This document shows, piece by piece, positions 1 to 64,000 of a stretch of 64,000 nt of DNA. The DNA is from Phaeacidiphilus oryzae TH49 (GTDB lineage Bacteria > Actinomycetota > Actinomycetes > Streptomycetales > Streptomycetaceae): NCBI RefSeq assembly GCF_000744815.1, contig NZ_JQMQ01000004.1:806001-870000 (forward strand), written 5' to 3'. The notes under the pieces were generated by a model. The model was given only the letters and a program-made list of their open reading frames with translations. It ran no database searches and was not told the origin of the DNA. The position numbers were made by a program, and so were the translations under genes. How positions within the stretch are numbered: position 1 is the first letter of the stretch; the number at the start of each line of letters is the position of its first letter.

Positions 1-992
1 CAGCCTCCGGGTCGGGCTGGGGAGCCTTCCGGGGCGGTGGCGTGGCTGGTTGCCTTCCGGAGGGCGGGGATGAGGTCTGCGATCTGTTCGAGTTGGTCGC
101 GTTGGGAGGGGAGGTCCAGGGCGCCGAGTCGGGCGACGACGTGTTGGACGCCGGCAGCGGCGTACCGTTCCAGACGGTGGAGCACGTGGTCGGCGTTGCC
201 GGTGGCCACGGCCTGGATCCTCTCCAGCTCCTCCAGGGGCATGCCGTAGGTGGCGCGGGCGTAGGCGTCCAGTGCCCGGCGCCCACTCTCGGGCCGGTCG
301 TCGATCCGGACCGTGATGAACAGCGCGGGGGTGATGTCCTGGGCCGCGCGCCCGGCGTCGGCCGCGGCCTGGCGGACCTGGCGGAGGCCGGATGCGTAGT
401 CCGCGGGGTCGGGCGGGTAGGGCAGCCATCCGTCGTACTTGCGGCCGGTGCGGGCCAGCGCTGCCGGGGTCGCGCCGGCGAGCCAGAGGGGCGGGCCGCC
501 GGCCTGGAAGGGCCTGGTCGTGGGCGGGATGTCATCGAAGTGGAGGATCTCGCCGTGGAAGGATGCGGCGCCGTTCCACAGGGCCCGCCACAGCGCGACG
601 GTCTCGTCCAGGCGGGCGAAGCGCCTCTCCCACGGCAGCTCGGACAGCGTGTAGAGGGGCCGCCCGAAGCGGCCGGGGAAGCCGGCGCCGACGGCCACGG
701 TGAGTCGGCCACCGGACAGCACGTCGATCGACCCGAGCGACTGCGCGGTCTGGACCGGCCGACGCAGGAACGGCATCAGCGCCGCCGTACCCAGTGTCAC
801 GGTCTGCGTCGTCGGGGCGAGCGCGGCCAGCATGGTGAGCGCTTCGATGCGCGGGCTGATCAGGGAGTCGTTGACGAAGAGCGAGGAGAAGCCCAGGTGT
901 TCGGCCCGGCGGGCGAAGGCGACCAGCTCGCGGGGGTCGTCGGCCGGGCCCTGCTGGGCGGTTGCGGTCGGAAGCAGTACACCGATGTCCAT
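1..992 (-). CDS. LLM-class flavin-dependent oxidoreductase (3' end outside window)
   Basis: Luciferase-like TIM-barrel oxidoreductase using F420 or FMN; substrate unknown. The protein opens MDIGVLLPTATAQQG and contains the family blocks FSSLFVNDSL, VTLGTAALMPFLRRPVQTAQ and LSGGRLTVAVGAGFPG, then PPLWLAGATPAALARTGRKYDGWLPYPP. About 330 residues are visible without a stop, so the gene runs off the left edge near its expected C terminus. The ATG at 992 is the start nearest the barrel's first strand. It is divergent from the XRE regulator and shares a short promoter region containing a palindrome, which suggests local control by that regulator (inference). Confidence 0.85.
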   Translation of the reverse strand, partial: MDIGVLLPTATAQQGPADDPRELVAFARRAEHLGFSSLFVNDSLISPRIEALTMLAALAPTTQTVTLGTAALMPFLRRPVQTAQSLGSIDVLSGGRLTVAVGAGFPGRFGRPLYTLSELPWERRFARLDETVALWRALWNGAASFHGEILHFDDIPPTTRPFQAGGPPLWLAGATPAALARTGRKYDGWLPYPPDPADYASGLRQVRQAAADAGRAAQDITPALFITVRIDDRPESGRRALDAYARATYGMPLEELERIQAVATGNADHVLHRLERYAAAGVQHVVARLGALDLPSQRDQLEQIADLIPALRKATSHATAPEGSPARPGG

Positions 993-1027
993 GGCGGCGA
1001 TGTTCGTGACACGAGCGGGTGGCGGCA

Positions 1028-1043
1028 ATTCCCTGCGGGGAAT
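1028..1043. promoter_or_regulatory. ATTCCC-N4-GGGAAT palindrome, candidate operator
   Basis: Perfect 6-bp inverted repeat with a 4-bp centre, lying between the divergent LLM oxidoreductase and XRE regulator starts. Position and symmetry suit autoregulation by the XRE protein. It lies inside the longest possible regulator frame, which favours the shorter GTG start at 1079. Function is inferred only. Confidence 0.4.
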
Positions 1044-1078
1044 GGCCCGCGGCCCTCCGCCGCGGCTACAACACTCCT

Positions 1079-1861
1079 GTGGACTTTCCTCGGGCGCTTC
1101 GCGAACGGCGTACCCGCCGGCATCTCAGCCAGCTCGACCTCGCGCTTCGGGCGGGCACCACGCAGCGCCATGTCAGCTTCATCGAATCGGGGAGGTCCGT
1201 CCCCGGCCGGAACATGGTCGTGCGCCTGGCCGAGTCCCTGGAACTGCCCTTGCGGGAGCGCAACGACCTGCTGCTGGCCGCGGGGTACGCACCCGCCTAC
1301 CCCGAGCACGCCCTGGAGGACCCGGTGCTGGCTCCCGTGCGCACGGCGATCGGCCATATCCTCCACGGCCATCTCCCGTACCCGGCGCTGGTGGTGGACC
1401 GCGGCGGTGACCTGATCGCCGCGAACTCCGCATTCGACCTGATCACCGAGGGGGCGGCCGCCGAGCTGGTCGGCCCGGGCACGAACGTCTACCGCCTTGC
1501 GCTGCATCCCGACGGCCTGGCTCCCCGCATCCGCAACCTCGCCGAATGGGCCCGCCACGTCCTGGCCCGGCTGGGCGACCTGGAAGAGCTGCGTACCGAG
1601 CTCGCCGGGTACGTTCCGCAGCTGGAGCCGTCCGCGGGGCTCCTGGGTTTCGCTGTGCCTCTGCGCCTGCTCACCTCCTATGGTGAGCTGCGTCTGATGA
1701 CGACCGTGACCACCTTTGCCACCGCCGTCGATGTCACCCTTGCCGAGCTGAAGCTGGAGGCCTTCCTGCCGGCGGACCCGGCGACGGCCGCGGCCCTGAC
1801 GGCGGCCGCCGGGGCGAGGGGCGCCTGTGCTGCTGCGGATCGGGCCCCGGAGAGCCTGTGA
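1079..1861 (+). CDS. XRE-family regulator with MmyB-like ligand-binding domain
   Basis: N-terminal helix-turn-helix (DFPRALRERRTRRHLSQLDL, then RHVSFIESGRSVPGR) is followed by an MmyB-type domain (YPALVVDRGGDLIAANSAFD and the closing KLEAFLPADPATAAALTAAA). About 260 residues, normal for the family. These Streptomyces regulators bind a hydrophobic ligand and commonly control a divergent oxidoreductase, as seen here with the LLM gene. I prefer GTG 1079 because the conserved domain begins there; an in-frame GTG at 1019 would add 20 residues and cover the palindrome. No clear Shine-Dalgarno is seen, so leaderless translation is possible. Confidence 0.85.
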   Translation: MDFPRALRERRTRRHLSQLDLALRAGTTQRHVSFIESGRSVPGRNMVVRLAESLELPLRERNDLLLAAGYAPAYPEHALEDPVLAPVRTAIGHILHGHLPYPALVVDRGGDLIAANSAFDLITEGAAAELVGPGTNVYRLALHPDGLAPRIRNLAEWARHVLARLGDLEELRTELAGYVPQLEPSAGLLGFAVPLRLLTSYGELRLMTTVTTFATAVDVTLAELKLEAFLPADPATAAALTAAAGARGACAAADRAPESL

Positions 1862-2114
1862 TCCGCCGCGAGTCGGCCACCCGCAGCAGGGGCTTGGTCC
1901 ACCGGCTTCCGCGCGCGACGTGGTACGTGGGTGCCAGGGCACCGGCCGACAGTCGCTCCACGTGGGATTCCCGGCGGAACGGGTGTTGAACATCGAGGCC
2001 AGGGTGTCCGCTCACGGGCCAGGGTCGAGTCCTGCGGTCGGGGTGCTGGGTTCACCATGGGAGCGGGTAGGGGTTTCATGGCATCGTCTTGTCGCGGTGT
2101 TCTAGCGTCATGCC

Positions 2115-3398
2115 ATGACGATTCCAGCGTCGCTGCGACGCTCGGCCCTTCGGGCGCGGCGGGACAGCGGGTTTCTCGCCGCTGGTGTGCTGCCGCACCT
2201 GGCGTTGGTGCCCGTGTGGGCCTGGGCTGCGACGACTACCGCCGAGACGGGGAACTGGCCCCTGACGGTACCCCTCTCGGTCGGGCTGGCCCTGTTCGGT
2301 GCCCCGGTGCTGACGGGTGTCCAGCGGGCGCGCTACCGGATGCTCCTCGGCGTGGACGTCCCCCGGCCCGCCCCTACCCGGAACCGGACCCGGAGCCGGA
2401 CCCCCGCCCGCACCGGCCCGGGGCAGCGGACATGGGCCTGGACGGCTCGGCGGCTGGTGGCGACGCGGCCGTGGCGCGGGATCTGCTACCACCTCCTGCT
2501 GGGCCCCCTGCTCGTCCTGCTGGAGCTGCTGGTACTCGCGGCGGCGGCGGCAGGCCTGGCGGGCGCGCTCGCCTATGCCTGGGCATGGGCGCTGCCCACC
2601 GGAATCCGCCAGGACTGGTTCGGCTACCTGACCCGACTGCCGGCCTACACGGCGGCCGGACTCCTCCTGCTGTGCGCCCTGCCCTGGAGCGCGCGGGCGG
2701 TGGCCCGGGTCGAGTCACGGCTGGCGTTGGGCCTGCTGGGGCCCAGCCGGGCGCAGCGGCTCCAGCAGCGGGTCGATCAGCTGGCGGTGAGCCGGAGCGA
2801 CTTGATCGAGGCCGTCGACGCCGAGCGCCGACGGATCGAGCGCGATCTCCACGACGGCACCCAGCAGCGGTTGGTGTCCCTCGCGGTCAACCTGGGGCTG
2901 GCCCTGGCCACCCGCCCGGACCTGCCGGACGATGACCGCGAGGTGATCGCGAAAGCGCACCTGGAGGCGAAGGAGGCGATCGCCGAACTCAACGACCTGG
3001 TACGGGGCCTCCATCCGGCCGTTCTCGAAGACCGAGGCCTGGACGCGGCCCTGTCCGGGCTCGCCGCCCGCACGCCCCTGCCGGTGCGGCTGCGGGTGGA
3101 TCTGGAGGGGCGGGTGGCTCCCCACGTGGAGTCGGTCGCCTACTTCGTGGTCTCCGAGGCGCTGACCAACGCGACGAAGCACGCCCGCGCGATGCGCGCG
3201 GAGGTGATGGTGCGTCAGGTCGGGGAGGTGCTGCGGGTGCGCGTCACCGACGACGGGCTGGGCGGCGCCGACGCCACCGCCGGCACGGGACTGACCGGGC
3301 TGGCCCGGCGGGTCGGCTCCCTGGACGGGGCCTTCCACGTCAGCAGCCCCGTCGGCGGGCCCACCACCCTCACCGCGGAGCTGCCGTGCGCGCGGTGA
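2115..3398 (+). CDS. NarL-type sensor histidine kinase
   Basis: Membrane sensor kinase of 427 residues. The N-terminal half carries about four hydrophobic segments (two before residue 75, two between about 125 and 200). HisKA_3 dimerisation follows, with the phospho-acceptor His246 in RDLHDGTQQRLVSLA. The HATPase_c domain shows the N box (EALTNATKHARA) and G boxes (VTDDGLGGADATAGTGLTGL). No extracytoplasmic sensor domain is visible, so the signal is probably sensed in the membrane. The gene overlaps the response regulator by 13 bp, which indicates translational coupling and a cognate pair. The 253 bp upstream hold no gene. Confidence 0.93.
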   Translation: MTIPASLRRSALRARRDSGFLAAGVLPHLALVPVWAWAATTTAETGNWPLTVPLSVGLALFGAPVLTGVQRARYRMLLGVDVPRPAPTRNRTRSRTPARTGPGQRTWAWTARRLVATRPWRGICYHLLLGPLLVLLELLVLAAAAAGLAGALAYAWAWALPTGIRQDWFGYLTRLPAYTAAGLLLLCALPWSARAVARVESRLALGLLGPSRAQRLQQRVDQLAVSRSDLIEAVDAERRRIERDLHDGTQQRLVSLAVNLGLALATRPDLPDDDREVIAKAHLEAKEAIAELNDLVRGLHPAVLEDRGLDAALSGLAARTPLPVRLRVDLEGRVAPHVESVAYFVVSEALTNATKHARAMRAEVMVRQVGEVLRVRVTDDGLGGADATAGTGLTGLARRVGSLDGAFHVSSPVGGPTTLTAELPCAR

Positions 3399-4051
3399 TC
3401 GCCGAGGACTCGGTGCTGTTGCGCGTTGGCCTGGTCAAGGTGCTTCAGATGGGCGGCTTCCAGGTCGCGGCGGAGACCGGCGACGCCGAGGGGCTCTTGG
3501 CGGCGGTGGGCGAGCACCGGCCGCACCTCGCCTTGATCGACGTGCGGATGCCGCCCGGATTCACCGACGAGGGGGTGCGGGCGGCGCTGGAGATCCGCCG
3601 GCGCTGGCCCGGGACGCCGGTGGTGCTGCTGTCGCAGTACGTGGAGGAGCGGTACGCGGCCGACCTGTTGTCCGCGCACACCAGCGGGGTGGGCTACCTC
3701 CTCAAGCAGCGGGTCGCCGACGTCGCCGACTTCGTGGCGGCGGTCCGGCGGGTGGCGGACGGGGGCACGGCCCTGGACCCGCAGGTCGTCGCCCAGCTGC
3801 TGCTGCGGCGCGAGAGCGACCCGCTCGCGCGGCTCACCCCCCGCGAACGGGAGGTGCTGGGCCTGATGGCCGAGGGGCGCTCCAACGCCGGCATCGCGCA
3901 GGCGCTGGTGGTCGGCGAGAGCGCCGTGGCCAAGCACATCAACAACATCTTCGCCAAGCTCGACCTGCCGGTGGTCGACGCGGACCACCGCCGCGTCCTG
4001 GCCGTGCTGCGGTTCCTCGCAGCGTCCGGACCGCGCCATTCCCCTCCGTGA
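3386..4051 (+). CDS. LuxR/NarL-family response regulator
   Basis: Receiver domain (acidic residues at AEDS, phospho-acceptor Asp52 in LALIDVRMPP, conserved Lys in GYLLKQRV) is followed by a LuxR-type HTH (LTPREREVLGLMAEGRSNAGIAQALVV and VAKHINNIFAKLDL). Length 221 residues is normal. The GTG at 3386 lies inside the end of the kinase gene. It is the DNA-binding partner of the kinase at 2115. Related DesR/LiaR-type systems respond to envelope or antibiotic stress, but no target can be inferred here. Confidence 0.94.
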   Translation: MRAVIAEDSVLLRVGLVKVLQMGGFQVAAETGDAEGLLAAVGEHRPHLALIDVRMPPGFTDEGVRAALEIRRRWPGTPVVLLSQYVEERYAADLLSAHTSGVGYLLKQRVADVADFVAAVRRVADGGTALDPQVVAQLLLRRESDPLARLTPREREVLGLMAEGRSNAGIAQALVVGESAVAKHINNIFAKLDLPVVDADHRRVLAVLRFLAASGPRHSPP

Positions 4052-4130
4052 CCACGACCAGCGGGCCGCGTGCCGGGCCGACCGGGTCGGTCCCTCGGCC
4101 CCGGGCCCGGCCCCGGCCGCGTCCGGCGGA

Positions 4131-4196
4131 GTCAAGATGGAGGCGTTCCTGCCCACAGAGGCGGCGACGACCGCAGCCCTGACGGCGGCCGCTTGA
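4131..4196 (+). pseudogene. C-terminal scrap of an MmyB-like XRE regulator
   Basis: Twenty-one codons and a stop read VKMEAFLPTEAATTAALTAAA, close to the end of the regulator at 1079-1861 (LKLEAFLPADPATAAALTAAA). Nothing upstream in this frame resembles the rest of such a gene. It looks like the 3' end of a second regulator left after deletion of its body, or a small duplication. The match is short and alanine-rich, so chance cannot be fully excluded. Confidence 0.5.
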
Positions 4197-4250
4197 GCGA
4201 GGGGCGGCTGGTGGAGGAGCTTGTGAGGGGCCCCGGCCCGGGCGCAGCGC

Positions 4251-4280
4251 GCTCGTACTCGCGCTCGCGTTCGCACTCGT
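4251..4280. repeat. Hexanucleotide repeat, about 5 units of NYTCGY
   Basis: Five consecutive 6-bp units (GCTCGT, ACTCGC, GCTCGC, GTTCGC, ACTCGT) lie between the response regulator and the convergent GNAT gene. One of several intergenic hexamer arrays in the window (also 4931, 40073 and 43361). Confidence 0.6.
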
Positions 4281-4312
4281 GCGGCGCAGTACCCGGCCCA
4301 TGGCCCTCCGCA

Positions 4313-4882
4313 TCACCCTCGTTCTGCCGTGCCCGCGTGCCATTGGTCGGTGGTCAGGCGCCAGATGATGTCGACGCCCACCTCACCGGGCGCGGCGGGC
4401 CCCTCGGGAGCAGCCACGCGTGCGACCTGGACGAAACCCAAGCGGCGGGCGACGGCGCCGCTGGCCAGGTTGGCGGCGTCGTGATGGATCTCGAAGTGGT
4501 CGACGCCGGGCAGGTCCAGGCCCTGGCAGACCAGGGCGGTGGCGGCGTGCGAGGCCAGACCCCGTCGAGTCCACCGGGGATGGACCCAGTAGCCGATCTC
4601 AAGGCCGCCCTCGGCGATGCGACGCATCAGGCTGCAACTGCCGACGACCGCCCCCTCAAGGGTGATCGCATAGCCGAAAGCCTGGCCGCCGGCCCACTCC
4701 TCCTGGTTGCGCGCCAGGAAGGCCGCCGTCTGCTCTCTGCCGCAGTCGGCAGCCCACGGCATCCAGGGCAGCAGATGCTCCCGTGACTCCAGGATCGCCC
4801 GGTCCAGGGCGTCCAGATCACCCAAGCGCCACCGCCGCAACTCCACCGGGCCGCACGTCAGGATCTCGGCAGGTTCTCCCAT
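4313..4882 (-). CDS. GNAT-family N-acetyltransferase (RimJ/RimL-like)
   Basis: About 189 residues, beginning MGEPAEILTCGPVELRRWRLGD. The GNAT core is visible: beta4 FGYAITLEGAVVGSCSLM, the acetyl-CoA loop region YWVHPRWTRRGLASHAATAL, and the late motif ASGAVARRLGFVQVARV. This is the RimJ/RimL-like subgroup that acetylates protein N termini, amino acids or drugs; substrate unknown. The ATG at 4882 was chosen because the open frame upstream is low-complexity translation of the hexamer array. It is convergent with the regulator genes and appears monocistronic. Confidence 0.85.
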   Translation of the reverse strand: MGEPAEILTCGPVELRRWRLGDLDALDRAILESREHLLPWMPWAADCGREQTAAFLARNQEEWAGGQAFGYAITLEGAVVGSCSLMRRIAEGGLEIGYWVHPRWTRRGLASHAATALVCQGLDLPGVDHFEIHHDAANLASGAVARRLGFVQVARVAAPEGPAAPGEVGVDIIWRLTTDQWHAGTAERG

Positions 4883-4930
4883 GCCCGGGATACTCCCGCA
4901 CCCCACCGAAAACCCACAACGCAATATCGA

Positions 4931-4972
4931 CAGCCCCAGCCCCAGCCCCAGCCCGCGCCCCGGCCCTAGCCC
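4931..4972. repeat. Hexanucleotide array, 4 x CAGCCC plus 3 variant units
   Basis: Four exact CAGCCC units are followed by GCGCCC, CGGCCC and TAGCCC, about 50 bp upstream of the GNAT start on the opposite strand. It sits where the GNAT promoter should lie, so copy number could influence expression (inference). Confidence 0.75.
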
Positions 4973-5467
4973 GGGCCGGCGTCGAGGCAGGCCGCTTGTG
5001 CTGGTCGAAGCGGCAGGGTGGTGAGGTGCGACGCGCAGCCGCCAGCGGGCGGGGAGCTCGGCGGGGGAGAGCACCACATCCTGCGCCGCCGCGCGGGTGC
5101 CACTACCACCGACCGGGCCCGTGTCTGCGAATTCACCACTGGACCAGGGGACTCCGCTGGTCAGGCGCTCACGATCGCCGCGCCGACGAGGCCGAGTAGC
5201 CACGCCGAGCGGCCTCCGTACGATCTCGACGAAAGCCTCTTCCTCGTCCCGGACGACCTCCGACTCGGGCCGCCATTCGGCGAATCACCAGGACCGCGGT
5301 CGCCGTCGCACCGCGGCAGCAGCCTGGGAGGGTGGCGCGCACCTTGCACCCCCGGCATGGCTGTCCTCAGCGGCTGACGCGTCGGCTGGCCGGGAGACCA
5401 CAGCGCGGCGGCGGTTGCGGGGCAGGACGCGAGTGCTCGGTCGGGCCGGTCGGCCGGGCGCCGGATC
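4973..5467. other. 495-bp stretch with no recognisable gene
   Basis: Open frames here have no homology I recognise and no supporting ribosome site. One minus-strand frame ends in a short hydrophobic run (GRSAWLLGLVGAAIVSA, stop near 5161) that could be the tail of a lost membrane protein; this is speculative. The region separates the GNAT gene from the fucose operon. Confidence 0.5.
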
Positions 5468-6505
5468 TCAGAAGGACACGTCATCGGGCGGCGGTCCCGT
5501 TGGGCCGACCGCCGCCAGACTCCGCCACGACGCGTCGGGGATGGGCCTGCGGAACTGGGTCGTTGCGTCGATGACCTCTCTGACGCTGCTCAATCCGAGG
5601 AGGGTGCCGGCGACGGCCGGGTGGCGGAGGGGGAAGCGGGCGGCCGCGGCGCGCAGCGGCAGACCGTGCTCCGCGCAGATCTCCTGGAGGCGCAGGGCCC
5701 GGCGCAGCAGAAGCTCGGGCGGTGCCGCGTAGTCGTACGGCGCGTCCGGGCGGGGGTCGGCGAGGAGTCCGGAGTTGAAGACGCCGCCGGCCATGATGGA
5801 CACGCCCCGCCTCAACGCCTGGGGGAGTAGATCGGCCTCTGCGCTGCGGTCGAGGAGGGTGTAGCGGCCGGCGAGGAGGACCACGTCGATGTCGGTGTCC
5901 CGGACGAAGCGGGCGGGCATCGCGGACTGGTTCATGCCGACGCCGATGGCCTTGACGACGCCTTCGGAGCGCAGTTGTTCCAGCGCCGGATAGGCCTCGT
6001 CGAGGGCCTGCCGCTCATGGTCGTCCGGGTCGTGCAGGTAGACGATGTCGATGCGGTCCAGGCCGAGCCGGCCGAGGCTGTCCTCCAGGCTGCGGCGTAC
6101 GCCGTCGGCGCTGAAGTCCCAGCGGCGTCGGTGGGTTGCCGGCACGGCGAAGCCGTTGGCGAGGTCGTCATCGTCGTCGTGCGGGCCGGGGACCGGTTCG
6201 AGGAGTCGGCCGACCTTGGTGGAGAGCGTGTACGCGTCGCGGGGGCGGGCGCGCAGCGCGTTGCCCAGGCGGCGCTCGGAGAGGCCGAGTCCGTAGTGCG
6301 GGGCCGTGTCGTAGGTGCGGATGCCCTGGTCCCAGGCGCACTCCAGGACGGCCGCGGCCTCCGCGTCGTCGATTGCCCGGAAAAGGTTGCCGACCCCCGC
6401 GCCGCCGAAGGCGAGCGGGGTGGTCCAGGCGGCGGAGCGGCCGAGTGGGACGCGGGGGAGCGGGTCGGCCTGGGCCGATCGCCCGGGTTCGTCGTGTCCG
6501 GTCAC
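5468..6505 (-). CDS. Aldo/keto reductase, probable L-fucose (D-threo-aldose) 1-dehydrogenase
   Basis: 345 residues of the aldo/keto reductase fold. The catalytic tetrad is visible: Asp and Tyr in TYDTAPHYGLGLSERRLG, Lys in STKVGRL, His in IVYLHDPDDH. The subgroup with this signature oxidises L-fucose and related sugars at C1 to the lactone. It is the last gene of a minus-strand operon with a lactonase and a sugar permease, which supports step one of L-fucose oxidation. The GTG start at 6505 overlaps the stop of the upstream remnant (GTGA). An Asp run (HDDDDDLAN) lies in a surface loop. Confidence 0.85.
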   Translation of the reverse strand: MTGHDEPGRSAQADPLPRVPLGRSAAWTTPLAFGGAGVGNLFRAIDDAEAAAVLECAWDQGIRTYDTAPHYGLGLSERRLGNALRARPRDAYTLSTKVGRLLEPVPGPHDDDDDLANGFAVPATHRRRWDFSADGVRRSLEDSLGRLGLDRIDIVYLHDPDDHERQALDEAYPALEQLRSEGVVKAIGVGMNQSAMPARFVRDTDIDVVLLAGRYTLLDRSAEADLLPQALRRGVSIMAGGVFNSGLLADPRPDAPYDYAAPPELLLRRALRLQEICAEHGLPLRAAAARFPLRHPAVAGTLLGLSSVREVIDATTQFRRPIPDASWRSLAAVGPTGPPPDDVSF

Positions 6506-6828
6506 AGGGCCGCCTCCAGCTGGGGGAGGGCGTCCGCCTGCTGTGCGAGGTCGGCCTGCCAGAAGTGGCCGTCCGGGTAGCGGAAGGCGGCGATCGATTC
6601 CGTCTTCATGGTCGCGGAGAAGCCGGGGGCGAGCGGGTCGGTGTAGTGGCCCTCGCGGACGACCGCCGGGTCCTCGAAGTGCTCGTTCTCGGGGCCCAGC
6701 CAGCGCAGTTGGCTGTCGCCGTTCAGCTCGCGGCTGAGGGCGCCGGGGTCGGCGCACAGTTCGTCCAAGGTGGGGAAGCGGATGTCGTAGGTGTCCAGCG
6801 CTGTGATCCGCGCGGATTGTTCGGACAA
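6502..6828 (-). pseudogene. L-fuconate dehydratase remnant with two in-frame internal deletions
   Basis: A 108-residue frame is built from three separate pieces of the roughly 430-residue L-fuconate dehydratase: the N terminus (ITALDTYDIRFPT), an early segment (LCADPGALSRELNGDSQLRW, then LGPE), and the C terminus (FEDPAVVREGHYTDPLAPGF, then KTESIAAFRYPDGHFW). The whole catalytic barrel, including the KxK, metal-binding Asp/Glu and His residues, is absent. TTG 6828 has a good ribosome site (AAGGA) and the stop overlaps the next gene as GTGA. It therefore still translates and couples to the aldo/keto reductase, but cannot be a dehydratase. Confidence 0.8.
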
Positions 6829-6893
6829 CGGGAGTTCCTTCTCTGTCTTCTCTGTGTTGATCCGCCAGGGGACGGTGGGCTGGTGACGTGTCG

Positions 6894-8297
6894 TCAGGCC
6901 GCCGCGGACCGCTGCGGCTGCCGCAGCCACAGCGTCTCGATCTCCTCCAGCGACTTGCCGGCGGTCTCCGGCACCCGGCGTGCCACGTACCAGGCGGCGA
7001 TCGCGGACAGCACCGCGAACACGCCGAACACGGCGGACCCGAGCGCGTGCAGCGCGTCCGGGAAGACCAGCGAGAACAGGAAGTTCATCAGGTACTGGGT
7101 GAAGGTGATCACGGCCATGCCGACGGCGCGGGCGCGCAGCGGCAGGACCTCGGGGCAGTAGAGCCAGAAGACCGGGCCGAGGCCGATGCCGAAGGCGAAG
7201 GTGTAGACGAAGACGCAGGCGATGGCGACGACGGTGACGTCGGGGAAGAGCGCGAGCACCACCATCGGCGGCACCTGGGCGATCAGCGAAGCCGTCAGCA
7301 GGCGTACCCGGCCCAGCCGTTCGATGAGCGGCAGGGACACCGCGGTGGACACCACCAGGGCCCCGCCCACGCAGTAGTTGGCGATGGTGCCGGCGCTGCC
7401 CGAGTCGGCGGTGAGGTGCTGGAAGATGACGGGTGCGTAGTAGACGGCCGCGTTGATGCCGGTGAAGACCTGGAAGAAGGTCAGGATGAGGGTGATGCGC
7501 AGCGGGGTGCGGTAGTGGCCGGTGAACAACTCGCGCAGCCCGGTGTGCTGCTGGGCGAGGCTGGTACGGATCTCGGCGACCTCGGCGGCCGCCTCCGCCG
7601 GGCCACTGCGCAGCGTGGTCAGCACTGCCTCGGCGTCGGCCTCCCGGCCGCGCATCATCAGCCAGCGCGGGCCCGCCGGGCTGGTGACCATGCCGATGAA
7701 GAAGATCACCGCGGGGATCGCGCCGAGGCCGAGCATCCACTCCCAGGCGCCGGAGGAGGACAGCGCGTCGCCGACCACGTAGGCGAGGAGAATGCCGACG
7801 TTGACGGCGAGCTGGTAGAGCGCCGTGATGCGGCCGCGCAGCTGCTTGGGCGCGAGTTCGCTCAGGTAGATGAGGCCGAACATATTGGCCAGGCCCACGG
7901 CGAAGCCGAGGACGAAGCGGGACGCCATGAGGACGGGGGCGCTCGGCGCGAGAGCACAGCCGATCGAGCCGAAGAAGAAGATCGCGCCGGCCAGGATCAG
8001 CAGGTGCCGCCGGTCCCAGCGGCGCGCGGCGAGGCCGCCGGCGGCGATCGCGGGCAGCGCGCCGAGCAGCAGCAGGCTGGTGACGAGGCCCTGGCCGGTG
8101 GCACTGAGCCCGAACTGCTTGGTCAGTGGGGCCAGAGCTCCGGAGATGGCTCCAGAGTCGTAACCGTACAGAAGGCCCGACAGGCCGCCGAGTACGGCCA
8201 CCGCGTACACGCGGCGGGGCAGGGCGCCGGCGGATCTGCCGGTGTCGGTGGGTGGTTCCGCGACGGCTTGACGGGACGGGGATGCCTTCGGCGGCAT
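6894..8297 (-). CDS. MFS sugar transporter, sugar-porter family
   Basis: 467 residues with about 12 transmembrane segments. Sugar-porter signatures are present: [19 protein letters not shown] in TM1, RWDRRH between TM2 and TM3, [13 protein letters not shown] before the central loop, [13 protein letters not shown] in TM7 and the ending [13 protein letters not shown]. Likely a proton symporter for a monosaccharide. It lies between lactonase and dehydrogenase genes of the fucose operon, so L-fucose or a related sugar is the likely substrate (inference). The ATG at 8297 is preceded by a GAGAGG-type ribosome site. Confidence 0.9.
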
Positions 8298-8388
8298 GGT
8301 GCGGCCTCTCGTCGGACACGAAGGGGAGAAGGGCGGTGGGGCGTCGGTCGTTCGGGACGGCCGTGGACGGCGTCGTGCGGGTGGCGGT

Positions 8389-9249
8389 TCAGTCCGCGAG
8401 CGCGTACACCCGGGTGGCGGTGCCGGACCACACGGCCGTCTGCTCGGACGGGCTGAGGCCCCGGGTGAGGTCCGCGGCGGACGCGACGACGTCGCCGTAC
8501 GAAGCGGCCAGGGTGCACACGGGCCAGTCGGAGCCGAACATCAGCCGGTCCGGGGAGAAGGCGTCCAGTGCGGTCTCCGTGCAGACGCGCAGGTCCTCGG
8601 TGCTCCAACGGCTCCAGTCGGCCTCAGTGACCAGACCGGACAGCTTGCAGACCACGTTGGGCAGTTCGGCCAGCCGCAGCAGGTCGCGCTGCCAGGCCCC
8701 GATGACGCCCGAGGCGATCGGGGGCTTGCCCAGGTGGTCGAGTACGAAGGTGAGTTCGGGCACCGCGGCGGCCGCCCGGCGGGCCGCGGGGAGCTGCTGC
8801 GGGAGGACGATGAGGTCGTAGGCGAGGCCGGCGGCGGCCACGGCGCGCAGGCCGTTCAGGACGTCAGGGCGGGTCAGCCAGTCTGGGTCCGGCTCGCCCT
8901 GGACCTGGTGGCGGATGCCGGCCAGGTACCGGCCACCGGGGAGTCCCCGGAGCCGGGCGAGCTCCTGCACGACGTCGGGCGCGGTGAGATCGGTCCAGCC
9001 GACCACGGCGCGCACCAGGTCCCGCTCTGCCGCCAGGGCGAGCAGTTCCGGGGTCTCGTCGGCGACCGCGACGGTCTGCACTGCCACGCTTGCGCGCACG
9101 CCCTCGCGGCGCGCGAGCGGTGTGAGGTCGGCCAGGGTGAAGTCGCGCCGGAGCGGGGCGAGTTCGGGACCGGTGATCCAGTCCTGATCGCGCACGCCCA
9201 AATCCCAGACGTGATGGTGCGCATCGACGATGTAGGGGGTGGTGCTCAC
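8389..9249 (-). CDS. Amidohydrolase-2 family lactonase, probable L-fucono-lactonase
   Basis: 286-residue TIM-barrel metal hydrolase. The metal-binding HxH is in [12 protein letters not shown]; later barrel signatures are [16 protein letters not shown] (His at the end of strand 6) and [13 protein letters not shown] (catalytic Asp). This subgroup hydrolyses sugar lactones such as L-fuconolactone and L-rhamnonolactone, or 2-pyrone-4,6-dicarboxylate. Clustering with a fucose-type dehydrogenase and a sugar permease favours fuconolactone. GTG 9249 is the first in-frame start before the conserved strand. Confidence 0.85.
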
Positions 9250-9318
9250 GGTGTGGTTCAGCTCCTGGCGGGAGGGGCGGTCGGGGTGGGCGCGGCCGAT
9301 GGCCGGCGGGGCGCGGCC

Positions 9319-9521
9319 TCACTCCATGAGGAAGCCCTGTTCCATCGGCGCCCACAGCTCGTGCGGACCGGCCTCCGCGACCGGCTGCTGGCAGTGGTGT
9401 CGTTCGCGATGTGGCAGCGGCGCAGGGTGTCGGGGACCGCCCGCGGGACAGCATGGTGCAGTTCGCGGTACCCGTCGACGTGGTCCGGGAGTACCCGTAC
9501 CACCTGTGCAATGCGTTCCAT
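9319..9521 (-). pseudogene. L-fucose/L-rhamnose mutarotase (RhaM-like) with internal deletion
   Basis: The first 40 or so codons from ATG 9521 read as a RhaM-type mutarotase (MERIAQVVRVLPDHVDGYRE, then LRRCHIAN). The last 23 codons, in a different frame, read as its C terminus (CQQPVAEAGPHELWAPMEQG, then FLME and a stop). The normal protein is about 105-115 residues, so about 40-45 middle codons are missing and the frame is shifted near 9390-9400. It would be the first gene of the minus-strand fucose operon, and the enzyme's job (alpha/beta anomer interconversion) fits the pathway. Confidence 0.75.
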
Positions 9522-9716
9522 GCGGTGAGATGCCCCTTCGTTGCGGCGGTCTCCGGTGCGGACGCCGGTACGCCCGGGTCTGCCCTGCGGGTCATCCACG
9601 ATCCTGTGCGTAACACCCGCGAACGAGTCGAATCAAATATGATCCTGCCCCTGCGCCATGGTGAGTCCGACTCCTCGGCGAGTCAACCCTCTGAGCCGAA
9701 GTCCACGGGCTCGCGC

Positions 9717-10415
9717 TCAGGCGCGCGGAGCCCCGAGACGCCGGTGCGGCCGCGGCGAGGAGTCGTGCGGGCGGTGCCGGACCCGGCTGGAGCGCAGGTG
9801 GGTGGCCATCGCCTCGGCGGCCTTCTCCGGGTTCCGGAGGGCCACCGCGTCCACGATGCGCTCGTGCTCGTCGATGGTCGGCCCGGCCGCTCCCGGCGCG
9901 CTGTTGAGCCGGAACATGTGGAGGTGCGCATGGAGCCGGGTCACCGCATCGGCCAGCAGGGGGCGGCCCGCCGCGTAGGCCAGCGCTTCGTGGAACTCCT
10001 GGTCGAGCAGGGCGAATTGGCGGTACTCGGCGTATCTTGCGCCGCTCTCGGGGTGCCAGCGCATCTCCTCGAGGATGGACCGCAGGTGCCGCAGCTCCTC
10101 CTCGCCCGCGTTCTCCGCGGCGAGCGAGGCCGCGCGCGGCTCCAGCAGCAGCCGCATTTCGAACAGGTCCGTCAGGGCCTCCGGGTCGAGCAGTTCGGTC
10201 GCGCGATAGCCGGCGTTGGGGCGCTTGACGACCAGCCCGTCCGCTTCGAGCCGGGCCAGGGCCTCGCGTACGGGGGTGGCCGACACGTCGAGGCGGCGGG
10301 CCAGGCCGTCGATGCTCACGCGGGCGCCGGGCGCGATCTCGTGGTCCATGACCATGGCCTTGACGGCCTCGTAGACGCGATCGGTCAGCACATCGTGTCG
10401 ATTCTCTTCCACCAT
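9717..10415 (-). CDS. GntR-family (FadR subfamily) transcriptional regulator
   Basis: 232 residues. N-terminal winged helix (LTDRVYEAVKAMVMDHEIAP, then RRLDVSATPVREALARLEADGLV) is followed by an all-helical FCD domain with metal/ligand residues (FEMRLLLEPRAASLAAENA, EFHEALAYAAGRP, EHERIVDAV). Such regulators bind sugar acids or other carboxylates. It sits between the two fucose operons, which makes it their likely repressor. I chose ATG 10415; the longer frame from 10496 lacks conserved sequence and would cover the GAGAATC repeat. Confidence 0.9.
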   Translation of the reverse strand: MVEENRHDVLTDRVYEAVKAMVMDHEIAPGARVSIDGLARRLDVSATPVREALARLEADGLVVKRPNAGYRATELLDPEALTDLFEMRLLLEPRAASLAAENAGEEELRHLRSILEEMRWHPESGARYAEYRQFALLDQEFHEALAYAAGRPLLADAVTRLHAHLHMFRLNSAPGAAGPTIDEHERIVDAVALRNPEKAAEAMATHLRSSRVRHRPHDSSPRPHRRLGAPRA

Positions 10416-10418
10416 GGC

Positions 10419-10435
10419 GAGAATCATAGAGAATC
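10419..10435. promoter_or_regulatory. GAGAATC direct repeat, 10-bp period
   Basis: Two GAGAATC copies separated by three bases lie immediately upstream of the regulator start at 10415. A one-helical-turn direct repeat in this position suggests autoregulation, though the sequence differs from the palindrome near 10540. Confidence 0.35.
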
Positions 10436-10502
10436 GGCAGCTCCCCGGGATGGCGCAGGACGGCGTGGGTGCGCCCCGGCAGTGGACTGTTGTCATCCGG
10501 AT

Positions 10503-10545
10503 ATTCCTATAGCATTATGTGCCGCACTGAAATTTCCTATAGGAA
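10503..10545. promoter_or_regulatory. Probable GntR operator: TTCCTATAGGAA palindrome plus upstream half site
   Basis: TTCCTATAGGAA (10534-10545) is a perfect 12-bp palindrome in an AT-rich island. ATTCCTATAG (10503-10512) repeats most of it about 31 bp, three helical turns, upstream. The pair lies just before the ketopantoate reductase-like start at 10559, the first gene of the plus-strand operon. A FadR-type dimer bound here would repress that operon; assignment to the adjacent regulator is inference. Confidence 0.65.
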
Positions 10546-10558
10546 TCTGAGGTGTGCG

Positions 10559-11485
10559 GTGAGCGGAAGCGAGACGGACCCCGCCCGCGTGGCCGTCGTC
10601 GGCCCCGGTGCCGTCGGGCTGGCGCTCGCGGCGGGGCTGGCCGCTCAGGGGCACCCGGTGACCTTGTGCGGCAGGACCGGAACGCCACCCATATCCGCGG
10701 TGACGACCAGCGGCGAGCACGGCAGCCGGACCGTCGACGTCGAGTGGTGCGACGACCCGGAGGGCGCGTCCCCTTTCCCCTGGGTGATCGTGGCGACCAA
10801 GCTGCATCAGGGGGAGGCGACCCGGGCCTGGCTGGAGCGGCTGGTCGGCCGCGACACCCTGGTCGTCGTCGCGCAGAACGGTGTCGAGCACCGCGAGCGG
10901 ATCGCACCGCATTCCTCGCCCGGTCAGGTCGCCCCGGTTCTGGTCCACTTCAACGCCGAACGGCACGAACGGGACCGGGTGGAGGTCCGCCGGGAGGGGC
11001 CGGGTCTCCTGGTCGGCGACGACGTGCCGGGGCGCCGCGCCCTCGCGCTGCTCGACCGGACCGGCCTCGGGGTGCGGGCCGTCGCCGATTTCACCACCGA
11101 GGCCTGGCGCAAGCTCATGGCCAATGCCGTCGCCAACCCCATAACGGCCCTCACCTGCCGCGGAGTTGAGGTCTTCGGCGACCCGGAGGTCCGGGGCCTG
11201 GCGGCCGCGATGCTCGCCGAAGTGGCCGAGGTGGCCAGGGCCGAGGGCGCACGACTGCCGGCCGATGCCGTCGACGACACCCTCGCGTGGATCGATGCCC
11301 GCCCCGCGGGCGCCGGGTCTTCGATGCTCGCCGACCGTCTCGCCGGGCGGCCCCTCGAGTACGACGGGCTGCTCGGGGCCGTGGTCCGCAGGGCCCGCGC
11401 CCACGGGAACACCGCTCCGACCTGCACCGGGGTGCTCGCGCTCGTCGCCGCCCTGGACGGCGCGCTCGCGCGACAGCGGCAGTGA
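10559..11485 (+). CDS. Ketopantoate reductase (ApbA/PanE)-like oxidoreductase
   Basis: 308 residues. The Rossmann motif VAVVGPGAVGLALAAGLAAQ binds NADP; VVVAQNGVEHRERI and the conserved Lys in WRKLMANAVANPITALTCR match the ApbA C-terminal domain. Genuine ketopantoate reductase serves pantothenate synthesis, but here it heads a sugar-acid operon, so it probably reduces or oxidises a 2-keto acid of that pathway (inference). GTG 10559 follows a GAGG ribosome site; the extra codons back to 10469 would cover the palindromic operator. Confidence 0.8.
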   Translation: MSGSETDPARVAVVGPGAVGLALAAGLAAQGHPVTLCGRTGTPPISAVTTSGEHGSRTVDVEWCDDPEGASPFPWVIVATKLHQGEATRAWLERLVGRDTLVVVAQNGVEHRERIAPHSSPGQVAPVLVHFNAERHERDRVEVRREGPGLLVGDDVPGRRALALLDRTGLGVRAVADFTTEAWRKLMANAVANPITALTCRGVEVFGDPEVRGLAAAMLAEVAEVARAEGARLPADAVDDTLAWIDARPAGAGSSMLADRLAGRPLEYDGLLGAVVRRARAHGNTAPTCTGVLALVAALDGALARQRQ

Positions 11486-11534
11486 CAGCGGTTTCAGCAG
11501 TCGCACACCATAACTTCGAGCATCAGGAGCAGCA

Positions 11535-12623
11535 GTGGCACGGGTGACCAAGGCGGAGGCCTACCTCGTCGACATCGAGGTGGAGACGGTGCGCACCGAT
11601 GCGACCCAGGCCTTCCTCAAGCAGGAGACCCTCTTCGTCGAGGTCGCCACAGACGACGGGCTGACCGGGACCGGCTACTCGTACACCATCGGCACCGGCG
11701 GCCGGGCCGTCCTCGCGATGCTGCGCGACCACCTGCTGCCCGCCCTCGTCGGCCGCGACTCCCGCGAGATCGAAGGGGCCTGGCGGGCGATGTACGACAG
11801 TACGCGCGCCACGATGGTCGGCGCGATCACCGCCCTCGGCCTGGCCGCCGTCGACCTCGCGCTGTGGGACCTGCGGTGCCTGCGGGCCGGCGAGCCGCTG
11901 TGGCGGGTCGCCGGCGGGGCACGCCAGGCGGTTCCGGTGTACGACACCGAGCGCGGCTGGCTCCAGCTGGCCGAGGACGAACTGGTCGCGGGGGCCCTCC
12001 AGGCGCAGCAGCAGGGATTCTCCGGCGTCAAGATCAAGATCGGCAAGCCCAGCCCCGGCGAGGACGCCGCCCGGATCCGGGCCGTACGCGAGGCCGTCGG
12101 ACCCGGCCTGGACATCATGGTCGACGCCAACCAGGCCTTCACCGCCCCCGAGGCCATCCGCCGCGCCGCTCTCCTGGAGCCGTACGACGTCGGCTGGCTG
12201 GAGGAGCCGCTGCCCGCCGAGGACGTGGCGGGCCACGAGCGGCTCGCCGCCTCGACGAGCATCCCGGTGGCGGTGGGGGAGTCCATGTACTCGCTCGGCC
12301 ATTTCCGCGAGTATCTGCAGCGCGGCGCCGCCGGGATCGTGCAGCCCGACGTGGCCCGGATCGGCGGCATCACGCCCTGGCTGAAGGTCGCCCACCTGGC
12401 GGAGGCCTTCAATGTCGAGGTCTGCCCGCACTTCCTGATGGAGATCCACGTCAGCCTGACCGCCGCCGTGCCGAACGCCCGCTATGTCGAGTACATCCCG
12501 CAGCTGCGCGCCGTGACGACGCGTCAGCTGCGGATCGCGGACGGCCTCGCGTACGCGCCGTCCGAGCCCGGGCTCGGCATCGCCTGGGACCGCGATGCCA
12601 TCGACGACCGCCGCGTCGCCTGA
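11535..12623 (+). CDS. Enolase-superfamily (mandelate racemase-type) sugar-acid dehydratase
   Basis: 362 residues with the N-terminal capping domain and C-terminal barrel. Catalytic features are visible: KxK in GVKIKIGKPSP, metal ligands in IMVDANQAF, GWLEEPL and VAVGESMYS, and a late His region PHFLMEIH. It abstracts the alpha proton of a sugar acid and usually loses water. As the island's L-fuconate dehydratase is destroyed, this enzyme is the best candidate to make 2-keto-3-deoxy-L-fuconate. It belongs to another subgroup, so another aldonate remains possible. GTG 11535; the next gene begins 43 bp on. Confidence 0.85.
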   Translation: MARVTKAEAYLVDIEVETVRTDATQAFLKQETLFVEVATDDGLTGTGYSYTIGTGGRAVLAMLRDHLLPALVGRDSREIEGAWRAMYDSTRATMVGAITALGLAAVDLALWDLRCLRAGEPLWRVAGGARQAVPVYDTERGWLQLAEDELVAGALQAQQQGFSGVKIKIGKPSPGEDAARIRAVREAVGPGLDIMVDANQAFTAPEAIRRAALLEPYDVGWLEEPLPAEDVAGHERLAASTSIPVAVGESMYSLGHFREYLQRGAAGIVQPDVARIGGITPWLKVAHLAEAFNVEVCPHFLMEIHVSLTAAVPNARYVEYIPQLRAVTTRQLRIADGLAYAPSEPGLGIAWDRDAIDDRRVA

Positions 12624-12665
12624 CCCGTAGTCCCGCCCGCACCTTCCCGCACCAGGAGGACGACG

Positions 12666-14036
12666 ATGTCCACCCTCAGCTCGGCGAAGCCCGGCCACGC
12701 CGGAAGCGGCACCGATGCCGCGCACCGCCGCAGAGTCCTGTTGGCGTCCCTCGTCGGCTCCGCCCTCGAGTGGTACGACTTCTACCTGTACAGCACGGCC
12801 GCCGCTCTGGTCTTCAACAAGATCATCTTTCCCTCGTCCGACGCCACGGCCTCGCTGCTGGCCTCCTTCGGCGCGCTCGCCGTCGGCTACTTCGTCCGGC
12901 CGCTGGGCGGTATCGTCTTCGGCCGCCTCGGCGACCTGGTCGGCCGCAAGCGGGTCCTGGTCATCACGCTCCTGGTGATGGGCGCATCCACGGTCGGCAT
13001 GGCCCTGCTCCCGACGTACCGTCAGGTCGGCGTGCTCGCCCCGGTGCTGCTGGTGCTCCTGCGCGCCGTTCAGGGCCTCGGGGCCGGAGCCGAGTACGGC
13101 GGGGCGGCCATCCTGACGGCCGAGTTCTCCGACTCGCGGCGGCGCGGACTGTTCGGTGCCGCGCCCAGTGTCGGCGTCTACCTGGGCATCCTGCTGGCTT
13201 CGGGGGCTTTCGCCCTGGCCACGCGGCTGCCGCAAGAGCAGTTCCTCTCCTGGGGCTGGCGGGTCCCGTTCGCGGCCAGCGTCCTGGTCATCGGCGCGGC
13301 TCTCGTCATCCGGCTGCGGCTGACCGAGAGCCCGGCGTTCGAAGCGGCGCAGGAACGCGCTGAGACCGCCGAGGTCTCGCCGGTCCGGGAGGTCGTGCGC
13401 ACCGAATGGAAGGCCGGCCTGGTCGTCTTCGGCCTGCAGACCGCCCAGAACGTCGTCGCCTATCTGAACCTGACGTTCCTGGCCGCCTACCTCTCCGACA
13501 CCCTGAAGCGGGACAGCTCGACGGGACCCTTCGCGGTCACCGTCGGCACCGCCGTGACGGCGGTCTCGCTGTGCCTGTTCGCCCGCCTGACCGACCTGAT
13601 CGGCCGCAAGCCGGTGGCGCTCGGAGGCTGCGTCTTCTCCGCCCTCTTCGTCTTCCCCTACTTCTGGATCATCGACCATGCGGACACCTCGCTGCCCGTC
13701 GTGCTCGCGGTCGTGGTCAGCATGGGGATCGGCGTGGGCTGCATGTTCGCCCCGCAGGCCGCGTACTACAGCGAACTGTTCACCGCGCGCTCCCGCTTCA
13801 CCGGCCTCTCGCTGTACCGGGAGGCCTCCGGCGCCGTCACCGGTGGGCTGACCCCGCTCATCGCCGTCGCCCTGGTCTCCGCGACGGGCGGCAGCTCGTG
13901 GGGCGTCTGCCTGTTCGTCTTGGCCGCCTGCCTCATCGGAGGCCTCGCGGTCGCCCTCGGCCCCGAGACCCGCGGCCGCGACCTCAGCACCACCACCGTG
14001 GAAGCCCTCCGGGCCTCGACCGGCACCTTCCGCTGA
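12666..14036 (+). CDS. MFS transporter, metabolite:H+ symporter (MHS) family
   Basis: 456 residues, about 12 transmembrane segments. MHS hallmarks are SALEWYDFYLYSTAAALVFN at TM1, GRLGDLVGRKRVL, QGLGAGAEYGGAAIL in TM4 and PETRGRDL near the end. Members import carboxylates and sugar acids such as shikimate, citrate or gluconate with protons. In this operon it may import fuconate or another aldonate, complementing the sugar permease at 6894. The start ATG follows an AGGAGG-type site (CAGGAGGACGACG). Confidence 0.9.
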   Translation: MSTLSSAKPGHAGSGTDAAHRRRVLLASLVGSALEWYDFYLYSTAAALVFNKIIFPSSDATASLLASFGALAVGYFVRPLGGIVFGRLGDLVGRKRVLVITLLVMGASTVGMALLPTYRQVGVLAPVLLVLLRAVQGLGAGAEYGGAAILTAEFSDSRRRGLFGAAPSVGVYLGILLASGAFALATRLPQEQFLSWGWRVPFAASVLVIGAALVIRLRLTESPAFEAAQERAETAEVSPVREVVRTEWKAGLVVFGLQTAQNVVAYLNLTFLAAYLSDTLKRDSSTGPFAVTVGTAVTAVSLCLFARLTDLIGRKPVALGGCVFSALFVFPYFWIIDHADTSLPVVLAVVVSMGIGVGCMFAPQAAYYSELFTARSRFTGLSLYREASGAVTGGLTPLIAVALVSATGGSSWGVCLFVLAACLIGGLAVALGPETRGRDLSTTTVEALRASTGTFR

Positions 14037-14041
14037 GCCTG

Positions 14042-14065
14042 CCACCTGAAGTACCACCCGAAGTA
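14042..14065. repeat. 12-bp tandem duplication (CCACCYGAAGTA x2)
   Basis: Two adjacent 12-bp copies differing at one base lie between the MHS permease stop and the FAH hydrolase start. Probably replication slippage; no function evident. Confidence 0.6.
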
Positions 14066-14120
14066 CCACCATCGAGCCCCGAACGGCCCATGCCGGGCGG
14101 GGAGTTGAGGAAGCATCAGC

Positions 14121-14964
14121 ATGCGCATCGCCCGCCTGGGCCGGCCGGGGCACGAGGTTCCGGTCGTCGTCGACGGAGACCGGGTCCTCGACCTGAGGAG
14201 CGTCACTCCGGACGTGACCCCCGAGTTCCTCGAACACCGGCTGCCCGCACTCGACCCGACCGGCCTCCCCGAGCTCGCGGACGCCGCAGGGCTGCGCATC
14301 GGCGCGCCCATCACCCGCCCCTCGGCGGTCGTCTGCGTCGGCATGAACTACGCCAAACACGCGGCCGAGTCCGGCGCCGAACCGCCCACCGAGCCGGTCG
14401 TGTTCTTCAAGCACCCCAACACGGTGGTCGGCCCGAACGACGCCGTGGTCATCCCGCGGGGCAGCACCATGACGGACTGGGAGGTCGAACTCGGCATCGT
14501 CATCGGCAAGCAGGCCGGCTACCTCGACTCTCCCGCGGACGCCGCCGCGCACATCGCCGGCTACGTCCTCGGCAACGACGTCTCCGAACGCGAACTGCAG
14601 CTGCACACCTCCGGGGGGGCAGTGGTCGAAGGGCAAGTCCGCACCCACCTTCACCCCCGTCGGGCCCTGGCTGGTCACCGCCGACGAGCTGGACCCGACG
14701 GACGTCCGCCTGCGCAGCCGCGTCAACGGCGAGCCCCGCCAGGACTCCAGCACCGCCGACCTGATCTTCCCCGTGGCCGACATCGTGCATCGGCTCAGCC
14801 AGTTCATGACCCTCGACCCCGGAGACCTCATCCTCACCGGAACCCCGGAGGGCGTCGCCCTCTCCGGCCGCTTCCCCTACCTGCGCCCCGGCGACGTCGT
14901 CGAACTCGACGGCACAGGGCTCGGTACGCAGCGCCAGACGACCATCGCAGCGAAGGACGCATGA
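14121..14964 (+). pseudogene. FAH-family hydrolase (2,4-diketo-3-deoxy-fuconate hydrolase type), apparent +1 frameshift
   Basis: Fumarylacetoacetate hydrolase fold, about 280 residues if repaired. The first part shows VCVGMNYAKHAAESG, the metal ligands in DWEVELGIVIGK and GYVLGNDVSERELQ. After a run of seven G at 14613-14619 the frame changes; with six G it continues SGGQWSKGKS, the family's usual motif, then MTLDPGDLILTGTPEGVALS. The enzyme would cleave the diketo acid made by the next gene's SDR into pyruvate and L-lactate. ATGA overlap with that gene. A homopolymer sequencing error is as likely as a real mutation. Confidence 0.8.
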
Positions 14965-15758
14965 TGACCGCCCGGATATCCCCCACCGCGGACACCCGCG
15001 GGCCCGAACTCCAGGACCTGGTCGCCGTCGTCACCGGCGGCGCCTCCGGCATCGGCCTCGCCACCGCCCGCGAACTGCACGCCCGCGGGGCCCGGGTGGC
15101 CGTACTCGACCGGGCCGCGAGCGACGAGCCGTTCCTGCACATCCCCTGCGACGTCACCGACGACGAGGCCGTCCGCGCGGCCGTCGACACCGTGGTGAGG
15201 GAGCTCGGCGGTATCCACATCCTCGTCAACAACGCCGGCATCGGCGCCCAGGGCACCGTCGAGGACAACGCCTCCGACGAGTGGCGGCGCGTTCTCGACG
15301 TCAACGTCATCGGCATCGCCCGGGTCACGGCCGCCGCCCTGCCCGCCCTGCGCAAGGCTGCCGCAGGTGGGGAGGGACACGCCGCCGTCGTCAACATGTG
15401 CTCGATCGCGGCCACCGCCGGACTGCCCCAGCGGGCCCTGTACTCCGCGAGCAAGGGCGCGGTCCTGGCGCTTACCCGCGCGATGGCGGCCGACCATGTA
15501 CGCGAGGGCATCCGTGTGACCTGCGTGAACCCCGGCACCGTGGACACCCCGTGGGTGGGCCGGCTGCTCGACGCCGCCGACGACCCGGCCGCCGAGCGCG
15601 CCGCCCTGGCCGCCCGGCAGCCCACCGGACGACTCGTCAGCGCCGACGAGATCGCCTACGCCGTCGCCTACTTGGCCAGTCCCCGGTCGGGCGCCACCAC
15701 CGGCACGGACCTTGCGGTCGACGGCGGCATGCAGGGCCTCCGGCTGCGGAGCGAGTGA
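14961..15758 (+). CDS. SDR oxidoreductase, probable 2-keto-3-deoxy-L-fuconate dehydrogenase
   Basis: 265-residue classical short-chain dehydrogenase: cofactor motif TGGASGIGLATAREL, NNAGIG, active-site Ser in VVNMCSIAATAG and YxxxK in YSASKGAVLAL. Asp in VAVLDRAA at the end of strand 2 predicts NAD preference. In the non-phosphorylating fucose route an SDR oxidises C4 of 2-keto-3-deoxyfuconate to the 2,4-diketo acid, and the neighbouring FAH hydrolase cleaves it. Start 14961 overlaps the hydrolase stop (ATGA); the second ATG at 14964 is also possible. Confidence 0.88.
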   Translation: MMTARISPTADTRGPELQDLVAVVTGGASGIGLATARELHARGARVAVLDRAASDEPFLHIPCDVTDDEAVRAAVDTVVRELGGIHILVNNAGIGAQGTVEDNASDEWRRVLDVNVIGIARVTAAALPALRKAAAGGEGHAAVVNMCSIAATAGLPQRALYSASKGAVLALTRAMAADHVREGIRVTCVNPGTVDTPWVGRLLDAADDPAAERAALAARQPTGRLVSADEIAYAVAYLASPRSGATTGTDLAVDGGMQGLRLRSE

Positions 15759-15827
15759 CCGGACCGCCATGCCGACCGCCACGCCGCCCCGCCGCTTCGC
15801 GACGGATCATCGAAAGGATGCGCCCCG

Positions 15828-16601
15828 ATGCGTGTCGCGCTCTTCCTGACCTGTGTCAACGACACGCTCTACCCGGACACCGGCCGCGCCGTCGTGAAGC
15901 TGCTCACCCGGCTGGGAGTCGAGGTGGACTTCCCCGCCGCCCAGACCTGCTGCGGCCAGGCCCACTACAACACCGGCTACCGCCGAGAGGCGGAACCCCT
16001 GGCCACCCACTACGCCGAAACCTTCGGCCCCGGCCTCGCCGCCGGCGCGTACGACGCGATCGTCACGCCGTCCGGATCCTGCGCGGCGATGGTCCGCGAG
16101 CTGTACCCGCGGATGGGCGAGCGGGCCCGCGCGGAGGGCCGGGGCACGGCGCTCGCGGCGGCGCTGGCGCCGGTGGTGCCCAGGACGTACGAGCTGACCG
16201 AGTTCCTGGTCGACGTTCTCAAGGTGACCGATGTCGGGGCGTACTACCCGCACACGGTGACCTACCACCCGACCTGCCACGGCCTGCGCTCCCTCGGCCT
16301 GGGCGACCGCCCTGCCCGACTCCTGGCCCAGGTCCGGGGACTTGAGCTGGTGGAGCTGCCGGGCGCCGAGGAGTGCTGCGGCTTCGGCGGCACCTTCGCG
16401 GTCAAGAACGCGGACGTCTCCTCGGCGATGGGTGCGGACAAGGTCCGCAACGCCGCCTCGACGGGCGCCGAGGTGCTGTGCGCGGCGGACAACTCCTGCC
16501 TGATGCACATCGGCGGCACCATGTCCCGGCTGAAGGTCGGCATCCGCCCGGTCCACATCGCCGAGATCCTGGCGAGCACGGAACAGGAGCCCCAAGCATG
16601 A
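15828..16601 (+). CDS. lutA: L-lactate utilisation Fe-S oxidoreductase LutA
   Basis: 257 residues with the two CCG (DUF3400-type) cysteine domains typical of LutA/YkgE: ACCG-like motif in AQTCCGQAHYNTGY and AEECCGFGGTFAVKN, plus HPTCHGLRSLG. Together with LutB and LutC it forms the cytoplasmic complex oxidising L-lactate to pyruvate. It ends in an ATGA overlap with lutB. Placement directly after a pathway that yields pyruvate and L-lactate explains its presence in this operon. Confidence 0.95.
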   Translation: MRVALFLTCVNDTLYPDTGRAVVKLLTRLGVEVDFPAAQTCCGQAHYNTGYRREAEPLATHYAETFGPGLAAGAYDAIVTPSGSCAAMVRELYPRMGERARAEGRGTALAAALAPVVPRTYELTEFLVDVLKVTDVGAYYPHTVTYHPTCHGLRSLGLGDRPARLLAQVRGLELVELPGAEECCGFGGTFAVKNADVSSAMGADKVRNAASTGAEVLCAADNSCLMHIGGTMSRLKVGIRPVHIAEILASTEQEPQA

Positions 16602-18076
16602 GCGGCACCTTTGTCGGAATGCCGGCCTTCCCGAAGGCCGCACACGAGGCCGTACGCGACACCACCCTGCGCGCCAACCTGAAGCACGCCACGCACACCA
16701 TCCGCGACAAGCGCGCCCGCGCGGTCGCGGAACTCGACGACTGGGCGCAGCTGCGCGAGGCGGGCAAGCAGATCAAGGACCACACGCTGCGCCACCTGGA
16801 GCACTACCTGGTGCAGCTGGAGGAGTCCGTCACCGCGGCCGGAGGGGTCGTGCACTGGGCGCGGGACGCGGCCGAGGCCAACCGGATCGTGACCGAACTC
16901 GTACGGGAGACCGGCGAGTCGGAGGTCGTCAAGGTCAAGTCGATGGCCACCCAGGAGATCGGCCTCAACGAGCACCTGGAGGCAGAGGACATCCGCGCCT
17001 ACGAGACCGACCTCGCCGAGCTCATCGTGCAGCTCGGCAAGGACAGGCCCTCGCACATCCTGGTCCCGGCCATCCACCGCAACCGGGGCGAGATCCGCGA
17101 CATCTTCCGCCGGGAGATGGGCAGTTGGGGTCGTCCCGCGCCGGAGGGGCTCACCGAGTCCCCAGCCGAGCTGGCCGAGGCAGCCCGCCTCCACCTGCGG
17201 GAGAAGTTCCTGCGTGCCAAGGTCGGCATCTCGGGCGCCAACTTCATGGTCGCCGAGAACGGCACCCTCGTGGTGGTCGAGTCCGAGGGCAACGGGCGGA
17301 TGTGCCTGACCCTGCCCGAGACCCTGATCTCGGTGGTCGGCATCGAGAAGATCGTGCCGACCTGGCAGGACCTGGAGGTCTTCCTGCAGACCCTGCCGCG
17401 CTCCTCGACCGCCGAGCGGATGAACCCGTACACCTCCACCTGGACGGGCACCACCGACGCCGACGGCCCGCAGGCCTTCCATCTGGTCCTGATCGACAAC
17501 GGGCGCACCGACGCCCTCGCCGACGAGGTCGGCCGCCAGGCCCTGCGCTGCATCCGCTGCTCGGCCTGCCTCAACGTCTGCCCGGTCTACGAGCGGGCGG
17601 GCGGCCATGCGTACGGATCGGTCTATCCGGGCCCCATCGGCGCCATCCTCAGCCCCCAACTGCGCGGCACGGCAAGCGAGATCGACGCCTCGCTGCCGTA
17701 CGCCTCCTCGCTGTGCGGGGCCTGCTACGAGGTGTGCCCGGTCGCCATCGACATCCCCGAGGTGCTGGTGCACCTGCGCGAACGTGTCGTGGAGGGCGGC
17801 GAGGCGACCCAGCGCGGCACCAGGGTCACCCTCCAACCCGCGAAGGGTCACGCGGTCGAGCGGGCCGCGATGCGCGCCGCCCGCTGGGCCTTCACCCATC
17901 CGGCGGCGCTCGGCGCCGGCCAGCGCCTGGCGGCCCGCACCCGGCGCCTCCATCCGCGCTCGCTGCCCGGCCCCGGGCGGGCGTGGTCGGCGACGCGCGA
18001 CCTCCCGCGGTTCCCGGCGGAATCCTTCCGCGACTGGTGGCAGCGGACGAACGGCGGAAAGGACACCGCGAAGTGA
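16598..18076 (+). CDS. lutB: L-lactate utilisation Fe-S protein LutB
   Basis: 492 residues. The N-terminal LUD domain runs to about residue 300 (GISGANFMVAENGTLVVVES). A ferredoxin-like domain follows with two four-Cys clusters, CIRCSACLNVCPVYER and CGACYEVCPVAI, binding two [4Fe-4S] centres. It is the central electron-carrying subunit of the lactate-oxidising complex. ATG 16598 overlaps lutA by four bases and its stop overlaps lutC (GTGA), so all three are translationally coupled. Confidence 0.95.
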   Translation: MSGTFVGMPAFPKAAHEAVRDTTLRANLKHATHTIRDKRARAVAELDDWAQLREAGKQIKDHTLRHLEHYLVQLEESVTAAGGVVHWARDAAEANRIVTELVRETGESEVVKVKSMATQEIGLNEHLEAEDIRAYETDLAELIVQLGKDRPSHILVPAIHRNRGEIRDIFRREMGSWGRPAPEGLTESPAELAEAARLHLREKFLRAKVGISGANFMVAENGTLVVVESEGNGRMCLTLPETLISVVGIEKIVPTWQDLEVFLQTLPRSSTAERMNPYTSTWTGTTDADGPQAFHLVLIDNGRTDALADEVGRQALRCIRCSACLNVCPVYERAGGHAYGSVYPGPIGAILSPQLRGTASEIDASLPYASSLCGACYEVCPVAIDIPEVLVHLRERVVEGGEATQRGTRVTLQPAKGHAVERAAMRAARWAFTHPAALGAGQRLAARTRRLHPRSLPGPGRAWSATRDLPRFPAESFRDWWQRTNGGKDTAK

Positions 18077-18753
18077 GCAGCAGGGACGTGATCCTGGGCC
18101 GGGTACGGCAGGCGCTCGGCGCCGAGCCCGCCGGCCCGCCCGCTGGCCCGCCCGCCGCCCCGGCGGCGTACGGCACCGGCATCGACCGCGGCTACCTGCG
18201 CCGGCACGGCGAGCGCACCGCCGAGGAGACGGTGGAGCTGCTCGCGGAGAACCTCACCGACTACCGGGCGATCGTCCACCGCTGCTGGGGCACCGGCGAA
18301 GAGCTCGCCGACCTGCTCATGCGGCTGCTGGCCGAGCGGGGCGCGGGCAGCGTGCTCGTACCGCCGGAGCTCCCGCCGCACTGGCTGGCCGGCGTGGACG
18401 CAACCCGCGTCCACGACCGCGCGGTGAGCACGCCGGGGGAGCTGGACCGCGTCGACAGCGTCGTCACGGGCTGTGCGGTCGCCGTCGCCGAGACCGGCAC
18501 CATCGTCCTGGACGGCTCGCCCGACCAGGGCCGCCGCCGCATCACCCTCATCCCCGACCACCACATCGTCGTCGTCCGCGCCCCCGGCCAGGTCGTCTCC
18601 TCCGTGCCCGAGGCCCTCGGACGCCTCGACCCGACCCGCCCGCTGACCTGGATCTCCGGTCCCTCCGCGACCAGCGACATCGAGCTGGACCGGGTCGAGG
18701 GCGTGCACGGCCCGCGCGTGCTGGAGGTCGTGCTCTGCCAGGACTCCCGGTAG
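18073..18753 (+). CDS. lutC: L-lactate utilisation protein LutC
   Basis: 226-residue LUD-domain protein. SSRDVILGRVRQAL at the N terminus and AVAETGTIVLDGSPDQGRR plus LIPDHHIVVV in the core are typical. It is a subunit of the L-lactate oxidation complex. The GTG start at 18073 overlaps the lutB stop. A Pro/Ala-rich insert (AGPPAGPPAAPAA) follows the first helix. The gene ends 14 bp before the convergent GH95 stop, leaving no room for a separate terminator. Confidence 0.94.
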   Translation: MSSRDVILGRVRQALGAEPAGPPAGPPAAPAAYGTGIDRGYLRRHGERTAEETVELLAENLTDYRAIVHRCWGTGEELADLLMRLLAERGAGSVLVPPELPPHWLAGVDATRVHDRAVSTPGELDRVDSVVTGCAVAVAETGTIVLDGSPDQGRRRITLIPDHHIVVVRAPGQVVSSVPEALGRLDPTRPLTWISGPSATSDIELDRVEGVHGPRVLEVVLCQDSR

Positions 18754-18767
18754 TCCTGGAGCCCCGG

Positions 18768-21112
18768 TCAGCCGGGAGTGACGGCGAGGGCCGTGCCGGC
18801 GCGGAAGCGGGTCTCGCGCACCGTGTCCCGGTAGCGGAGCAGCGTGGTGGTGTCGGTCGAGGCGCTGATCCGAGCCCCCGTCAGCCGCCCGGCGCGCCAG
18901 CGCAGATCCACCGTGAAGCCGCCGCGGGCCCGCAGGCCGCGGACCTCGCCGTCCGGCCAGTCGGTCGGCAGGGCGGGGAGGAGTTCGATCTGCCGGCCGT
19001 CGGACTGCAGCAGCATCTCGGCGACCGCCGCGGTGCCGCCGGCGTTGCCATCGAAGGAGTAGATGTTCTCGGTGGCGCCCGCCACCCCGCCGGCGGAGAA
19101 GGTCATCAGGTTGGCCTCGCTGGTGTCGGTGACCAGATGGACCAGATGGCGCAGGGCGTTGTCCCCGTCCAGCAGCCGGGCGTAGTAGGCGGCGAAGTTG
19201 GCCTCCACCCACTCCGCCTGCTCCCAGCCCGGGCCTGCCGGCGCCGCTCGATGGTGACCCTGGCGGCCCGGGCCAGTTCGGGGGTGTCGCGGGGGCTGAT
19301 CTGCCGCTCGGGGAAGAGCCCGCACAGGTGCGAGGTGTGGCGATGGCTCGGTTCGGCCTCCTCGTGGTCGTGCAGCCACTCCTGGAGCTGCCCGTGCCGG
19401 CCGACCCGGAACGGGGGGAGCCGGCGGCGTGCCTCGGCGATGCGGGCGCGCAACTCCTCGTCCAGGCCCAGGATTTCGGCGGCCTGAGCGCAGATCCGCA
19501 GGACCGCCTCCATGAACACCCGGTCGACGGTGGCGCCCATGGTCACCGAGCAGCGGCTGCCGTCCGGCGCCAGGTACCAGTTCTCCGGGGACTCCGCGGG
19601 GCCGGTGACCAACCAGCCGTTCGCCGGCTCGGGGACGGCCTGCGCCAGCAGGAACTCGGCGGCGCCGCGCAGCACCGGGTAGACGCGCTCGCGCAGGAAG
19701 ACCCCGTCGGGCGCGTACTCGTAGTGCTCCCACAGCTGGAGGGCGATCCAGGCGCCCGCGGTGAGGTGCAGCCCCCAGCCGGCGCCCCAGCCCGGGGCGG
19801 TGTAGCCCCAGGCGTTGGTGACCGTGTGCGCGACCCAGCCCGGTGCGCCGTACATCGCTTCGGCGGTGGAGCGGCCTGCCTCGGCCAGCCGCTCGACGAA
19901 GCCGAAGAGGGGCAGCTGACATTCGGCCAGATTGGCCGGTTCGGCGGCCCAGTAGTTCTGCTGGGTGTTGATGTCCAGGTGGAAGTCGTTGCTCCAGGGG
20001 GCGCTGCTGGCCCGGCCGTCGTTCCACACGCCCTGCAGTGCCAGGGGGAGGGGCGAGTCGGCGCGCGAGCCGGCCATCGTCAGGTAGCGGCCGTACTGGA
20101 AGAAGAGGGCGAGCAGTGCGTGGTCCGACTGCCCGGCGGCGAGCCGCTCCCGGCGCCGGTCGGTCGGCAGGGCTGCCGCGTCGTCCGGGGCGGGGCCGAG
20201 GTCGAGGGAGACCCGGCCCATCAGGGCCCGGTGGTCGGCGAGGTGCGCGGTGCGGACGGCCGGATAGCCGGCGTCCAGAGCGGCCGACAGCGCGGTTCGG
20301 GTGGCCTGCTTCGGGTCCTGCCCCGCCCAGTCGGTGCCGACGGCGACGTACAGCACCGCCGAGTCGGCGCCCTCCAGACGGAGTTCGCCGTCCTTGCCGC
20401 TCAGCGTCCCGCCTTCGCTGCTGAACCGGGCTTCGATGCGTACGGCGGCGCCCTGCGTTCCGTCGCTGTGCAGGGACTCGTGGGCGTGGCCCTCGAAGAC
20501 GAGGGCGGTGTCGGTGGCGGTGGTCGTGCCGGGGAGCGCGCCGTCCTCCAGGGAGACGGTGCAGTGGACTGCTCCGGGCCGGTCGGCGGTCAGCCGGACG
20601 GCTATCACTCCGTGCGGGTGCGAGGCCAGCACCTCGCGGTGGTACCGGACTCCGCCCTGCCGGTAGGCGACCGAGGCCAGCCCGGTGTCGAGATCGAGGC
20701 CGCGGCCGTACTCGTCGGCCGGCGGCCCGGGTGCGAAGTCCAGGCGGAGCTCGGGGAGGGGCACATTGGTGCCGAAGGAACGGGGGCGTCCGATCAGCCG
20801 CTCGGTGGCCAGCCGCTGTGCCTCGGCGTGCTCACCGGCCAGCAGCAGCTTGCGGACCCGCTCCAGGGCCTCCCGCGCTCCCGGGTCCAGGTCGGACCCG
20901 GAGGAGGGCGCGCCCGACCAGGCGGTCGACTCGGACAGGCCGATCCGCTCCCGTATGACGCCGCCGTGGACCATTCCGCCCAGGCGTCCGTTGCCGATCG
21001 GCAGGGCCTCGAACCAGCGGTCGGCGGGGCGGTCGTACCGGAGCCGGCCGGCGGAGGGGGCCGGAGAGTCCAGGAGTTCGGCCGGATCGGCGGCTTGGAC
21101 GGTGAGGGGCAT
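18768..21112 (-). pseudogene. GH95 alpha-L-fucosidase, apparent frameshift
   Basis: About 781 residues if repaired, the usual GH95 length. The N-terminal domain (RWFEALPIGNGRLGGMVHGG, SESTAWSGAPSSG) and catalytic (alpha/alpha)6 barrel (PLALQGVWNDGRASSAPWSN, then NTQQNYWAAEPANLAEC) are clear. The frame breaks at about 19231-19236 after VTIERR; one extra base restores GPGWEQAEWVEANFAAYYAR and the beta-sandwich to the stop. GH95 enzymes remove alpha-1,2-L-fucose (some alpha-L-galactose). No signal peptide, so it would act on imported oligosaccharides. It links to fucose catabolism nearby. The break may be a base-calling error. Confidence 0.85.
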
Positions 21113-21180
21113 GGCGGGGTGACTTCCGTGGGTGTGCGGGCGGGCAGGGCAGTCCGGCGCGGCCGGCGGGCGGGCTCGGT

Positions 21181-22377
21181 TCAGCGCGCGGGGGAGAGCA
21201 GCAGTTGGGCGGCGAGGGCGGCTCCGCCGCGGGCCCACGCCTCGAAGGGCAGCGGGCGCACCACCAGATCGCAGTCGCCGGCCGCGCCGAAGGCGTGCGC
21301 CGCGAAGGTGCTGCGGATCTGCTCCTCGAAGAGGTCGTAGGTGGCCACGCCCTCACCGGAGATGATGATGCGTCCGGGGCCGAGGAGGTTGGCGACCGAG
21401 GCGATGGCAAGTCCGATGGCGTGCCCGGCGTCCGCGAAGACCGCGCGTACGGCGGGGTTGCCGGCGTGCGCGAGGCGGATGGCCTCGTCCATGGTGAGCG
21501 CCGGATCGCCGGTGGCGCTGCGGGCCTGCTCGGTGATGGCGTGGGTGGAGGCGACGGCCTCGACGCAGCCGGTGTTCCCGCAGGTGCAGACGCGGTCGGT
21601 GCCGGTGACCGGCAGATGGCCCAACTCGCCCGAGACGCCATGCGCCCCGGAGACCACCCGGCCGTCGATGGAGATCCCGCAGCCGATCCCGGCCCCTACG
21701 GTGACCAGCACGAACGAGGAGAGACCGGCTCCCGCGCCGAACCACTGCTCGGCGACGGCCAGCGCGCGGACGTCGTTGTCGATCACCGTGGGGGCTCCGG
21801 TGGCGGACTCCACCAGCTCGGCCAGGGGAACCCGGCGCCAGTTGAGGAAGGGGGAGTACTGGACGATCCCGGTCCGGGTGTCCACGTCGCCCGAGATGGT
21901 GACGCCGATACCGTGCACCTCGACCGGCCGGGCTCCGCCCTCTGCGCCCTCCTGCGGATCCGTTGCGCAGGCCTGCGCGCGTACCTGCTCGACCAGGCGG
22001 GCGATGGCGAGGACCACGCTTCCCACATCCCGCGAGCCCAGCTCGGCCCGGGCGGTGGTCAGCGGTCGGGCGGTCAGGTCGGTGAGCACGGCGATGGCCT
22101 CGTCCGCGGTGACCTTGACGCCGACGAAGCAGGCGCGCTCGGGACGCACCGCGATCAGCGTGGCGGGGCGGCCGTTGGTCCGTTCGCCGGCCGGGCGGCC
22201 CTGTTCGGTGATCCAGCCGTCGGAGAGCAGCGGGGCGGTGACCTTGGTGACGGCACCGGCGGACAGCCCGGTGCGGCGGCCGATCTCGGCGCGGCTGAGC
22301 GGTCCGTGCGCGAGGAGTGTCCGGAAGACCGCGGCGGCGGCCGGAGGTCGGTCGGCGAGCTTCATGCCCTGGACCAT
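21181..22377 (-). CDS. ROK-family transcriptional repressor
   Basis: 398 residues. N-terminal winged helix (FRTLLAHGPLSRAEIGRRTG) is followed by a sugar-kinase-like ROK domain with IDNDVRALAVAEQWFGAG, GISIDGRVVSGAHGVSGELGH and the zinc motif CTCGNTGCVEA. It divides the GH95 gene from the divergent alpha-galactoside genes and probably represses one or both in response to a sugar. The start could be ATG 22377 or ATG 22365 (MKLADRP); either lies directly downstream of the TTCCTT/AAGGAA repeat. Confidence 0.9.
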   Translation of the reverse strand: MVQGMKLADRPPAAAAVFRTLLAHGPLSRAEIGRRTGLSAGAVTKVTAPLLSDGWITEQGRPAGERTNGRPATLIAVRPERACFVGVKVTADEAIAVLTDLTARPLTTARAELGSRDVGSVVLAIARLVEQVRAQACATDPQEGAEGGARPVEVHGIGVTISGDVDTRTGIVQYSPFLNWRRVPLAELVESATGAPTVIDNDVRALAVAEQWFGAGAGLSSFVLVTVGAGIGCGISIDGRVVSGAHGVSGELGHLPVTGTDRVCTCGNTGCVEAVASTHAITEQARSATGDPALTMDEAIRLAHAGNPAVRAVFADAGHAIGLAIASVANLLGPGRIIISGEGVATYDLFEEQIRSTFAAHAFGAAGDCDLVVRPLPFEAWARGGAALAAQLLLSPAR

Positions 22378-22381
22378 ACAT

Positions 22382-22401
22382 TTCCTTGAGAAATTAAGGA
22401 A
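22382..22401. promoter_or_regulatory. Candidate ROK operator TTCCTT-N8-AAGGAA
   Basis: Perfect 6-bp inverted repeat with an AT-rich 8-bp spacer, overlapping the ribosome-binding region of the ROK gene. This geometry resembles ROK autoregulatory operators. A looser relative (TGGAAGGAAAC) lies within the GH27 promoter spacer around 22506, so the same protein may control both directions (inference). Confidence 0.5.
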
Positions 22402-22499
22402 GGCGGACGGCGCCGGTCAGGGGACCTCAAGACGACTGGGATCACGTAACCAAGGGACAAGGGGTCTGTGGACGGGGGCGATTCATGGTGCTGAGTATG

Positions 22500-22529
22500 T
22501 TGACCGTGGAAGGAAACTCTCGCTAGATT
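22500..22529 (+). promoter_or_regulatory. Sigma-70-type promoter for the alpha-galactoside operon
   Basis: TTGACC (22500-22505) and TAGATT (22524-22529) are separated by 18 bp, close to the streptomycete housekeeping consensus TTGACN/TAGRNT. It points toward the GH27 gene at 22709, giving a leader of roughly 170 nt. Confidence 0.65.
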
Positions 22530-22626
22530 CACCGCACCTTGAACCGGTCGGCGTGGACGATCGCACTTCGGGACGAGTGCGGATGTCCGGCCCCTGAGGG
22601 GGCCGTGTCGTCGGATCTGCCCCTTG

Positions 22627-22649
22627 CCGGGCGGCTTCTGGCCGCCCGG
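22627..22649 (+). promoter_or_regulatory. Stem-loop in the GH27 leader
   Basis: CCGGGCGGC, a TTCTG loop and GCCGCCCGG form a perfect 9-bp stem about 60 nt before the GH27 start. It could be an attenuator or a stability element. It lacks a following T run, as most actinobacterial hairpins do. Confidence 0.4.
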
Positions 22650-22708
22650 TGCCGGCCTGCGCGGTCGTCCCGGCGCGCTCCTCCACTCCACGCCGAGAGG
22701 TGGAAGTC

Positions 22709-24832
22709 ATGGAACGACAGTCGGAAGCCGAACCCTCCGGGTCCCGCAGATCCCGGGGCGCCCGCGCACTGCGGCGCCTCGGCCCGGCCTGCGCGGCCCT
22801 CGCACTGGCCGCCGCGGCGGCGATCGCGGCACCGGTCGCGACGGCCTCGCAGGCCTCGGCGGCGACCACCGCACGCCCTGCCGGCACCGCCGGCACCGCT
22901 GGCACCAGCACCACCCTGGCCGCCAAGCCCTATATGGGCTGGAGCAGTTGGAGCCTGGAGTCCACCTCGCACCCCGGGTACGGCGTCGACTGGCTGAACG
23001 CCGCGCACATCGAGCAGCAGGCCGATCTGGTGGCCGCGAAGCTGAAGTCGCACGGCTACGAGTACATCAACGTCGACTCCGGCTGGACCAACGGCTTCGA
23101 CGGATACGGCCGCCCGGTGGCCAACACCGCGAAGTTCCCGGACGGGATGGCGGCGGTGGCCGACCACGTACACGCCGAGGGGCTCAAGTTCGGCCTCTAC
23201 CTGGCCGTCGGCCTGGACCCGTCCGCCTACGGCGACGGCAGCACTCCGATCTACGGCGCGCCCGGCTGCACCACCGGCGACATCGTCTATCCCGACCTGC
23301 GGAAGACCAACGGCTGGAACTCCGCGTACCAGATGGACTTCGCCAACCCCTGCGCGCAGAAGTACATCGACTCCGTCGCCGACGAACTCGCCTCCTGGGG
23401 CGTGGACTTCCTCAAGGTGGACGGCGTCGGGCCGGGCTCCTGGCAGGGCGACGCCGCGCACGACAACATCCCGGACATCCAGGCCTGGCACGCCGCCCTG
23501 CAGAGCACCGGCCGCCCCATCCAGCTGACGGTGTCCTGGTCGCTCAGCCACAAGGACGTCTCCGCCTGGCAGGCGTACTCCAACGGCTGGCGGATCGACA
23601 CCGATGTCGAGTGCTACTGCTCCACGCTGGAGACCTGGAACAGCTCGGTCAAGGCGCGCTGGAACGACGTGGTGCAGTGGATCGACGACGCCGGGCCCGG
23701 CCACTGGAACAACCTCGACTCGCTCGACGTCGGCTCCGGCCCGCTCGACGGCCTCAACGACACCGAGCGGCAGAGCGCGGCCACGCTGTGGGCCATCGAG
23801 TCGGCACCGCTGTACACCGGTGACGACCTCACCCAGCTCGACTCGTACGGGCTGAAGCTGCTGACCAACGATGAGGTGCTCGCGGTCGACCAGGCCGGGC
23901 GCCCGGCCCGTCCGGTCAGCCAGGCCACCGACCAGCAGACCTGGTACACCCGCAACCCCGACGGCAGCTACACCGTGGCGCTTTTCAACCTGGGCTCGGC
24001 GACGGCCCCGGTCACCGCGGACTTCTCCGACCTCGGCATCAGCGGCCCGGCCGCCGTCCGGGACCTGTGGAGCCACAAGAACCTCGGCACCGCCACCGGG
24101 CATCTGACGGAGACTCTGCAGGCGCACGGCTCCCGGCTGTTCACCCTCACCCCGCCGCACAGCGGCACCGCGCCCGGCGTCCCGCTCGGCGTCCACGGCA
24201 CCGCCGCCGGCGCGCACAGCATCTCGCTGGCCTGGCAGCCGGCCACCACCGAGAATTCCAGCACCGGCAGCCCCACCACCGGCTACCGGGTCTACGCCAA
24301 CGGCCGTGAGGTGGCCGACCCGACCAGCACCTCCGCCACCGTCAACGGCCTCGACCCGGCCACCGACTACACCTTCACCGTGGTCGCCCGGAACGCCGGC
24401 GGCGGCAGCTCCGCTCCGAGCAAGGCGCTCTCCCTCACCACCCCGGGAGCCGAAGGGCCGACCGCCTACGAGGCGGAGGCCTCCGGCAACAGCCTCAGCG
24501 GCGGCGCCCAGGTGGCGGGCTGCACCGGCTGCTCCGGCGGGCAGAAGGTCGGCTACATCGGAGGGACGGGCACGCTCGGGATGACCGTGGACGCCCCGAA
24601 GGACGGCACCTACCTGATGCGGCTCGACTACGTGAACGCGGACGCCAGCCGGGTCCTGTACGTCACCGCCGACGGCAGCACCCAGCAGGTCAACACCGGT
24701 GGTAGCGACGACAACGACTGGGACAGCCCGCAGTCCGTCACCGTCCCGGTCCACCTCACCGCCGGAGCCAACACCCTGTCCTTCGGCGACCCCGACAACT
24801 CCGCGCCCGACCTGGACCGGATCGTCGTCTGA
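22709..24832 (+). CDS. Secreted GH27 alpha-galactosidase with Fn3 and carbohydrate-binding modules
   Basis: 707 residues. A long signal peptide (basic n-region with RRSRGARALRR, hydrophobic ALALAAAAAIAAPVATA) precedes a GT/AG linker. The GH27 barrel begins PYMGWSSWSLES; the nucleophile is Asp238 in FLKVDGVG and the acid/base Asp299 in NGWRIDTDVE; the beta-sandwich starts after LLTNDEVLAVDQAGR. A fibronectin type III domain (about 488-580) and a CBM35-like module (about 585-707) follow. It would release galactose or a related sugar outside the cell. ATG 22709 has a GAGAGGTGGA ribosome site. Confidence 0.9.
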   Translation: MERQSEAEPSGSRRSRGARALRRLGPACAALALAAAAAIAAPVATASQASAATTARPAGTAGTAGTSTTLAAKPYMGWSSWSLESTSHPGYGVDWLNAAHIEQQADLVAAKLKSHGYEYINVDSGWTNGFDGYGRPVANTAKFPDGMAAVADHVHAEGLKFGLYLAVGLDPSAYGDGSTPIYGAPGCTTGDIVYPDLRKTNGWNSAYQMDFANPCAQKYIDSVADELASWGVDFLKVDGVGPGSWQGDAAHDNIPDIQAWHAALQSTGRPIQLTVSWSLSHKDVSAWQAYSNGWRIDTDVECYCSTLETWNSSVKARWNDVVQWIDDAGPGHWNNLDSLDVGSGPLDGLNDTERQSAATLWAIESAPLYTGDDLTQLDSYGLKLLTNDEVLAVDQAGRPARPVSQATDQQTWYTRNPDGSYTVALFNLGSATAPVTADFSDLGISGPAAVRDLWSHKNLGTATGHLTETLQAHGSRLFTLTPPHSGTAPGVPLGVHGTAAGAHSISLAWQPATTENSSTGSPTTGYRVYANGREVADPTSTSATVNGLDPATDYTFTVVARNAGGGSSAPSKALSLTTPGAEGPTAYEAEASGNSLSGGAQVAGCTGCSGGQKVGYIGGTGTLGMTVDAPKDGTYLMRLDYVNADASRVLYVTADGSTQQVNTGGSDDNDWDSPQSVTVPVHLTAGANTLSFGDPDNSAPDLDRIVV

Positions 24833-24910
24833 CCCGTCGCCCTCCGCACACCCCCGGCGGATCCGTCCGCCCCGCACGCAGAAGCACCCATTCGCTCGAA
24901 GGAGAGTGCT

Positions 24911-25953
24911 GTGGTGGTCTCCACGCCCAGCAGCCGTACCAGCCCGGAACGCCGGCCCGATGGCCCGGACACCGAGACCGCCACCGGCACCGACACCGCA
25001 GGGCCGCGCGTACTGCGGCGCCCCGGACGCCCCGGGCGCCGCGCCGCCCGGGGCGGGGGCGGGGCTGGACGCGCTCGCGGGCCGCGCGCCGCGGCCACGC
25101 CCGCGCGGCCTGGCTGCTCATCCTCCCCACCCTGGCCGGGTTCGCGCTGTTCTACGCCTATCCGACCATCCGCGGGATCTACCTCAGCTTCACCGACTTC
25201 CACGTCCTGACGCCGCCTCAGTGGGTGGGCCTGGCCAACTTCCGCGAGCTGGTCGGGGACGGAGTCTTCTGGCACTCGCTGGGCGTCACCGCCTGGTTCG
25301 TCCTGCTCAGCGTCGGCTTCGGGACGGTCTTCTCCCTGGTCACAGCGGTGATCCTGCACCGGGTCACCTCCTCCACCACGCTGCGCGGCATCATCCTGCT
25401 GCCGTTCCTGATCTCCAATGTGGTGGCCGCCCTGGTGTGGTCCTGGATGCTCGACCCGCAGCTGGGCATCGTCGACATCATCCTGGAGAAGCTCACCGGA
25501 CACTCCATCATGTTCCTGGGCACGGGCGGCTGGGCGATCCCCTCGCTCGCGGCGATCGGCGTGTGGAAGTGGATGGGCTACTACGCCCTGCTGATCTTCG
25601 CGGGCCTGCAGACCATCCCGCCGACCATCTACGAGGCCGGCCGGGTCGACGGCGCGAGCGAGTTCCAGATGTTCCGCCGGCTGACCGTGCCGCTGCTGCG
25701 CCCGGTCCTGGCACTGGTCCTGGTGCTCAGCGTGATCAACTCCTTCACGGTCTTCGACATCGTGCAGGTGACCACCAGGGGCGGCCCGGCGAACGCCTCC
25801 AACGTGCTGCAGATGTACATCTACGACAAGGCGTTCGGCCAGTTCGACTTCGGCTACGGCGCCGCGATGTCCCTCGCGCTGTTCGCGCTGCTCGCCCTGA
25901 TCACCTTCATCCAACTGCGGTTCACCCGCGCCAACACCTCCGACCTGGACTGA
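24911..25953 (+). CDS. Carbohydrate ABC transporter permease (MalF-like), apparent N-terminal frameshift
   Basis: From about 25060 the frame gives a typical CUT1 permease: first TM AAWLLILPTLAGFALFYAYP, the EAA loop YEAGRVDGASEFQMFRRLTV, and the end FTRANTSDLD. No ATG, GTG or TTG opens that frame upstream of the first TM. GTG 24911, with a good AAGGAG site, starts a basic Pro/Arg-rich leader in another frame. A one-base loss in the G-run around 25048-25066 would join the two, giving about 347 residues. Starting at ATG 25225 would delete TM1, so a frameshift or sequencing error is more likely. Confidence 0.8.
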
Positions 25954-25965
25954 GGGAGGCCGCCC

Positions 25966-26886
25966 ATGTCCGCTATCGCCATGCCCGCCCGCACCAAGCG
26001 GTCGCGCGGCCGCCGGATCTCGCCCGGACGGATCGCCGCCTGGACCTATCTCGGCATCGTCGTCGCCATCACGCTCTTCCCCTTCTACTGGATCCTGCGC
26101 ACGGCGCTGTCCAACAACTACGCGCTGGCCACCGACCCGTCCTCACCGCTGCCCGTCGGCTTCACCTTCGGCGCCTTCGAGCGCGCGCTGGGCATCGCCG
26201 GCACCGCGGCGGCCCAGGCCCAGGGCGGCTCGGGGGCCTCCCTCGACCTGGCCCTCTTCCTGCGCAACTCCCTCATCTACGCGGGAGTGCAGACCGTCAT
26301 CATCGTGGCCTGCTCGACCGCCGCCGCGTACGCCTTCGCCCGCCTGCAGTGGCGCGGCCGCAACGTGGTCTTCGGCGTGCTGCTGTCGGCCCTGATGGTT
26401 CCGGCCGTCTTCACCCTGCTGCCGAACTTCGTGACCATCAAGGACCTCGGGCTGACCAACAGCTTCGCCGGGCTGATCCTGCCGGGCGCGTTCTTCTCCG
26501 CCTTCTGCCTGTTCTTCCTGCGCCAGTTCATGCTCGGGATCAGCAGCGAGATCGAGGAGGCCGCGGTCATCGACGGCGCGGGCCCGGTACGGGTCCTGTT
26601 GCGGATCGTGCTGCCGATGTGCGCGGCGCCGATCGCCACCGTCTCGCTGCTGATGTTCATCAACGCCTGGAACGACTACATGTGGCCGCTGCTGGTCACC
26701 AACCAGCAGAGCACCGAGCCGCTGACCCTCGCCCTCGGCGTCTTCAAGCAGTCCTCCCCGCAGGCCGCCCCGGACTGGGCCGGGCTGATGGCGGCCACCC
26801 TCCTCTCCGCGCTGCCGATGCTGCTCCTGCTGTTCGCCTTCGGCCGACGGATCATCAACTCCATCGGCTTCTCCGGACTGAAGTGA
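25966..26886 (+). CDS. Carbohydrate ABC transporter permease (MalG-like)
   Basis: 306 residues with about six transmembrane segments. The EAA motif is EIEEAAVIDGAGPVRVLLRI, and the C terminus (RRIINSIGFSGLK) is typical of MalG-like CUT1 permeases. It pairs with the permease 13 bp upstream and the binding protein at 27948. No ATPase is encoded here; streptomycetes normally use the shared MsiK ATPase. A Gly/Ala/Gln insert (AQAQGGSGAS) lies in the first periplasmic loop. Confidence 0.92.
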   Translation: MSAIAMPARTKRSRGRRISPGRIAAWTYLGIVVAITLFPFYWILRTALSNNYALATDPSSPLPVGFTFGAFERALGIAGTAAAQAQGGSGASLDLALFLRNSLIYAGVQTVIIVACSTAAAYAFARLQWRGRNVVFGVLLSALMVPAVFTLLPNFVTIKDLGLTNSFAGLILPGAFFSAFCLFFLRQFMLGISSEIEEAAVIDGAGPVRVLLRIVLPMCAAPIATVSLLMFINAWNDYMWPLLVTNQQSTEPLTLALGVFKQSSPQAAPDWAGLMAATLLSALPMLLLLFAFGRRIINSIGFSGLK

Positions 26887-26898
26887 GGTGACCGGAGG

Positions 26899-27873
26899 AT
26901 GCTGACCGATCTCGACCTCCCCGCCCTGCGGGAGTACCGCAGCGGCTACCGCGAGCCCGAGGACTTCGACGCCTTCTGGTCCGCCACTCTGGCCGAGGCC
27001 CGCAGCCACGACCTGATGCTGCGTCTGGAACCCGTCCCCGCCCACCTGGAGACGGTGGAGGTGTACGACGTCTCGTTCGCCGGCTTCGGCGGGCACCCGG
27101 TACGCGGGTGGCTGCGGCTGCCGCGCGGGCGCGGCGGAGAGCAGCTGCCCGCGGTGGTGCAGTTCCACGGCTACGCCAGCGGCCGGGGCGCGCCCTTCGA
27201 GGACCTGCTGTGGTCCTCGGCCGGCTTCGCCCACCTGCTGATGGACACCCGCGGGCAGGGCGGAGCGTACGCCGGCGGCGGCGCCACCCCCGACCCGGTG
27301 GGCAGCGGGCCGTCCCACCCGGGCTTTCTCACCCGCGGCATCGAGGACCGCGAGAGCTACGTCTACCGCCGGATCCTCACCGACGCGGTACGCGCCGTGG
27401 AGGCCGTCCGCGCCAGCGGGTTCGGCGACCCCGGGCGGGTGGCGGTGCTCGGCAACAGCCAGGGCGGCGGCATCGCGCTGGCGGCTGCGGGCCTGGTCCC
27501 CGACGTCGCCGCGCTGTACGCGCAGGCCCCCTTCCTGTGCGACATCCGCCGGGCGGTGCGGATCACGGACGCCGCCCCGTACGCCGAGATCGCCGGATAC
27601 CTCGGCGCCCGCCGGGACGCGGTCGAGCAGGTCTTCGAGACGCTGTCCTACTTCGACGGGGTCGCCTTCGCCCGGCGGGCGAGCGCGCCCGCCTGGTTCT
27701 CGGCGGGCCTGATGGACCCGGTCTGCCCGCCGTCCACCGTCTTCGGCGCCTACCACGCCTACGCGGGAGGCGAGAAGCACATCCGCGCCTGGGAGTTCAA
27801 CGGCCACGAGGCCGGCGGAAGCGACGATCTGGCGATCGTGCTGCCGGCCCTGCGGTCGCTGCTCAAGGCCTGA
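26899..27873 (+). CDS. AXE1-family acetyl esterase (acetylxylan esterase/cephalosporin C deacetylase type)
   Basis: 324-residue alpha/beta hydrolase of carbohydrate esterase family 7. Visible features: PAVVQFHGYASGRG (oxyanion region), nucleophile Ser187 in LGNSQGGGIAL, acid Asp in SAGLMDPVCPP and His in FNGHEAGGS. No signal peptide, so it would deacetylate short sugars after import, fitting its place between permease and binding-protein genes. ATG 26899 follows a CCGGAGG ribosome site. Confidence 0.9.
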   Translation: MLTDLDLPALREYRSGYREPEDFDAFWSATLAEARSHDLMLRLEPVPAHLETVEVYDVSFAGFGGHPVRGWLRLPRGRGGEQLPAVVQFHGYASGRGAPFEDLLWSSAGFAHLLMDTRGQGGAYAGGGATPDPVGSGPSHPGFLTRGIEDRESYVYRRILTDAVRAVEAVRASGFGDPGRVAVLGNSQGGGIALAAAGLVPDVAALYAQAPFLCDIRRAVRITDAAPYAEIAGYLGARRDAVEQVFETLSYFDGVAFARRASAPAWFSAGLMDPVCPPSTVFGAYHAYAGGEKHIRAWEFNGHEAGGSDDLAIVLPALRSLLKA

Positions 27874-27947
27874 GCAGGCGCGCGCCCGGTCCTTCGTCCG
27901 AACAGCATCTGACACCACGTCAACACCCAACCGAGGAGCAGCCGTCC

Positions 27948-29300
27948 ATGAGAATCAGCAGAGTGTCCGCCATCGTCGCCGCCGCCGCGCTCATCGCCGT
28001 CGTCACCGGATGCGCCGGCGGGAGCGGCAGCTCAGGATCGAAGACCGTCAACTGGTGGACCTGGGACGACAAGCAGGCCGCCGCCTACAAGACCTGCGCC
28101 ACCGCCTTCGAGAAGGCCAACCCCGGCGTCACCGTCGACATCTCGCAGTACAACGTCGACGACTACTTCACCAAGCTGACCGCGGGCTTCGTGGCAGGCG
28201 ACGCGCCGGACGCGTTCCAGAACAGCGCCCAGTTCTTCCAGTCCTACGCCTCGCTCCACCAACTCCAGCCGCTGGACGACTACATCAAGGCGGACAAGTT
28301 CGACCTGTCCCGCTTCTCGGTGGGCGTCAACCAGTGGAAGTACAGCGACGGCCAGCAGTACGGGCTGCCGCTCGACTGGTCGGCAGCCGGCACCTACTTC
28401 AACCAGACCGCTCTCACCAAGGCCGGCTACAGCGCCGCGGACGTGTCCAAGCTCAACTGGAACCCGGACAACGGCGGCACGCTGGGCAAGATGATCGCCC
28501 ACCTCACCATCGACGACAAGGGTCGCCGCGGCGACCAGCCCGGCTTCGACAAGAACCACGTGAAGACCTACGGCTTCGGCGAGATGGCCGCCAAGGACTT
28601 CACCGGGCAGACCACCTGGAGCCCGCTTCTGTCCTCCACGGGCTGGCGCCAGGGCAACACGACCATGTGGCCGACCAGGTTCAACTACGACGACCCGCGC
28701 TTCGTCAAGACCATGGACTGGATACGCTCCCTGGAGGACAAGGGCTACATCCCGAAGATCGGGGCGTTCTCCGACAGCGTCAGCGACGTCGAACTGCTCT
28801 CCTCCGGCAAGGTCGCGATGGAGATCGGCGGCTCCTGGGAGGCCACCACCTTCGCCAAGATCCCCAACCTCAAGGTCGGCATCGCGGCCACCCCCTACGG
28901 CCCCGACGGTAAGACCCGGTCGGTGGCCAGCGGTTCCAACGGCAACAACATCTGGGCCGGCAGCAAGAACAAGGACCTGGCCTGGAAGTGGATCTCCTAC
29001 ATGGGGTCTGAGAAGTGCCAGACCATGGCCTCCGCCAGCGGCTCGTTCTTCCCCTCGATCTCGGCCTCGATGACCGCAGAGACGAACACCTTCGCCAAGC
29101 AGGGCATCGACCTGTCGGTCTTCAACGACATGCTGAAGGACAAGACCCTGTACCAGGGCCCGGTCTACGCCAACGGCCAGGCCGTGCAGTCCGCGACGGA
29201 GCCGCTGTTCGAGGCGTACTTCGCGCACCAGAAGAACGACGACGTCTTCGCGAGCATGGCCGAGCAGACCAAGTCCCTGCTGGCGGCCAAGAACCAGTGA
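27948..29300 (+). CDS. Extracellular sugar-binding lipoprotein of ABC importer
   Basis: 450 residues. A lipoprotein signal (MRISRVSAIVAAAALIAVV, lipobox TGCAGG) is followed by a family 1 solute-binding fold (WTWDDKQAAAYKTCATAFEK, AGFVAGDAPDAFQ, KVAMEIGGSWEATTF). It delivers oligosaccharide, probably an alpha-galactoside, to the two permeases. ATG 27948 is preceded by GAGGAG at a good distance. The open frame extends far upstream, through the esterase region, but the signal peptide fixes this start. Confidence 0.93.
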   Translation: MRISRVSAIVAAAALIAVVTGCAGGSGSSGSKTVNWWTWDDKQAAAYKTCATAFEKANPGVTVDISQYNVDDYFTKLTAGFVAGDAPDAFQNSAQFFQSYASLHQLQPLDDYIKADKFDLSRFSVGVNQWKYSDGQQYGLPLDWSAAGTYFNQTALTKAGYSAADVSKLNWNPDNGGTLGKMIAHLTIDDKGRRGDQPGFDKNHVKTYGFGEMAAKDFTGQTTWSPLLSSTGWRQGNTTMWPTRFNYDDPRFVKTMDWIRSLEDKGYIPKIGAFSDSVSDVELLSSGKVAMEIGGSWEATTFAKIPNLKVGIAATPYGPDGKTRSVASGSNGNNIWAGSKNKDLAWKWISYMGSEKCQTMASASGSFFPSISASMTAETNTFAKQGIDLSVFNDMLKDKTLYQGPVYANGQAVQSATEPLFEAYFAHQKNDDVFASMAEQTKSLLAAKNQ

Positions 29301-29391
29301 CACCGCACCACCATCACCACCGCGGCCGGCGGGATTCCGCCGGCCGGCACAGCAGCGGTCCGGGCGCCGGACCGCAGGGAGGGACGATCTG

Positions 29392-31635
29392 ATGGCCACG
29401 CTCACCGCCGGGTACGCGTACCTGCGCGCGGCCGGTACCAGCCTTGTCGTGGCGCTGACCGGGCCGCTGCCCCACGTACTGCACTGGGGTGCCGACCTGG
29501 GCGCGCTGACCGAGGCGGACTGCGAGGCGCTCGACCTCACCGGTGACGGGTCCGTCCTGAACAACGCGCTGGACGTGCCGCGCCGCTTCTCGGTCTGGCC
29601 CACCGAGGCGGACGGCTGGTCCGGCACCCCCGCCCACGAGGGCCACCTCGCGGGCGGCCTGACGGCGCCGCGCCTGCGGCTGTCGAGCGCGGAGCAGACC
29701 GGCGCAGAGAGCGCGGGCGGGGAGTTGGTGATGGTCCTCGCCGACGACGCGGCGGCCATGGACATCACGTTGACGTACAACCTCACCACCAGCGGTGTGC
29801 TCACCGTCCGCTCGACGCTCACCCGGCGCCCCTCGGGGCCGGACGCCGCGGAGGCCGCCCCGTACGACCTTGCCGCCGTGACAGCGCTGCTCCCGCTGCC
29901 CCGACGTGCCACCGAGATCCTCGACTTCACCGGCAAGTGGAGCCGCGAACGCGCCCCCCAGCGCCGCCCGCTGGCCTTCGGCACGCATCTGCGTGCGGCC
30001 AGGCGCGGCAAGTCCGGCGTCGACTCGCCGTATCTGCTGACCGTCGGCGTGCCCGGCTTCGGCTTCCGACACGGCGAGGTCTGGGGGGTGCATGTCGCCT
30101 GGAGCGGCGACCAGCGCTACCTCGTCGAGCAGCTCCCGGAGGGCGCGGGCGGCGTGCACGCCGCGGTACTCGGCGGCGGCGAGCAACTGCGGCCGGGGGA
30201 GGTCCGGTTGGCGCCGGGCGAGAGCCACCGCACCCCGGTGTGCCACTTCGCCTGGTCGGACGCGGGGCTGGACGGCCTGGCGGACAGGTTCCACGAGCAT
30301 CTGCGCGCCCGCCCCGCCCATCCGAGGGCCGCCCGGCCGCTGGTCCTGAACACCTGGGAGGCGGTCTACTTCGACCACGACTCCGACCGGCTGCTGGCGC
30401 TGGCCGACCGGGCGGCGCAGGTCGGCGTCGAGCGCTTCGTCCTCGACGACGGCTGGTTCCGCGGCCGCCGAAGCGACACCGCCGGACTGGGCGACTGGAC
30501 GGTCGACCCCGACGTGTGGCCGGACGGCCTGACGCCGGTGGTCGAGCGGGTGCGGGCGCACGGGATGCAGTTCGGGCTGTGGGTCGAACCGGAGATGGTC
30601 AACCTCGACTCCCGGCTGGCCCGCGAGCACCCGGACTGGATCCTCGGCCCGGCCGCGGGGCTGGGGGCCTCCGCCCGCAACCAATACGCCCTGGACCTCT
30701 CCCGCCCGGAGGTGTGGAACCACCTGCTGGCGGCCCTGGACGCACTGGTCGGCGAGTACGCCGTCGACTTCCTCAAGTGGGACCACAACCGGGAGATCGC
30801 AGAATCCGTGCACTACCGGGCGGGCCGCACCGACGCACCCGCCGGGCACCGCCAGGTGGACGCGCTCTACCGGCTGCTGGACGCCCTGCGCGAGCGCCAT
30901 CCCGCTCTGGAGGTGGAGAGCTGCGCCAGCGGGGGAGGACGGGTCGACCTCGGCATCCTGGAGCACACCGACCGGGTGTGGCCCTCGGACTGCAACGACC
31001 CGGTGGAGCGCCAGGTCATCCAGCGCTGGACCGGCCAACTGCTGCCCCCAGAGCTGGTCGGCACCCACGTCGGTGCCGCACTCAGCCACACCACCGGACG
31101 ACTCACCGCCGACTCCTTCCGGCTGGCCACCGCCCTCTTCGGTCACGCCGGCATCGAACAGGACCTGAACCGCTGCGACGCGGCCGAACTCGAGCGGCTG
31201 ACCTCGTGGTCCGCGCTCTACCGGGAGTTCCGCGGACTGCTGCACAGTGGCCGGTCGGTCCGGGCCGACCTCGACGAGCCGGACAGTCCGGCCGCCCCGG
31301 CCGACCCCACCGGGCAGACGAACATACTGCACGGCGTCGTCTCCCGGGACGGCACACATGCGCTGATGTGCTGGGCCCGGCTGGCGACCTCGGCCGCGGG
31401 CCAGTCCGGCCGTGTGCGGCTGCCGGGCCTGAAGTCCAGAGCACGCTACCGGCTGCGCGTCCGGGACGACCTGGGCCTGCCCTCGTTCCACCAGACCAGC
31501 GGCCCAGGATGGCTCGACCGGGCCCTCAAGGAGTGGGTGGACCTGCCGGGAGCGGTGCTCGCGACCGTTGGCCTGCCCCTACCGACGCTGAACCCCCAGC
31601 AGGCGCTGCTACTGGAGATCCGCCGGACCGAGTGA
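29392..31635 (+). CDS. GH36 alpha-galactosidase, cytoplasmic
   Basis: 747 residues, a normal GH36 length, no signal peptide. The N-terminal beta-supersandwich precedes a TIM barrel with LNTWEAVYFDHD, FVLDDGWFRGRR, nucleophile Asp464 in FLKWDHNREI and acid/base Asp533 in VWPSDCNDPVERQ, plus ESCASGGGRVDLGIL. It hydrolyses imported alpha-galactosides such as raffinose-type sugars or melibiose. It closes the operon, so galactosides trimmed outside by GH27 can be finished inside. Confidence 0.94.
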   Translation: MATLTAGYAYLRAAGTSLVVALTGPLPHVLHWGADLGALTEADCEALDLTGDGSVLNNALDVPRRFSVWPTEADGWSGTPAHEGHLAGGLTAPRLRLSSAEQTGAESAGGELVMVLADDAAAMDITLTYNLTTSGVLTVRSTLTRRPSGPDAAEAAPYDLAAVTALLPLPRRATEILDFTGKWSRERAPQRRPLAFGTHLRAARRGKSGVDSPYLLTVGVPGFGFRHGEVWGVHVAWSGDQRYLVEQLPEGAGGVHAAVLGGGEQLRPGEVRLAPGESHRTPVCHFAWSDAGLDGLADRFHEHLRARPAHPRAARPLVLNTWEAVYFDHDSDRLLALADRAAQVGVERFVLDDGWFRGRRSDTAGLGDWTVDPDVWPDGLTPVVERVRAHGMQFGLWVEPEMVNLDSRLAREHPDWILGPAAGLGASARNQYALDLSRPEVWNHLLAALDALVGEYAVDFLKWDHNREIAESVHYRAGRTDAPAGHRQVDALYRLLDALRERHPALEVESCASGGGRVDLGILEHTDRVWPSDCNDPVERQVIQRWTGQLLPPELVGTHVGAALSHTTGRLTADSFRLATALFGHAGIEQDLNRCDAAELERLTSWSALYREFRGLLHSGRSVRADLDEPDSPAAPADPTGQTNILHGVVSRDGTHALMCWARLATSAAGQSGRVRLPGLKSRARYRLRVRDDLGLPSFHQTSGPGWLDRALKEWVDLPGAVLATVGLPLPTLNPQQALLLEIRRTE

Positions 31636-31794
31636 TCAGGGCCGCCGAGTAGCCAACGACCAACGGGGTGGACCACAGGGACCGCCCAAGCCCTCGGCTG
31701 GCTGGAGCACACGGCAAACCTCCCGGAGGACTCTCGGCCTCAGCCAACGGCCACTCCCTCAACGGGTGGTCAGCTCCGGGTACGCCGCGTCGGG

Positions 31795-32150
31795 TCAGGT
31801 TTTGCGGACGGCGGTGGTGAAGCCGGCGACGAAACAGGGTGGCGAAGGCCCAGGCGGATATCTGCAGTACCCAGTCGGCGGCGGCGAGGGCCTGCCCGGC
31901 GGCACCGGTGGTGGCCGCGCAGGTGCCCGCGCTGATCTCGACCAGGGGCAGGGTGAGGTTGAGGGCGGTGGCCAGCTGCTCGGCGGCCGAGCACGCCACC
32001 GGGGCCCCGCCGCTGGTGGCGGGGCGGGCGAGGGCGCCGTGCGGGCCCAGGGCCAGGGCGACGACGAGGGCGCTGGTGAGGGTGGCGGCCAGGAAGAACA
32101 GCGCCCGCCAGGGCTGGTAGCCGTAGCCGAGGGTGACCTGGGTCAGCCGG
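31795..32150 (-). pseudogene. C-terminal fragment of an actinobacterial integral membrane protein
   Basis: A minus-strand frame reads two hydrophobic stretches (QPWRALFFLAATLTSALVVA and QISAWAFATLF). With one T fewer near 31840 it would continue FVAGFTTAVRKT to a stop at 31795. This resembles the C terminus of streptomycete membrane-associated oxidoreductase or pentapeptide-type membrane proteins. The N-terminal part is missing and no start is present. Confidence 0.5.
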
Positions 32151-32339
32151 GCGCCTCTACCGCAGACTCGCCATCAGCCGACGCGCTCAGCTGGCCGTAG
32201 CTCTGAACGGTCACTGGGAACCAGCCGACGCCTCACCCGAGCCCCTGACCGGCCACATGTTGCACGGCGCCCGGTGACACCGCTGCCGCAAGACCTCGTG
32301 CGCCAGTCTCACCAGCCGCCTCCGGGGAGAGGCTCCACC

Positions 32340-32430
32340 GCCGGCAGCGAACCGCCGCCGCGCCCGCCCCGGCCTGGTCGATCCAGTTCCGCAAGGCCTC
32401 GCTGTGGATGCAAACGCGCGATATGCGCAA
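32340..32430 (-). mobile_element. IS3-family OrfA transposase remnant
   Basis: About 25 codons read RVCIHSEALRNWIDQAGAGA, matching the HTH end of IS3-group OrfA proteins (the usual form is close to HPEALRNWVRQAE). The rest of the element and its terminal repeats are not seen. It lies between the membrane-protein fragment and the NIPSNAP gene, both at a module boundary. Confidence 0.6.
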
Positions 32431-32488
32431 CGGAGTGGTGTAGCAGGCCTCTCAGACTGCTCGATCGCACAGGCCGGCTGGGTACTGC

Positions 32489-33979
32489 TCATGCCTCGTC
32501 GCATCGGGGACTTGCCCGCGCTTTGGAACAGGAGCCCACCCCGTGATCACCTGCGTCATCCAGTACACCCTCGACCCGCACCAGATCGCCGAGTTCGAGA
32601 CCTATGCCACCACCTGGCCGCCGATCATCAAGCGTTGCGGTGGCGACCTGATCGGCTACTACCTGCCCCAGGAGGGAGCCAACGACTACGCGGTGGCGCT
32701 CATCGACTTCCCCACCTTGTCTGCCTATGAGGAGTACCGCGAGAGGCTCGCCGCTGACCCAGATGCGCGGCAGAACCTGAAGCACGCTCGTCGGGCCCGC
32801 TGCATCCGCGCCGAGCACCGCTCCTTCCTGCGCCGCGTGTGACACCCAGACTGGTCCGTCAGGCACGACCACGGCGCGACCCTGGTCCAACCGCCCCCAC
32901 GAGTGCCGAAAGGAACAGCCAATGCAGCCCCGCCTGCGCGCCGCCTTCTTCGTTGGCAGCGACATCGCGGGGTATCTCACTCGCCCGGGGCGGCGGCGGG
33001 GGCCGCGGAAGGTGGCCCGGTAGGCGCTGGGGGTCACGCCGAGCCGGGTTTGCAGGTGCTGGCGCAGGGAGACCGCAGTGCCGAATCCGACCTCGGCGGC
33101 GATGTGATCGATGGTCAGGTCCGTCTCCTCCAGAAGCTGCCGGGCCCGGTCCACCCGCTGGTTGATCAGCCACTGCATGGGAGTGACCCCGGCTTCCCGA
33201 CGGAACCTCCGCGAGAAGGTGCGCATGCTCATCGCCTGCTCCTTGGCCATGTCCCGCAACGTGATCGGCTCGCCCAGGTGCTGCAGGGCCCAAGCACGCG
33301 CCCTCGCCGTGGCCGCGGTGTTCGTCTCGGGGACGGGTACGGGGATGAACTGGGCCTGTCCTCCGTCGCGGTAGGGGGGCACGACGGTCGCCCGCGCAAC
33401 CTCGTTGGCGACGGCTGAGCCGTGGTCCTGGCGGATCATGTGCAGACACAGGTCGATGCCGGCGGCCTCGCCTGCCGAGGTCAGTACGTCGCCCTCGTCC
33501 ACGAAGAGCACATCTGGATCGACGTCGAGGCGGGGGTAGAGCCGGCGCAGGTGGTCGACGGACTTCCAGTGCGTGGTGGCCCGGCGCCCGTCCAGGAGGC
33601 CGGCTGCCGCCAGCACGAAAGCTCCCGTGCAGATCGAGGCGATCCGCGCGGTCGGCGGGATGAGCTGGAAGGCCTTCGAGAGTGACGGGCCGAGCGCCCC
33701 TTCGACCCCGGTCCCGTCCTGCTCATGGGAGGCAGGTACCAGCACCGTGTCCGCCTCGGCCAACAGCTGGGGGCCGTAGGGAACGCGGATGTCGAAGTCG
33801 GCATCCGTACGGATCATGCCGCGGATGGGCGCGCAGGTGAGCACCTCGTACAAGGGCGTTCCGTCGGCCGCACGCGCCTGTCGGAACATCTGATGGACGA
33901 TGCCCAACTCCATGGGCATCACGCCGTGTCGCACGAGGGTCACCACGCGGTGCGCGGGCCTAGCGGGCGAATCGTTCAT
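32489..33979 (-). CDS. GlxA-family regulator (DJ-1/PfpI plus AraC HTH) with unusual C-terminal extension
   Basis: An N-terminal DJ-1/PfpI domain (PYGPQLLAEADTVLVPAS, SICTGAFVLAAAGLL) is followed by a two-helix AraC DNA-binding domain (QAMSMRTFSRRFRREAGVTP, IDHIAAEVGFGTAVSLRQHL). Homology ends near residue 333 (about 32980). No stop follows, so the frame continues about 160 residues, passing antisense through the NIPSNAP gene to 32489. The normal stop was probably lost by rearrangement. ATG 33979 is divergent from the MFS gene at 34050, its probable target. Confidence 0.85.
   Translation of the reverse strand: MNDSPARPAHRVVTLVRHGVMPMELGIVHQMFRQARAADGTPLYEVLTCAPIRGMIRTDADFDIRVPYGPQLLAEADTVLVPASHEQDGTGVEGALGPSLSKAFQLIPPTARIASICTGAFVLAAAGLLDGRRATTHWKSVDHLRRLYPRLDVDPDVLFVDEGDVLTSAGEAAGIDLCLHMIRQDHGSAVANEVARATVVPPYRDGGQAQFIPVPVPETNTAATARARAWALQHLGEPITLRDMAKEQAMSMRTFSRRFRREAGVTPMQWLINQRVDRARQLLEETDLTIDHIAAEVGFGTAVSLRQHLQTRLGVTPSAYRATFRGPRRRPGRVRYPAMSLPTKKAARRRGCIGCSFRHSWGRLDQGRAVVVPDGPVWVSHAAQEGAVLGADAAGPTSVLQVLPRIWVSGEPLAVLLIGRQGGEVDERHRVVVGSLLGQVVADQVATATLDDRRPGGGIGLELGDLVRVEGVLDDAGDHGVGSCSKARASPRCDEA
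32543..32842 (+). CDS. NIPSNAP-family protein
   Basis: 99-residue ferredoxin-like alpha/beta protein: CVIQYTLDPHQIAEFETYAT, GGDLIGYYLPQEGANDYAVA, FPTLSAYEEYRERLAADP. The biochemical role of bacterial NIPSNAPs is mostly unknown; they often adjoin GlxA-type regulators and catabolic enzymes. GTG 32543 follows an AGGAG ribosome site. The whole gene is covered on the opposite strand by the run-on frame of the GlxA regulator, but codon character and family match favour this strand. Confidence 0.88.
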   Translation: MITCVIQYTLDPHQIAEFETYATTWPPIIKRCGGDLIGYYLPQEGANDYAVALIDFPTLSAYEEYRERLAADPDARQNLKHARRARCIRAEHRSFLRRV

Positions 33980-34049
33980 GGCACGATCCTTGCATAGTAT
34001 GTCCGTCTGGCCACTGTCCTGCCTTCTCGCCCGGGGAGAAGGTGGTGCC

Positions 34050-35372
34050 ATGTCCTCTCGAATCGACATGGAGTTGGTGAGGCAGTCCTCGCCGTCGCCG
34101 CCTGGTCCGCGTATCCGCCGTGCCTGGATCATCGCGGCCGTCGGCTTCGCCGTCATGACGTGCGCCGGCACCTTCACCGGCATGCCCGACCTGCTCATCG
34201 ACCCACTGCACGCGTCCTTCGGCTGGTCCCGCGGCGCGATCAGCATCGCCGTCTCGGTCAACATGGCCGTGTACGGGCTCACGGCCCCCTTCGCCGCTGC
34301 GCTGATGGACCGGATCGGCATCCGGCCGGTGGTCGCGGGTGCGCTGGCGGTGATCACCGCAGGCGCGGCCGCGACCACCGTGATGACCTCGGTATGGCAG
34401 ATGGTGCTGTACTGGGGCGTCATGGTGGGGCTCGGTAGCGGGGCCATCGCGATGGCCTTCGGGGCGTTGATCGCCGAGCGCTGGTTCGCGGCCCGGCGGA
34501 GCCTGGTCACCGGCATCCTCAGCTCGGCCACGATGTTCGGTGGCATGGTCTGCCTCCCGGCGCTGTCCGAGCTGACCGACAATTCCGGGTGGCGGACCGC
34601 CACCCTCACGGTGGCCGCCGTCGCGGGCGCCGTCGCCGTCGTCGGCTACCTCGTCCTTCGTGACCGCCCCACTGATGTCGGCGTGCCGCCCTACGGTGCC
34701 TCTGGGCTCATCGCCGAGCCGGAACCCGTTCCCGTCCCCGGCTCCGCCCGGCGCGCACTGCGGGTGCTCGGCGAGGTCGCCAGGCCGGGACCGTTCTGGC
34801 TGGTGGCCGGGACCTTCGCCATCTGCGGGGCCTCCACCAACGGGGTCATGATGTCGCACTTCGTGCCCGCGGCGCACGACCACGGCATGCCCCGCACCGC
34901 CGCCTCGACACTGCTGGCCGTGATGGGCGTGTTCAACGTGGTGGGCACCATCGCCTCCGGGTGGTTGACCGACCGCTTCGACCCGCGATGGCTGTTGGCC
35001 GCCTACTACGCCCTGCGGGGCGTCACGCTCGCCTTGCTGCCCGGGCTGCTCGGGCCGGCCGTCGACCCCGCGGTGATCTTCTTCACGATCTCCTTCGGAC
35101 TGCTCGACCTGGCCACCGTCCCGCCCACCATCGCACTGTGCCGCGACTTCTATGGCGCGGACAGCACGATCGTCTTCGCCTGGGTCAATGCCGTCCACCA
35201 GCTCGGCGCCGGGCTGGCCGCACTGCTGGCCGGAGCGGCCCGCGACGCCGCCGGCACCTACACCCCGATGTGGTTCACCGTCGCCGGCCTCTGCGCCTTC
35301 GCAGGCGTCCTCTCCGCGGGCATCCGCCGACCACGCTCCGCCACCGGCGTCGTCACCTCGTGCGCCGCGTGA
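34050..35372 (+). CDS. MFS transporter
   Basis: 440 residues, about 12 transmembrane segments: ASFGWSRGAISIAVSVNMAV in TM1-2, ALMDRIGIRPVV before TM3, LIAERWFAARRSLVTGI, and IASGWLTDRFDPRWLL in the second half. It resembles the oxalate/formate antiporter-like or monocarboxylate-type MFS group; substrate unknown. ATG 34050 has a GGGGAGAAGG ribosome site. It is divergent from the GlxA regulator with 70 bp between starts. Confidence 0.88.
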   Translation: MSSRIDMELVRQSSPSPPGPRIRRAWIIAAVGFAVMTCAGTFTGMPDLLIDPLHASFGWSRGAISIAVSVNMAVYGLTAPFAAALMDRIGIRPVVAGALAVITAGAAATTVMTSVWQMVLYWGVMVGLGSGAIAMAFGALIAERWFAARRSLVTGILSSATMFGGMVCLPALSELTDNSGWRTATLTVAAVAGAVAVVGYLVLRDRPTDVGVPPYGASGLIAEPEPVPVPGSARRALRVLGEVARPGPFWLVAGTFAICGASTNGVMMSHFVPAAHDHGMPRTAASTLLAVMGVFNVVGTIASGWLTDRFDPRWLLAAYYALRGVTLALLPGLLGPAVDPAVIFFTISFGLLDLATVPPTIALCRDFYGADSTIVFAWVNAVHQLGAGLAALLAGAARDAAGTYTPMWFTVAGLCAFAGVLSAGIRRPRSATGVVTSCAA

Positions 35373-35409
35373 CCTCGGCGCCGTGGCGTCATGTCTGCTC
35401 CCATGGATT

Positions 35410-35910
35410 CTATTTGCCCGCCTTTCGAAAAAATACCTCCCCGTCGCAACTGGTTCCATCGCTGCTCTGGCAAAGCCGAAGTCTGTCGTTTTGCAAAAAG
35501 ATCAGCATATCCAATTGGCAATCCGGTTGTCCGGTTCCGGAAATTCCGATCTCATTGCCACTCTGCGCCGTGTTCGATACTGTATACGACGAATCCCCGC
35601 CGTCCAGACTTTCGTAGAATCCCCAGGTCCCCGCGCCGCTGGAATTGCAATCGAAACCCCCTGCAGGTAGATCGAATCGATTGAATTCTACTCCATGCTC
35701 GCCTGTAAAATCTATCTCTTGCCCCGACTGGGCCTTCCATGACCCCACGACGCTTGATGTCCTGATTGTTTTAAGATGCGGAGATTCTACTGCGCACGCA
35801 GCCAATCCCGCCATCGAGAGCAGCAGAAGAGTCGTCATCGCGAACGCGCGCGATGGGAGGTGCGACCTTCGCCTGGGAAAGCGAGGTGTCGGCAGAATTG
35901 ATGAACCCAA
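35410..35910 (-). CDS. Small secreted lipoprotein of unknown function
   Basis: 166 residues from TTG 35910 (GGAG eight bases upstream). The basic n-region (FPRRRSHLPSRAFA), hydrophobic MTTLLLLSMAGLA and lipobox LAAC mark a lipoprotein. The mature part, VVGSWKAQSGQEIDFTGEHG, then DCNSSGAGTWGFYES and SCDGEVFFRKAGK, resembles small actinobacterial lipoproteins that begin with a GxW...F beta-strand pattern. The DNA is clearly more AT-rich than its neighbours, which suggests transfer. ATG 35838 is an alternative start but would remove the charged n-region. Confidence 0.7.
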   Translation of the reverse strand: MGSSILPTPRFPRRRSHLPSRAFAMTTLLLLSMAGLAACAVESPHLKTIRTSSVVGSWKAQSGQEIDFTGEHGVEFNRFDLPAGGFDCNSSGAGTWGFYESLDGGDSSYTVSNTAQSGNEIGISGTGQPDCQLDMLIFLQNDRLRLCQSSDGTSCDGEVFFRKAGK

Positions 35911-36318
35911 CCGAACGTCTCCTCGTGCCTTCCCCTCGGAAATTACTGTGATGGCTCGGGGGATCCATGAATCCTGCGGGAATGAACTCATCTCAGATTA
36001 ATCCTGCGTTCTCTGGGGCGATGCGGCACGCAAGGCCATCCTGTCACGGGTGGAGACTGGCGGTCTGGGGAATCAACCGGCGAGTACCGGTCGGCAGCGG
36101 GTCCTCCACCGGCCGCACCTCTGGTGAGCGGTTCGGAACCGGGGCGGCGGGTTCGTGCCCGGGGGACCGGTGACACGCCGGGCAGGCCGAAGTGGGTGCG
36201 CCCGCGCCGAGTCGGCCGTGCTGCTCGACGATCTCGCGGCCGGCGGCACCGGCCTTGCCCATGCCGCGCCGACGCTCGCCGGCGGGCTCTCCTCCGGCAA
36301 GGTGGCGGTGGCGGTGGA
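35911..36318. other. Non-coding stretch, no gene recognised
   Basis: About 400 bp between the lipoprotein start and the immunity-like gene's stop. Short open frames on both strands show no family signature. The left third is AT-rich like the lipoprotein gene; the right part returns to typical high GC. Confidence 0.5.
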
Positions 36319-36840
36319 TCAGCCTGAGCACTCAAACACCGACCAGCAGATGTCGTTGCGCAGTCGCTGGTCGTCCAGTACGAGCTCGCGGATCGCCTCG
36401 GGGAGCTGGTCGCGCTGCCACCGGCACTCGAGTCGCCCCGCGGCCTCACTCTCGTGTTCTGGTGCGGCGGCGCGCGCGGCCTTGATCGCGTAGGCGGCGG
36501 CGCCGAGTTCGTGGGCGGCGACGTGGGCGACGACTGCGGCCTGGCCGGCGGCGTAGGCCGCATGCCGTGCTGCGCCACGCAGGTCTCGGGCCGCGCCCAT
36601 GGCGTGGCCGCCCGCCGCGCGGGCCTGCATCATCGTGACCTCGCCGCGCACCCAGGCGCGGGCATGCTCGATCGCGCGGCGCGGCCGGGGGTCCTCAGGC
36701 TGAACCGACTCGAAGAGGTGAAGGACGTGCTCCGCGCACGTTGCCGCCCAAAGGGCGAGGAGATGGTGGTCCGCGTCGGTGAGGGTCCCACCGCGGCGGA
36801 TCGTCACGAAGCGACGGTCCCTCACCTTCGGGAGGATCAT
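36319..36840 (-). CDS. Putative immunity protein (Imm5-like helical family)
   Basis: 173 residues, mostly alpha-helical and alanine-rich: MILPKVRDRRFVTIRRGGTL, DADHHLLALWAATCAEHVLH, then repeated Ala/His helices (ARDLRGAARHAAYAAGQAAV). This matches the family annotated as putative immunity protein, thought to neutralise polymorphic toxins. No toxin gene is recognised beside it. ATG 36840 has a GAAGGA site nine bases upstream; 25 more in-frame codons lie before it without conserved sequence. Confidence 0.7.
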   Translation of the reverse strand: MILPKVRDRRFVTIRRGGTLTDADHHLLALWAATCAEHVLHLFESVQPEDPRPRRAIEHARAWVRGEVTMMQARAAGGHAMGAARDLRGAARHAAYAAGQAAVVAHVAAHELGAAAYAIKAARAAAPEHESEAAGRLECRWQRDQLPEAIRELVLDDQRLRNDICWSVFECSG

Positions 36841-36939
36841 GGATGGCATTCCTTCCTGCTGGTATGGAGCGAAGCCGGCGAACCCTGGTGGTGGATACGC
36901 AAACCCGGCCGCCATCTCCCGGCCAGAGGGGGCGAGCTC

Positions 36940-36995
36940 TCAACGAGCGTTTGATTTCGAAAAGATACTCCCGTCGCAGCTGATTCCCTCGCGGC
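36940..36995 (-). pseudogene. Decayed 3' end of a second lipoprotein gene copy
   Basis: A frame ending at 36940 reads REGISCDGSIFSKSNAR, and the DNA around CTGCGACGGG and TTTTCGAAA matches the end of the lipoprotein gene at 35410-35460 (SSDGTSCDGEVFFRKAGK) at roughly four bases in five over about 40 bp. Upstream, LTLSSDG appears in another frame. It seems to be what is left of a duplicate gene, with the immunity-like gene between the copies. Confidence 0.5.
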
Positions 36996-37114
36996 GCGAT
37001 GGCCGGCTTCCATGCGGGGCGGGCCGTCCGAGGACAGCGTCAACCGCGCCACTGCACGAACAAGGCCTCCACTCCGCAGGCCGGCAGCGTGGATTCGACC
37101 CTCTGGGGCTGTTC

Positions 37115-38713
37115 CTACGATCGGCGGGCTACGGGGAGGGTGATGCGTAGCCCGTGGCTGCCTCCGATCGTGACGGCTTGGTGGGCGATACGGGACTTCG
37201 TCGCGGTTGCGATGGGCTCCCCGTTGCCGAGGTTGCGGTTGTAGTAAGGGTGGGCACCGCTGGCGACCAGGAGCCGAAGACGGTGGCCGGCCGCGAAGCG
37301 GTGACCGATCGGGCCCAGGTCCACCTCGACCGACGTACCGTCGAGGGAGGGGTCTTCGACCCGCAGGATTCCGTCGGCGACGTTCTGCACCCGTCCGTCC
37401 GGGAGAACGTCCAGCACGCGTAGGAACAGATCGGCGCTGGACGCGTCCGAGGAGAAGGTGGTGGCGGCACTGACCGGTCCAGCCAGCTCCAGCGGTTCCG
37501 ACAGGGCGGCGGTGGTGAAGGTACGCACGTCCGCGCGTTGCTCGAGCACGCTGCTGTCCCAGGGGCCGCCGAGGTCGCCGGCGGCGAGGGCGACCAGCCC
37601 GACCGACGGGGTGGGGTCGGCCGGGTCGTAGACCCACCGGACCTGCTCGACCCGATCGTCGGAGGCGGCCGTGAGTCGCCCGTCCTGGCCGGCGTAGAGG
37701 ACGGTGGTCTCCGGCGGATGCCAGGTGTCGAGCTCACGCCATCCGGCCTCGGCGCCGGTGCGGTAGTAACGCAGGATGCCGCGAGGGCCGGTGTCCTCGC
37801 CGCGCACGTGGGTGTCGAACCAGGCGAGTCTCTCGGCCATGCAGACCCGCGCGTCGGGCTCGGAGTGCGTCCACGGGCCGACGACGAAGCGGTACGGCAC
37901 GTTGCCGGTGTTGCGGTTGAGACGCTCGAAGTCCTGCCAGAAGTAGGTGCGGTGGTAGTCGTACCAGCCGTCGATGTGCAGAATCGGCGCCGGCGGGTCG
38001 TCCAGCAGTGCGGCGAAGTTCAGGGGCCGCCAGTGCGGGCTGGCGCCGTCGTAGGCCAGGCGTTCCTGGTAGAAGTCGAGGGTGGTTCCCGTAGCGGCCA
38101 CGTCGGCCTGGTTGAGCGGCAGGTGGTCGTACGGGCTGTCGCCGACCTCGGCGCCGTTCGCCTGTTGCATAGCGGTCCAGCTGAGGGCCAGTTCGAGGGC
38201 GAATCCGCCGCCGGGATACCAGGAACTGACGCGGTCGGTGCTGTACATGGCGGTGGCGATCGCCTTCAAGCAGGCCGGCCGTGTGGAAGCGGTGGCCCAG
38301 GAGCTGAAGGCGTGGTAGCTGGCGCCGGTGAGACCGAGGCGTCCGTCGAACCACGGCTGCCGTTCGATCCATCGGACGGTGGCGGATCCGTCGGCGGCTT
38401 CCTGGAAGTAGGAGGTGCTGGTTCGGGTGGACTGCACCAGGCAGGCGTATCCGTGAGTGGCCCAGGCGATCACTTCGCCCAGGTAGAAGTCGACCACGGC
38501 CGGCGGGAAGGAGGCCGGGTCGTAGGGCGAGCGGATGAGCACGGCGGGCACCTTGCCTGCTCCGGCCGGGAGCGCGAGGATCCCGTTGAGCTCGAAGCCG
38601 TCGTCGGCGGCGACGATGACTCCGTCGGTGAGTTCGACGGCGTGCGGGCCCAGGGGTCCGTACTGCCGCTCGATTGCTTGCCGCCGGTGCTGGTCAACGG
38701 TTGTGGTGCTCAC
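37115..38713 (-). CDS. CocE/NonD-family hydrolase (S15 type)
   Basis: 532 residues. An alpha/beta hydrolase domain (PAVLIRSPYDPASFPPAVVD, VQSTRTSTSYF, nucleophile region RLGLTGASYHAFSSWATA, HIDGWYDYHRTYFWQDFERL) is followed by the jelly-roll C-terminal domain of X-Pro dipeptidyl peptidases and cocaine esterases (ELAGPVSAATTFSSDASSAD, HRFAAGHRLRLLVASGAHPY). The nucleophile elbow reads GASYHA rather than the usual GxSYxG. It probably cleaves an ester or amide; substrate unknown. Monocistronic, ATG 38713. Confidence 0.87.
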   Translation of the reverse strand: MSTTTVDQHRRQAIERQYGPLGPHAVELTDGVIVAADDGFELNGILALPAGAGKVPAVLIRSPYDPASFPPAVVDFYLGEVIAWATHGYACLVQSTRTSTSYFQEAADGSATVRWIERQPWFDGRLGLTGASYHAFSSWATASTRPACLKAIATAMYSTDRVSSWYPGGGFALELALSWTAMQQANGAEVGDSPYDHLPLNQADVAATGTTLDFYQERLAYDGASPHWRPLNFAALLDDPPAPILHIDGWYDYHRTYFWQDFERLNRNTGNVPYRFVVGPWTHSEPDARVCMAERLAWFDTHVRGEDTGPRGILRYYRTGAEAGWRELDTWHPPETTVLYAGQDGRLTAASDDRVEQVRWVYDPADPTPSVGLVALAAGDLGGPWDSSVLEQRADVRTFTTAALSEPLELAGPVSAATTFSSDASSADLFLRVLDVLPDGRVQNVADGILRVEDPSLDGTSVEVDLGPIGHRFAAGHRLRLLVASGAHPYYNRNLGNGEPIATATKSRIAHQAVTIGGSHGLRITLPVARRS

Positions 38714-38934
38714 AAGACCCTCCTAGTGGTGGCGGACGGTTGCGGTCTGTCGATGCCGGCGCGCGGCGGCACGGCGTCGGAGGCCGCAGTGCACTGCTGC
38801 GAGGATGCCTGCCTGTCGCGATCCTCGAGCCCGCCACCGGGTGCGGTGACAGCCCGCTTTCGAATGCTGACGCGCGGACAGCGGGCGGCACTGGGTAGGG
38901 CCACTCCTCCGTGACGTACTCCAGTGGTGGGTCG
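38714..38934. other. Intergenic region without recognised features
   Basis: The 221 bp hold the CocE-like gene's promoter region and the oxidoreductase gene's 3' side. I see no repeat, hairpin or conserved frame. Confidence 0.5.
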
Positions 38935-39873
38935 TCATGACTCCGACATCATGGTGAAGACGAGTTTTCCGGTTCCGGGGGCGCGGTTGCGTTCGAGTTC
39001 CGTCAGTGCCGGTATCGCCTTGTCGAGCGGTACCGTCTGGCTGATGAGCGGACGTAGGACGCCGTCCTTGGCGAGCCGTGCGATCTCTTCGACGTCCTGC
39101 AGGTTGGCCTTGCCTATCACCACCTGGTACGAGCGGCTCAGAGCGCTGCGAACGAATTTCGCGGGCGTCGGCACGATGTCGATGATCCGGCCGCCGGGCT
39201 TCAGCAATGTGCGGGACGTCGCGATCGGTAGCTTGCCGGCCGTGTCGAAGACGATGTCGAACCGTCCGCGTAGTTTCTGCGCATCGAAGTCGAAGCCGAC
39301 GGCCGGCGAGACGCCGAGGTCGTGCGCGTCCTGCCACGCACTCTCGCGGCAACTGCCGCTCACGGTGGCACCGGCGGCTAGGGCGATCTGCGCTGCCGAC
39401 CGGCCGACCGCACCGAGCACGCCGGCGACGAAGACCGCCTGCCCCGATTGCAGCTCGGCCCTCTTCAGGCCCTGATAAGCAGTGCCGCCCGCGATGCCGA
39501 GCGTGGCGGCCTGCTCCCAGGACAGGTTCGCTGGTTTGTGCACGACGTCCGTCTCTTCGGCGACCACCATGTCGGCGAACGCTCCGGCCGCTTTGAGGCT
39601 CGTCACCCCCAGCACCTCGTCGCCGGGACGCAGCCGGGTGACGCCGTCGCCGACCGCCTCGACCACGCCCGAAAAATCGTGCCCCAGCCCGCGCGGGAAC
39701 TTCCGGCCGGTCAAGGATTTCAGCCGGCCATGGCGTATCCCGATATCCATCGGGTTCACCCCTGCCGCCCGTACGCGGACCAGAACCTGCCCGGGTCCTG
39801 GTCGCGGCGGCTGCCACTCCTCCAGTCGCAGCACTTCGGGGCCGCCGTACCGGTGGTACTGGATGCGCCTCAT
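38935..39873 (-). CDS. Zinc-independent quinone oxidoreductase / alcohol dehydrogenase-like MDR
   Basis: 312 residues of the medium-chain reductase fold: RIQYHRYGGPEVLRLEEWQP, RVRAAGVNPMDIGIRHG, GHDFSGVVEAVGDGV, and a Rossmann segment VFVAGVLGAVGRSAAQIALA. The zinc-binding Cys/His set is absent, which fits the NADPH:quinone reductase subgroup reducing quinones or enals. ATG 39873 follows GGAGG. A perfect palindrome sits just upstream, and a related site precedes the TetR gene, so repression by that TetR is likely. Confidence 0.88.
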   Translation of the reverse strand: MRRIQYHRYGGPEVLRLEEWQPPRPGPGQVLVRVRAAGVNPMDIGIRHGRLKSLTGRKFPRGLGHDFSGVVEAVGDGVTRLRPGDEVLGVTSLKAAGAFADMVVAEETDVVHKPANLSWEQAATLGIAGGTAYQGLKRAELQSGQAVFVAGVLGAVGRSAAQIALAAGATVSGSCRESAWQDAHDLGVSPAVGFDFDAQKLRGRFDIVFDTAGKLPIATSRTLLKPGGRIIDIVPTPAKFVRSALSRSYQVVIGKANLQDVEEIARLAKDGVLRPLISQTVPLDKAIPALTELERNRAPGTGKLVFTMMSES

Positions 39874-39889
39874 CAAAACCTCCACGAGG

Positions 39890-39910
39890 TGATGTCTCCG
39901 GGAGACATCA
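39890..39910. promoter_or_regulatory. TetR operator A: TGATGTCTCC / GGAGACATCA
   Basis: Two perfect 10-bp inverted halves around a single central base, 16 bp upstream of the quinone oxidoreductase ATG. A further half site (ATGATGTCTCTC) lies at about 39919-39930. The near-identical site at 40715 before the TetR gene makes this the best-supported operator in the window. Confidence 0.8.
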
Positions 39911-40072
39911 CATTAGCCGATGATGTCTCTCAGTGCCATCCCTTGGGTGCCGAGGAGGAAGGGAGAGGCGACTCACAGGCTGTGTCCCGCCGAGGAAGCG
40001 GCCCCACGGCGACATGACCAGCCGGCTCGCCGCGACGGGGTATTGGAAGAGCTGAGCACGTCCCGGCGAACA

Positions 40073-40114
40073 GGCACCGGCACCGGCGCCGGCGTCGGCA
40101 CCGGTACCGGTACC
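40073..40114. repeat. Hexanucleotide array, 7 units of GGYRYC type
   Basis: Seven 6-bp units (GGCACC twice, GGCGCC, GGCGTC, GGCACC, GGTACC twice) lie immediately downstream of the TetR stop, between it and the oxidoreductase operator region. Confidence 0.75.
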
Positions 40115-40121
40115 GGCAAGC

Positions 40122-40691
40122 TCAGCGAGGAACGTCGAGCGCACGCAGCTCAGCAAGCACCTCTGCGGCGATGACCGACAACGATCGCGACTCGCCGTCC
40201 GCCAACCACTGCGTGAGCGCAACGGTGAAGACGACCGAGGCGCACTCGGCCGCCAAGGTCGCCGCAGGCTCGCCGATCCCTCTGCGCGCCAAGGCCGCGC
40301 CCATCGCGCGGGCCAGGGCGGCGTATTTCTCCCGCTGGCGCTCGAGCAACGACGCGTCCGAGTCGATGATCGCCTGACGGGCCCGCACCCGGTCCCGCGG
40401 CATGTCCACGAAGACGTCACTCGCCCGATCCAGGGCCAGCCCGATCAGCGACAGCGGCGAAAGTCCCTCCGGCGCCTCGTCGACGGCGCTGACCAGCGCC
40501 CGCTCCAATGCCGCCTCCCCGGCGAACAACACGTCACGTTTGTCGGGAAAATGCCGGAAGAACGTACGCCGGGTCAGCCCCGCGGCCGCCGCGATCTCCG
40601 CCGCCGTCGTCTGGTCGAACCCCTGGCGAGCGAACAGCTCGACCGCGGCCTCCCGGAGCCGTCCTGCCGCTCCAGGTTCCCAGCGCGCCAT
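40122..40691 (-). CDS. TetR-family transcriptional repressor
   Basis: 189 residues. The HTH is typical: GRLREAAVELFARQGFDQTT, AEIAAAAGLTRRTFFRHFPDKRDVLF. The helical ligand domain is unremarkable. ATG 40691 follows AGGAGA. It lies upstream of and in the same orientation as the quinone oxidoreductase, each with its own copy of a TGTCTCC-type palindrome, which indicates autoregulation and control of that reductase. The inducer may be a quinone or electrophile (inference). Confidence 0.92.
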   Translation of the reverse strand: MARWEPGAAGRLREAAVELFARQGFDQTTAAEIAAAAGLTRRTFFRHFPDKRDVLFAGEAALERALVSAVDEAPEGLSPLSLIGLALDRASDVFVDMPRDRVRARQAIIDSDASLLERQREKYAALARAMGAALARRGIGEPAATLAAECASVVFTVALTQWLADGESRSLSVIAAEVLAELRALDVPR

Positions 40692-40714
40692 GTCTCTCCT
40701 GCACCTCGACCGAA

Positions 40715-40731
40715 ATGTCACCCGGAGACAT
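40715..40731. promoter_or_regulatory. TetR operator B: ATGTCACC / GGAGACAT
   Basis: Inverted repeat with one mismatch to operator A, 24 bp upstream of the TetR start. An extra half-site-like ATGTCTCTC overlaps the start codon itself (about 40690-40698). Confidence 0.75.
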
Positions 40732-40922
40732 CGTACGTCGATGCTTTGATGCGGCAGCGGGAGCTCGGGTGCCCCCGCTGGTCAGGGGGTGGTTTCGGGG
40801 AGGAAGACGACCATCGTGGTCATAAGCTTTTGCGAGGACGATCAAGGATGGGGTGGCCGCGGAGGCGTGGGCCCCGCCCGCGCGGGAGCACCTGGAGCGG
40901 GACCTGCTGGCGTCGTGATGCT

Positions 40923-41022
40923 TCTCCTGCGTGCGCTCGGTCGCCTCCACCAGGCCCGCGTGCGCGTCGGAGACCACGAGCTGGACCTCGGTGAGGCCGG
41001 GGGCGATCAGTGAGCGCAGGAA
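40923..41022 (-). mobile_element. IS256-family transposase remnant
   Basis: About 33 codons on the minus strand read FLRSLIAPGLTEVQLVVSDA followed by HAGLVEA, the conserved catalytic-region motif of IS256 transposases (the SDAH aspartate is one of the DDE residues). Sequence either side does not match, and no terminal repeats are visible. It occupies a gene-free stretch (40742-41160) between the TetR and MerR genes. Confidence 0.7.
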
Positions 41023-41160
41023 GGCCGGCCGGCCTTGTGGCGGGTTGCTTCGGGCGAGGCGGGACTGCATCGGGCCGACCGGATCCTTGAGTTTCGCCCG
41101 CCCGGGGCCAATGGGTGAGGTCCGCCGGCCGGTGGAGAGGGGGTGAGGTGTGGGCCGCCG

Positions 41161-42006
41161 CTACGTCGTCGATCGGCTCGTGTCGGGGTCGACCAGCCAG
41201 GCGACGAGGGTGCGCCAGCGGTCGGGCTGGTCGGTGTCGCGTGGTCCGACGAGGTAGATCTCCTCCACGAGGTCCTGGGAGCGCAGGCCGTTGCGCGCGG
41301 CGAAGGAGCCCACCGCGCTGTAGGTGAGGTCGAGGTCGTCGTGCGGGCCGGAGTGGGTGGCGACGGCGGCGACCCGCTGGGGCAGTTGGAGCGGCTTCAC
41401 GGTGGACGGTCCTCCTGGTGGCAGCGAGACCTCGGCGGGGAGATAGACGGTGGCGCGGCCGTGCCCGTCGGTGAAGAGGCTGTGCTGGTAGCGGCCGCCC
41501 GGAGGGAGCACCGGGCGTCCGCCGGCCGCTGCGTCCAGGTCGTTCATGGCGTCGTCGTACCAGCTCAGGTCGGCTCCGGATGGGACGTCGAGGGTCACCG
41601 CGAGGACGCGTTGCGGCGGAAGGACCTCAAGGCTCACGGTTCGCTCGGCCTGCGGATCGAGGAGTTCCCGGAGTGCCTGGACCGTTCGCTGGGTTCGGCC
41701 GAGCCGGTCTTCGAGCCGGCGGAGATGCGCAGCGACGATCTGCTGCCCCGCACGATGGCCTTCCTCGTCCGCGCCGCCGGACTCCGTTTGGAGGAAGCTG
41801 CGGAGGTCGGCCAGCGGGAGGTCGAGTTCTCGCAGCCGCCTGATGGTCAGTGCCGGCCGGACCTGTGCGGGGGTGTAGTAGCGGTAGCCCGTGGCCGGGT
41901 CGACCTGTGCGGGGGCGAGGAGGCCCTGCTCGTGATAGCGGCGCAGCGTGCGGATACTCAGGTGGGTGATCCGGGAGAACTCTCCGATTGTCCATCGCTC
42001 CACCAC
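41161..42006 (-). CDS. MerR-family regulator with GyrI-like effector domain
   Basis: About 281 residues. The MerR HTH is clear (WTIGEFSRITHLSIRTLRRY, HEQGLLAPAQVDPATGYRYY), followed by a coiled coil (RRLEDRLGRTQRTVQALREL) and a GyrI-like/BmrR-type ligand domain (RVLAVTLDVPSG, YQHSLFTDGHGRATVYLPAE). Such proteins activate exporters or detoxifying genes on binding hydrophobic cations. GTG 42006 follows GAGGAGGAGG; GTG 42003 and ATG 42033 are alternatives. The likely target is the downstream-facing SnoaL/SDR pair or a gene elsewhere. Confidence 0.87.
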   Translation of the reverse strand: MVERWTIGEFSRITHLSIRTLRRYHEQGLLAPAQVDPATGYRYYTPAQVRPALTIRRLRELDLPLADLRSFLQTESGGADEEGHRAGQQIVAAHLRRLEDRLGRTQRTVQALRELLDPQAERTVSLEVLPPQRVLAVTLDVPSGADLSWYDDAMNDLDAAAGGRPVLPPGGRYQHSLFTDGHGRATVYLPAEVSLPPGGPSTVKPLQLPQRVAAVATHSGPHDDLDLTYSAVGSFAARNGLRSQDLVEEIYLVGPRDTDQPDRWRTLVAWLVDPDTSRSTT

Positions 42007-42057
42007 GCCATCCTCCTCCTCGTCGTCGTACATTTCCGGACCGGCTGGGGCCTGGCT

Positions 42058-42378
42058 TCAGGGTGTGATGTCCAACAGTGTGATCCTCCCCTGTGCGTCG
42101 CGTTCGAAGGTGAAGCGGAGGGTGACCGGGCTGCCGGGGAAGTCGCCGGAGACCTCCGCGACGGCCTGACACGTGGCGGCCGTCCCGGTGACTCCGCGAA
42201 GGTGGTAGCGCACCGGCGGGACGGCGGTGCGCCAGCGGCGTACGGCGGTAAGCCCGTGATAGCTGTGACCGTCGTCGTGGATGACGATGTCGTCGTCGAA
42301 GAGCGCGAAGTAGCGCTCGCGGTCGGGGGCGATCGCCGCGGCGAAGTACTCTTCGGCGAACTCCTGGACGTCCTGCAT
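42058..42378 (-). CDS. SnoaL-like / NTF2-fold protein
   Basis: 106 residues: VQEFAEEYFAAAIAPDRERY, FALFDDDIVIHDDGHSYHGL, VRRWRTAVPPVRYHLRGV. NTF2-like proteins of this type act as small isomerases, hydrolases or ligand-binding proteins; no specific activity can be assigned. ATG 42378 has GGAGAA at good spacing. It follows the SDR gene at 42455 in the same direction, across four copies of a 12-bp repeat. Confidence 0.8.
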   Translation of the reverse strand: MQDVQEFAEEYFAAAIAPDRERYFALFDDDIVIHDDGHSYHGLTAVRRWRTAVPPVRYHLRGVTGTAATCQAVAEVSGDFPGSPVTLRFTFERDAQGRITLLDITP

Positions 42379-42406
42379 GTTCTTCTCCAATGGTGAGGTG
42401 CGGGGT

Positions 42407-42462
42407 CGGCTCAGAGGGCCGGCTCCGAGGGGCGGCTCAGAGGGTCGGCTCGGCTCAGAGGG
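42407..42462. repeat. Four copies of CGGCTCMGAGGG
   Basis: Copies start at 42407, 42420, 42433 and 42451, three exact and one with a single change. Spacing is 13, 13 and 18 bp. The last copy overlaps the SDR stop codon, and the array fills the gap before the SnoaL-like gene. Confidence 0.75.
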
Positions 42463-43228
42463 TGCGGATGGTGCCGCCGTCGATGACGTGTTCGGCGCCG
42501 GTGACCGCACTCGCCCGGTCCGAGACCAGGAAGGCGATCAGCTTGGCCACCTCTTCCGGCTCGGCGGGCCGCCCCAGCGGGATACCGCCGAGGACCTGCA
42601 TCAGGTCCTCGAGAGCGGCCTCGCGGGAGATGCCGCCCTCGCTCATCCGGCGGGCGAGGAGGAGCTCGGCACCGTCGGTGCGGATGAAGCCGGGGGCGAC
42701 CGAGTTGACCCGGACACCTCTCGGCGCGAGCTCGTTCGCCAGGCCTTTGCTGTAGGCGGCCAGGGCACTCTTGGCCGCCGCGTACGCCAGCGTCGAGTCG
42801 TGCAGCGGCATCCGGCGCTGGATCGAGGTCACGTGCACCACGGCGCCCGATCCGCGTGAGGTCATCCCGGGGACCAGCGCGCGATCCAGCCGGACCGCCG
42901 AGAACAAGTTGAGGGCAAGCTCCTGCGCCCACGCTCCGTCGTCCAGAGCCGCGTACCCGCCGGCCGGGGCGCGGGAGCCGCCCACGACATCCACCAGGAT
43001 GTCCGGGACACCCAGGAGCTCGGCCACTGCCGCGGCCGCCGACGCGACGCCCTCGGGGGTGCTCAGGTCGGCCTGGACGAAGCGGGGGTCGGCTGTCTCC
43101 GGCGGCGTACGGGCGATGGTGACCACCTCCGCCCCGGCGTCTCGGAGCCGGCGTGCTGTCGCCAGCCCGGTTCCCTTGCTGCCGCCCGCCACCACGGCGC
43201 GACGTCCATCGAGATCATTGCTGCTCAT
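42455..43228 (-). CDS. SDR-family oxidoreductase
   Basis: 257-residue classical SDR: AVVAGGSKGTGLATARRLRD, the NNAG-equivalent DVVGGSRAP, active Ser in VVHVTSIQRRMP and YAAAK, closing SAVTGAEHVIDGGTIRTL. Arg-like residues after strand 2 (TIARTPPE) suggest NADP preference. Substrate unknown. It is probably co-transcribed with the SnoaL-like gene. ATG 43228. Confidence 0.9.
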   Translation of the reverse strand: MSSNDLDGRRAVVAGGSKGTGLATARRLRDAGAEVVTIARTPPETADPRFVQADLSTPEGVASAAAAVAELLGVPDILVDVVGGSRAPAGGYAALDDGAWAQELALNLFSAVRLDRALVPGMTSRGSGAVVHVTSIQRRMPLHDSTLAYAAAKSALAAYSKGLANELAPRGVRVNSVAPGFIRTDGAELLLARRMSEGGISREAALEDLMQVLGGIPLGRPAEPEEVAKLIAFLVSDRASAVTGAEHVIDGGTIRTL

Positions 43229-43360
43229 GGCTGCGACCTTGGACCCTCCCGCGGGGGGAGGGTCAAGATGGCCGAGGCCGTGTCCTGCCTACGGTGTCCC
43301 AGAGCTCCTCCGAGTACGAGGCCTGCGGCCGGAACGCCGGAGGCGACCCGCAGCGCCGAT

Positions 43361-43407
43361 CCGCCCCCGCCCCCGGCGCCCGCCCCCGCCCCCGCCCCCG
43401 GCGCCCG
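43361..43407. repeat. C-rich hexamer array (CGCCCC type), duplicated block
   Basis: A 21-bp block made of CGCCCC-type units ending in GGCGCCCG occurs twice almost exactly. On the minus strand it would encode Ala-Gly repeats. It interrupts the C-terminal side of the EmrB-like permease remnant. Confidence 0.65.
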
Positions 43408-43414
43408 ATCCGGC

Positions 43415-43561
43415 ATGTCCCGCGAGTGTGGTCGTCACCGCCAGGCCGAGTGCGGCCCGGATCTGCCGGCTGGAGGTCACCAGTCCGACGGCCAGGCCGG
43501 CCCGGGATGCGGGGGCGCCCGAGGCCGCCGTGGCCGTGGTCGGCACGAAGGCCGAGCCGGG
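43415..43561 (-). pseudogene. Fragment of an EmrB/QacA-type MFS exporter
   Basis: About 45 codons read GSAFVPTTATAASGAPASRA then GLVTSSRQIRAALGLAVTTT, matching the conserved segment between TM10 and TM12 of DHA2-family drug exporters (close to VPASRAGLASGLVNTSRQIG). No start, flanking TM segments or proper end remain. It lies between the SDR and amidohydrolase genes and runs into the C-rich repeat. Confidence 0.65.
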
Positions 43562-43576
43562 GCGTACGGCTTGCGG

Positions 43577-44923
43577 TCACAGCGACCGCTCGCGGATACG
43601 GGCCCGCGAACGGCTCACCTCCTGGCGTGCCTTCTCCAGGAGGCCGCGGGTGAGGGTGCCCCGCCGCTTGAGGATTCGTCCGCCGACGATGACGGTGTCG
43701 ACGTCGCGTGGCCCGGCGCCGAGGAACGCCGCGAGTACGGGGTTGTCGAAGCTGTCCAGATGCGGGGTGGACAGGTCGAGGGTGATGAGGTCGGCCTGCC
43801 GGCCGACTGCGATCTCGCCGACCTGGTCGGCGAAGCCGAGCACCCGGGCGCCCCCGCGCGTGGCCAGGTCCAGCATGGCAAGGTGACCGTGCCGCAGTTC
43901 GGCGGGCATCTCGCCCCGGGCGATGGGTTCCGCATTGGCCCGGGACCGCTCGGCGGCCAGCGCCAGGCGCATCTGTGTGAACAGGTCGCTGGGTCCGTAG
44001 GCGACCGTGTCGGCGCCCAGGCCGACCGGCACACCGCTGGCCAGTGCGGCGCCCACGGCGGGGTGGGTGCCCAGACCCATGGTCATGTCGACGCTCGGGG
44101 TGGCCGACACGCTCCCGCCCGATTCCGCGACCTGCCTCCATTCCTGCTCGGTGAACTCGTTGGCGTGGACATAGTTCACGTCGGGTCCGAGAAGGCCCTG
44201 GTGCCCGAGCTGGTCGACCGCGCCGGGCAGGCCCGCCATCCCGGCGTGGAGGGAGATCGGCAGCCCCAGTTCGCGAGCGAGCCCGAACTCCTCCGCGTTC
44301 TCCGCCGGTGTCGCCATGGACGGGCCCCGCAGGGCGAGCCCGAGTGCGATGCGGCCGTTGTTGTGCTGGCGCGCCGCGTGGGCGGCCTGCAGGCGCCGGG
44401 TCTGCGCCTGGTAGCGGGAGTAGTCCCCGCTGGAACTGGCCTTGCCGCCGAAGTACAGCCGGGCCCGGATGCCGCTGTCGTGCAGAGCCCGCAGGTTGGC
44501 GTCGATGTCCGCGTCGGATCCCAGGTTGTGGGCCCAGTCGGCGACGGTGGTGACCCCGGCGTTGATCGCTTGCACCGCGCCCCACAGCACGCCCGCATAC
44601 ACGTCCTCGGCGGTGAATCCGTCGCCGAGTTCCTCGTTCACCTGCCGCGCGTACGCAAACAGCGTCACGTCGCTGGAGCTGGCCGACAGGCTTCCCAGCC
44701 ACATGTGCCGGTGGGTGTCCACCAGGCCCGGCATCACCAGCTGGTCTCCGGCATCGATGATCTCCTCGTCGCCGACAGCGGCGGCAGCGCCGACAGCGTC
44801 GCCGATGCCGGCGATGCGCCCATCCCGGAGCAGGACGTCGGCGATCCGGCTCGTCCCGTCCGGGAACAGGACGTGACCGCCTCGGATCAGGAGGGGGCGG
44901 GGCACGGGGGGAGTGTCTGGCAC
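43577..44923 (-). CDS. Amidohydrolase-family deaminase/hydrolase (AtzB/TrzN/SsnA-like)
   Basis: 448 residues. Metal-dependent barrel with a composite beta domain: LIRGGHVLFPDG, the metal-binding HxH in MPGLVDTHRHMWLGSL, ISLHAGMAG, NYVHANEFTEQEW, the late Asp in VGLGADTVAYGPSDLF and the C-terminal return strand GEIAVGRQADLITLDLSTPH. Related enzymes deaminate or dechlorinate N-heterocycles or act on guanine-like compounds; the physiological substrate is unknown. GTG 44923 follows GAGGGAAG. It is divergent from the HxlR regulator with palindromes between them. Confidence 0.85.
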   Translation of the reverse strand: MPDTPPVPRPLLIRGGHVLFPDGTSRIADVLLRDGRIAGIGDAVGAAAAVGDEEIIDAGDQLVMPGLVDTHRHMWLGSLSASSSDVTLFAYARQVNEELGDGFTAEDVYAGVLWGAVQAINAGVTTVADWAHNLGSDADIDANLRALHDSGIRARLYFGGKASSSGDYSRYQAQTRRLQAAHAARQHNNGRIALGLALRGPSMATPAENAEEFGLARELGLPISLHAGMAGLPGAVDQLGHQGLLGPDVNYVHANEFTEQEWRQVAESGGSVSATPSVDMTMGLGTHPAVGAALASGVPVGLGADTVAYGPSDLFTQMRLALAAERSRANAEPIARGEMPAELRHGHLAMLDLATRGGARVLGFADQVGEIAVGRQADLITLDLSTPHLDSFDNPVLAAFLGAGPRDVDTVIVGGRILKRRGTLTRGLLEKARQEVSRSRARIRERSL

Positions 44924-44943
44924 GACGGCTTCCCTCTCTAGTC

Positions 44944-44966
44944 GGTATACAACGGATACCGGTATA
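44944..44966. promoter_or_regulatory. Candidate HxlR operator: GGTAT/ATACC repeats
   Basis: GGTAT (44944-44948), ATACC (44956-44960) and GGTAT (44961-44965) form overlapping inverted repeats, including the perfect palindrome ATACCGGTAT. The AT-rich element lies between the divergent amidohydrolase and HxlR genes and may also serve as their -10 region. Confidence 0.6.
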
Positions 44967-45036
44967 GGGTGGCAACCACCGTGCGAGTGCGACAAGTGAG
45001 CACTTTGAACTGCCCAGGTATCACGGGAGGTACCAG

Positions 45037-45432
45037 GTGGCCCCGCCAGCGATGGTCGAGTCGGGCGAACGCTCCGACCGTGACGAGCTGTTGCGCGATG
45101 TGATGGACCGCATCGGCGACAAGTGGTCGGTGACCGTCATCTGCCGGCTCGATGACGGCCCGCTCCGCTTCAACGCGCTGCGACGGGCGGTGAACGGCAT
45201 CACCCAGCGGATGCTGAGCACCACGGTGCGTCGCCTCGAGCGCGACGGCCTGATCAGCCGCACCGTGGAGCCCACCGTGCCGCCCCGCGTCGAGTACGCG
45301 CTGACCGAACGCGGACGCAGCCTCCACGGCATCCTTGCCGAGCTGGTCTCCTGGACCGAGGCGAACCTCGACGAGATCCGCCGCGACCGCGAGGAGTACG
45401 ACGCTGCCGCCCCCTCTCGCGCCGAGCAGTGA
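45037..45432 (+). CDS. HxlR-family transcriptional regulator
   Basis: 131 residues. The winged helix is typical: [70 protein letters not shown]. The family's N-terminal redox Cys is not seen at the usual place (only one Cys, in ICRLD), so aldehyde sensing by thiol modification is uncertain. GTG 45037 follows GGGAGG. The probable target is the divergent amidohydrolase gene. Confidence 0.9.
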
Positions 45433-45651
45433 CGGGGTGCCCCTGCGGGTGGACAGCCGGTCGAGAGAGACCAGCGCCCGGTTTCGCGCCGCCGCTGTGC
45501 GCCCCGTGTGCCTGATCGGGCAGTGGTGCTCAGGCCGCCGAGCCGTCCCGGCGGCGGAGCGCGCTGGTTAGGTCCCGACTGCGCGCTGTGGGGGCGCGAT
45601 GACCGGGGTGGACAGCCCGACCTGATGACTGCCCACCCGTTCTCACCGCGC

Positions 45652-47007
45652 TCAGCCGACAGCGACGTGGAAGACGGAGCGGGCGTTGGACAGTTCGCGG
45701 AAGCCCCACACGCCGTGGTAGCGGCCGTAGCCGGAGGAATTCACGCCCCCGAACGGGAGGTTCTCCTCGGCCCAGTGCACGGCGTGGCCGTTGATGGTGA
45801 CGCCGCCGGAGGTGGTGTTGTCCAGCATCCGCTGGATGAACGCGTCGTCTGTGGAGTAGACGGAGAAGCCCAGCGGCTTCCCGAGCGAGTCGGAGTGGGC
45901 GAAGATCTCCTCCTCGTCCGTGTAGGTCAGGACCGGCAGGATGGGCCCGAAGATCTCCTCCTGGATGATCCGGGTGTCCTTGGGGACGTCCAGGAGCACG
46001 GTCGGCTCGATGACCAGGTGGTCCGCGTCGGTTCTGCCACCGAAGGCGACGGTCGCGCCGCGCTCGACGGCTTCGTCGAGGTAGCCCTTGACGCGCTCGT
46101 AGTTGCGCCTGTCGACGAAGCGGCCGTCCCTCTGCCACTGGAACTCGCCGGTCTCGTCGTAGTAGGCCTTCTTGACCGCGGCGACGTAGGTGCCGACGAA
46201 GGCACCACGCAGGTCTTCGGGAACCCATACGTAGTCGACCGACAGGCAGGTCTGGCCATGGTTGTAGATCTTGCCGCCCAGGAACGCCTGAGCGACCAGG
46301 TCCAGATCGATCGTGCGGTCCACGATGGCCGGGCTCTTGCCGCCCAGCTCCAGGGTGAACGAGGCCATGTGCTGGGCGGCCCTCTCCACGATGATCTTCC
46401 CGACGCGGGGGCTGCCGGTGAGGAAGATGTGATCGACGGGCAGGTCGAGCAGTACGTCGTGGGTGCTGCGCACACCGTTCGGGGTGCGGACGTCACCGTC
46501 GTTGAAGACCGCGACCTCCCGCTCGTCGAACACCGCGCGGACGATCTGCTCGATCACATCGCCCGTCGCCGGCGCCATGGAGCTGGTCTTGGCCAGCACC
46601 ACGTTTCCCGCGGCGATCGCCTGGATCAGGGGGGAGAAGAACATCCCGATCGGGAAGTCCCAGGTGCCGAAGAGCAGCACCACGCCGCGGGGTTGGTACG
46701 TGACGAAGACGCGTTCCGCGGCGGGCGTGGCCGGTGACTTCTCAACGGACAGCGGCGCCATCCAGTCGGCGAGCTCGTCCCGTACCTTGTCGAGGTTGCC
46801 CATGACCGTCTGGATCTCGTCCCGGTTGTCGGCCGGCCGGCCCAGGTCCTGGTGGATGGCCCGACCGATCTCCTCCTGCCGCTTGAGAATCTCAGCGCGC
46901 AGGCGCTCCAGGCGCTCGACGCGCTCCGCGGCGGTCGTGTGCCGCATGACGCGGCGGTGATCGCGCTGGGCCTGGAAGATGCGCCGAATCTCGTTCAGCT
47001 CAAGCAC
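45652..47007 (-). CDS. Aldehyde dehydrogenase, class 3/coniferyl-aldehyde type
   Basis: 451 residues. The short class-3-like ALDH form shows VTYQPRGVVLLFGTWDFPIG, FLTGSPRVGKIIVERAAQHM, the general base in FTLELGGKSPAIV and the nucleophile in NHGQTCLSVDYVWVP. Such enzymes oxidise aromatic or long-chain aldehydes. GTG 47007 has AGGAAG upstream. It opens the minus-strand aromatic region but is separated by 169 bp from the next ALDH gene, so it may be a separate unit. Confidence 0.9.
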   Translation of the reverse strand: MLELNEIRRIFQAQRDHRRVMRHTTAAERVERLERLRAEILKRQEEIGRAIHQDLGRPADNRDEIQTVMGNLDKVRDELADWMAPLSVEKSPATPAAERVFVTYQPRGVVLLFGTWDFPIGMFFSPLIQAIAAGNVVLAKTSSMAPATGDVIEQIVRAVFDEREVAVFNDGDVRTPNGVRSTHDVLLDLPVDHIFLTGSPRVGKIIVERAAQHMASFTLELGGKSPAIVDRTIDLDLVAQAFLGGKIYNHGQTCLSVDYVWVPEDLRGAFVGTYVAAVKKAYYDETGEFQWQRDGRFVDRRNYERVKGYLDEAVERGATVAFGGRTDADHLVIEPTVLLDVPKDTRIIQEEIFGPILPVLTYTDEEEIFAHSDSLGKPLGFSVYSTDDAFIQRMLDNTTSGGVTINGHAVHWAEENLPFGGVNSSGYGRYHGVWGFRELSNARSVFHVAVG

Positions 47008-47176
47008 GGTGGTGCTTCCTCTCGTGATGTGCGCACGGCACGACCTGTGGGGGTGCCCAGTGGCGCGCCGCGCTTCCGGACCCTGTGCGTCCGAGGGCAA
47101 CGGCCTCGTCCAGGGGGCGCGCATGGGCCGGCGTGAAGGAGCCGACCATGCGGCGCCACGACAGCGGTTCGACGGG

Positions 47177-48544
47177 TCAGGGGCTGACGGCCACCGTGGT
47201 GGATTCGGTGTAGAACTGCCGGGCTGCCAGGCCCTGTTCCCGGGGCCCGAAGCTGGACTCCTTGGTGCCGCCGAACGGCGCCCAGTGGTCGAGTCCGGTG
47301 GTGGGGGCGTTGACCCGGATCATCCCGGCCGCCAGGTCGCGGGTGTGGGTAAGAGCCGCGGTCAGGTCGCGGGTGTAGAGGGAGGCGGACAGGCCGTAGG
47401 GCGTGGCGTTCGCCAGCTCGACGGCGTGCCGGACGGACCGGGCACGCAGCAGGGCGGTGACAGGAGCGAAGACCTCGTCGGTGGCGAGGACGTCGTCGGC
47501 GTCCGAGACCTCGACGAGCGTCGGTTCCAGGTAGGACCCGGGGACGTCGGGTTTCGTCCCGCCCGTCAGGATCCGCCCGCTGCTGGCTGCCACGGCGGCC
47601 AGGGCGCTGTCCCGGGCGGCCTCGTCGATCACCGGACCGACCTGGCACTTCGGGTCGGACGGGTCGAGGACGACGAGCGCCCGCACCGCTTCGACCAGGG
47701 CGTCGCGGGTGTGCTCGTACACGTCTTCGTGGACGATGATGCGGCTTGTGGCGGTGCACTTCTGTCCCGCGTAGGCGAACGCCGAACCCACGATGCCGGC
47801 GATCGCCCCGTCCACGTCCGCATCAGCCAGCACCACCGTGGGGTTCTGGCCGCCCATCTCCGCCTGGGCGATACAGCCGCGCGCGCTGACAGCCGCCGCC
47901 ACCTGGCGGCCCACCTCGGTCGAGCCCGTGAACGATACGGCGCTGATGGCAGCTGACTCGGCCACGAGGACCCCGGTACCCGGCCCGACCGCGAGCACCA
48001 GCACGCCCGGGGGGAGGTGCCGGTTGAGGATCTCGGCCAGGGCCTCAGCGGTACCGACGGCCTGTGCGGAGGGCTTGAGGACGACCGCGTTGCCGTACGC
48101 CAGAGCCGGTGCCAGCTTCCACGCGGGAATCGCCAAGGGGAAGTTCCACGGCGTGATCAGACCCACCACGCCCCGCGGCCGTGACCGGGTGAAGGTCAGG
48201 GTCCGGGCCTCGCCGCCCGGCAGCACGTCGCCCTCGGGGAACAGCGCGGTCTGCGCGAAGTAGCGGAAGGTCCGCTCCGCGCGGACCACCTCCCCCCGGG
48301 CCTCGGTGATGGGCTTGCCGACCTCGCGGGAGATCAGGTCGGCGAGCCGGCCGGCCTCGGCGGCGATGTCGTCCGCGGCACGGGTGAGAGCGACGGCTCG
48401 CTGCGGGGCGGCGGTGCCGGCCCACGCGCGGCCTGCACCGCCCGCGAGCTCAAGCAGCGCCGGAAACCGGCCGGTCGGGGTCGCCGGGACCTCGGCGACC
48501 GTCTCGCTGGGATCGTGCGGATTGGTACTGCGCACGGTGGTCAC
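47177..48544 (-). CDS. Aldehyde dehydrogenase (benzaldehyde/vanillin dehydrogenase-like)
   Basis: 455 residues: RPRGVVGLITPWNFPLAIPA, VSFTGSTEVGRQVAAAV, IAQAEMGGQNPTVVLADADV and the catalytic Cys in YAGQKCTATSRIIVHE. The EMGGQNP form is common in 2,5-dioxovalerate/succinate-semialdehyde and aromatic aldehyde dehydrogenases. In a meta-cleavage setting it could oxidise the muconate semialdehyde. GTG 48544 lies six bases after GAGGAG; TTG 48550 is an alternative. It ends the operon that includes the extradiol dioxygenase 25 bp upstream. Confidence 0.9.
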   Translation of the reverse strand: MTTVRSTNPHDPSETVAEVPATPTGRFPALLELAGGAGRAWAGTAAPQRAVALTRAADDIAAEAGRLADLISREVGKPITEARGEVVRAERTFRYFAQTALFPEGDVLPGGEARTLTFTRSRPRGVVGLITPWNFPLAIPAWKLAPALAYGNAVVLKPSAQAVGTAEALAEILNRHLPPGVLVLAVGPGTGVLVAESAAISAVSFTGSTEVGRQVAAAVSARGCIAQAEMGGQNPTVVLADADVDGAIAGIVGSAFAYAGQKCTATSRIIVHEDVYEHTRDALVEAVRALVVLDPSDPKCQVGPVIDEAARDSALAAVAASSGRILTGGTKPDVPGSYLEPTLVEVSDADDVLATDEVFAPVTALLRARSVRHAVELANATPYGLSASLYTRDLTAALTHTRDLAAGMIRVNAPTTGLDHWAPFGGTKESSFGPREQGLAARQFYTESTTVAVSP

Positions 48545-48569
48545 GGGCAACTCCTCGGGTGCTGGTGGT

Positions 48570-49634
48570 TCACGGCCGGTAGGCCGCGAAGACCTTGTCG
48601 GACACGAACAGGTGCGACCCCACGAACTCCGACCAGGTCGGCCTGGTGCGGCCCAGTTCGCCCATGGCGCCCAGCAGGGCCCACCAGTTGAGGAGTTCCT
48701 GCTGGCCGGCGGCCTCCGCCTGGGCGAGGCCGGTGGACCGCCACTCGTCCAGGTCGCCGTCGACCAGCGCCCGGTACAGCCGCTGGTCGGCGGCGGTGTC
48801 GGGGAAGAGGTGGTGGGTGGACTCCACGAGGAAGCTGTGGGACCAGCTGGAGGAGGCGATCAGGGCGACGCGCCAGGGGCTTTCCGCCGCGGCGCGGGCG
48901 ACGGCCGCGCCCACCTCCATGACGCGGGCCGGCGAGGGGCTCGGCGGGTCCAGTTCGCGGATGTCGCCGAGGGCGCTGATGTTGCCCTGGTAGCTGATCA
49001 CCCGGCGGCCGTAGCAGTTGATGGGGAAGGCGACGACGGGGTAGTCGAAGCCCCGCCGCTCGTAGTCGAGATACAGGACGGTGTTGAGGAAGGCGTGCGG
49101 GAAGCCCGGGTGGTGCAGCGGCTTGTAGGCGTAGGAGACGTCGATGTTCTGCTCTAGGAGGGCAGTGGTGAAGTGCTTGGCCGCCTCGCGGTGGCCCCTG
49201 ACCCGGATCTCGTGGTCCTTGGGCTCGTTCCACACGTTGTGGTCACCCATGACGTTGGACTCGGCCGAGTGCTCCCAGGGCCGGACCGTGAGGTCGTCGT
49301 AGGCGAGCACGGAATAGGGCGGGACGATGTCCTCGCGGAAGTTCTCGTACTGGTCGTCGCCCCAGATCACCACGACCTCGGGATCGAACTCGTCCAGCGC
49401 CTGCCGTGCCCTGGCGAACTGGGCCACCAGAGCCTCCCGGTGGCGGAGGCCGGCCTGCCGTCCCTCGTCGGAGGCCCACTCCGCACGCGCCGGTGCGGGC
49501 CAGTTGGCGGGGTCGCGGAGCTCTTCGGGGAGCCGGGGATCCGCCAGCGCGCGTTGGAAGACGCGGGTCAGGTTGTCGTTCGTGCCGCTCAGCGGCGGGT
49601 AGTGGGTCACTCCGAGACCGAGGACTTCTGCCAT
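48570..49634 (-). CDS. Class III (LigB-superfamily) extradiol ring-cleavage dioxygenase
   Basis: 354 residues. The single-subunit LigB fold is visible: EVLGLGVTHYPPLSGTNDNL (first iron-ligand His), a second conserved block PEVVVIWGDDQYENFREDIV, and late motifs PVVAFPINCYGRRVISYQGN and VALIASSSWSHSFLVES. It uses Fe(II) to open a catechol ring next to its two hydroxyls. The substrate cannot be read from sequence; the neighbours suggest a carboxylated catechol. ATG 49634 has AAAGGTGA upstream; the GTG at 49643 is possible. Confidence 0.87.
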   Translation of the reverse strand: MAEVLGLGVTHYPPLSGTNDNLTRVFQRALADPRLPEELRDPANWPAPARAEWASDEGRQAGLRHREALVAQFARARQALDEFDPEVVVIWGDDQYENFREDIVPPYSVLAYDDLTVRPWEHSAESNVMGDHNVWNEPKDHEIRVRGHREAAKHFTTALLEQNIDVSYAYKPLHHPGFPHAFLNTVLYLDYERRGFDYPVVAFPINCYGRRVISYQGNISALGDIRELDPPSPSPARVMEVGAAVARAAAESPWRVALIASSSWSHSFLVESTHHLFPDTAADQRLYRALVDGDLDEWRSTGLAQAEAAGQQELLNWWALLGAMGELGRTRPTWSEFVGSHLFVSDKVFAAYRP

Positions 49635-49735
49635 GGTCTTCACCTTTCTTCGGTGGTGCTGCCGCGGCGCTGGGCCGGGGAGGAGGAGCGGGTGGGCCGG
49701 TAAGTCGCCCGGCCCGCTCGGGATGGCGTGGCGGG

Positions 49736-51016
49736 TCAGTCCAGCAGGGACCGCCAGTGCCGCCAGAACGCGCGCATCTGCAGCTCGTCACTGGCCAGGC
49801 TGGGCTGTCCGGCGTGCTCGCGGTGCATCCCGCGGGAGATGTCCGACCAGGTCACGTCCGGGGCGGTACGCAGTCCGGCCTGGCAGGCCTCGCAGGCCTC
49901 GAGGTCGTCGGGGGTGGCCAGGCCCGCGGGGCCCTGGAAGGCGATGTAGCTGTCCAGCCGCCGGGCGCGCAGGTCCGGGTCCTCGCCCGCGGTCGCCAGG
50001 GACCACTGGTGGATCCTGGTGTGTCCCGCCGAGGTAGGGGTGATCGTGCGGACGACGACGCCCATGATGTCGTTGATGATCAGGTTGGGGAACACCAGCA
50101 GGTTGCGGTCGGTGAGCCCGATCATCCGCGCGCGCTCGGGGCCGTGACGTTCCACCAGTTCCTGGTACTTCGCCTCGACCTGCGGGCGGTTGTGCTCGCC
50201 GAGGGCCGGGGTCCAGCGGGCCACGGGACGCGCCCACGGGCCGTGGACGCAGATGACCGCATGGCCGTTGCCCAGATCCAGCGCCTCGGTGGTGTCCTCG
50301 CGGTCGAGGGTGTTGCCTTCTCGCTCTTCGAGGTAGGTGAAGTACGTCTTGTGCAGCGGCAGCAGGTGGTAGCCGTCCAGGCTGTTCTCCACGAACAGCT
50401 TCCAGTTGGCGTCCATGGAGTATTCGTGGGCGCCGGGCACGACCTCCAGGTCATCGGCCTGGTCGGCGACCAGGTCGAGGTAGTCGGCCGCTCCGGCCAG
50501 ATACGTCCTGAGGTCGACGGCGCCGGGGTCGAAGCAGACGAAGTAGAACCCGCGGTAGCTGTCGACCTTGGGCGGCGAGAGGAGACCCATGGCGGCCCGG
50601 TCGAAGTGCTCTCCGTATCCCTCGCCGCCGGGTACGCCGTTCAGAGCGCCGGTGCTGTTGTAGGTCCAGGCGTGGTAGAAGCAGCTCATGCCGCGGGCGT
50701 TGCCCTCGGGGACGCGGCACACCAGCGCGCCGCGGTGGCGGCAGGAGTTGTACAGCACCCGCTTGGCCCCGTCGTGGCCGTGCCAGAAGATCAGCGGCCG
50801 GTTGCCGACATCGCGTGCCTTGAAATCGCCGGGCTTGGGGATCTCCGACTCGTGGCCCACGTAGAGCCAGCATCGGCCGAACACCGTCGCCATCTCGCGC
50901 TCGAAGACGGCCTCGTCGATCAGTGTGGTCCGGTCGACGCGGAACGTGCCCGCCGCGACGTCTTCGACCACCCACTCCTTGGCGGAGGTGTGGGGCGAGT
51001 CGGTGCTGGGGGTCAT
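49736..51016 (-). CDS. Rieske aromatic ring-hydroxylating oxygenase, large (alpha) subunit
   Basis: 426 residues. The Rieske [2Fe-2S] ligands are in LYNSCRHRGALVCRVPEG and GMSCFYHAWTYNSTG (CxH...CxxH). The catalytic domain has the mononuclear iron ligands in FVENSLDGYHLLPLHKTYFT. It resembles the benzoate/anthranilate/p-cumate group of alpha subunits. It would hydroxylate the starting aromatic acid. The beta subunit lies 33 bp upstream and the reductase and ferredoxin are in the same region, so a complete oxygenase system is encoded. Confidence 0.93.
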   Translation of the reverse strand: MTPSTDSPHTSAKEWVVEDVAAGTFRVDRTTLIDEAVFEREMATVFGRCWLYVGHESEIPKPGDFKARDVGNRPLIFWHGHDGAKRVLYNSCRHRGALVCRVPEGNARGMSCFYHAWTYNSTGALNGVPGGEGYGEHFDRAAMGLLSPPKVDSYRGFYFVCFDPGAVDLRTYLAGAADYLDLVADQADDLEVVPGAHEYSMDANWKLFVENSLDGYHLLPLHKTYFTYLEEREGNTLDREDTTEALDLGNGHAVICVHGPWARPVARWTPALGEHNRPQVEAKYQELVERHGPERARMIGLTDRNLLVFPNLIINDIMGVVVRTITPTSAGHTRIHQWSLATAGEDPDLRARRLDSYIAFQGPAGLATPDDLEACEACQAGLRTAPDVTWSDISRGMHREHAGQPSLASDELQMRAFWRHWRSLLD

Positions 51017-51049
51017 GGTCGACGCCTCCCTTGGTGCGGACGGGACAGG

Positions 51050-51604
51050 TCACAGCAGCACACTCAGCTGCCCCCCTGCCGATTCGATGCTGTGGTCGAG
51101 GGCCACCCGACGGCGCTTGATCAGCCACGGCAGGTCGCTGCCGGCAGCCGGGACGAGCAGGTGCTCGTAGACGCCGGCGTAGCGGTCGACGACTCCGCCG
51201 CGGACCCGGGTGACCTGGAAGACGCTGCGCGCCTCAAGGCCGTCCGGGGCCTGCCAGACGCGGACGTTGGTGATGTGGCGGCGGGTTCGGGAGCGGGGGC
51301 TCTCGGCATGGGCGTGCTTGCTCTTGAGCCGGTCGACTCGGCCGGCGAGGGTGTTCATGGAGTCGTGCACCAGGTGCAGGGTGGTCGCCGGGTCGGTGCT
51401 GAGATCTTCCGGCGTGGGGATGAGGTAGACGGCGTCCGGATGGAAGAGGCCCAGCCACTCGTCCAGGCGCCACTCGTCCAGCAGTGCGGCCTCGTCGAAG
51501 AGGAACTGGGAGACGGCACTGATGACCACGCTGTCGCGGACCCTGACGGCGTCGGCGGGAGTGGCGTGCCCGATCGTCGCGGGCGTGAGGCCGTTGGGGT
51601 TCAC
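51050..51604 (-). CDS. Rieske aromatic oxygenase, small (beta) subunit
   Basis: 184 residues of NTF2-like fold: VSQFLFDEAALLDEWRLDEW, LGLFHPDAVYLIPTPED, RTRRHITNVRVWQAPDGL, DRYAGVYEHLLV and LPWLIKRRRVALDHS. Beta subunits stabilise the alpha3beta3 oxygenase. ATG 51604 overlaps the stop of the alpha/beta hydrolase gene (ATGA), which indicates coupling. Confidence 0.92.
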   Translation of the reverse strand: MNPNGLTPATIGHATPADAVRVRDSVVISAVSQFLFDEAALLDEWRLDEWLGLFHPDAVYLIPTPEDLSTDPATTLHLVHDSMNTLAGRVDRLKSKHAHAESPRSRTRRHITNVRVWQAPDGLEARSVFQVTRVRGGVVDRYAGVYEHLLVPAAGSDLPWLIKRRRVALDHSIESAGGQLSVLL

Positions 51605-52341
51605 TGCGTCGACTCCTCGGATGCCTGCGCGTATTCGCGGCCCTGGTGTTCGGCCGTGAGCAGTTCGGCCAGCGTGGCGGGACGGGACCAGAAGGGGGAG
51701 TGGGAGGTGTGGAGGTGGGAGACGTGTGCGCCGAAGCGGGCCCTGGCGGCCTGAGCCGCCCAGTCACCGCGGACGGCCCGGTCCGCCTCGCACACGATGT
51801 ACCGGGTCGGCGAGGGGACCTCCCCCCTCCAGGGAGTCTCCTCGCTCAGCACCGTGGCGGCCTGTGGCCGCAGCCGGGACGCCGCCTCGGCTGCGTCCTC
51901 GGGCGCGCAGTCGTGGTAGAAGAGGTCCGCGGCGACCTCCGGGGCCCAGAAGCTGCGGCCACGATCGTCCTTGAGCTGGTGCGGCAGGAAGTCGCGGTAG
52001 AACTCCTCGGCCATGGGCCGGGAGGTGGACAGCTGCTCCCGCCAGCTGGCTCCGGGAAGCGGCAAGAGACAGGACAGCAGCACCAGTTCACCCACCGGAC
52101 GCCGTTCGGCGTACGCGGGGGCGATCAAACCCGCCATCGAGTGCGCGACCAGGACCGTGGAGCCCGGGTCGTCGACGCAGTCGTCGATGGCCCGCAGATA
52201 CTCCTCGCTGTCTGCCGCCGGGTCGTCCGAGGGCAACTCCACGGCGACGGCCCGGTGGCCGCGCGCCCGAAGTTCAGGCAGCACACGCTCCCAGCACCAG
52301 GCGCCGTGCCAGGCGCCGTGCACCAGGACGAACGTCCTCAT
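51601..52341 (-). CDS. Alpha/beta hydrolase (salicylate/methyl-ester esterase-like)
   Basis: 246 residues: FVLVHGAWHGAWCWERVLPE, nucleophile in TVLVAHSMAGLIAPAYAERR, LVLLSCLLPLPGASW and the His in SHLHTSHSPFW. This resembles plant methylesterase/hydroxynitrile lyase-type hydrolases rather than the MhpC/BphD C-C hydrolases. It may release the aromatic acid from an ester or hydrolyse a lactone; unresolved. Start and stop both overlap neighbours by four bases, so it is firmly in the operon. Confidence 0.87.
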   Translation of the reverse strand: MRTFVLVHGAWHGAWCWERVLPELRARGHRAVAVELPSDDPAADSEEYLRAIDDCVDDPGSTVLVAHSMAGLIAPAYAERRPVGELVLLSCLLPLPGASWREQLSTSRPMAEEFYRDFLPHQLKDDRGRSFWAPEVAADLFYHDCAPEDAAEAASRLRPQAATVLSEETPWRGEVPSPTRYIVCEADRAVRGDWAAQAARARFGAHVSHLHTSHSPFWSRPATLAELLTAEHQGREYAQASEESTQ

Positions 52342-52556
52342 GACGTGGTCCGGTCGGCGGCCGCGGCAGCCTGCTTGTCGGCCAGGATCGTGCCCCCGGC
52401 GATGACCTCGCCCGCATCGACCTCGACGAGCCACACGCGCACCGCGGCCTCCGGGGTGCCGGTGGCACGCGCAGCGGCCGCGGACACCTCGTGCAGCAGG
52501 TCTCGCTTCTGGTCCGCGGTGCGGCCCTTGGCCATGGTGATCTGGATGAACGGCAT
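52338..52556 (-). CDS. 4-oxalocrotonate tautomerase-family protein
   Basis: 72 residues starting MPFIQITMAKGRTADQKRDL; Pro after the initiator Met is the catalytic base of this family. VRVWLVEVDAGEVIAGG is the conserved middle, though the usual Arg pair is only partly recognisable. It would ketonise 2-hydroxymuconate or a close analogue. A basic/alanine tail (DKQAAAAADRTTS) makes it slightly longer than usual. ATGA overlap with the hydrolase gene. Confidence 0.87.
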   Translation of the reverse strand: MPFIQITMAKGRTADQKRDLLHEVSAAAARATGTPEAAVRVWLVEVDAGEVIAGGTILADKQAAAAADRTTS

Positions 52557-52583
52557 TGATCGAGTCCTTTCTGAGAGCCCCGG

Positions 52584-53383
52584 TTACCGGGCGCGCACGC
52601 TGACGCTGCCCAGACGGGCGAAGTCGGCACTGATGCAGTCGCCGGACCGCAGCGGCACCGCGGCGGTCAGACCTCCCGACAGCACCAGCCATCCGGGCTT
52701 GAGTGAGCCCCCGCGCCGGCCGGCCGCATTGGCCATCCACGCCACGGCCTGAGCGGGATCGCCGCAGACCGCGGCGCCGGCCGCGGTGGCCACCTGCTTG
52801 CCGTTGACCTCCAGGACACAGCCCAGCAGGGAGAGGTCCTTGGGAGGATCGACGAACTCATTGCCGAGGACGAACAGCGCGGAGGAGGCGTTGTCGGCGA
52901 CCGCGTCCTGGAGGGTGAACTTGAACGCCTGGTAGCGGCTGTCGATGATCTCCAGGCCGGCGCAGACCGAAGAGGTCGCGTCCAGGACGTCACCAGCGGT
53001 GATGCCCGGGCCCGCCAGTTCCTCCTTGAGGACGAAGACGATCTCCGGTTCCACCCGGGGTGGATCAGCCCGGACAGGTCCACCGGCGTCGTGGCGTCGT
53101 GCAGCATCCCCGAGGTGACGAACGCGTACAGGGGGTTGTCCACGTTCATGTCGATCTGTTTGGCCCGTGAGGTCAGACCGAGCTTGCCGCCGATGATCCG
53201 CTCGCCGCGGCCCTCCTTGGTCCGCAGCACCTCGCTCTGGACCCGGTAGGCATCCTCGACGCTCAACTCCGCGTCCTGGCTCAGCGGCAGGATGTCGGTT
53301 CGCGCGTCCTCGGCGGCGATCAGGCGTGCGGCCAGGTCCTCGATGTCCACCGCGGTCGTCCCGTCCTGCGGATCGCTGCTCAT
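52584..53383 (-). pseudogene. 2-keto-4-pentenoate hydratase / oxalocrotonate decarboxylase, apparent frameshift
   Basis: About 266 residues if repaired. From ATG 53383: IEDLAARLIAAEDARTDILP, VQSEVLRTKEGRGERIIGGK, LGLTSRAKQIDMNVDNPLYA. At the C run (53057-53060 on the plus strand as GGGG) the frame slips: LIHPG is read where one more base gives LIHPRVEPEIVFVLKEELAG. The second half is normal (CAGLEIIDSRYQAFKFTLQD, AVAWMANAAGRRGGSLKPGW). The family hydrates 2-oxopent-4-enoate or decarboxylates 4-oxalocrotonate. The neighbours overlap it intact, so base-calling error is plausible. Confidence 0.83.
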
Positions 53384-54162
53384 GCGAACACCACTCCCAC
53401 CGAGCCGATCTGTCCGAAGTCCGCGCGTACGTGGTCGCCGGGGGAGACCGGCAGGGCACGGGTGCAGCTGCCGGGAAGCACGACGGCTCCCTCCTCGAGG
53501 GTGACGTCGAACTCGCCCAGCTTGTTGGCCAGCCAGGCAACCGCCGAGACGGGGTTGCCCAGGGCGGCGCCGGTGGCGCCGGTCTCGGCGATCTCGCCGT
53601 TACGGCGCAGCACCACCCCGAGCAGCCGGGGGTCGATGTCGCCGAGGTCGGTGGCCGTACCGCCCAGCACCACGCGGGCCGAGGAGGCGTTGTCCGCGAT
53701 GGAGTCGTAGACGGTGATCTCCCAGTCCTGGATCCGGGAGTCGATGATCTCCAGGCTCGGTGCCACGAACGCGGTGGCTCGCAGCACATCGGCCACGGTC
53801 ACTCCCGGGCCGCTCAGCGGCCGGTCGAGCACGAAGGCGAGTTCGGGCTCCACACGGGGTGCCAGGAGGCTGCCCGCGGGAATCTCGGTGCCTTCGAGGA
53901 GGAACATGTCGTCGAGCAGCACCCCGTAGTCGGGTTCTGAGACCCCGAACTGTTCGCGCATGACGCCGGCCGTCAGGCCCACCTTGTGGCCGCGCGCCTT
54001 GGCGCCGCCGGCGACGCGGTCGGCGATCACCAGGCGCTGCACCGCGTACGCGGCCGGGATGTCCAGACCGTCGTAGGTCTGGGTGAGCGGCTTGATGGGC
54101 CGGCGGTCCCGCTCGGCTTCGGTGAGCCGGCGGGCGGCCTCCTGTAGCTGGTTCTTATGCAT
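53380..54162 (-). CDS. 2-keto-4-pentenoate hydratase / 4-oxalocrotonate decarboxylase-family protein
   Basis: 260 residues of the FAH-related hydratase fold: YDGLDIPAAYAVQRLVIADR, GHKVGLTAGVMREQFGVSEP, APRVEPELAFVLDRPLSGPG, PSLEIIDSRIQDWEITVYDS, IADNASSARVVLGG. Its ATGA overlap with the next paralogue suggests the two act as a pair, one decarboxylating and one hydrating, as DmpH and DmpE do. Which does which cannot be decided from sequence. ATG 54162. Confidence 0.9.
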   Translation of the reverse strand: MHKNQLQEAARRLTEAERDRRPIKPLTQTYDGLDIPAAYAVQRLVIADRVAGGAKARGHKVGLTAGVMREQFGVSEPDYGVLLDDMFLLEGTEIPAGSLLAPRVEPELAFVLDRPLSGPGVTVADVLRATAFVAPSLEIIDSRIQDWEITVYDSIADNASSARVVLGGTATDLGDIDPRLLGVVLRRNGEIAETGATGAALGNPVSAVAWLANKLGEFDVTLEEGAVVLPGSCTRALPVSPGDHVRADFGQIGSVGVVFA

Positions 54163-54271
54163 GCTGGGAGTCTCTCCAGGGCTGTGAGCAGGAACAATGC
54201 AGTCGGTCCACCGGATGGACCGGTGTCGGTGTCGGCATGGCACAGCGGTGCCGCACCGGCGGGGGAGCGGG

Positions 54272-55270
54272 CTAACGGGGCTGGTCGGTGGAGTGTCCGG
54301 GAAAGAGGGAGGCTCCAGGGTCGATCAGCGTCATGGCGTTGTTCACGGCGGTGGCCGCCTCGCCGAAGCCCACGGCGATCAGCCGGACCTTGCCCGGGTA
54401 CTCGGTCACGTCACCGGCGGCGAAGACCCCCGGCAGGTTGGTCGCCATGGTGGTGTCCACCAGGATGTGCCGGTCGCGCAGTTGGACGCCCCACTGGGCA
54501 AGGGGGCCCAGATCGGCGACGAAGCCGAGAGCGGCGACCAGGCTCTGGCACTTGAGCAGGCGTTCGTTGCCCTGCTTGTCGGCGACTCGTACGTGTTCCA
54601 GCCTGTCTCTCCCGCCGGCTTCCACGATCTCGTGGTCGGTCAGCACCTCTATGGACGGCGAGGCGGTCATCCGGGCGACGCTGTGTTCGTGGGCGCGGAA
54701 GCGGGCCCGGCGGTGCACCAGGGTGACCGACCTGGCCACGCCGTCGAGGAGCAGGGCCCAGTCCACCGCGCTGTCCCCGCCGCCCACGATGACGACGTCC
54801 TGGTCGGCGAGGTCTTGCGGGCGCGGCACGAAGTACATCAGGCCGCGGTCCTCGTAGGAGGCGCCGGCCGGCAGCCGGCGCGGGGTGAAGGTACCCACCC
54901 CCGCTGTGAGGATCACGGCGCGGCAGGTGACGCGTTCGCCCGCCGAGGTGGCCAGCGTCAGCGATCCGCCGTCGCCGCGGTGCAGTTCGGTCGCCTGCTG
55001 CCCGAGGAGATAGACGGGCTCGAACGGCGCGGCCTGACGCGTCAGGCCGTCGATGAGGTCCCGACCGCGCACCGAGGGGAAGCCCGCGACGTCGTAGATG
55101 GGCTTCTCCGGGTACATCGCCATGACCTGCCCGCCCGGCTGGGGGAGCGAATCGACCACGGCCACGCGCAGTCCGCGAAATCCTCCGTAGTAGGCGGCGA
55201 ACAGCCCGGCGGGTCCCGCACCGACGATGACGAGATCGACCTCGCGGTCCCGGGCGGAAGGGTCAGCCAT
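54272..55270 (-). CDS. Thioredoxin reductase-like ferredoxin-NADP reductase
   Basis: 332 residues with two dinucleotide domains: FAD-binding VDLVIVGAGPAGLFAAYYGG, NADPH-binding VVIVGGGDSAVDWALLL, closing GVFAAGDVTEYPGKVRLIAV. No CxxC redox pair is present, so it is the type 2 ferredoxin-NADP(+) reductase rather than thioredoxin reductase. It is the likely electron source for the Rieske oxygenase through the 7Fe ferredoxin at 60159. ATG 55270 has AGGAG six bases upstream. Confidence 0.88.
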   Translation of the reverse strand: MADPSARDREVDLVIVGAGPAGLFAAYYGGFRGLRVAVVDSLPQPGGQVMAMYPEKPIYDVAGFPSVRGRDLIDGLTRQAAPFEPVYLLGQQATELHRGDGGSLTLATSAGERVTCRAVILTAGVGTFTPRRLPAGASYEDRGLMYFVPRPQDLADQDVVIVGGGDSAVDWALLLDGVARSVTLVHRRARFRAHEHSVARMTASPSIEVLTDHEIVEAGGRDRLEHVRVADKQGNERLLKCQSLVAALGFVADLGPLAQWGVQLRDRHILVDTTMATNLPGVFAAGDVTEYPGKVRLIAVGFGEAATAVNNAMTLIDPGASLFPGHSTDQPR

Positions 55271-55425
55271 CACGCACTCCTAGCTTCGTTGCTGTCACGT
55301 CAGAGTTCCGAGCGGATGCCCACCGGGACAACGCGGTCGATCCATTGGGTGGGCCGTTGCCGCGCGTCGCCATGGGAGACGCTCCGCGGCCGCCGGCGGG
55401 GAAGGGCGCAGCCGCGCCGTGGTTC

Positions 55426-56880
55426 TCAGTGGAAGATGGACTTCGGCTCCTGGTACCAGGCCATGGCCTGCGGGCCGAGCTCCCGGCCGATGCCGCTGTG
55501 CTTCACCCCGCCGAACGGCGCTCCCGGATCGGGGAGGTAGCCGTTGATGCCGACGGAGCCCGTGCGGATACGCCGGGCAATGGTGTGCGCGCGGTCGGGG
55601 TCGGCGCTCCAGACCGTGCCGGCCAGACCGTAGGGGGAGTCGTTGGCGATGCGGACAGCCTCGTCCTCATCGTCGTAGGGGATGACGCACAGCACCGGTC
55701 CGAAGATCTCCTCCCGGGCCACCCGGCTGCGGTTGTCGACATCGGCGAAGACCGTCGGTTCGACGAACCAGCCCTTGTCCAGCCCCGGCGGGCGGCCGCC
55801 ACCGGCGACGAGACGGGCCCCCTCGGCCTTGGCCTGTTCGATGCAGCTCTCCACCCGATCCCGCTGGGCCCGGCTGATCACGGGCCCCACCTGGGTATCG
55901 GCCGCCAGCGCGTGGCCGATGCGCAGCGAGGAGGCAAGGTCGGCGAAGACCCCCACGACCTGGTCGTACCGGGACCGGGGGGCCAGGATGCGCGTGCTGA
56001 GGAAACAGGTCTGGCCGTTGTTCAGGAAGGTGGCCTGGAACAGTCGCTCGCCCATGGTGGCCAGGTCCAGGTCGGCGTCGTCGAGGACGATCGCGGCGGA
56101 CTTCCCGCCCAGTTCGAGCGTGAGCGGGCGGAGCAGCGGTGCGCAGATCCCGGCGATGCGCCGGCCCACGGTGGTGGAACCGGTGAAGGCGACGGCGTCG
56201 ATTCCGGGATGGCCCACCAGGTAGGCGGCGGTGTCCGCGGATGTCGGGAGGAGGTTGAGGACTCCGGGCGGCAACCCGGCCTCCGCGGCGGCGTCCATCA
56301 GGTGGAAGGCGTCAAGGAGAGTGCTGGGCGAGGGCTTGAGGATCACGCTGCAGCCCGCCGCCAGCGCGGGAGCGTACTTGGTGGCGGCGAGGCTTTGCGG
56401 GAAGTTCGACGGCGGTATCGCCGCCACCACACCGACGGGTTCCCTCCGCACCGTCGTGGTGCCGGCGACCAGATGGGGGCGGGTCTCCTCCGTCGGCGTG
56501 GTGCGGGCCAGCTCCGCGTAGTACCGGACGATCGCGCCGGTCAGCCCCGACTCGATCTGGCGGGAGACGCTGATGGGCATTCCGTTTTGGGATGAGACGG
56601 CACTGGCGATGTGCTCGCTGCGGCGCTGCAACGCGTCGGCGAGCCGGTCCAGGGCGTCGCCCCGTTGCCGCGGCTCCCAATGAGCCCAGCCGTCGGGTGC
56701 GTCGAAGGCTCCGCGCGCGGCTCGGACGGCGGCGTCCACATCTGCCGGGGCAGCCAGCGCGACGGTGCCCAGGCTCTCCTCCGTACTGGGGCACACCAGG
56801 GTGGTCTGCTCCGGCTGACGGTTATTCAGGGGCGCTGCCCAGCGCCCGTCGAGGTATAGCGACTCCGTTGTCTCCACCAC
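55426..56880 (-). CDS. Aldehyde dehydrogenase, muconate-semialdehyde type candidate
   Basis: 484 residues: SLYLDGRWAAPLNNRQPEQT, VGVVAAIPPSNFPQSLAATK, VAFTGSTTVGRRIAGI, LTLELGGKSAAIVLDDADLD and the nucleophile in NNGQTCFLSTRILAP. A standard-length NAD-dependent ALDH, at the head of the operon that carries tautomerase, decarboxylase and hydratase genes. It is therefore the best candidate to oxidise the ring-cleavage semialdehyde to the dicarboxylate. GTG 56880 follows GGAGAA. Confidence 0.9.
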   Translation of the reverse strand: MVETTESLYLDGRWAAPLNNRQPEQTTLVCPSTEESLGTVALAAPADVDAAVRAARGAFDAPDGWAHWEPRQRGDALDRLADALQRRSEHIASAVSSQNGMPISVSRQIESGLTGAIVRYYAELARTTPTEETRPHLVAGTTTVRREPVGVVAAIPPSNFPQSLAATKYAPALAAGCSVILKPSPSTLLDAFHLMDAAAEAGLPPGVLNLLPTSADTAAYLVGHPGIDAVAFTGSTTVGRRIAGICAPLLRPLTLELGGKSAAIVLDDADLDLATMGERLFQATFLNNGQTCFLSTRILAPRSRYDQVVGVFADLASSLRIGHALAADTQVGPVISRAQRDRVESCIEQAKAEGARLVAGGGRPPGLDKGWFVEPTVFADVDNRSRVAREEIFGPVLCVIPYDDEDEAVRIANDSPYGLAGTVWSADPDRAHTIARRIRTGSVGINGYLPDPGAPFGGVKHSGIGRELGPQAMAWYQEPKSIFH

Positions 56881-57260
56881 AGGGTCTTCTCCTGAGAACG
56901 GCGGGCGCGGCATTGCACCCGCGTGGTCGGCGGCGGCGTCCCGTGCTGCCGGCCGGGGATACGTGCGGTGATCGGTGCGGTGATCGGTGCGGCGGGGCCG
57001 GGGATCCAGGTGCCGGAGCACGGCGAGCAGATCCGATCGGCGCTCCCTGGATGTCCCACAGCGCGGCCCCCGAAGTCCGATGCACGCGAGATGCGTTGCG
57101 AACCCGTGCTGATCCTCCGCGCTGCGTTGCCTCACCTTCCGGGAGCGGGCGAGTCGGAACAAGGTCATCGGTTCACTGCCTGGACCGCCGGCCTTCCCGA
57201 CGGTCCCTTGGGTGCGCAGGCTGGGCATGCCATCCCTGGAAGGGCGAGTGAAGAGAGTCA
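56881..57260. other. Divergent control region with 12-bp tandem repeat
   Basis: About 380 bp between the divergent ALDH and hydratase genes. GTGCGGTGATCG is repeated twice with a third half copy at 56963-56992. No gene is recognised. The region must contain both promoters and is the natural binding place for the IclR regulator. Confidence 0.5.
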
Positions 57261-58139
57261 GTGAACGCCATGGCTTCTGCAAGACGTACAACCCCCGCGG
57301 CGCCCGCTGTCCCGGCCGCCGGCGCGGCACGAGAGGACAGTTGGGCCGAGGAACGGGCGGCGCGGCTCGTGGCGGCCCGTCGCAGGCGGGTGTTGCTGGA
57401 TCCGATCTCCGACAGGGAGCCGCTCGACCTGCGTGACGCCTACCGGATCCAGCGGAAGGTGAACGAGAGTCGCCTGCGCGAGGGCGAGAAGCCCGCCGGG
57501 TTCAAGCTCGGATACACCTCCAAGCCGATGCGGGAGCAGATGGGCGTCGCTGCGCCCAACTACGGTCCCCTCACCGACCGGATGCTGGTGCCCAACGACA
57601 GCGCCACGGACCCTGCTCTGCTGCAGCCCCGTGTCGAGCCGGAAGTCGGGCTCGTCCTGGGCCTGCCGCTGGCCGGCCGGATCACCCGCCCTGACGCGTT
57701 GAACGCGGTGAAGCATGCGGTGGCCTGCCTTGAGGTGGTCGACTCCCTATGGGCCGGCTACCGGTTCACCGCCGAGGACAACACCGCGGACGGCTCGTCG
57801 GCGGCGCAAGTCGTCGTCGGCCCGCGTCTGCCGGCCTTGCGGCACGGCTTGGTGAACACCGGCGTCGTCCTCCACCGCAACGGGGTGATGGTGGCGACCT
57901 CGGCGGCCGCAGCCGCCTCCGGAAACCCGATCGACTCGCTGGTATGGCTCGTCCACCGACTTCACCAGGAAGGTGCCGGGTTGGAGGCGGGGATGCTGGT
58001 GATCACCGGTGGGCTGACCTCGGCCGTGGAACTGGCCCCGGGCGACGTGGTGGAGGCGGAGTTCCCGTCCGGGTGCAGGGTGGGCGTCCGGCGACTGCCT
58101 CATACCCGCAACGCCACACGCGGCGATGTCCGGGGCTGA
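57261..58139 (+). CDS. Third 2-keto-4-pentenoate hydratase-family protein
   Basis: 292 residues: LDLRDAYRIQRKVNESRLRE, GFKLGYTSKPMREQMGVAAP, QPRVEPEVGLVLGLPLAGRI, AVACLEVVDSLWAGYRFTAE, DNTADGSSAAQVVVG. It departs from the minus-strand pair in both the N-terminal Ala/Pro-rich extension and active-site surroundings, so it may act on another intermediate. It is the only plus-strand gene of the cluster. The start is GTG 57261 or ATG 57270. Confidence 0.88.
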   Translation: MNAMASARRTTPAAPAVPAAGAAREDSWAEERAARLVAARRRRVLLDPISDREPLDLRDAYRIQRKVNESRLREGEKPAGFKLGYTSKPMREQMGVAAPNYGPLTDRMLVPNDSATDPALLQPRVEPEVGLVLGLPLAGRITRPDALNAVKHAVACLEVVDSLWAGYRFTAEDNTADGSSAAQVVVGPRLPALRHGLVNTGVVLHRNGVMVATSAAAAASGNPIDSLVWLVHRLHQEGAGLEAGMLVITGGLTSAVELAPGDVVEAEFPSGCRVGVRRLPHTRNATRGDVRG

Positions 58140-58219
58140 GCGCTCGTCGCGTGGCCGGCCTGCCGGCGGTGCACGCCACGCCCGGCCTGGACGGAAGTCG
58201 CCCGGCCGGGCCGGCGCGG

Positions 58220-59050
58220 CTACTCGCCGTCGGCGCAAGGTCGTTGGAGTTCCTCCGCGCGCCGCTGGTGGCGGCGGGGCAGCGCCTGAAGAGTGGCGTG
58301 GGCGTTGACCACACGGGCCAGGGCGACGGCGGCTTCACGTACCGCGGTCGCCAGCCGCGGAAGCCCCATGCGGTACGAGGGGCCGGTGATCGACAGAGCA
58401 ACGATCGGCAGCCCCTCCGAGTTGAGCACCGGCGCGGCGACGCAGGACACCTCCCGATGGCCCTCCTCGCGGTCGAAGGCGACGCCGCTGTCACGCACGA
58501 GCCGGAGCTCCTCGCGAAAGAGCGCGGGATCGGTGATGGTACGCGGGGTGCGCTTGGGCAGTCCGGCGGCCAGGATCCGATCCAGGACGGCGTCGGAGCT
58601 GAAGGCGATGATGGCTTTCCCGAGCGCGCTGCAATGGGCGGGGTACCGCTCGCCGACGCCCGAAGGAGCCTGGTAGCTGCGGTGCCCGGTGATCTTCTCC
58701 AGATACACGATCTCCGCGCCGTCCAGCACGGCCAGCTGCACGATCTCGTGACTGATCTCGTAGAGGTCTTCCATATAGGGCAGCGCCAGGTTCCGCAGCA
58801 GCCGGGAGACTTGAACGCTGTGCCCGAGCTCGAAGGTGCGAAAACCCAGGCGGTAGCCGTAGGCGCCGCGGTCCAGCATCCTGCGCTCGACGAGTTCGGT
58901 GGCCACTCGGTGCACCGTCGCCTTCTTGATGCCCGTTCGTCGTGCGAGCTCGCTCAGTCCCACCTCACCGGGCTCCGCGGCCACCGCGTCCAAGATGGCC
59001 ATGACACGTCCGATGACGGACCGATCTTCTTCCTGGTCGCTGACTCGCAT
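58220..59050 (-). CDS. IclR-family transcriptional regulator
   Basis: 276 residues. N-terminal winged helix (AILDAVAAEPGEVGLSELAR, RTGIKKATVHRVATELVERR) and GAF-like effector domain (LALPYMEDLYEISHEIVQLA, ERYPAHCSALGKAIIAFSSD, EGHREVSCVAAPVLNSEGLP). IclR proteins such as PcaR and PobR govern aromatic acid catabolism. Its place between the hydratase gene and the decarboxylase/ferredoxin operon makes it the cluster's likely regulator. ATG 59050. Confidence 0.92.
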   Translation of the reverse strand: MRVSDQEEDRSVIGRVMAILDAVAAEPGEVGLSELARRTGIKKATVHRVATELVERRMLDRGAYGYRLGFRTFELGHSVQVSRLLRNLALPYMEDLYEISHEIVQLAVLDGAEIVYLEKITGHRSYQAPSGVGERYPAHCSALGKAIIAFSSDAVLDRILAAGLPKRTPRTITDPALFREELRLVRDSGVAFDREEGHREVSCVAAPVLNSEGLPIVALSITGPSYRMGLPRLATAVREAAVALARVVNAHATLQALPRRHQRRAEELQRPCADGE

Positions 59051-59193
59051 GGACGCCTCTCTTTCGGGCCGCGCAAGGTGCTGGACCTCTCCGACCCCCG
59101 CTCAGCCGGAAACGGTCGGGGCTGCCGAACGGTGTCTTTCGAGGATAAGCAGGAGCGGTGGCGCAGGGCGATAGGGTCTGTCCGGCGTTGCGA

Positions 59194-60162
59194 TCACAGG
59201 CCGAGCAGGCGTGCGGCGTTGCCCCACCGGATTGATTCGATCGTGGCGGATCCCAGATGGGGGAAGGAATCAAGAAGCGTCACTGGATCATGGTTCATGA
59301 ACGGCTTGTCGGAGCCGACGACGACCCGGCCGGCGCCCACGGTGTCCAGCAGCAGGCCCAGCAGAGGGGCGGAGAACACGAGGATGTCGTAAAAGATCTT
59401 CCGCGCGTAATCGGCCGGATCGCGCGGCATCCGGGCCCGGGCCCGCTCGTAGTTCTCCGCGATGAACTGCAGCCGGGGCAACAGACTGACAAGCGAGCCG
59501 CCGCCGTGTGACGCCAGGATCCTCAGATCGCTGAAGCGTTCCAGCACCCCTTCGGCTATGAGGCCACCGACAGCCTGACCGATCTCGTTGGGGAAGGTCA
59601 CACCGTTCCCGGCCATCGGATCGGTGAACGTACCGATCCCCGGCGGATGGAAGGCGTGGACGAAAACCACCAGCCCCAGGCGGGCCGCTTCATCGAAGAA
59701 CTCGACGTACCGCTTGTCGTGGAGGGGGACCCCCGCGATGTTGCTGCCGATTTCCACACCGGGCAGCCCCAGGGCGGCGATCTGCGACAGCTGACCGCAG
59801 GCGACCTCAGGGTCCTGCATCGCGGCGATGCCGAAGCCCCGGAAGGCGTGCCGGAACTCGTTCACCCCTGCGGCGATCCACTCGTTCACCGACGTGCAGT
59901 ACTCGGCTGCCGCCTCCGGCCTGCCCCAGTAGGAGAAGAGTTCCGGCATGGGGGAGAGCACCTGGACGTGATCCGGCGCCAGCTGCCCGGCGCGATGCTC
60001 CAGGTCGTAGGCCGTGCGGGGCACCGTGCGAAAGACCCGTCCGGCGATCAGCACGTCCGCCGAACCTTCGTCCCGCTCGACCACCACGGGCCAGCGTCCG
60101 TCATGGTCCGGCGCCGTCAGACCTGACGGCACGATGTGGGTGTGGGTGTCGATGGTCCTCAT
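59194..60162 (-). CDS. ACMSD-like amidohydrolase, probable carboxymuconate-semialdehyde decarboxylase
   Basis: 322 residues. The decarboxylase-type amidohydrolase barrel has HxH in TIDTHTHIVPSG, the substrate segment VQVLSPMPELFSYWGRPEAA, His in VVFVHAFHPPG and ILASHGGGSL, and catalytic Asp in VVVGSDKPFMNHDPV. ACMSD relatives remove a carboxyl group without redox change from ring-cleavage semialdehydes or aromatic acids. In this cluster it would decarboxylate the extradiol product, like PraH. ATG 60162 overlaps the ferredoxin stop (ATGA). Confidence 0.85.
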   Translation of the reverse strand: MRTIDTHTHIVPSGLTAPDHDGRWPVVVERDEGSADVLIAGRVFRTVPRTAYDLEHRAGQLAPDHVQVLSPMPELFSYWGRPEAAAEYCTSVNEWIAAGVNEFRHAFRGFGIAAMQDPEVACGQLSQIAALGLPGVEIGSNIAGVPLHDKRYVEFFDEAARLGLVVFVHAFHPPGIGTFTDPMAGNGVTFPNEIGQAVGGLIAEGVLERFSDLRILASHGGGSLVSLLPRLQFIAENYERARARMPRDPADYARKIFYDILVFSAPLLGLLLDTVGAGRVVVGSDKPFMNHDPVTLLDSFPHLGSATIESIRWGNAARLLGL

Positions 60163-60497
60163 GCGCGGCTCTCCAGGGCAGCGACCTTGGCGGTGTCGAC
60201 GCCGAGGGCGCCGGTACGGCGCGAGCCCCCCGGATTGCCGAGCGCCTCGGCACGGCCCGGCAGGGGCTCCGCGAAGAACGCCGCGTTGTCGGCCACCCAC
60301 TCGGCGCCGGGCGTGCCGCGCAGAGTGGACGAGATCGCCTCCACCGGGCAGACCGTCTCGCAGGCACCGCAGTCGATGCATTCACTGGGATTGATATAGA
60401 GCTTCCGCTCTCCCTCGTAAATGCAGTCCACGGGACACTCCTCGGTGCAGGACTTGTCCATCTCGTCTACACAGGCCTCGCCGATGTAGAAAGGCAT
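60159..60497 (-). CDS. Seven-iron ferredoxin
   Basis: 112 residues. The [3Fe-4S] ligands are Cys9, Cys17 and Cys50 and the [4Fe-4S] ligands Cys21, Cys40, Cys43 and Cys46, following the usual pattern (SCTEECPVDCIYEGERK and ECIDCGACETVCPVEAI). The family's C-terminal extension is present. It resembles housekeeping FdxA, but coupling to the decarboxylase gene suggests a dedicated role carrying electrons from the reductase at 54272 to the Rieske oxygenase. ATG 60497 has GAGGAGA upstream, next to TCGAATTTCGA, a small palindrome. Confidence 0.93.
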   Translation of the reverse strand: MPFYIGEACVDEMDKSCTEECPVDCIYEGERKLYINPSECIDCGACETVCPVEAISSTLRGTPGAEWVADNAAFFAEPLPGRAEALGNPGGSRRTGALGVDTAKVAALESRA

Positions 60498-60508
60498 GAT
60501 ATTTCTCC

Positions 60509-60519
60509 TCGAATTTCGA
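60509..60519. promoter_or_regulatory. Small palindrome TCGAATTTCGA upstream of the ferredoxin gene
   Basis: Perfect 5+1+5 palindrome immediately upstream of the GAGGAGA ribosome site. IclR operators are often short AT-rich palindromes of this kind, but no second copy was found at the other cluster promoters. Confidence 0.3.
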
Positions 60520-60917
60520 AGTCCGCCAGGACGGAAAGCCCGCCGTATGCGCGAGAACCCGTCCGCAGTACAGCTCGGCCGATGCGCGCTTCGAGCTAGT
60601 TCCGGGCGGCGGCAGGCGAGAGAGGAAAGTCATGTCGTACGGATAGCGGCTCCATCGCCTACTCCTTCGTCGGCTCAGATCAACGCCCACTTTCGGCGAG
60701 ACCGCCATGGTCAGCAATCACATCGGTCCATTCACCTGTCCGCGCCGTGCCGAGCCGAGCCGTGCCGAGCCGCGCCGCGCATCGCGTGCCGCGTCCCTCT
60801 GCTGTCGGACGACCTGGCCCGCCCGTCGGTCTGGCTGACCTCGCCCGGCCAACCCGGGAACAGCCCGAGGTCCGCGCCGGTACCGGCGGCGCTGCGCATC
60901 AGGCGGGGCAGCGCGGG
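60520..60917. other. Gene-free stretch with a 13-bp direct repeat
   Basis: About 400 bp upstream of the ferredoxin operon. GCCGTGCCGAGCC occurs at 60744 and 60759. No recognisable protein frame or RNA gene. The ferredoxin promoter should lie at its left end. Confidence 0.5.
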
Positions 60918-61171
60918 GGGGACGGCCCGGCTCGCGCCCGGATCGGGTGCGCGGCGACAAGGCCTACTCCTCGGCCGCCAACCGGGCCCTGCTGCGGCGA
61001 CGCGGGATCAAAGCGCCCATCGCGCATCCCGAGGACCAGCGGCCCAACCGCCACTGCCGCGGCCGGTCCGCTGTCCGCCCTCCAGCGTTCGACCGATCCC
61101 AGCACCGGCGCCGCAACGCGGTCGAGCGCTGCGTGAACAAGTGGAAGCAGGCCCGGACGGTCTCCAGCTGA
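60918..61171 (+). mobile_element. IS5-family transposase remnant
   Basis: The frame reads RPDRVRGDKAYSSAANRALL, RRRGIKAPIAHPEDQ, then PPAFDRSQHRRRNAVERCVN and KWKQ, the C-terminal catalytic part of IS5 transposases (the DKAYS aspartate and the NAVERC glutamate). It ends prematurely after KWKQARTVSS, and the N-terminal half and inverted repeats are missing. Confidence 0.75.
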
Positions 61172-61185
61172 ACTCTGCGCCGCTG

Positions 61186-61443
61186 TCAGCCAGAGCCAGA
61201 GCGCCAAGGGAAATCGTCGCCCTTAAGGACCTTGGCCAGCACCTCGTTCCCCGAATTCCTGACGCGTTCGACCAGGGCCGGGGCCTCGTGTGCCACGAGG
61301 CCGGCCGCCATGAGCAGAATTGTCCACGGGACCACCCGGTCGAAGACCCCGAATTCGGCAGAGGCGACACTGGGAGGGGACAGCAGCCCGTCCCGCCCGT
61401 ACTGTTCAACGATTTCTCGGGCACTCACTCGTGCTCGACTCAT
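61186..61443 (-). CDS. Small single-pass membrane protein of unknown function
   Basis: 85 residues from ATG 61443 (GGAGGAGGGCGGC upstream). SAREIVEQYGRDGLLSPPSV precedes a hydrophobic segment FDRVVPWTILLMAAGLVA, then a charged tail with VERVRNSGNEVLAKVLKGDD. Base composition and ribosome site support a real gene, but I recognise no family. It lies between two transposase remnants, so it could be cargo or a truncated gene. Confidence 0.5.
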   Translation of the reverse strand: MSRARVSAREIVEQYGRDGLLSPPSVASAEFGVFDRVVPWTILLMAAGLVAHEAPALVERVRNSGNEVLAKVLKGDDFPWRSGSG

Positions 61444-61699
61444 TTCGCCGCCCTCCTCCGTTTTCCGTGCCCATCTCATCAAGCCCTCTTCACCATATCG
61501 AAGCCGGCCACGGCTACCACGGCACCGGAAGTCACGGGATCCGCGCTTGGGATGTCAGGTGAGACGTGAGTATGCGGTTGCCCAGCCACGTTACCGGCTT
61601 CTTCAACAGTGCCTTGCGTGCGTTCCGCCCTCTTCGAGCCCTCCTCTGCCAGGGCCTCGGCCTCGGACGAGGATTCTCCGGCTCCAGCGCCAGGCCAAC

Positions 61700-62032
61700 C
61701 GGCAGCCGACCACTCAGACGGTGATCCACTCCGACCACGGGGTCCAGTTCACCTCCTGGGCCATCACCGAACGCGCCAAGGCGTCCGGCCTGGTCCCCTC
61801 GATGGGAACGATCGGCGACTGCTACGACAACGCCATGATCGAATCCTTCTGGGGCCGGATGCAGACCGAACTCCTCAACCGCCGCAAGTGGCGCACCCGC
61901 CTCGAACTCGCCAACGCGATCTTCGAGTACCTGGAGATCTTCCACAACCGCCAGCGCCGCCACTCCGCGCTCGGCATGCTCACCCCGATCGAGAACGAAC
62001 TCCGATCCCCAACTGCCATGCCAGTAGCCTAG
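61700..62032 (+). mobile_element. IS3-family OrfB (integrase core) remnant
   Basis: About 110 codons read VIHSDHGVQFTSWAITERAK, GLVPSMGTIGDCYDNAMIES, FWGRMQTELLNRRKW, NAIFEYLEIFHNRQRRHSAL, GMLTPIE, covering the second Asp and the Glu of the DDE triad to the stop. Upstream sequence to 61560 does not match the N-terminal half, so the element is 5'-truncated and cannot transpose. Confidence 0.85.
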
Positions 62033-62221
62033 AATCACGCAGCTCGACTCCACGGAACCCGGGGCACATCAAGTCTCTATTCGACACGGGGCGGGCGGTT
62101 CAGTCTGCCGGGTTTCCTCCAGTGCGCTGAGGGGGCGGTGGGGGTTTCCTGGCCGGTTGTGGTCTGCGGCTGCTCGGTCAGGCGCGCGCCGGTGCGGGTC
62201 GGATGCGGGTGGGGGTCGGTG

Positions 62222-62875
62222 TCAGGGGTGGTTGCTGTGCGTGGCGGCCTCCTCGAGGTCGTCGATGGTGCCGGACATGATCGTGCGTATGTGTCGGGTG
62301 ATGTGCTGGATGGGCCAGTCCCACCAGGCCACGGTGAGGAGTCGGGCGATGTCCGCTGGGTCGTAGCGGGTGCGGATGAGGCGGGCGGGGTTGCCGGCGA
62401 CGATGCCGTAGTCGGGGACGTCGCGGGTGACCACGGCGCCGGCGGCGATGATCGCGCCGTGGCCGATGCGTAGGCCGGGCATGAGCGTGGCGCCGTGTCC
62501 GAACCACACGTCGTTGCCGACGACCGTGTCGCCCCGGCCGGGCAGGCCGGTGATCAGGTCGGAGTGCTTGGCCCAGGAGCCTCCCATGATGGGGAACGGG
62601 AAGGTGGAGGGACCGTCCATGCGGTGGTTGGCGCCGTTCATGATGAACCGGGTGCCGCTGCCCAGCGCGCAGTACTTGCCGATGACGAGCCGCTCGGGAC
62701 CGTAGTGGTACAGGACGTTGCGCGTCTGGAACGCGGTCGGGTCGTCCGGATCGTCGTAGTAGGTGAAGTCGCCGACCTCGATCAGCGGCGACTTCACCAG
62801 CGGCTTGAGCAGGACCACGCGCGGGTGCTCGGGCATGGGGTGGAGCACGGTGGGGTCGGGGGGGAGGGGTGGCAT
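62222..62875 (-). CDS. CatB-related O-acetyltransferase (Vat/XAT hexapeptide family)
   Basis: 217 residues forming a left-handed beta-helix: VIGKYCALGSGTRFIMNGAN, the catalytic His in NGANHRMDGPSTFPFPIMGG, NDVWFGHGATLMPGLRIGHG and AVVTRDVPDYGIVAGNPARL. The family acetylates chloramphenicol, streptogramin A, or sugars and siderophores. ATG 62875 is divergent from a TetR gene with a palindrome between, the usual layout for an inducible resistance or modification gene. Confidence 0.92.
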   Translation of the reverse strand: MPPLPPDPTVLHPMPEHPRVVLLKPLVKSPLIEVGDFTYYDDPDDPTAFQTRNVLYHYGPERLVIGKYCALGSGTRFIMNGANHRMDGPSTFPFPIMGGSWAKHSDLITGLPGRGDTVVGNDVWFGHGATLMPGLRIGHGAIIAAGAVVTRDVPDYGIVAGNPARLIRTRYDPADIARLLTVAWWDWPIQHITRHIRTIMSGTIDDLEEAATHSNHP

Positions 62876-62907
62876 CGCGGAGGCGGTTCCTCTCTGGCGG
62901 CCCTAGG

Positions 62908-62921
62908 GCGACAACTGTCGC
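62908..62921. promoter_or_regulatory. Candidate TetR operator GCGACA-AC-TGTCGC
   Basis: A perfect 6-bp inverted repeat with a 2-bp centre, midway between the acetyltransferase start (62875) and the TetR start (62976). It is followed by TTAGGAT, a plausible -10 for the TetR gene. Confidence 0.6.
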
Positions 62922-62975
62922 GTTAGGATGCTGGCACAGCGCTGCCGCCTTGATCAACCGGATACTGGATTGGCG

Positions 62976-63602
62976 ATGACCGACCCACTGGACACGACGA
63001 CGGGCCGCCGCCCGGGCGGTCGCACCGCCCGTATCCGCGCCCGGGTTCTCGATGCGGTGCGCGCCGAACTCGCCGCAGGCGGTCACGAAGGTCTCACGAT
63101 GGAGGGGGTGGCGACGCGGGCCGGGGTGCACCGCGCCACGGTCTACCGGCGTTGGCGCGACGTCGGCGGCCTGCTCGTCGACGTGATCGAGGCCGCCGGC
63201 GAAATCGAGTGGCAGCCGCCGGACACCGGCTCGCTGCTCGGCGATCTGACGGCCCTCAACCAGGAGATCCAGGAGTCGCTGGTCCTACGGCCCTCGCTCG
63301 CCGTCGCCCTGATGGCCGCCTCGTTCCACTCCGAGCAGGCCGCGCGGGCTCAGAGCCGGCTGTGGATGGACCGGTACGCCCAGTGCGAGATCCTCCTCGA
63401 GCGCGCCGTCGAGCGCGGTGAACCGCCCGCCCAGCACACGGACGCGCGGAGCCTGCTGATCGCCGCTACGGCGCCGCTCTACCACCAGCTGGTCCTCCTG
63501 CGTGCCGATCCGGACCCGCGCCTGCCGGAACGAGCCGCGGAGGCGGCCGTCCTGGCGGCTGCCGCGGGTGCCTTCCGCGTCCGTCGGAAAGCCAGCGTGT
63601 GA
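62976..63602 (+). CDS. TetR-family transcriptional regulator
   Basis: 208 residues. HTH RARVLDAVRAELAAGGHEGL, TMEGVATRAGVHRATVYRRW; the ligand domain contains DTGSLLGDLTALNQEIQESL, of the TetR_C_11/16-type. ATG 62976 was preferred to the GTG at 62928, which would cover the region next to the operator. Likely represses the divergent acetyltransferase and itself. Confidence 0.92.
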   Translation: MTDPLDTTTGRRPGGRTARIRARVLDAVRAELAAGGHEGLTMEGVATRAGVHRATVYRRWRDVGGLLVDVIEAAGEIEWQPPDTGSLLGDLTALNQEIQESLVLRPSLAVALMAASFHSEQAARAQSRLWMDRYAQCEILLERAVERGEPPAQHTDARSLLIAATAPLYHQLVLLRADPDPRLPERAAEAAVLAAAAGAFRVRRKASV

Positions 63603-63824
63603 TCGAGGAGGCGGGGAGCGGACGCGAGCACGGTCAAGAGCGCGCCGGAACACCGATCGCGCTCCGGTAGGCGCTAGCCCGGGCCCCAGCGAGCACCTCC
63701 ACCCGGCAGGCTCCGGAAGCCCGAGCCTTGCGGCGGCCAGCGGGGGCCGGCTGTGCCGGGCGACCGGGTCGACACCGGGGCGGGGGGCGGCCGTCGACAC
63801 GTGAGTGCCTGCTCGGGCAGGGGG

Positions 63825-64000
63825 TCAGACCCGGTCGAGGGGGCGATGTGGCTCGGCGGGGAGCTCCACTGCGATCGTGTCGCCGGGACGCACCCCGCCG
63901 CTCGCGCGCACGACGCCCATGATCCCGGCCTTGCGGACGACGTTCCCGGCCTCGTCCCGGCCGACGACCCTCTTCAGCAGGCCGTCCTGGAAGTTGTCGA
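63825..64000 (-). CDS. MOSC domain-containing protein (5' part outside window)
   Basis: The last 57 codons are present: DNFQDGLLKRVVGRDEAGNV, VRKAGIMGVVRASGG, VRPGDTIAVELPAEPHRPLD. This is the C-terminal strand set of a MOSC (molybdenum cofactor sulfurase C-terminal) protein, which handles sulfur for molybdoenzymes or detoxification. The start is beyond the right edge. The 220 bp between it and the TetR stop hold nothing recognised. Confidence 0.8.
   Translation of the reverse strand, partial: DNFQDGLLKRVVGRDEAGNVVRKAGIMGVVRASGGVRPGDTIAVELPAEPHRPLDRV

Follow-up and report, generated by a model that had tools for sequence, protein, structure and literature searches.

How did a 108-codon open reading frame made of fragments of an L-fuconate dehydratase (FucD) gene come to keep its start, frame and stop directly upstream of an aldo/keto reductase (AKR) gene, and does the peptide that it would encode have a role of its own? 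We examined this question in a 64,000-nucleotide stretch of Phaeacidiphilus oryzae TH49 DNA, referred to throughout as the window. Comparison with approximately 60 intact dehydratases resolved the frame, here termed mini-fucD, into three collinear blocks of the enzyme. These blocks and the translation signals around them are as follows.

6502..6828, minus strand: mini-fucD, the putative relic, from TTG start to TGA stop, 108 codons (alignment to intact FucD)
6769..6828, minus strand: piece A, N-terminal residues 1-20, ending ARITALDTYDIRFPT (alignment to intact FucD)
6688..6768, minus strand: piece B, capping-domain helix, residues 21-47, LDELCADPGALSRELNGDSQLRWLGPE (alignment)
6502..6687, minus strand: piece C, C-terminal tail, residues 48-108 (alignment)
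6835..6840, minus strand: ribosome-binding site AAGGAA, common to intact fucD genes (comparison with intact genes)
6513..6517, minus strand: GGAGG, the Shine-Dalgarno site of AKR itself, 7 nt before its GTG (sequence)
6502..6505, minus strand: GTGA stop/start overlap of mini-fucD and AKR (sequence)

Both joints could be located against 15 intact genes, which bore out the proposal of a first-pass annotation that two in-frame deletions had brought three dehydratase pieces together. The deletion at joint 1, between pieces A and B, spans 186 nt (about 62 codons) and that at joint 2, between B and C, 846 nt (about 282 codons), both 0 modulo 3; in total, about 344 of 450 codons were lost, the entire active-site barrel included. 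In most references, homology at the joints amounts to 0-2 nt at joint 1 and 1 nt at joint 2, the latter crossing a hybrid codon, AAC, that encodes residue N48. Piece B corresponds to a capping-domain helix with the terminal motif LRWLGPE. The mini-frame has a coding-like G+C content at the three codon positions (0.70/0.47/0.93), and its identity to intact orthologues, up to approximately 75% over 93 core columns, excludes a chance similarity to fucD. Among the columns conserved at ≥95% in intact genes, 36 of the 38 that fall within the retained pieces are unchanged, and one of the two exceptions is the hybrid joint codon. Because these strongly conserved residues survive, either the deletions are recent or the peptide is constrained.

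The same annotation had stated that the whole catalytic barrel is gone, and alignments that include the structure 2HXT indeed place it inside the second deletion. The KxK motif, the Asp/Glu/Glu metal ligands and the His-Asp pair, which are the catalytic residues of the barrel in the enolase superfamily, fall within this deletion in the alignments. With 108 residues, compared to approximately 440 for a capping domain plus barrel, and with no match in Pfam or NCBIfam, the mini-fucD product is not a full-length FucD and, judged from its sequence, cannot be an enzyme. What the frame displays instead is collinear fucD homology with disabling deletions at the position that fucD occupies in the operon.

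The signals at both ends of the frame have a simple origin. The ribosome-binding site and TTG-TCC start are those of intact orthologues (for example, GAAAGGAACCCCG-TTG-TCC at locus L037), and intact fucD genes overlap the next gene, usually an SDR gene, by ATGA or GTGA; at locus L045, fucD lies directly upstream of an AKR gene with an ATGA overlap. The retention of TTG start, ribosome site, stop and GTGA overlap that had been pointed out for this locus is therefore real, and, because intact orthologues carry identical signals, these features are inherited and nothing special to the mini-gene. As expected for a coupled pair, the stop of mini-fucD overlaps the start of AKR (GTGA, 6505-6502). RNA folding placed the Shine-Dalgarno site of AKR within a predicted stem that is no stronger than those of shuffled sequences (z -0.71).

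Mini-fucD is part of a fucose-type gene cluster. One strand carries a GntR regulator, the mutarotase, the lactonase, the MFS porter, the relic and AKR, and the other an enolase-superfamily dehydratase, a second porter, a FAH-family hydrolase, an SDR and further genes. The members that bear on the argument are the following, with dN/dS determined against Streptomyces sp. NBC_01016.

5468..6505, minus strand: AKR, likely L-fucose dehydrogenase, intact (dN/dS 0.34)
6894..8297, minus strand: MFS sugar porter, intact (dN/dS 0.26)
8389..9249, minus strand: L-fuconolactonase-like amidohydrolase, intact
9319..9521, minus strand: mutarotase pseudogene with a 121-nt internal deletion, out of frame, relative to NBC_01016
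11535..12623, plus strand: another enolase-superfamily acid-sugar dehydratase, talarate/galactarate-like (93% identity in NBC_01016, dN/dS 0.09)

The closest locus to the window was that of Streptomyces sp. NBC_01016, with protein identities of 75-94% over the genes compared. There, the dehydratase is absent, the stop of the MFS gene overlaps the start of AKR, and an intact fucD is carried elsewhere in the genome. A GH95-type fucosidase gene (L033 8022-10424, minus strand) adjoins AKR convergently at this locus and speaks for L-fucose as the substrate of the cluster. The dehydratase at 11535-12623 is the best conserved of the six genes compared between the two loci, and the fuconate step may now be carried out by its product. 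The FAH-family hydrolase gene (14121 onward, plus strand) is frameshifted by a single base within a G7 run (14613-14619), where NBC_01016 is intact; this could be either a genuine lesion or a homopolymer sequencing error.

TH49 itself encodes an intact FucD2 together with an SDR and an AKR, and an adjoining lactonase, on contig 5, a second set that would render the fucD of the window redundant and dispensable. The mini-frame is not a fragment of this second copy, because it is only approximately 50% identical to FucD2 and up to approximately 75% identical to the main Streptomyces group.

We surveyed about 230 related loci for broken fucD copies, using as anchors AKR (80 loci) and the SDR gene in 395 genomes of the family (150 loci read). 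The SDR-anchored set comprised approximately 127 intact fucD genes, six broken ones, 16 loci without fucD and one cut by a contig end; five flagged entries that merely extend past the natural stop were not counted as broken. The AKR-anchored set added the broken copies L061, L104 and L094, the last of which is apparently the same as locus L204. A second, intact fucD was present in seven of the eight other genomes with a broken copy, the exception being G204. For the lactonase, considered as an uncoupled control, two broken copies (L071 and L100) were too few for comparison.

Whether the frame is kept can be read only where both sides of an internal deletion survive, as they do in the window and in four further copies, each upstream of an intact SDR gene: L277 (genome G204) retains residues 9-73 and 315-437, L234 (G364) residues 4-40 and 424-440, L104 (Streptomyces sp. 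Ru72) approximately 105-145, 178-207 and 372-441, with a stop in the upstream part, and L061 (S. endocoffeicus) residues 1-74, 184-206 and 320-361. Together, the five relics contain eight large deletions, of which seven are in frame. The remaining one, of 334 nt in L061, is out of frame, but a small compensating shift restores the phase; the net frame is thus kept in 5/5, and all five read through to an ATGA or GTGA overlap. Three more copies, L181, L179 and L094, have only C-terminal parts left upstream of an intact SDR gene, and L181 has no in-frame start codon upstream. As read from these loci, fucD has collapsed separately in at least four related species besides that of the window, each time without loss of the net frame, and such repeated, independent collapses are a new result compared to the single-locus observation.

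The first-pass annotation had regarded frame retention as meaningful, on the grounds that random decay would often break the frame. The four other readable copies lend this view some support. A plain expectation of one in three does not hold for these genes. Exact repeats within intact fucD are in frame in 43% of cases at 2 nt, 49% at 3 nt, 58% at ≥4 nt, 71% at 6 nt and 93% at ≥10 nt, and repeats of ≥4 nt in other window genes are in phase in 53%, compared to 33% in shuffled genes. Codon-phased repeats should bias repeat-mediated deletions toward keeping the frame and so raise the in-frame share in fucD well above 1/3 without any selection. Finding seven or more of eight deletions in frame has P = 0.003 at 1/3 per deletion and P = 0.014-0.03 at phase-corrected shares of 0.43-0.49; leaving out the window case, which was pre-selected, gives P = 0.018 and 0.06-0.10, respectively. 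Because the phasing of repeats and the exclusion of the window both raise P, the in-frame excess is suggestive only. We found nothing on point in the literature for frame keeping in operon pseudogenes or for an in-frame bias of bacterial microhomology deletions.

Codon-phased short repeats in the GC-rich fucD gene thus explain much of the frame keeping, and that such mutation bias, together with luck, accounts for all of it is close to an even bet in our estimate, if slightly under. The joint of L277, at an AAIDVLQ/AAIDALR-type repeat, is what deletion between codon-phased repeats in a codon-periodic gene would leave; at most joints, including both in the window, homology is limited to 0-3 nt, a length at which an in-frame share of approximately 0.37-0.49 is expected, and seven of eight is still somewhat high. 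Selection for translational coupling, in which AKR starts only when ribosomes pass through the shell to its GTGA and out-of-frame deletions are purged for silencing AKR, is plausible. Beyond the counts above, it draws on the observation that no broken copy at the SDR-anchored loci is of full length and disabled by a frameshift or nonsense mutation alone, on the position of the AKR Shine-Dalgarno site in a predicted stem, and on published work (PMC6728339) that showed strict coupling of overlapping gene pairs in Haloferax and gave a mixed picture in E. coli. Several findings limit its reach. AKR owns a GGAGG site and the stem around it does not exceed shuffles; the start-less and C-terminal-only relics precede intact SDR genes; L104 has a stop in its upstream part; NBC_01016 has no dehydratase frame at all, with AKR coupled to the transporter instead; and the in-frame excess shrinks when the window is left out. 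We therefore lean against coupling as the main cause of frame survival, while treating it as a serious contender.

That the mini-protein might have acquired a new role had also been suggested; it could, for instance, regulate the remaining dehydratase or act as its partner. Here, the evidence points the other way. The retention of most conserved residues and the intact translation signals are what such a role would predict, as would conservation across strains or species and a stable fold, neither of which was observed. An AlphaFold model of mini-fucD, computed with 17 relatives, had a mean pLDDT of 59.9 and a pTM of 0.36, and thus no confident fold. The identical mini-versions that might have been expected in relatives did not turn up: a protein search of 395 family genomes returned no full-length match to the mini-protein, a search with mini-AKR DNA found no mini-form in 296 Streptomyces genomes, the joint-2 peptide as a DNA pattern was absent from 393 Streptomyces genomes, plasmid records contained ordinary fucD matches only, and the nearest homologous locus lacks the mini-frame. 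Furthermore, the five relics have only the frame and an overlapping stop in common. The lengths retained differ, with approximately 40 + 17 residues in L234 and 65 + 123 in L277, and L104 has no N-terminal part in common with either; since each relic retains different pieces, a function of the mini-protein is argued against. We consider a new role very unlikely, and the mini-fucD protein itself probably does nothing. An assembly artefact hiding a full-length gene is less credible still: the frameshift in the G7 run hints at possible homopolymer errors in the assembly, while mini-fucD involves two distinct large deletions whose hybrid joints are clean and lie outside repeats, other genomes contain independent fucD relics, and NBC_01016 has lost the gene completely at the same spot.

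The account that we favor with good confidence is that mini-fucD represents a redundant fucD gene in decay, a relic devoid of enzyme function, whose frame reflects phase-biased deletion combined with mild filtering against polar lesions. Two deletions left of the gene only its N-terminal end, a single capping helix and the C-terminal tail. As the translation signals of the remaining shell are all intact, it would still be translated, and ribosomes ending at the GTGA could restart on the AKR frame. Short direct repeats, being mostly codon-phased, would make mutation favor frame-keeping deletions before selection acts; of the deletions that arise, frame-keeping ones would leave AKR unblocked and frameshifting ones would be more harmful, and both effects together probably produced the shell. 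In favor of a relic, the cluster has a second broken gene, the out-of-frame mutarotase, and NBC_01016 has lost the dehydratase at this locus. Two observations sit less comfortably with it: the 36/38 conserved columns imply peptide constraint if the deletions are old, and joint homology of 0-2 nt in most references is poorly explained by codon-phased repeats.

A broader generalization, that dead genes in overlapping operons are kept as translatable shells with start, frame and stop that deliver ribosomes to the next gene, and that this has happened to fucD several times, independently, in Streptomycetaceae, is tentative, and we would sooner doubt it than rely on it. Still, with the census a single odd locus becomes one of five independent fucD collapses upstream of overlapping genes, all net in frame, a small set open to testing that can separate codon-phased mutation bias from selection for the continued passage of ribosomes into the downstream gene. 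A further lesson is that, in GC-rich genomes, a short in-frame gene with convincing signals need not be a new protein and may simply be a relic.

Compared to known systems, mini-fucD resembles L-fuconate dehydratase (FucD, enolase superfamily; structures 2HXT and 1YEY) in that its N-terminus, LRWLGPE helix and C-terminal tail align and its start signals and stop/start overlap are alike, and differs from it in the absence of the KxK motif, the metal ligands and the His/Asp pair. With bacterial pseudogenes that shrink by internal deletion in redundant catabolic operons, the locus shares an intact redundant copy elsewhere in the genome, another broken gene within the cluster and the loss in NBC_01016; it differs from them in that neither deletion disturbs the reading frame or the GTGA junction with AKR. 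Finally, the mini-fucD/AKR pair has the geometry of termination-reinitiation at ATGA or GTGA overlaps, with a 4-nt overlap and an intragenic Shine-Dalgarno site as in intact fucD-SDR or fucD-AKR pairs, but in contrast to known pairs of this kind the upstream frame is a relic, and the coupling is one that we infer from sequence.
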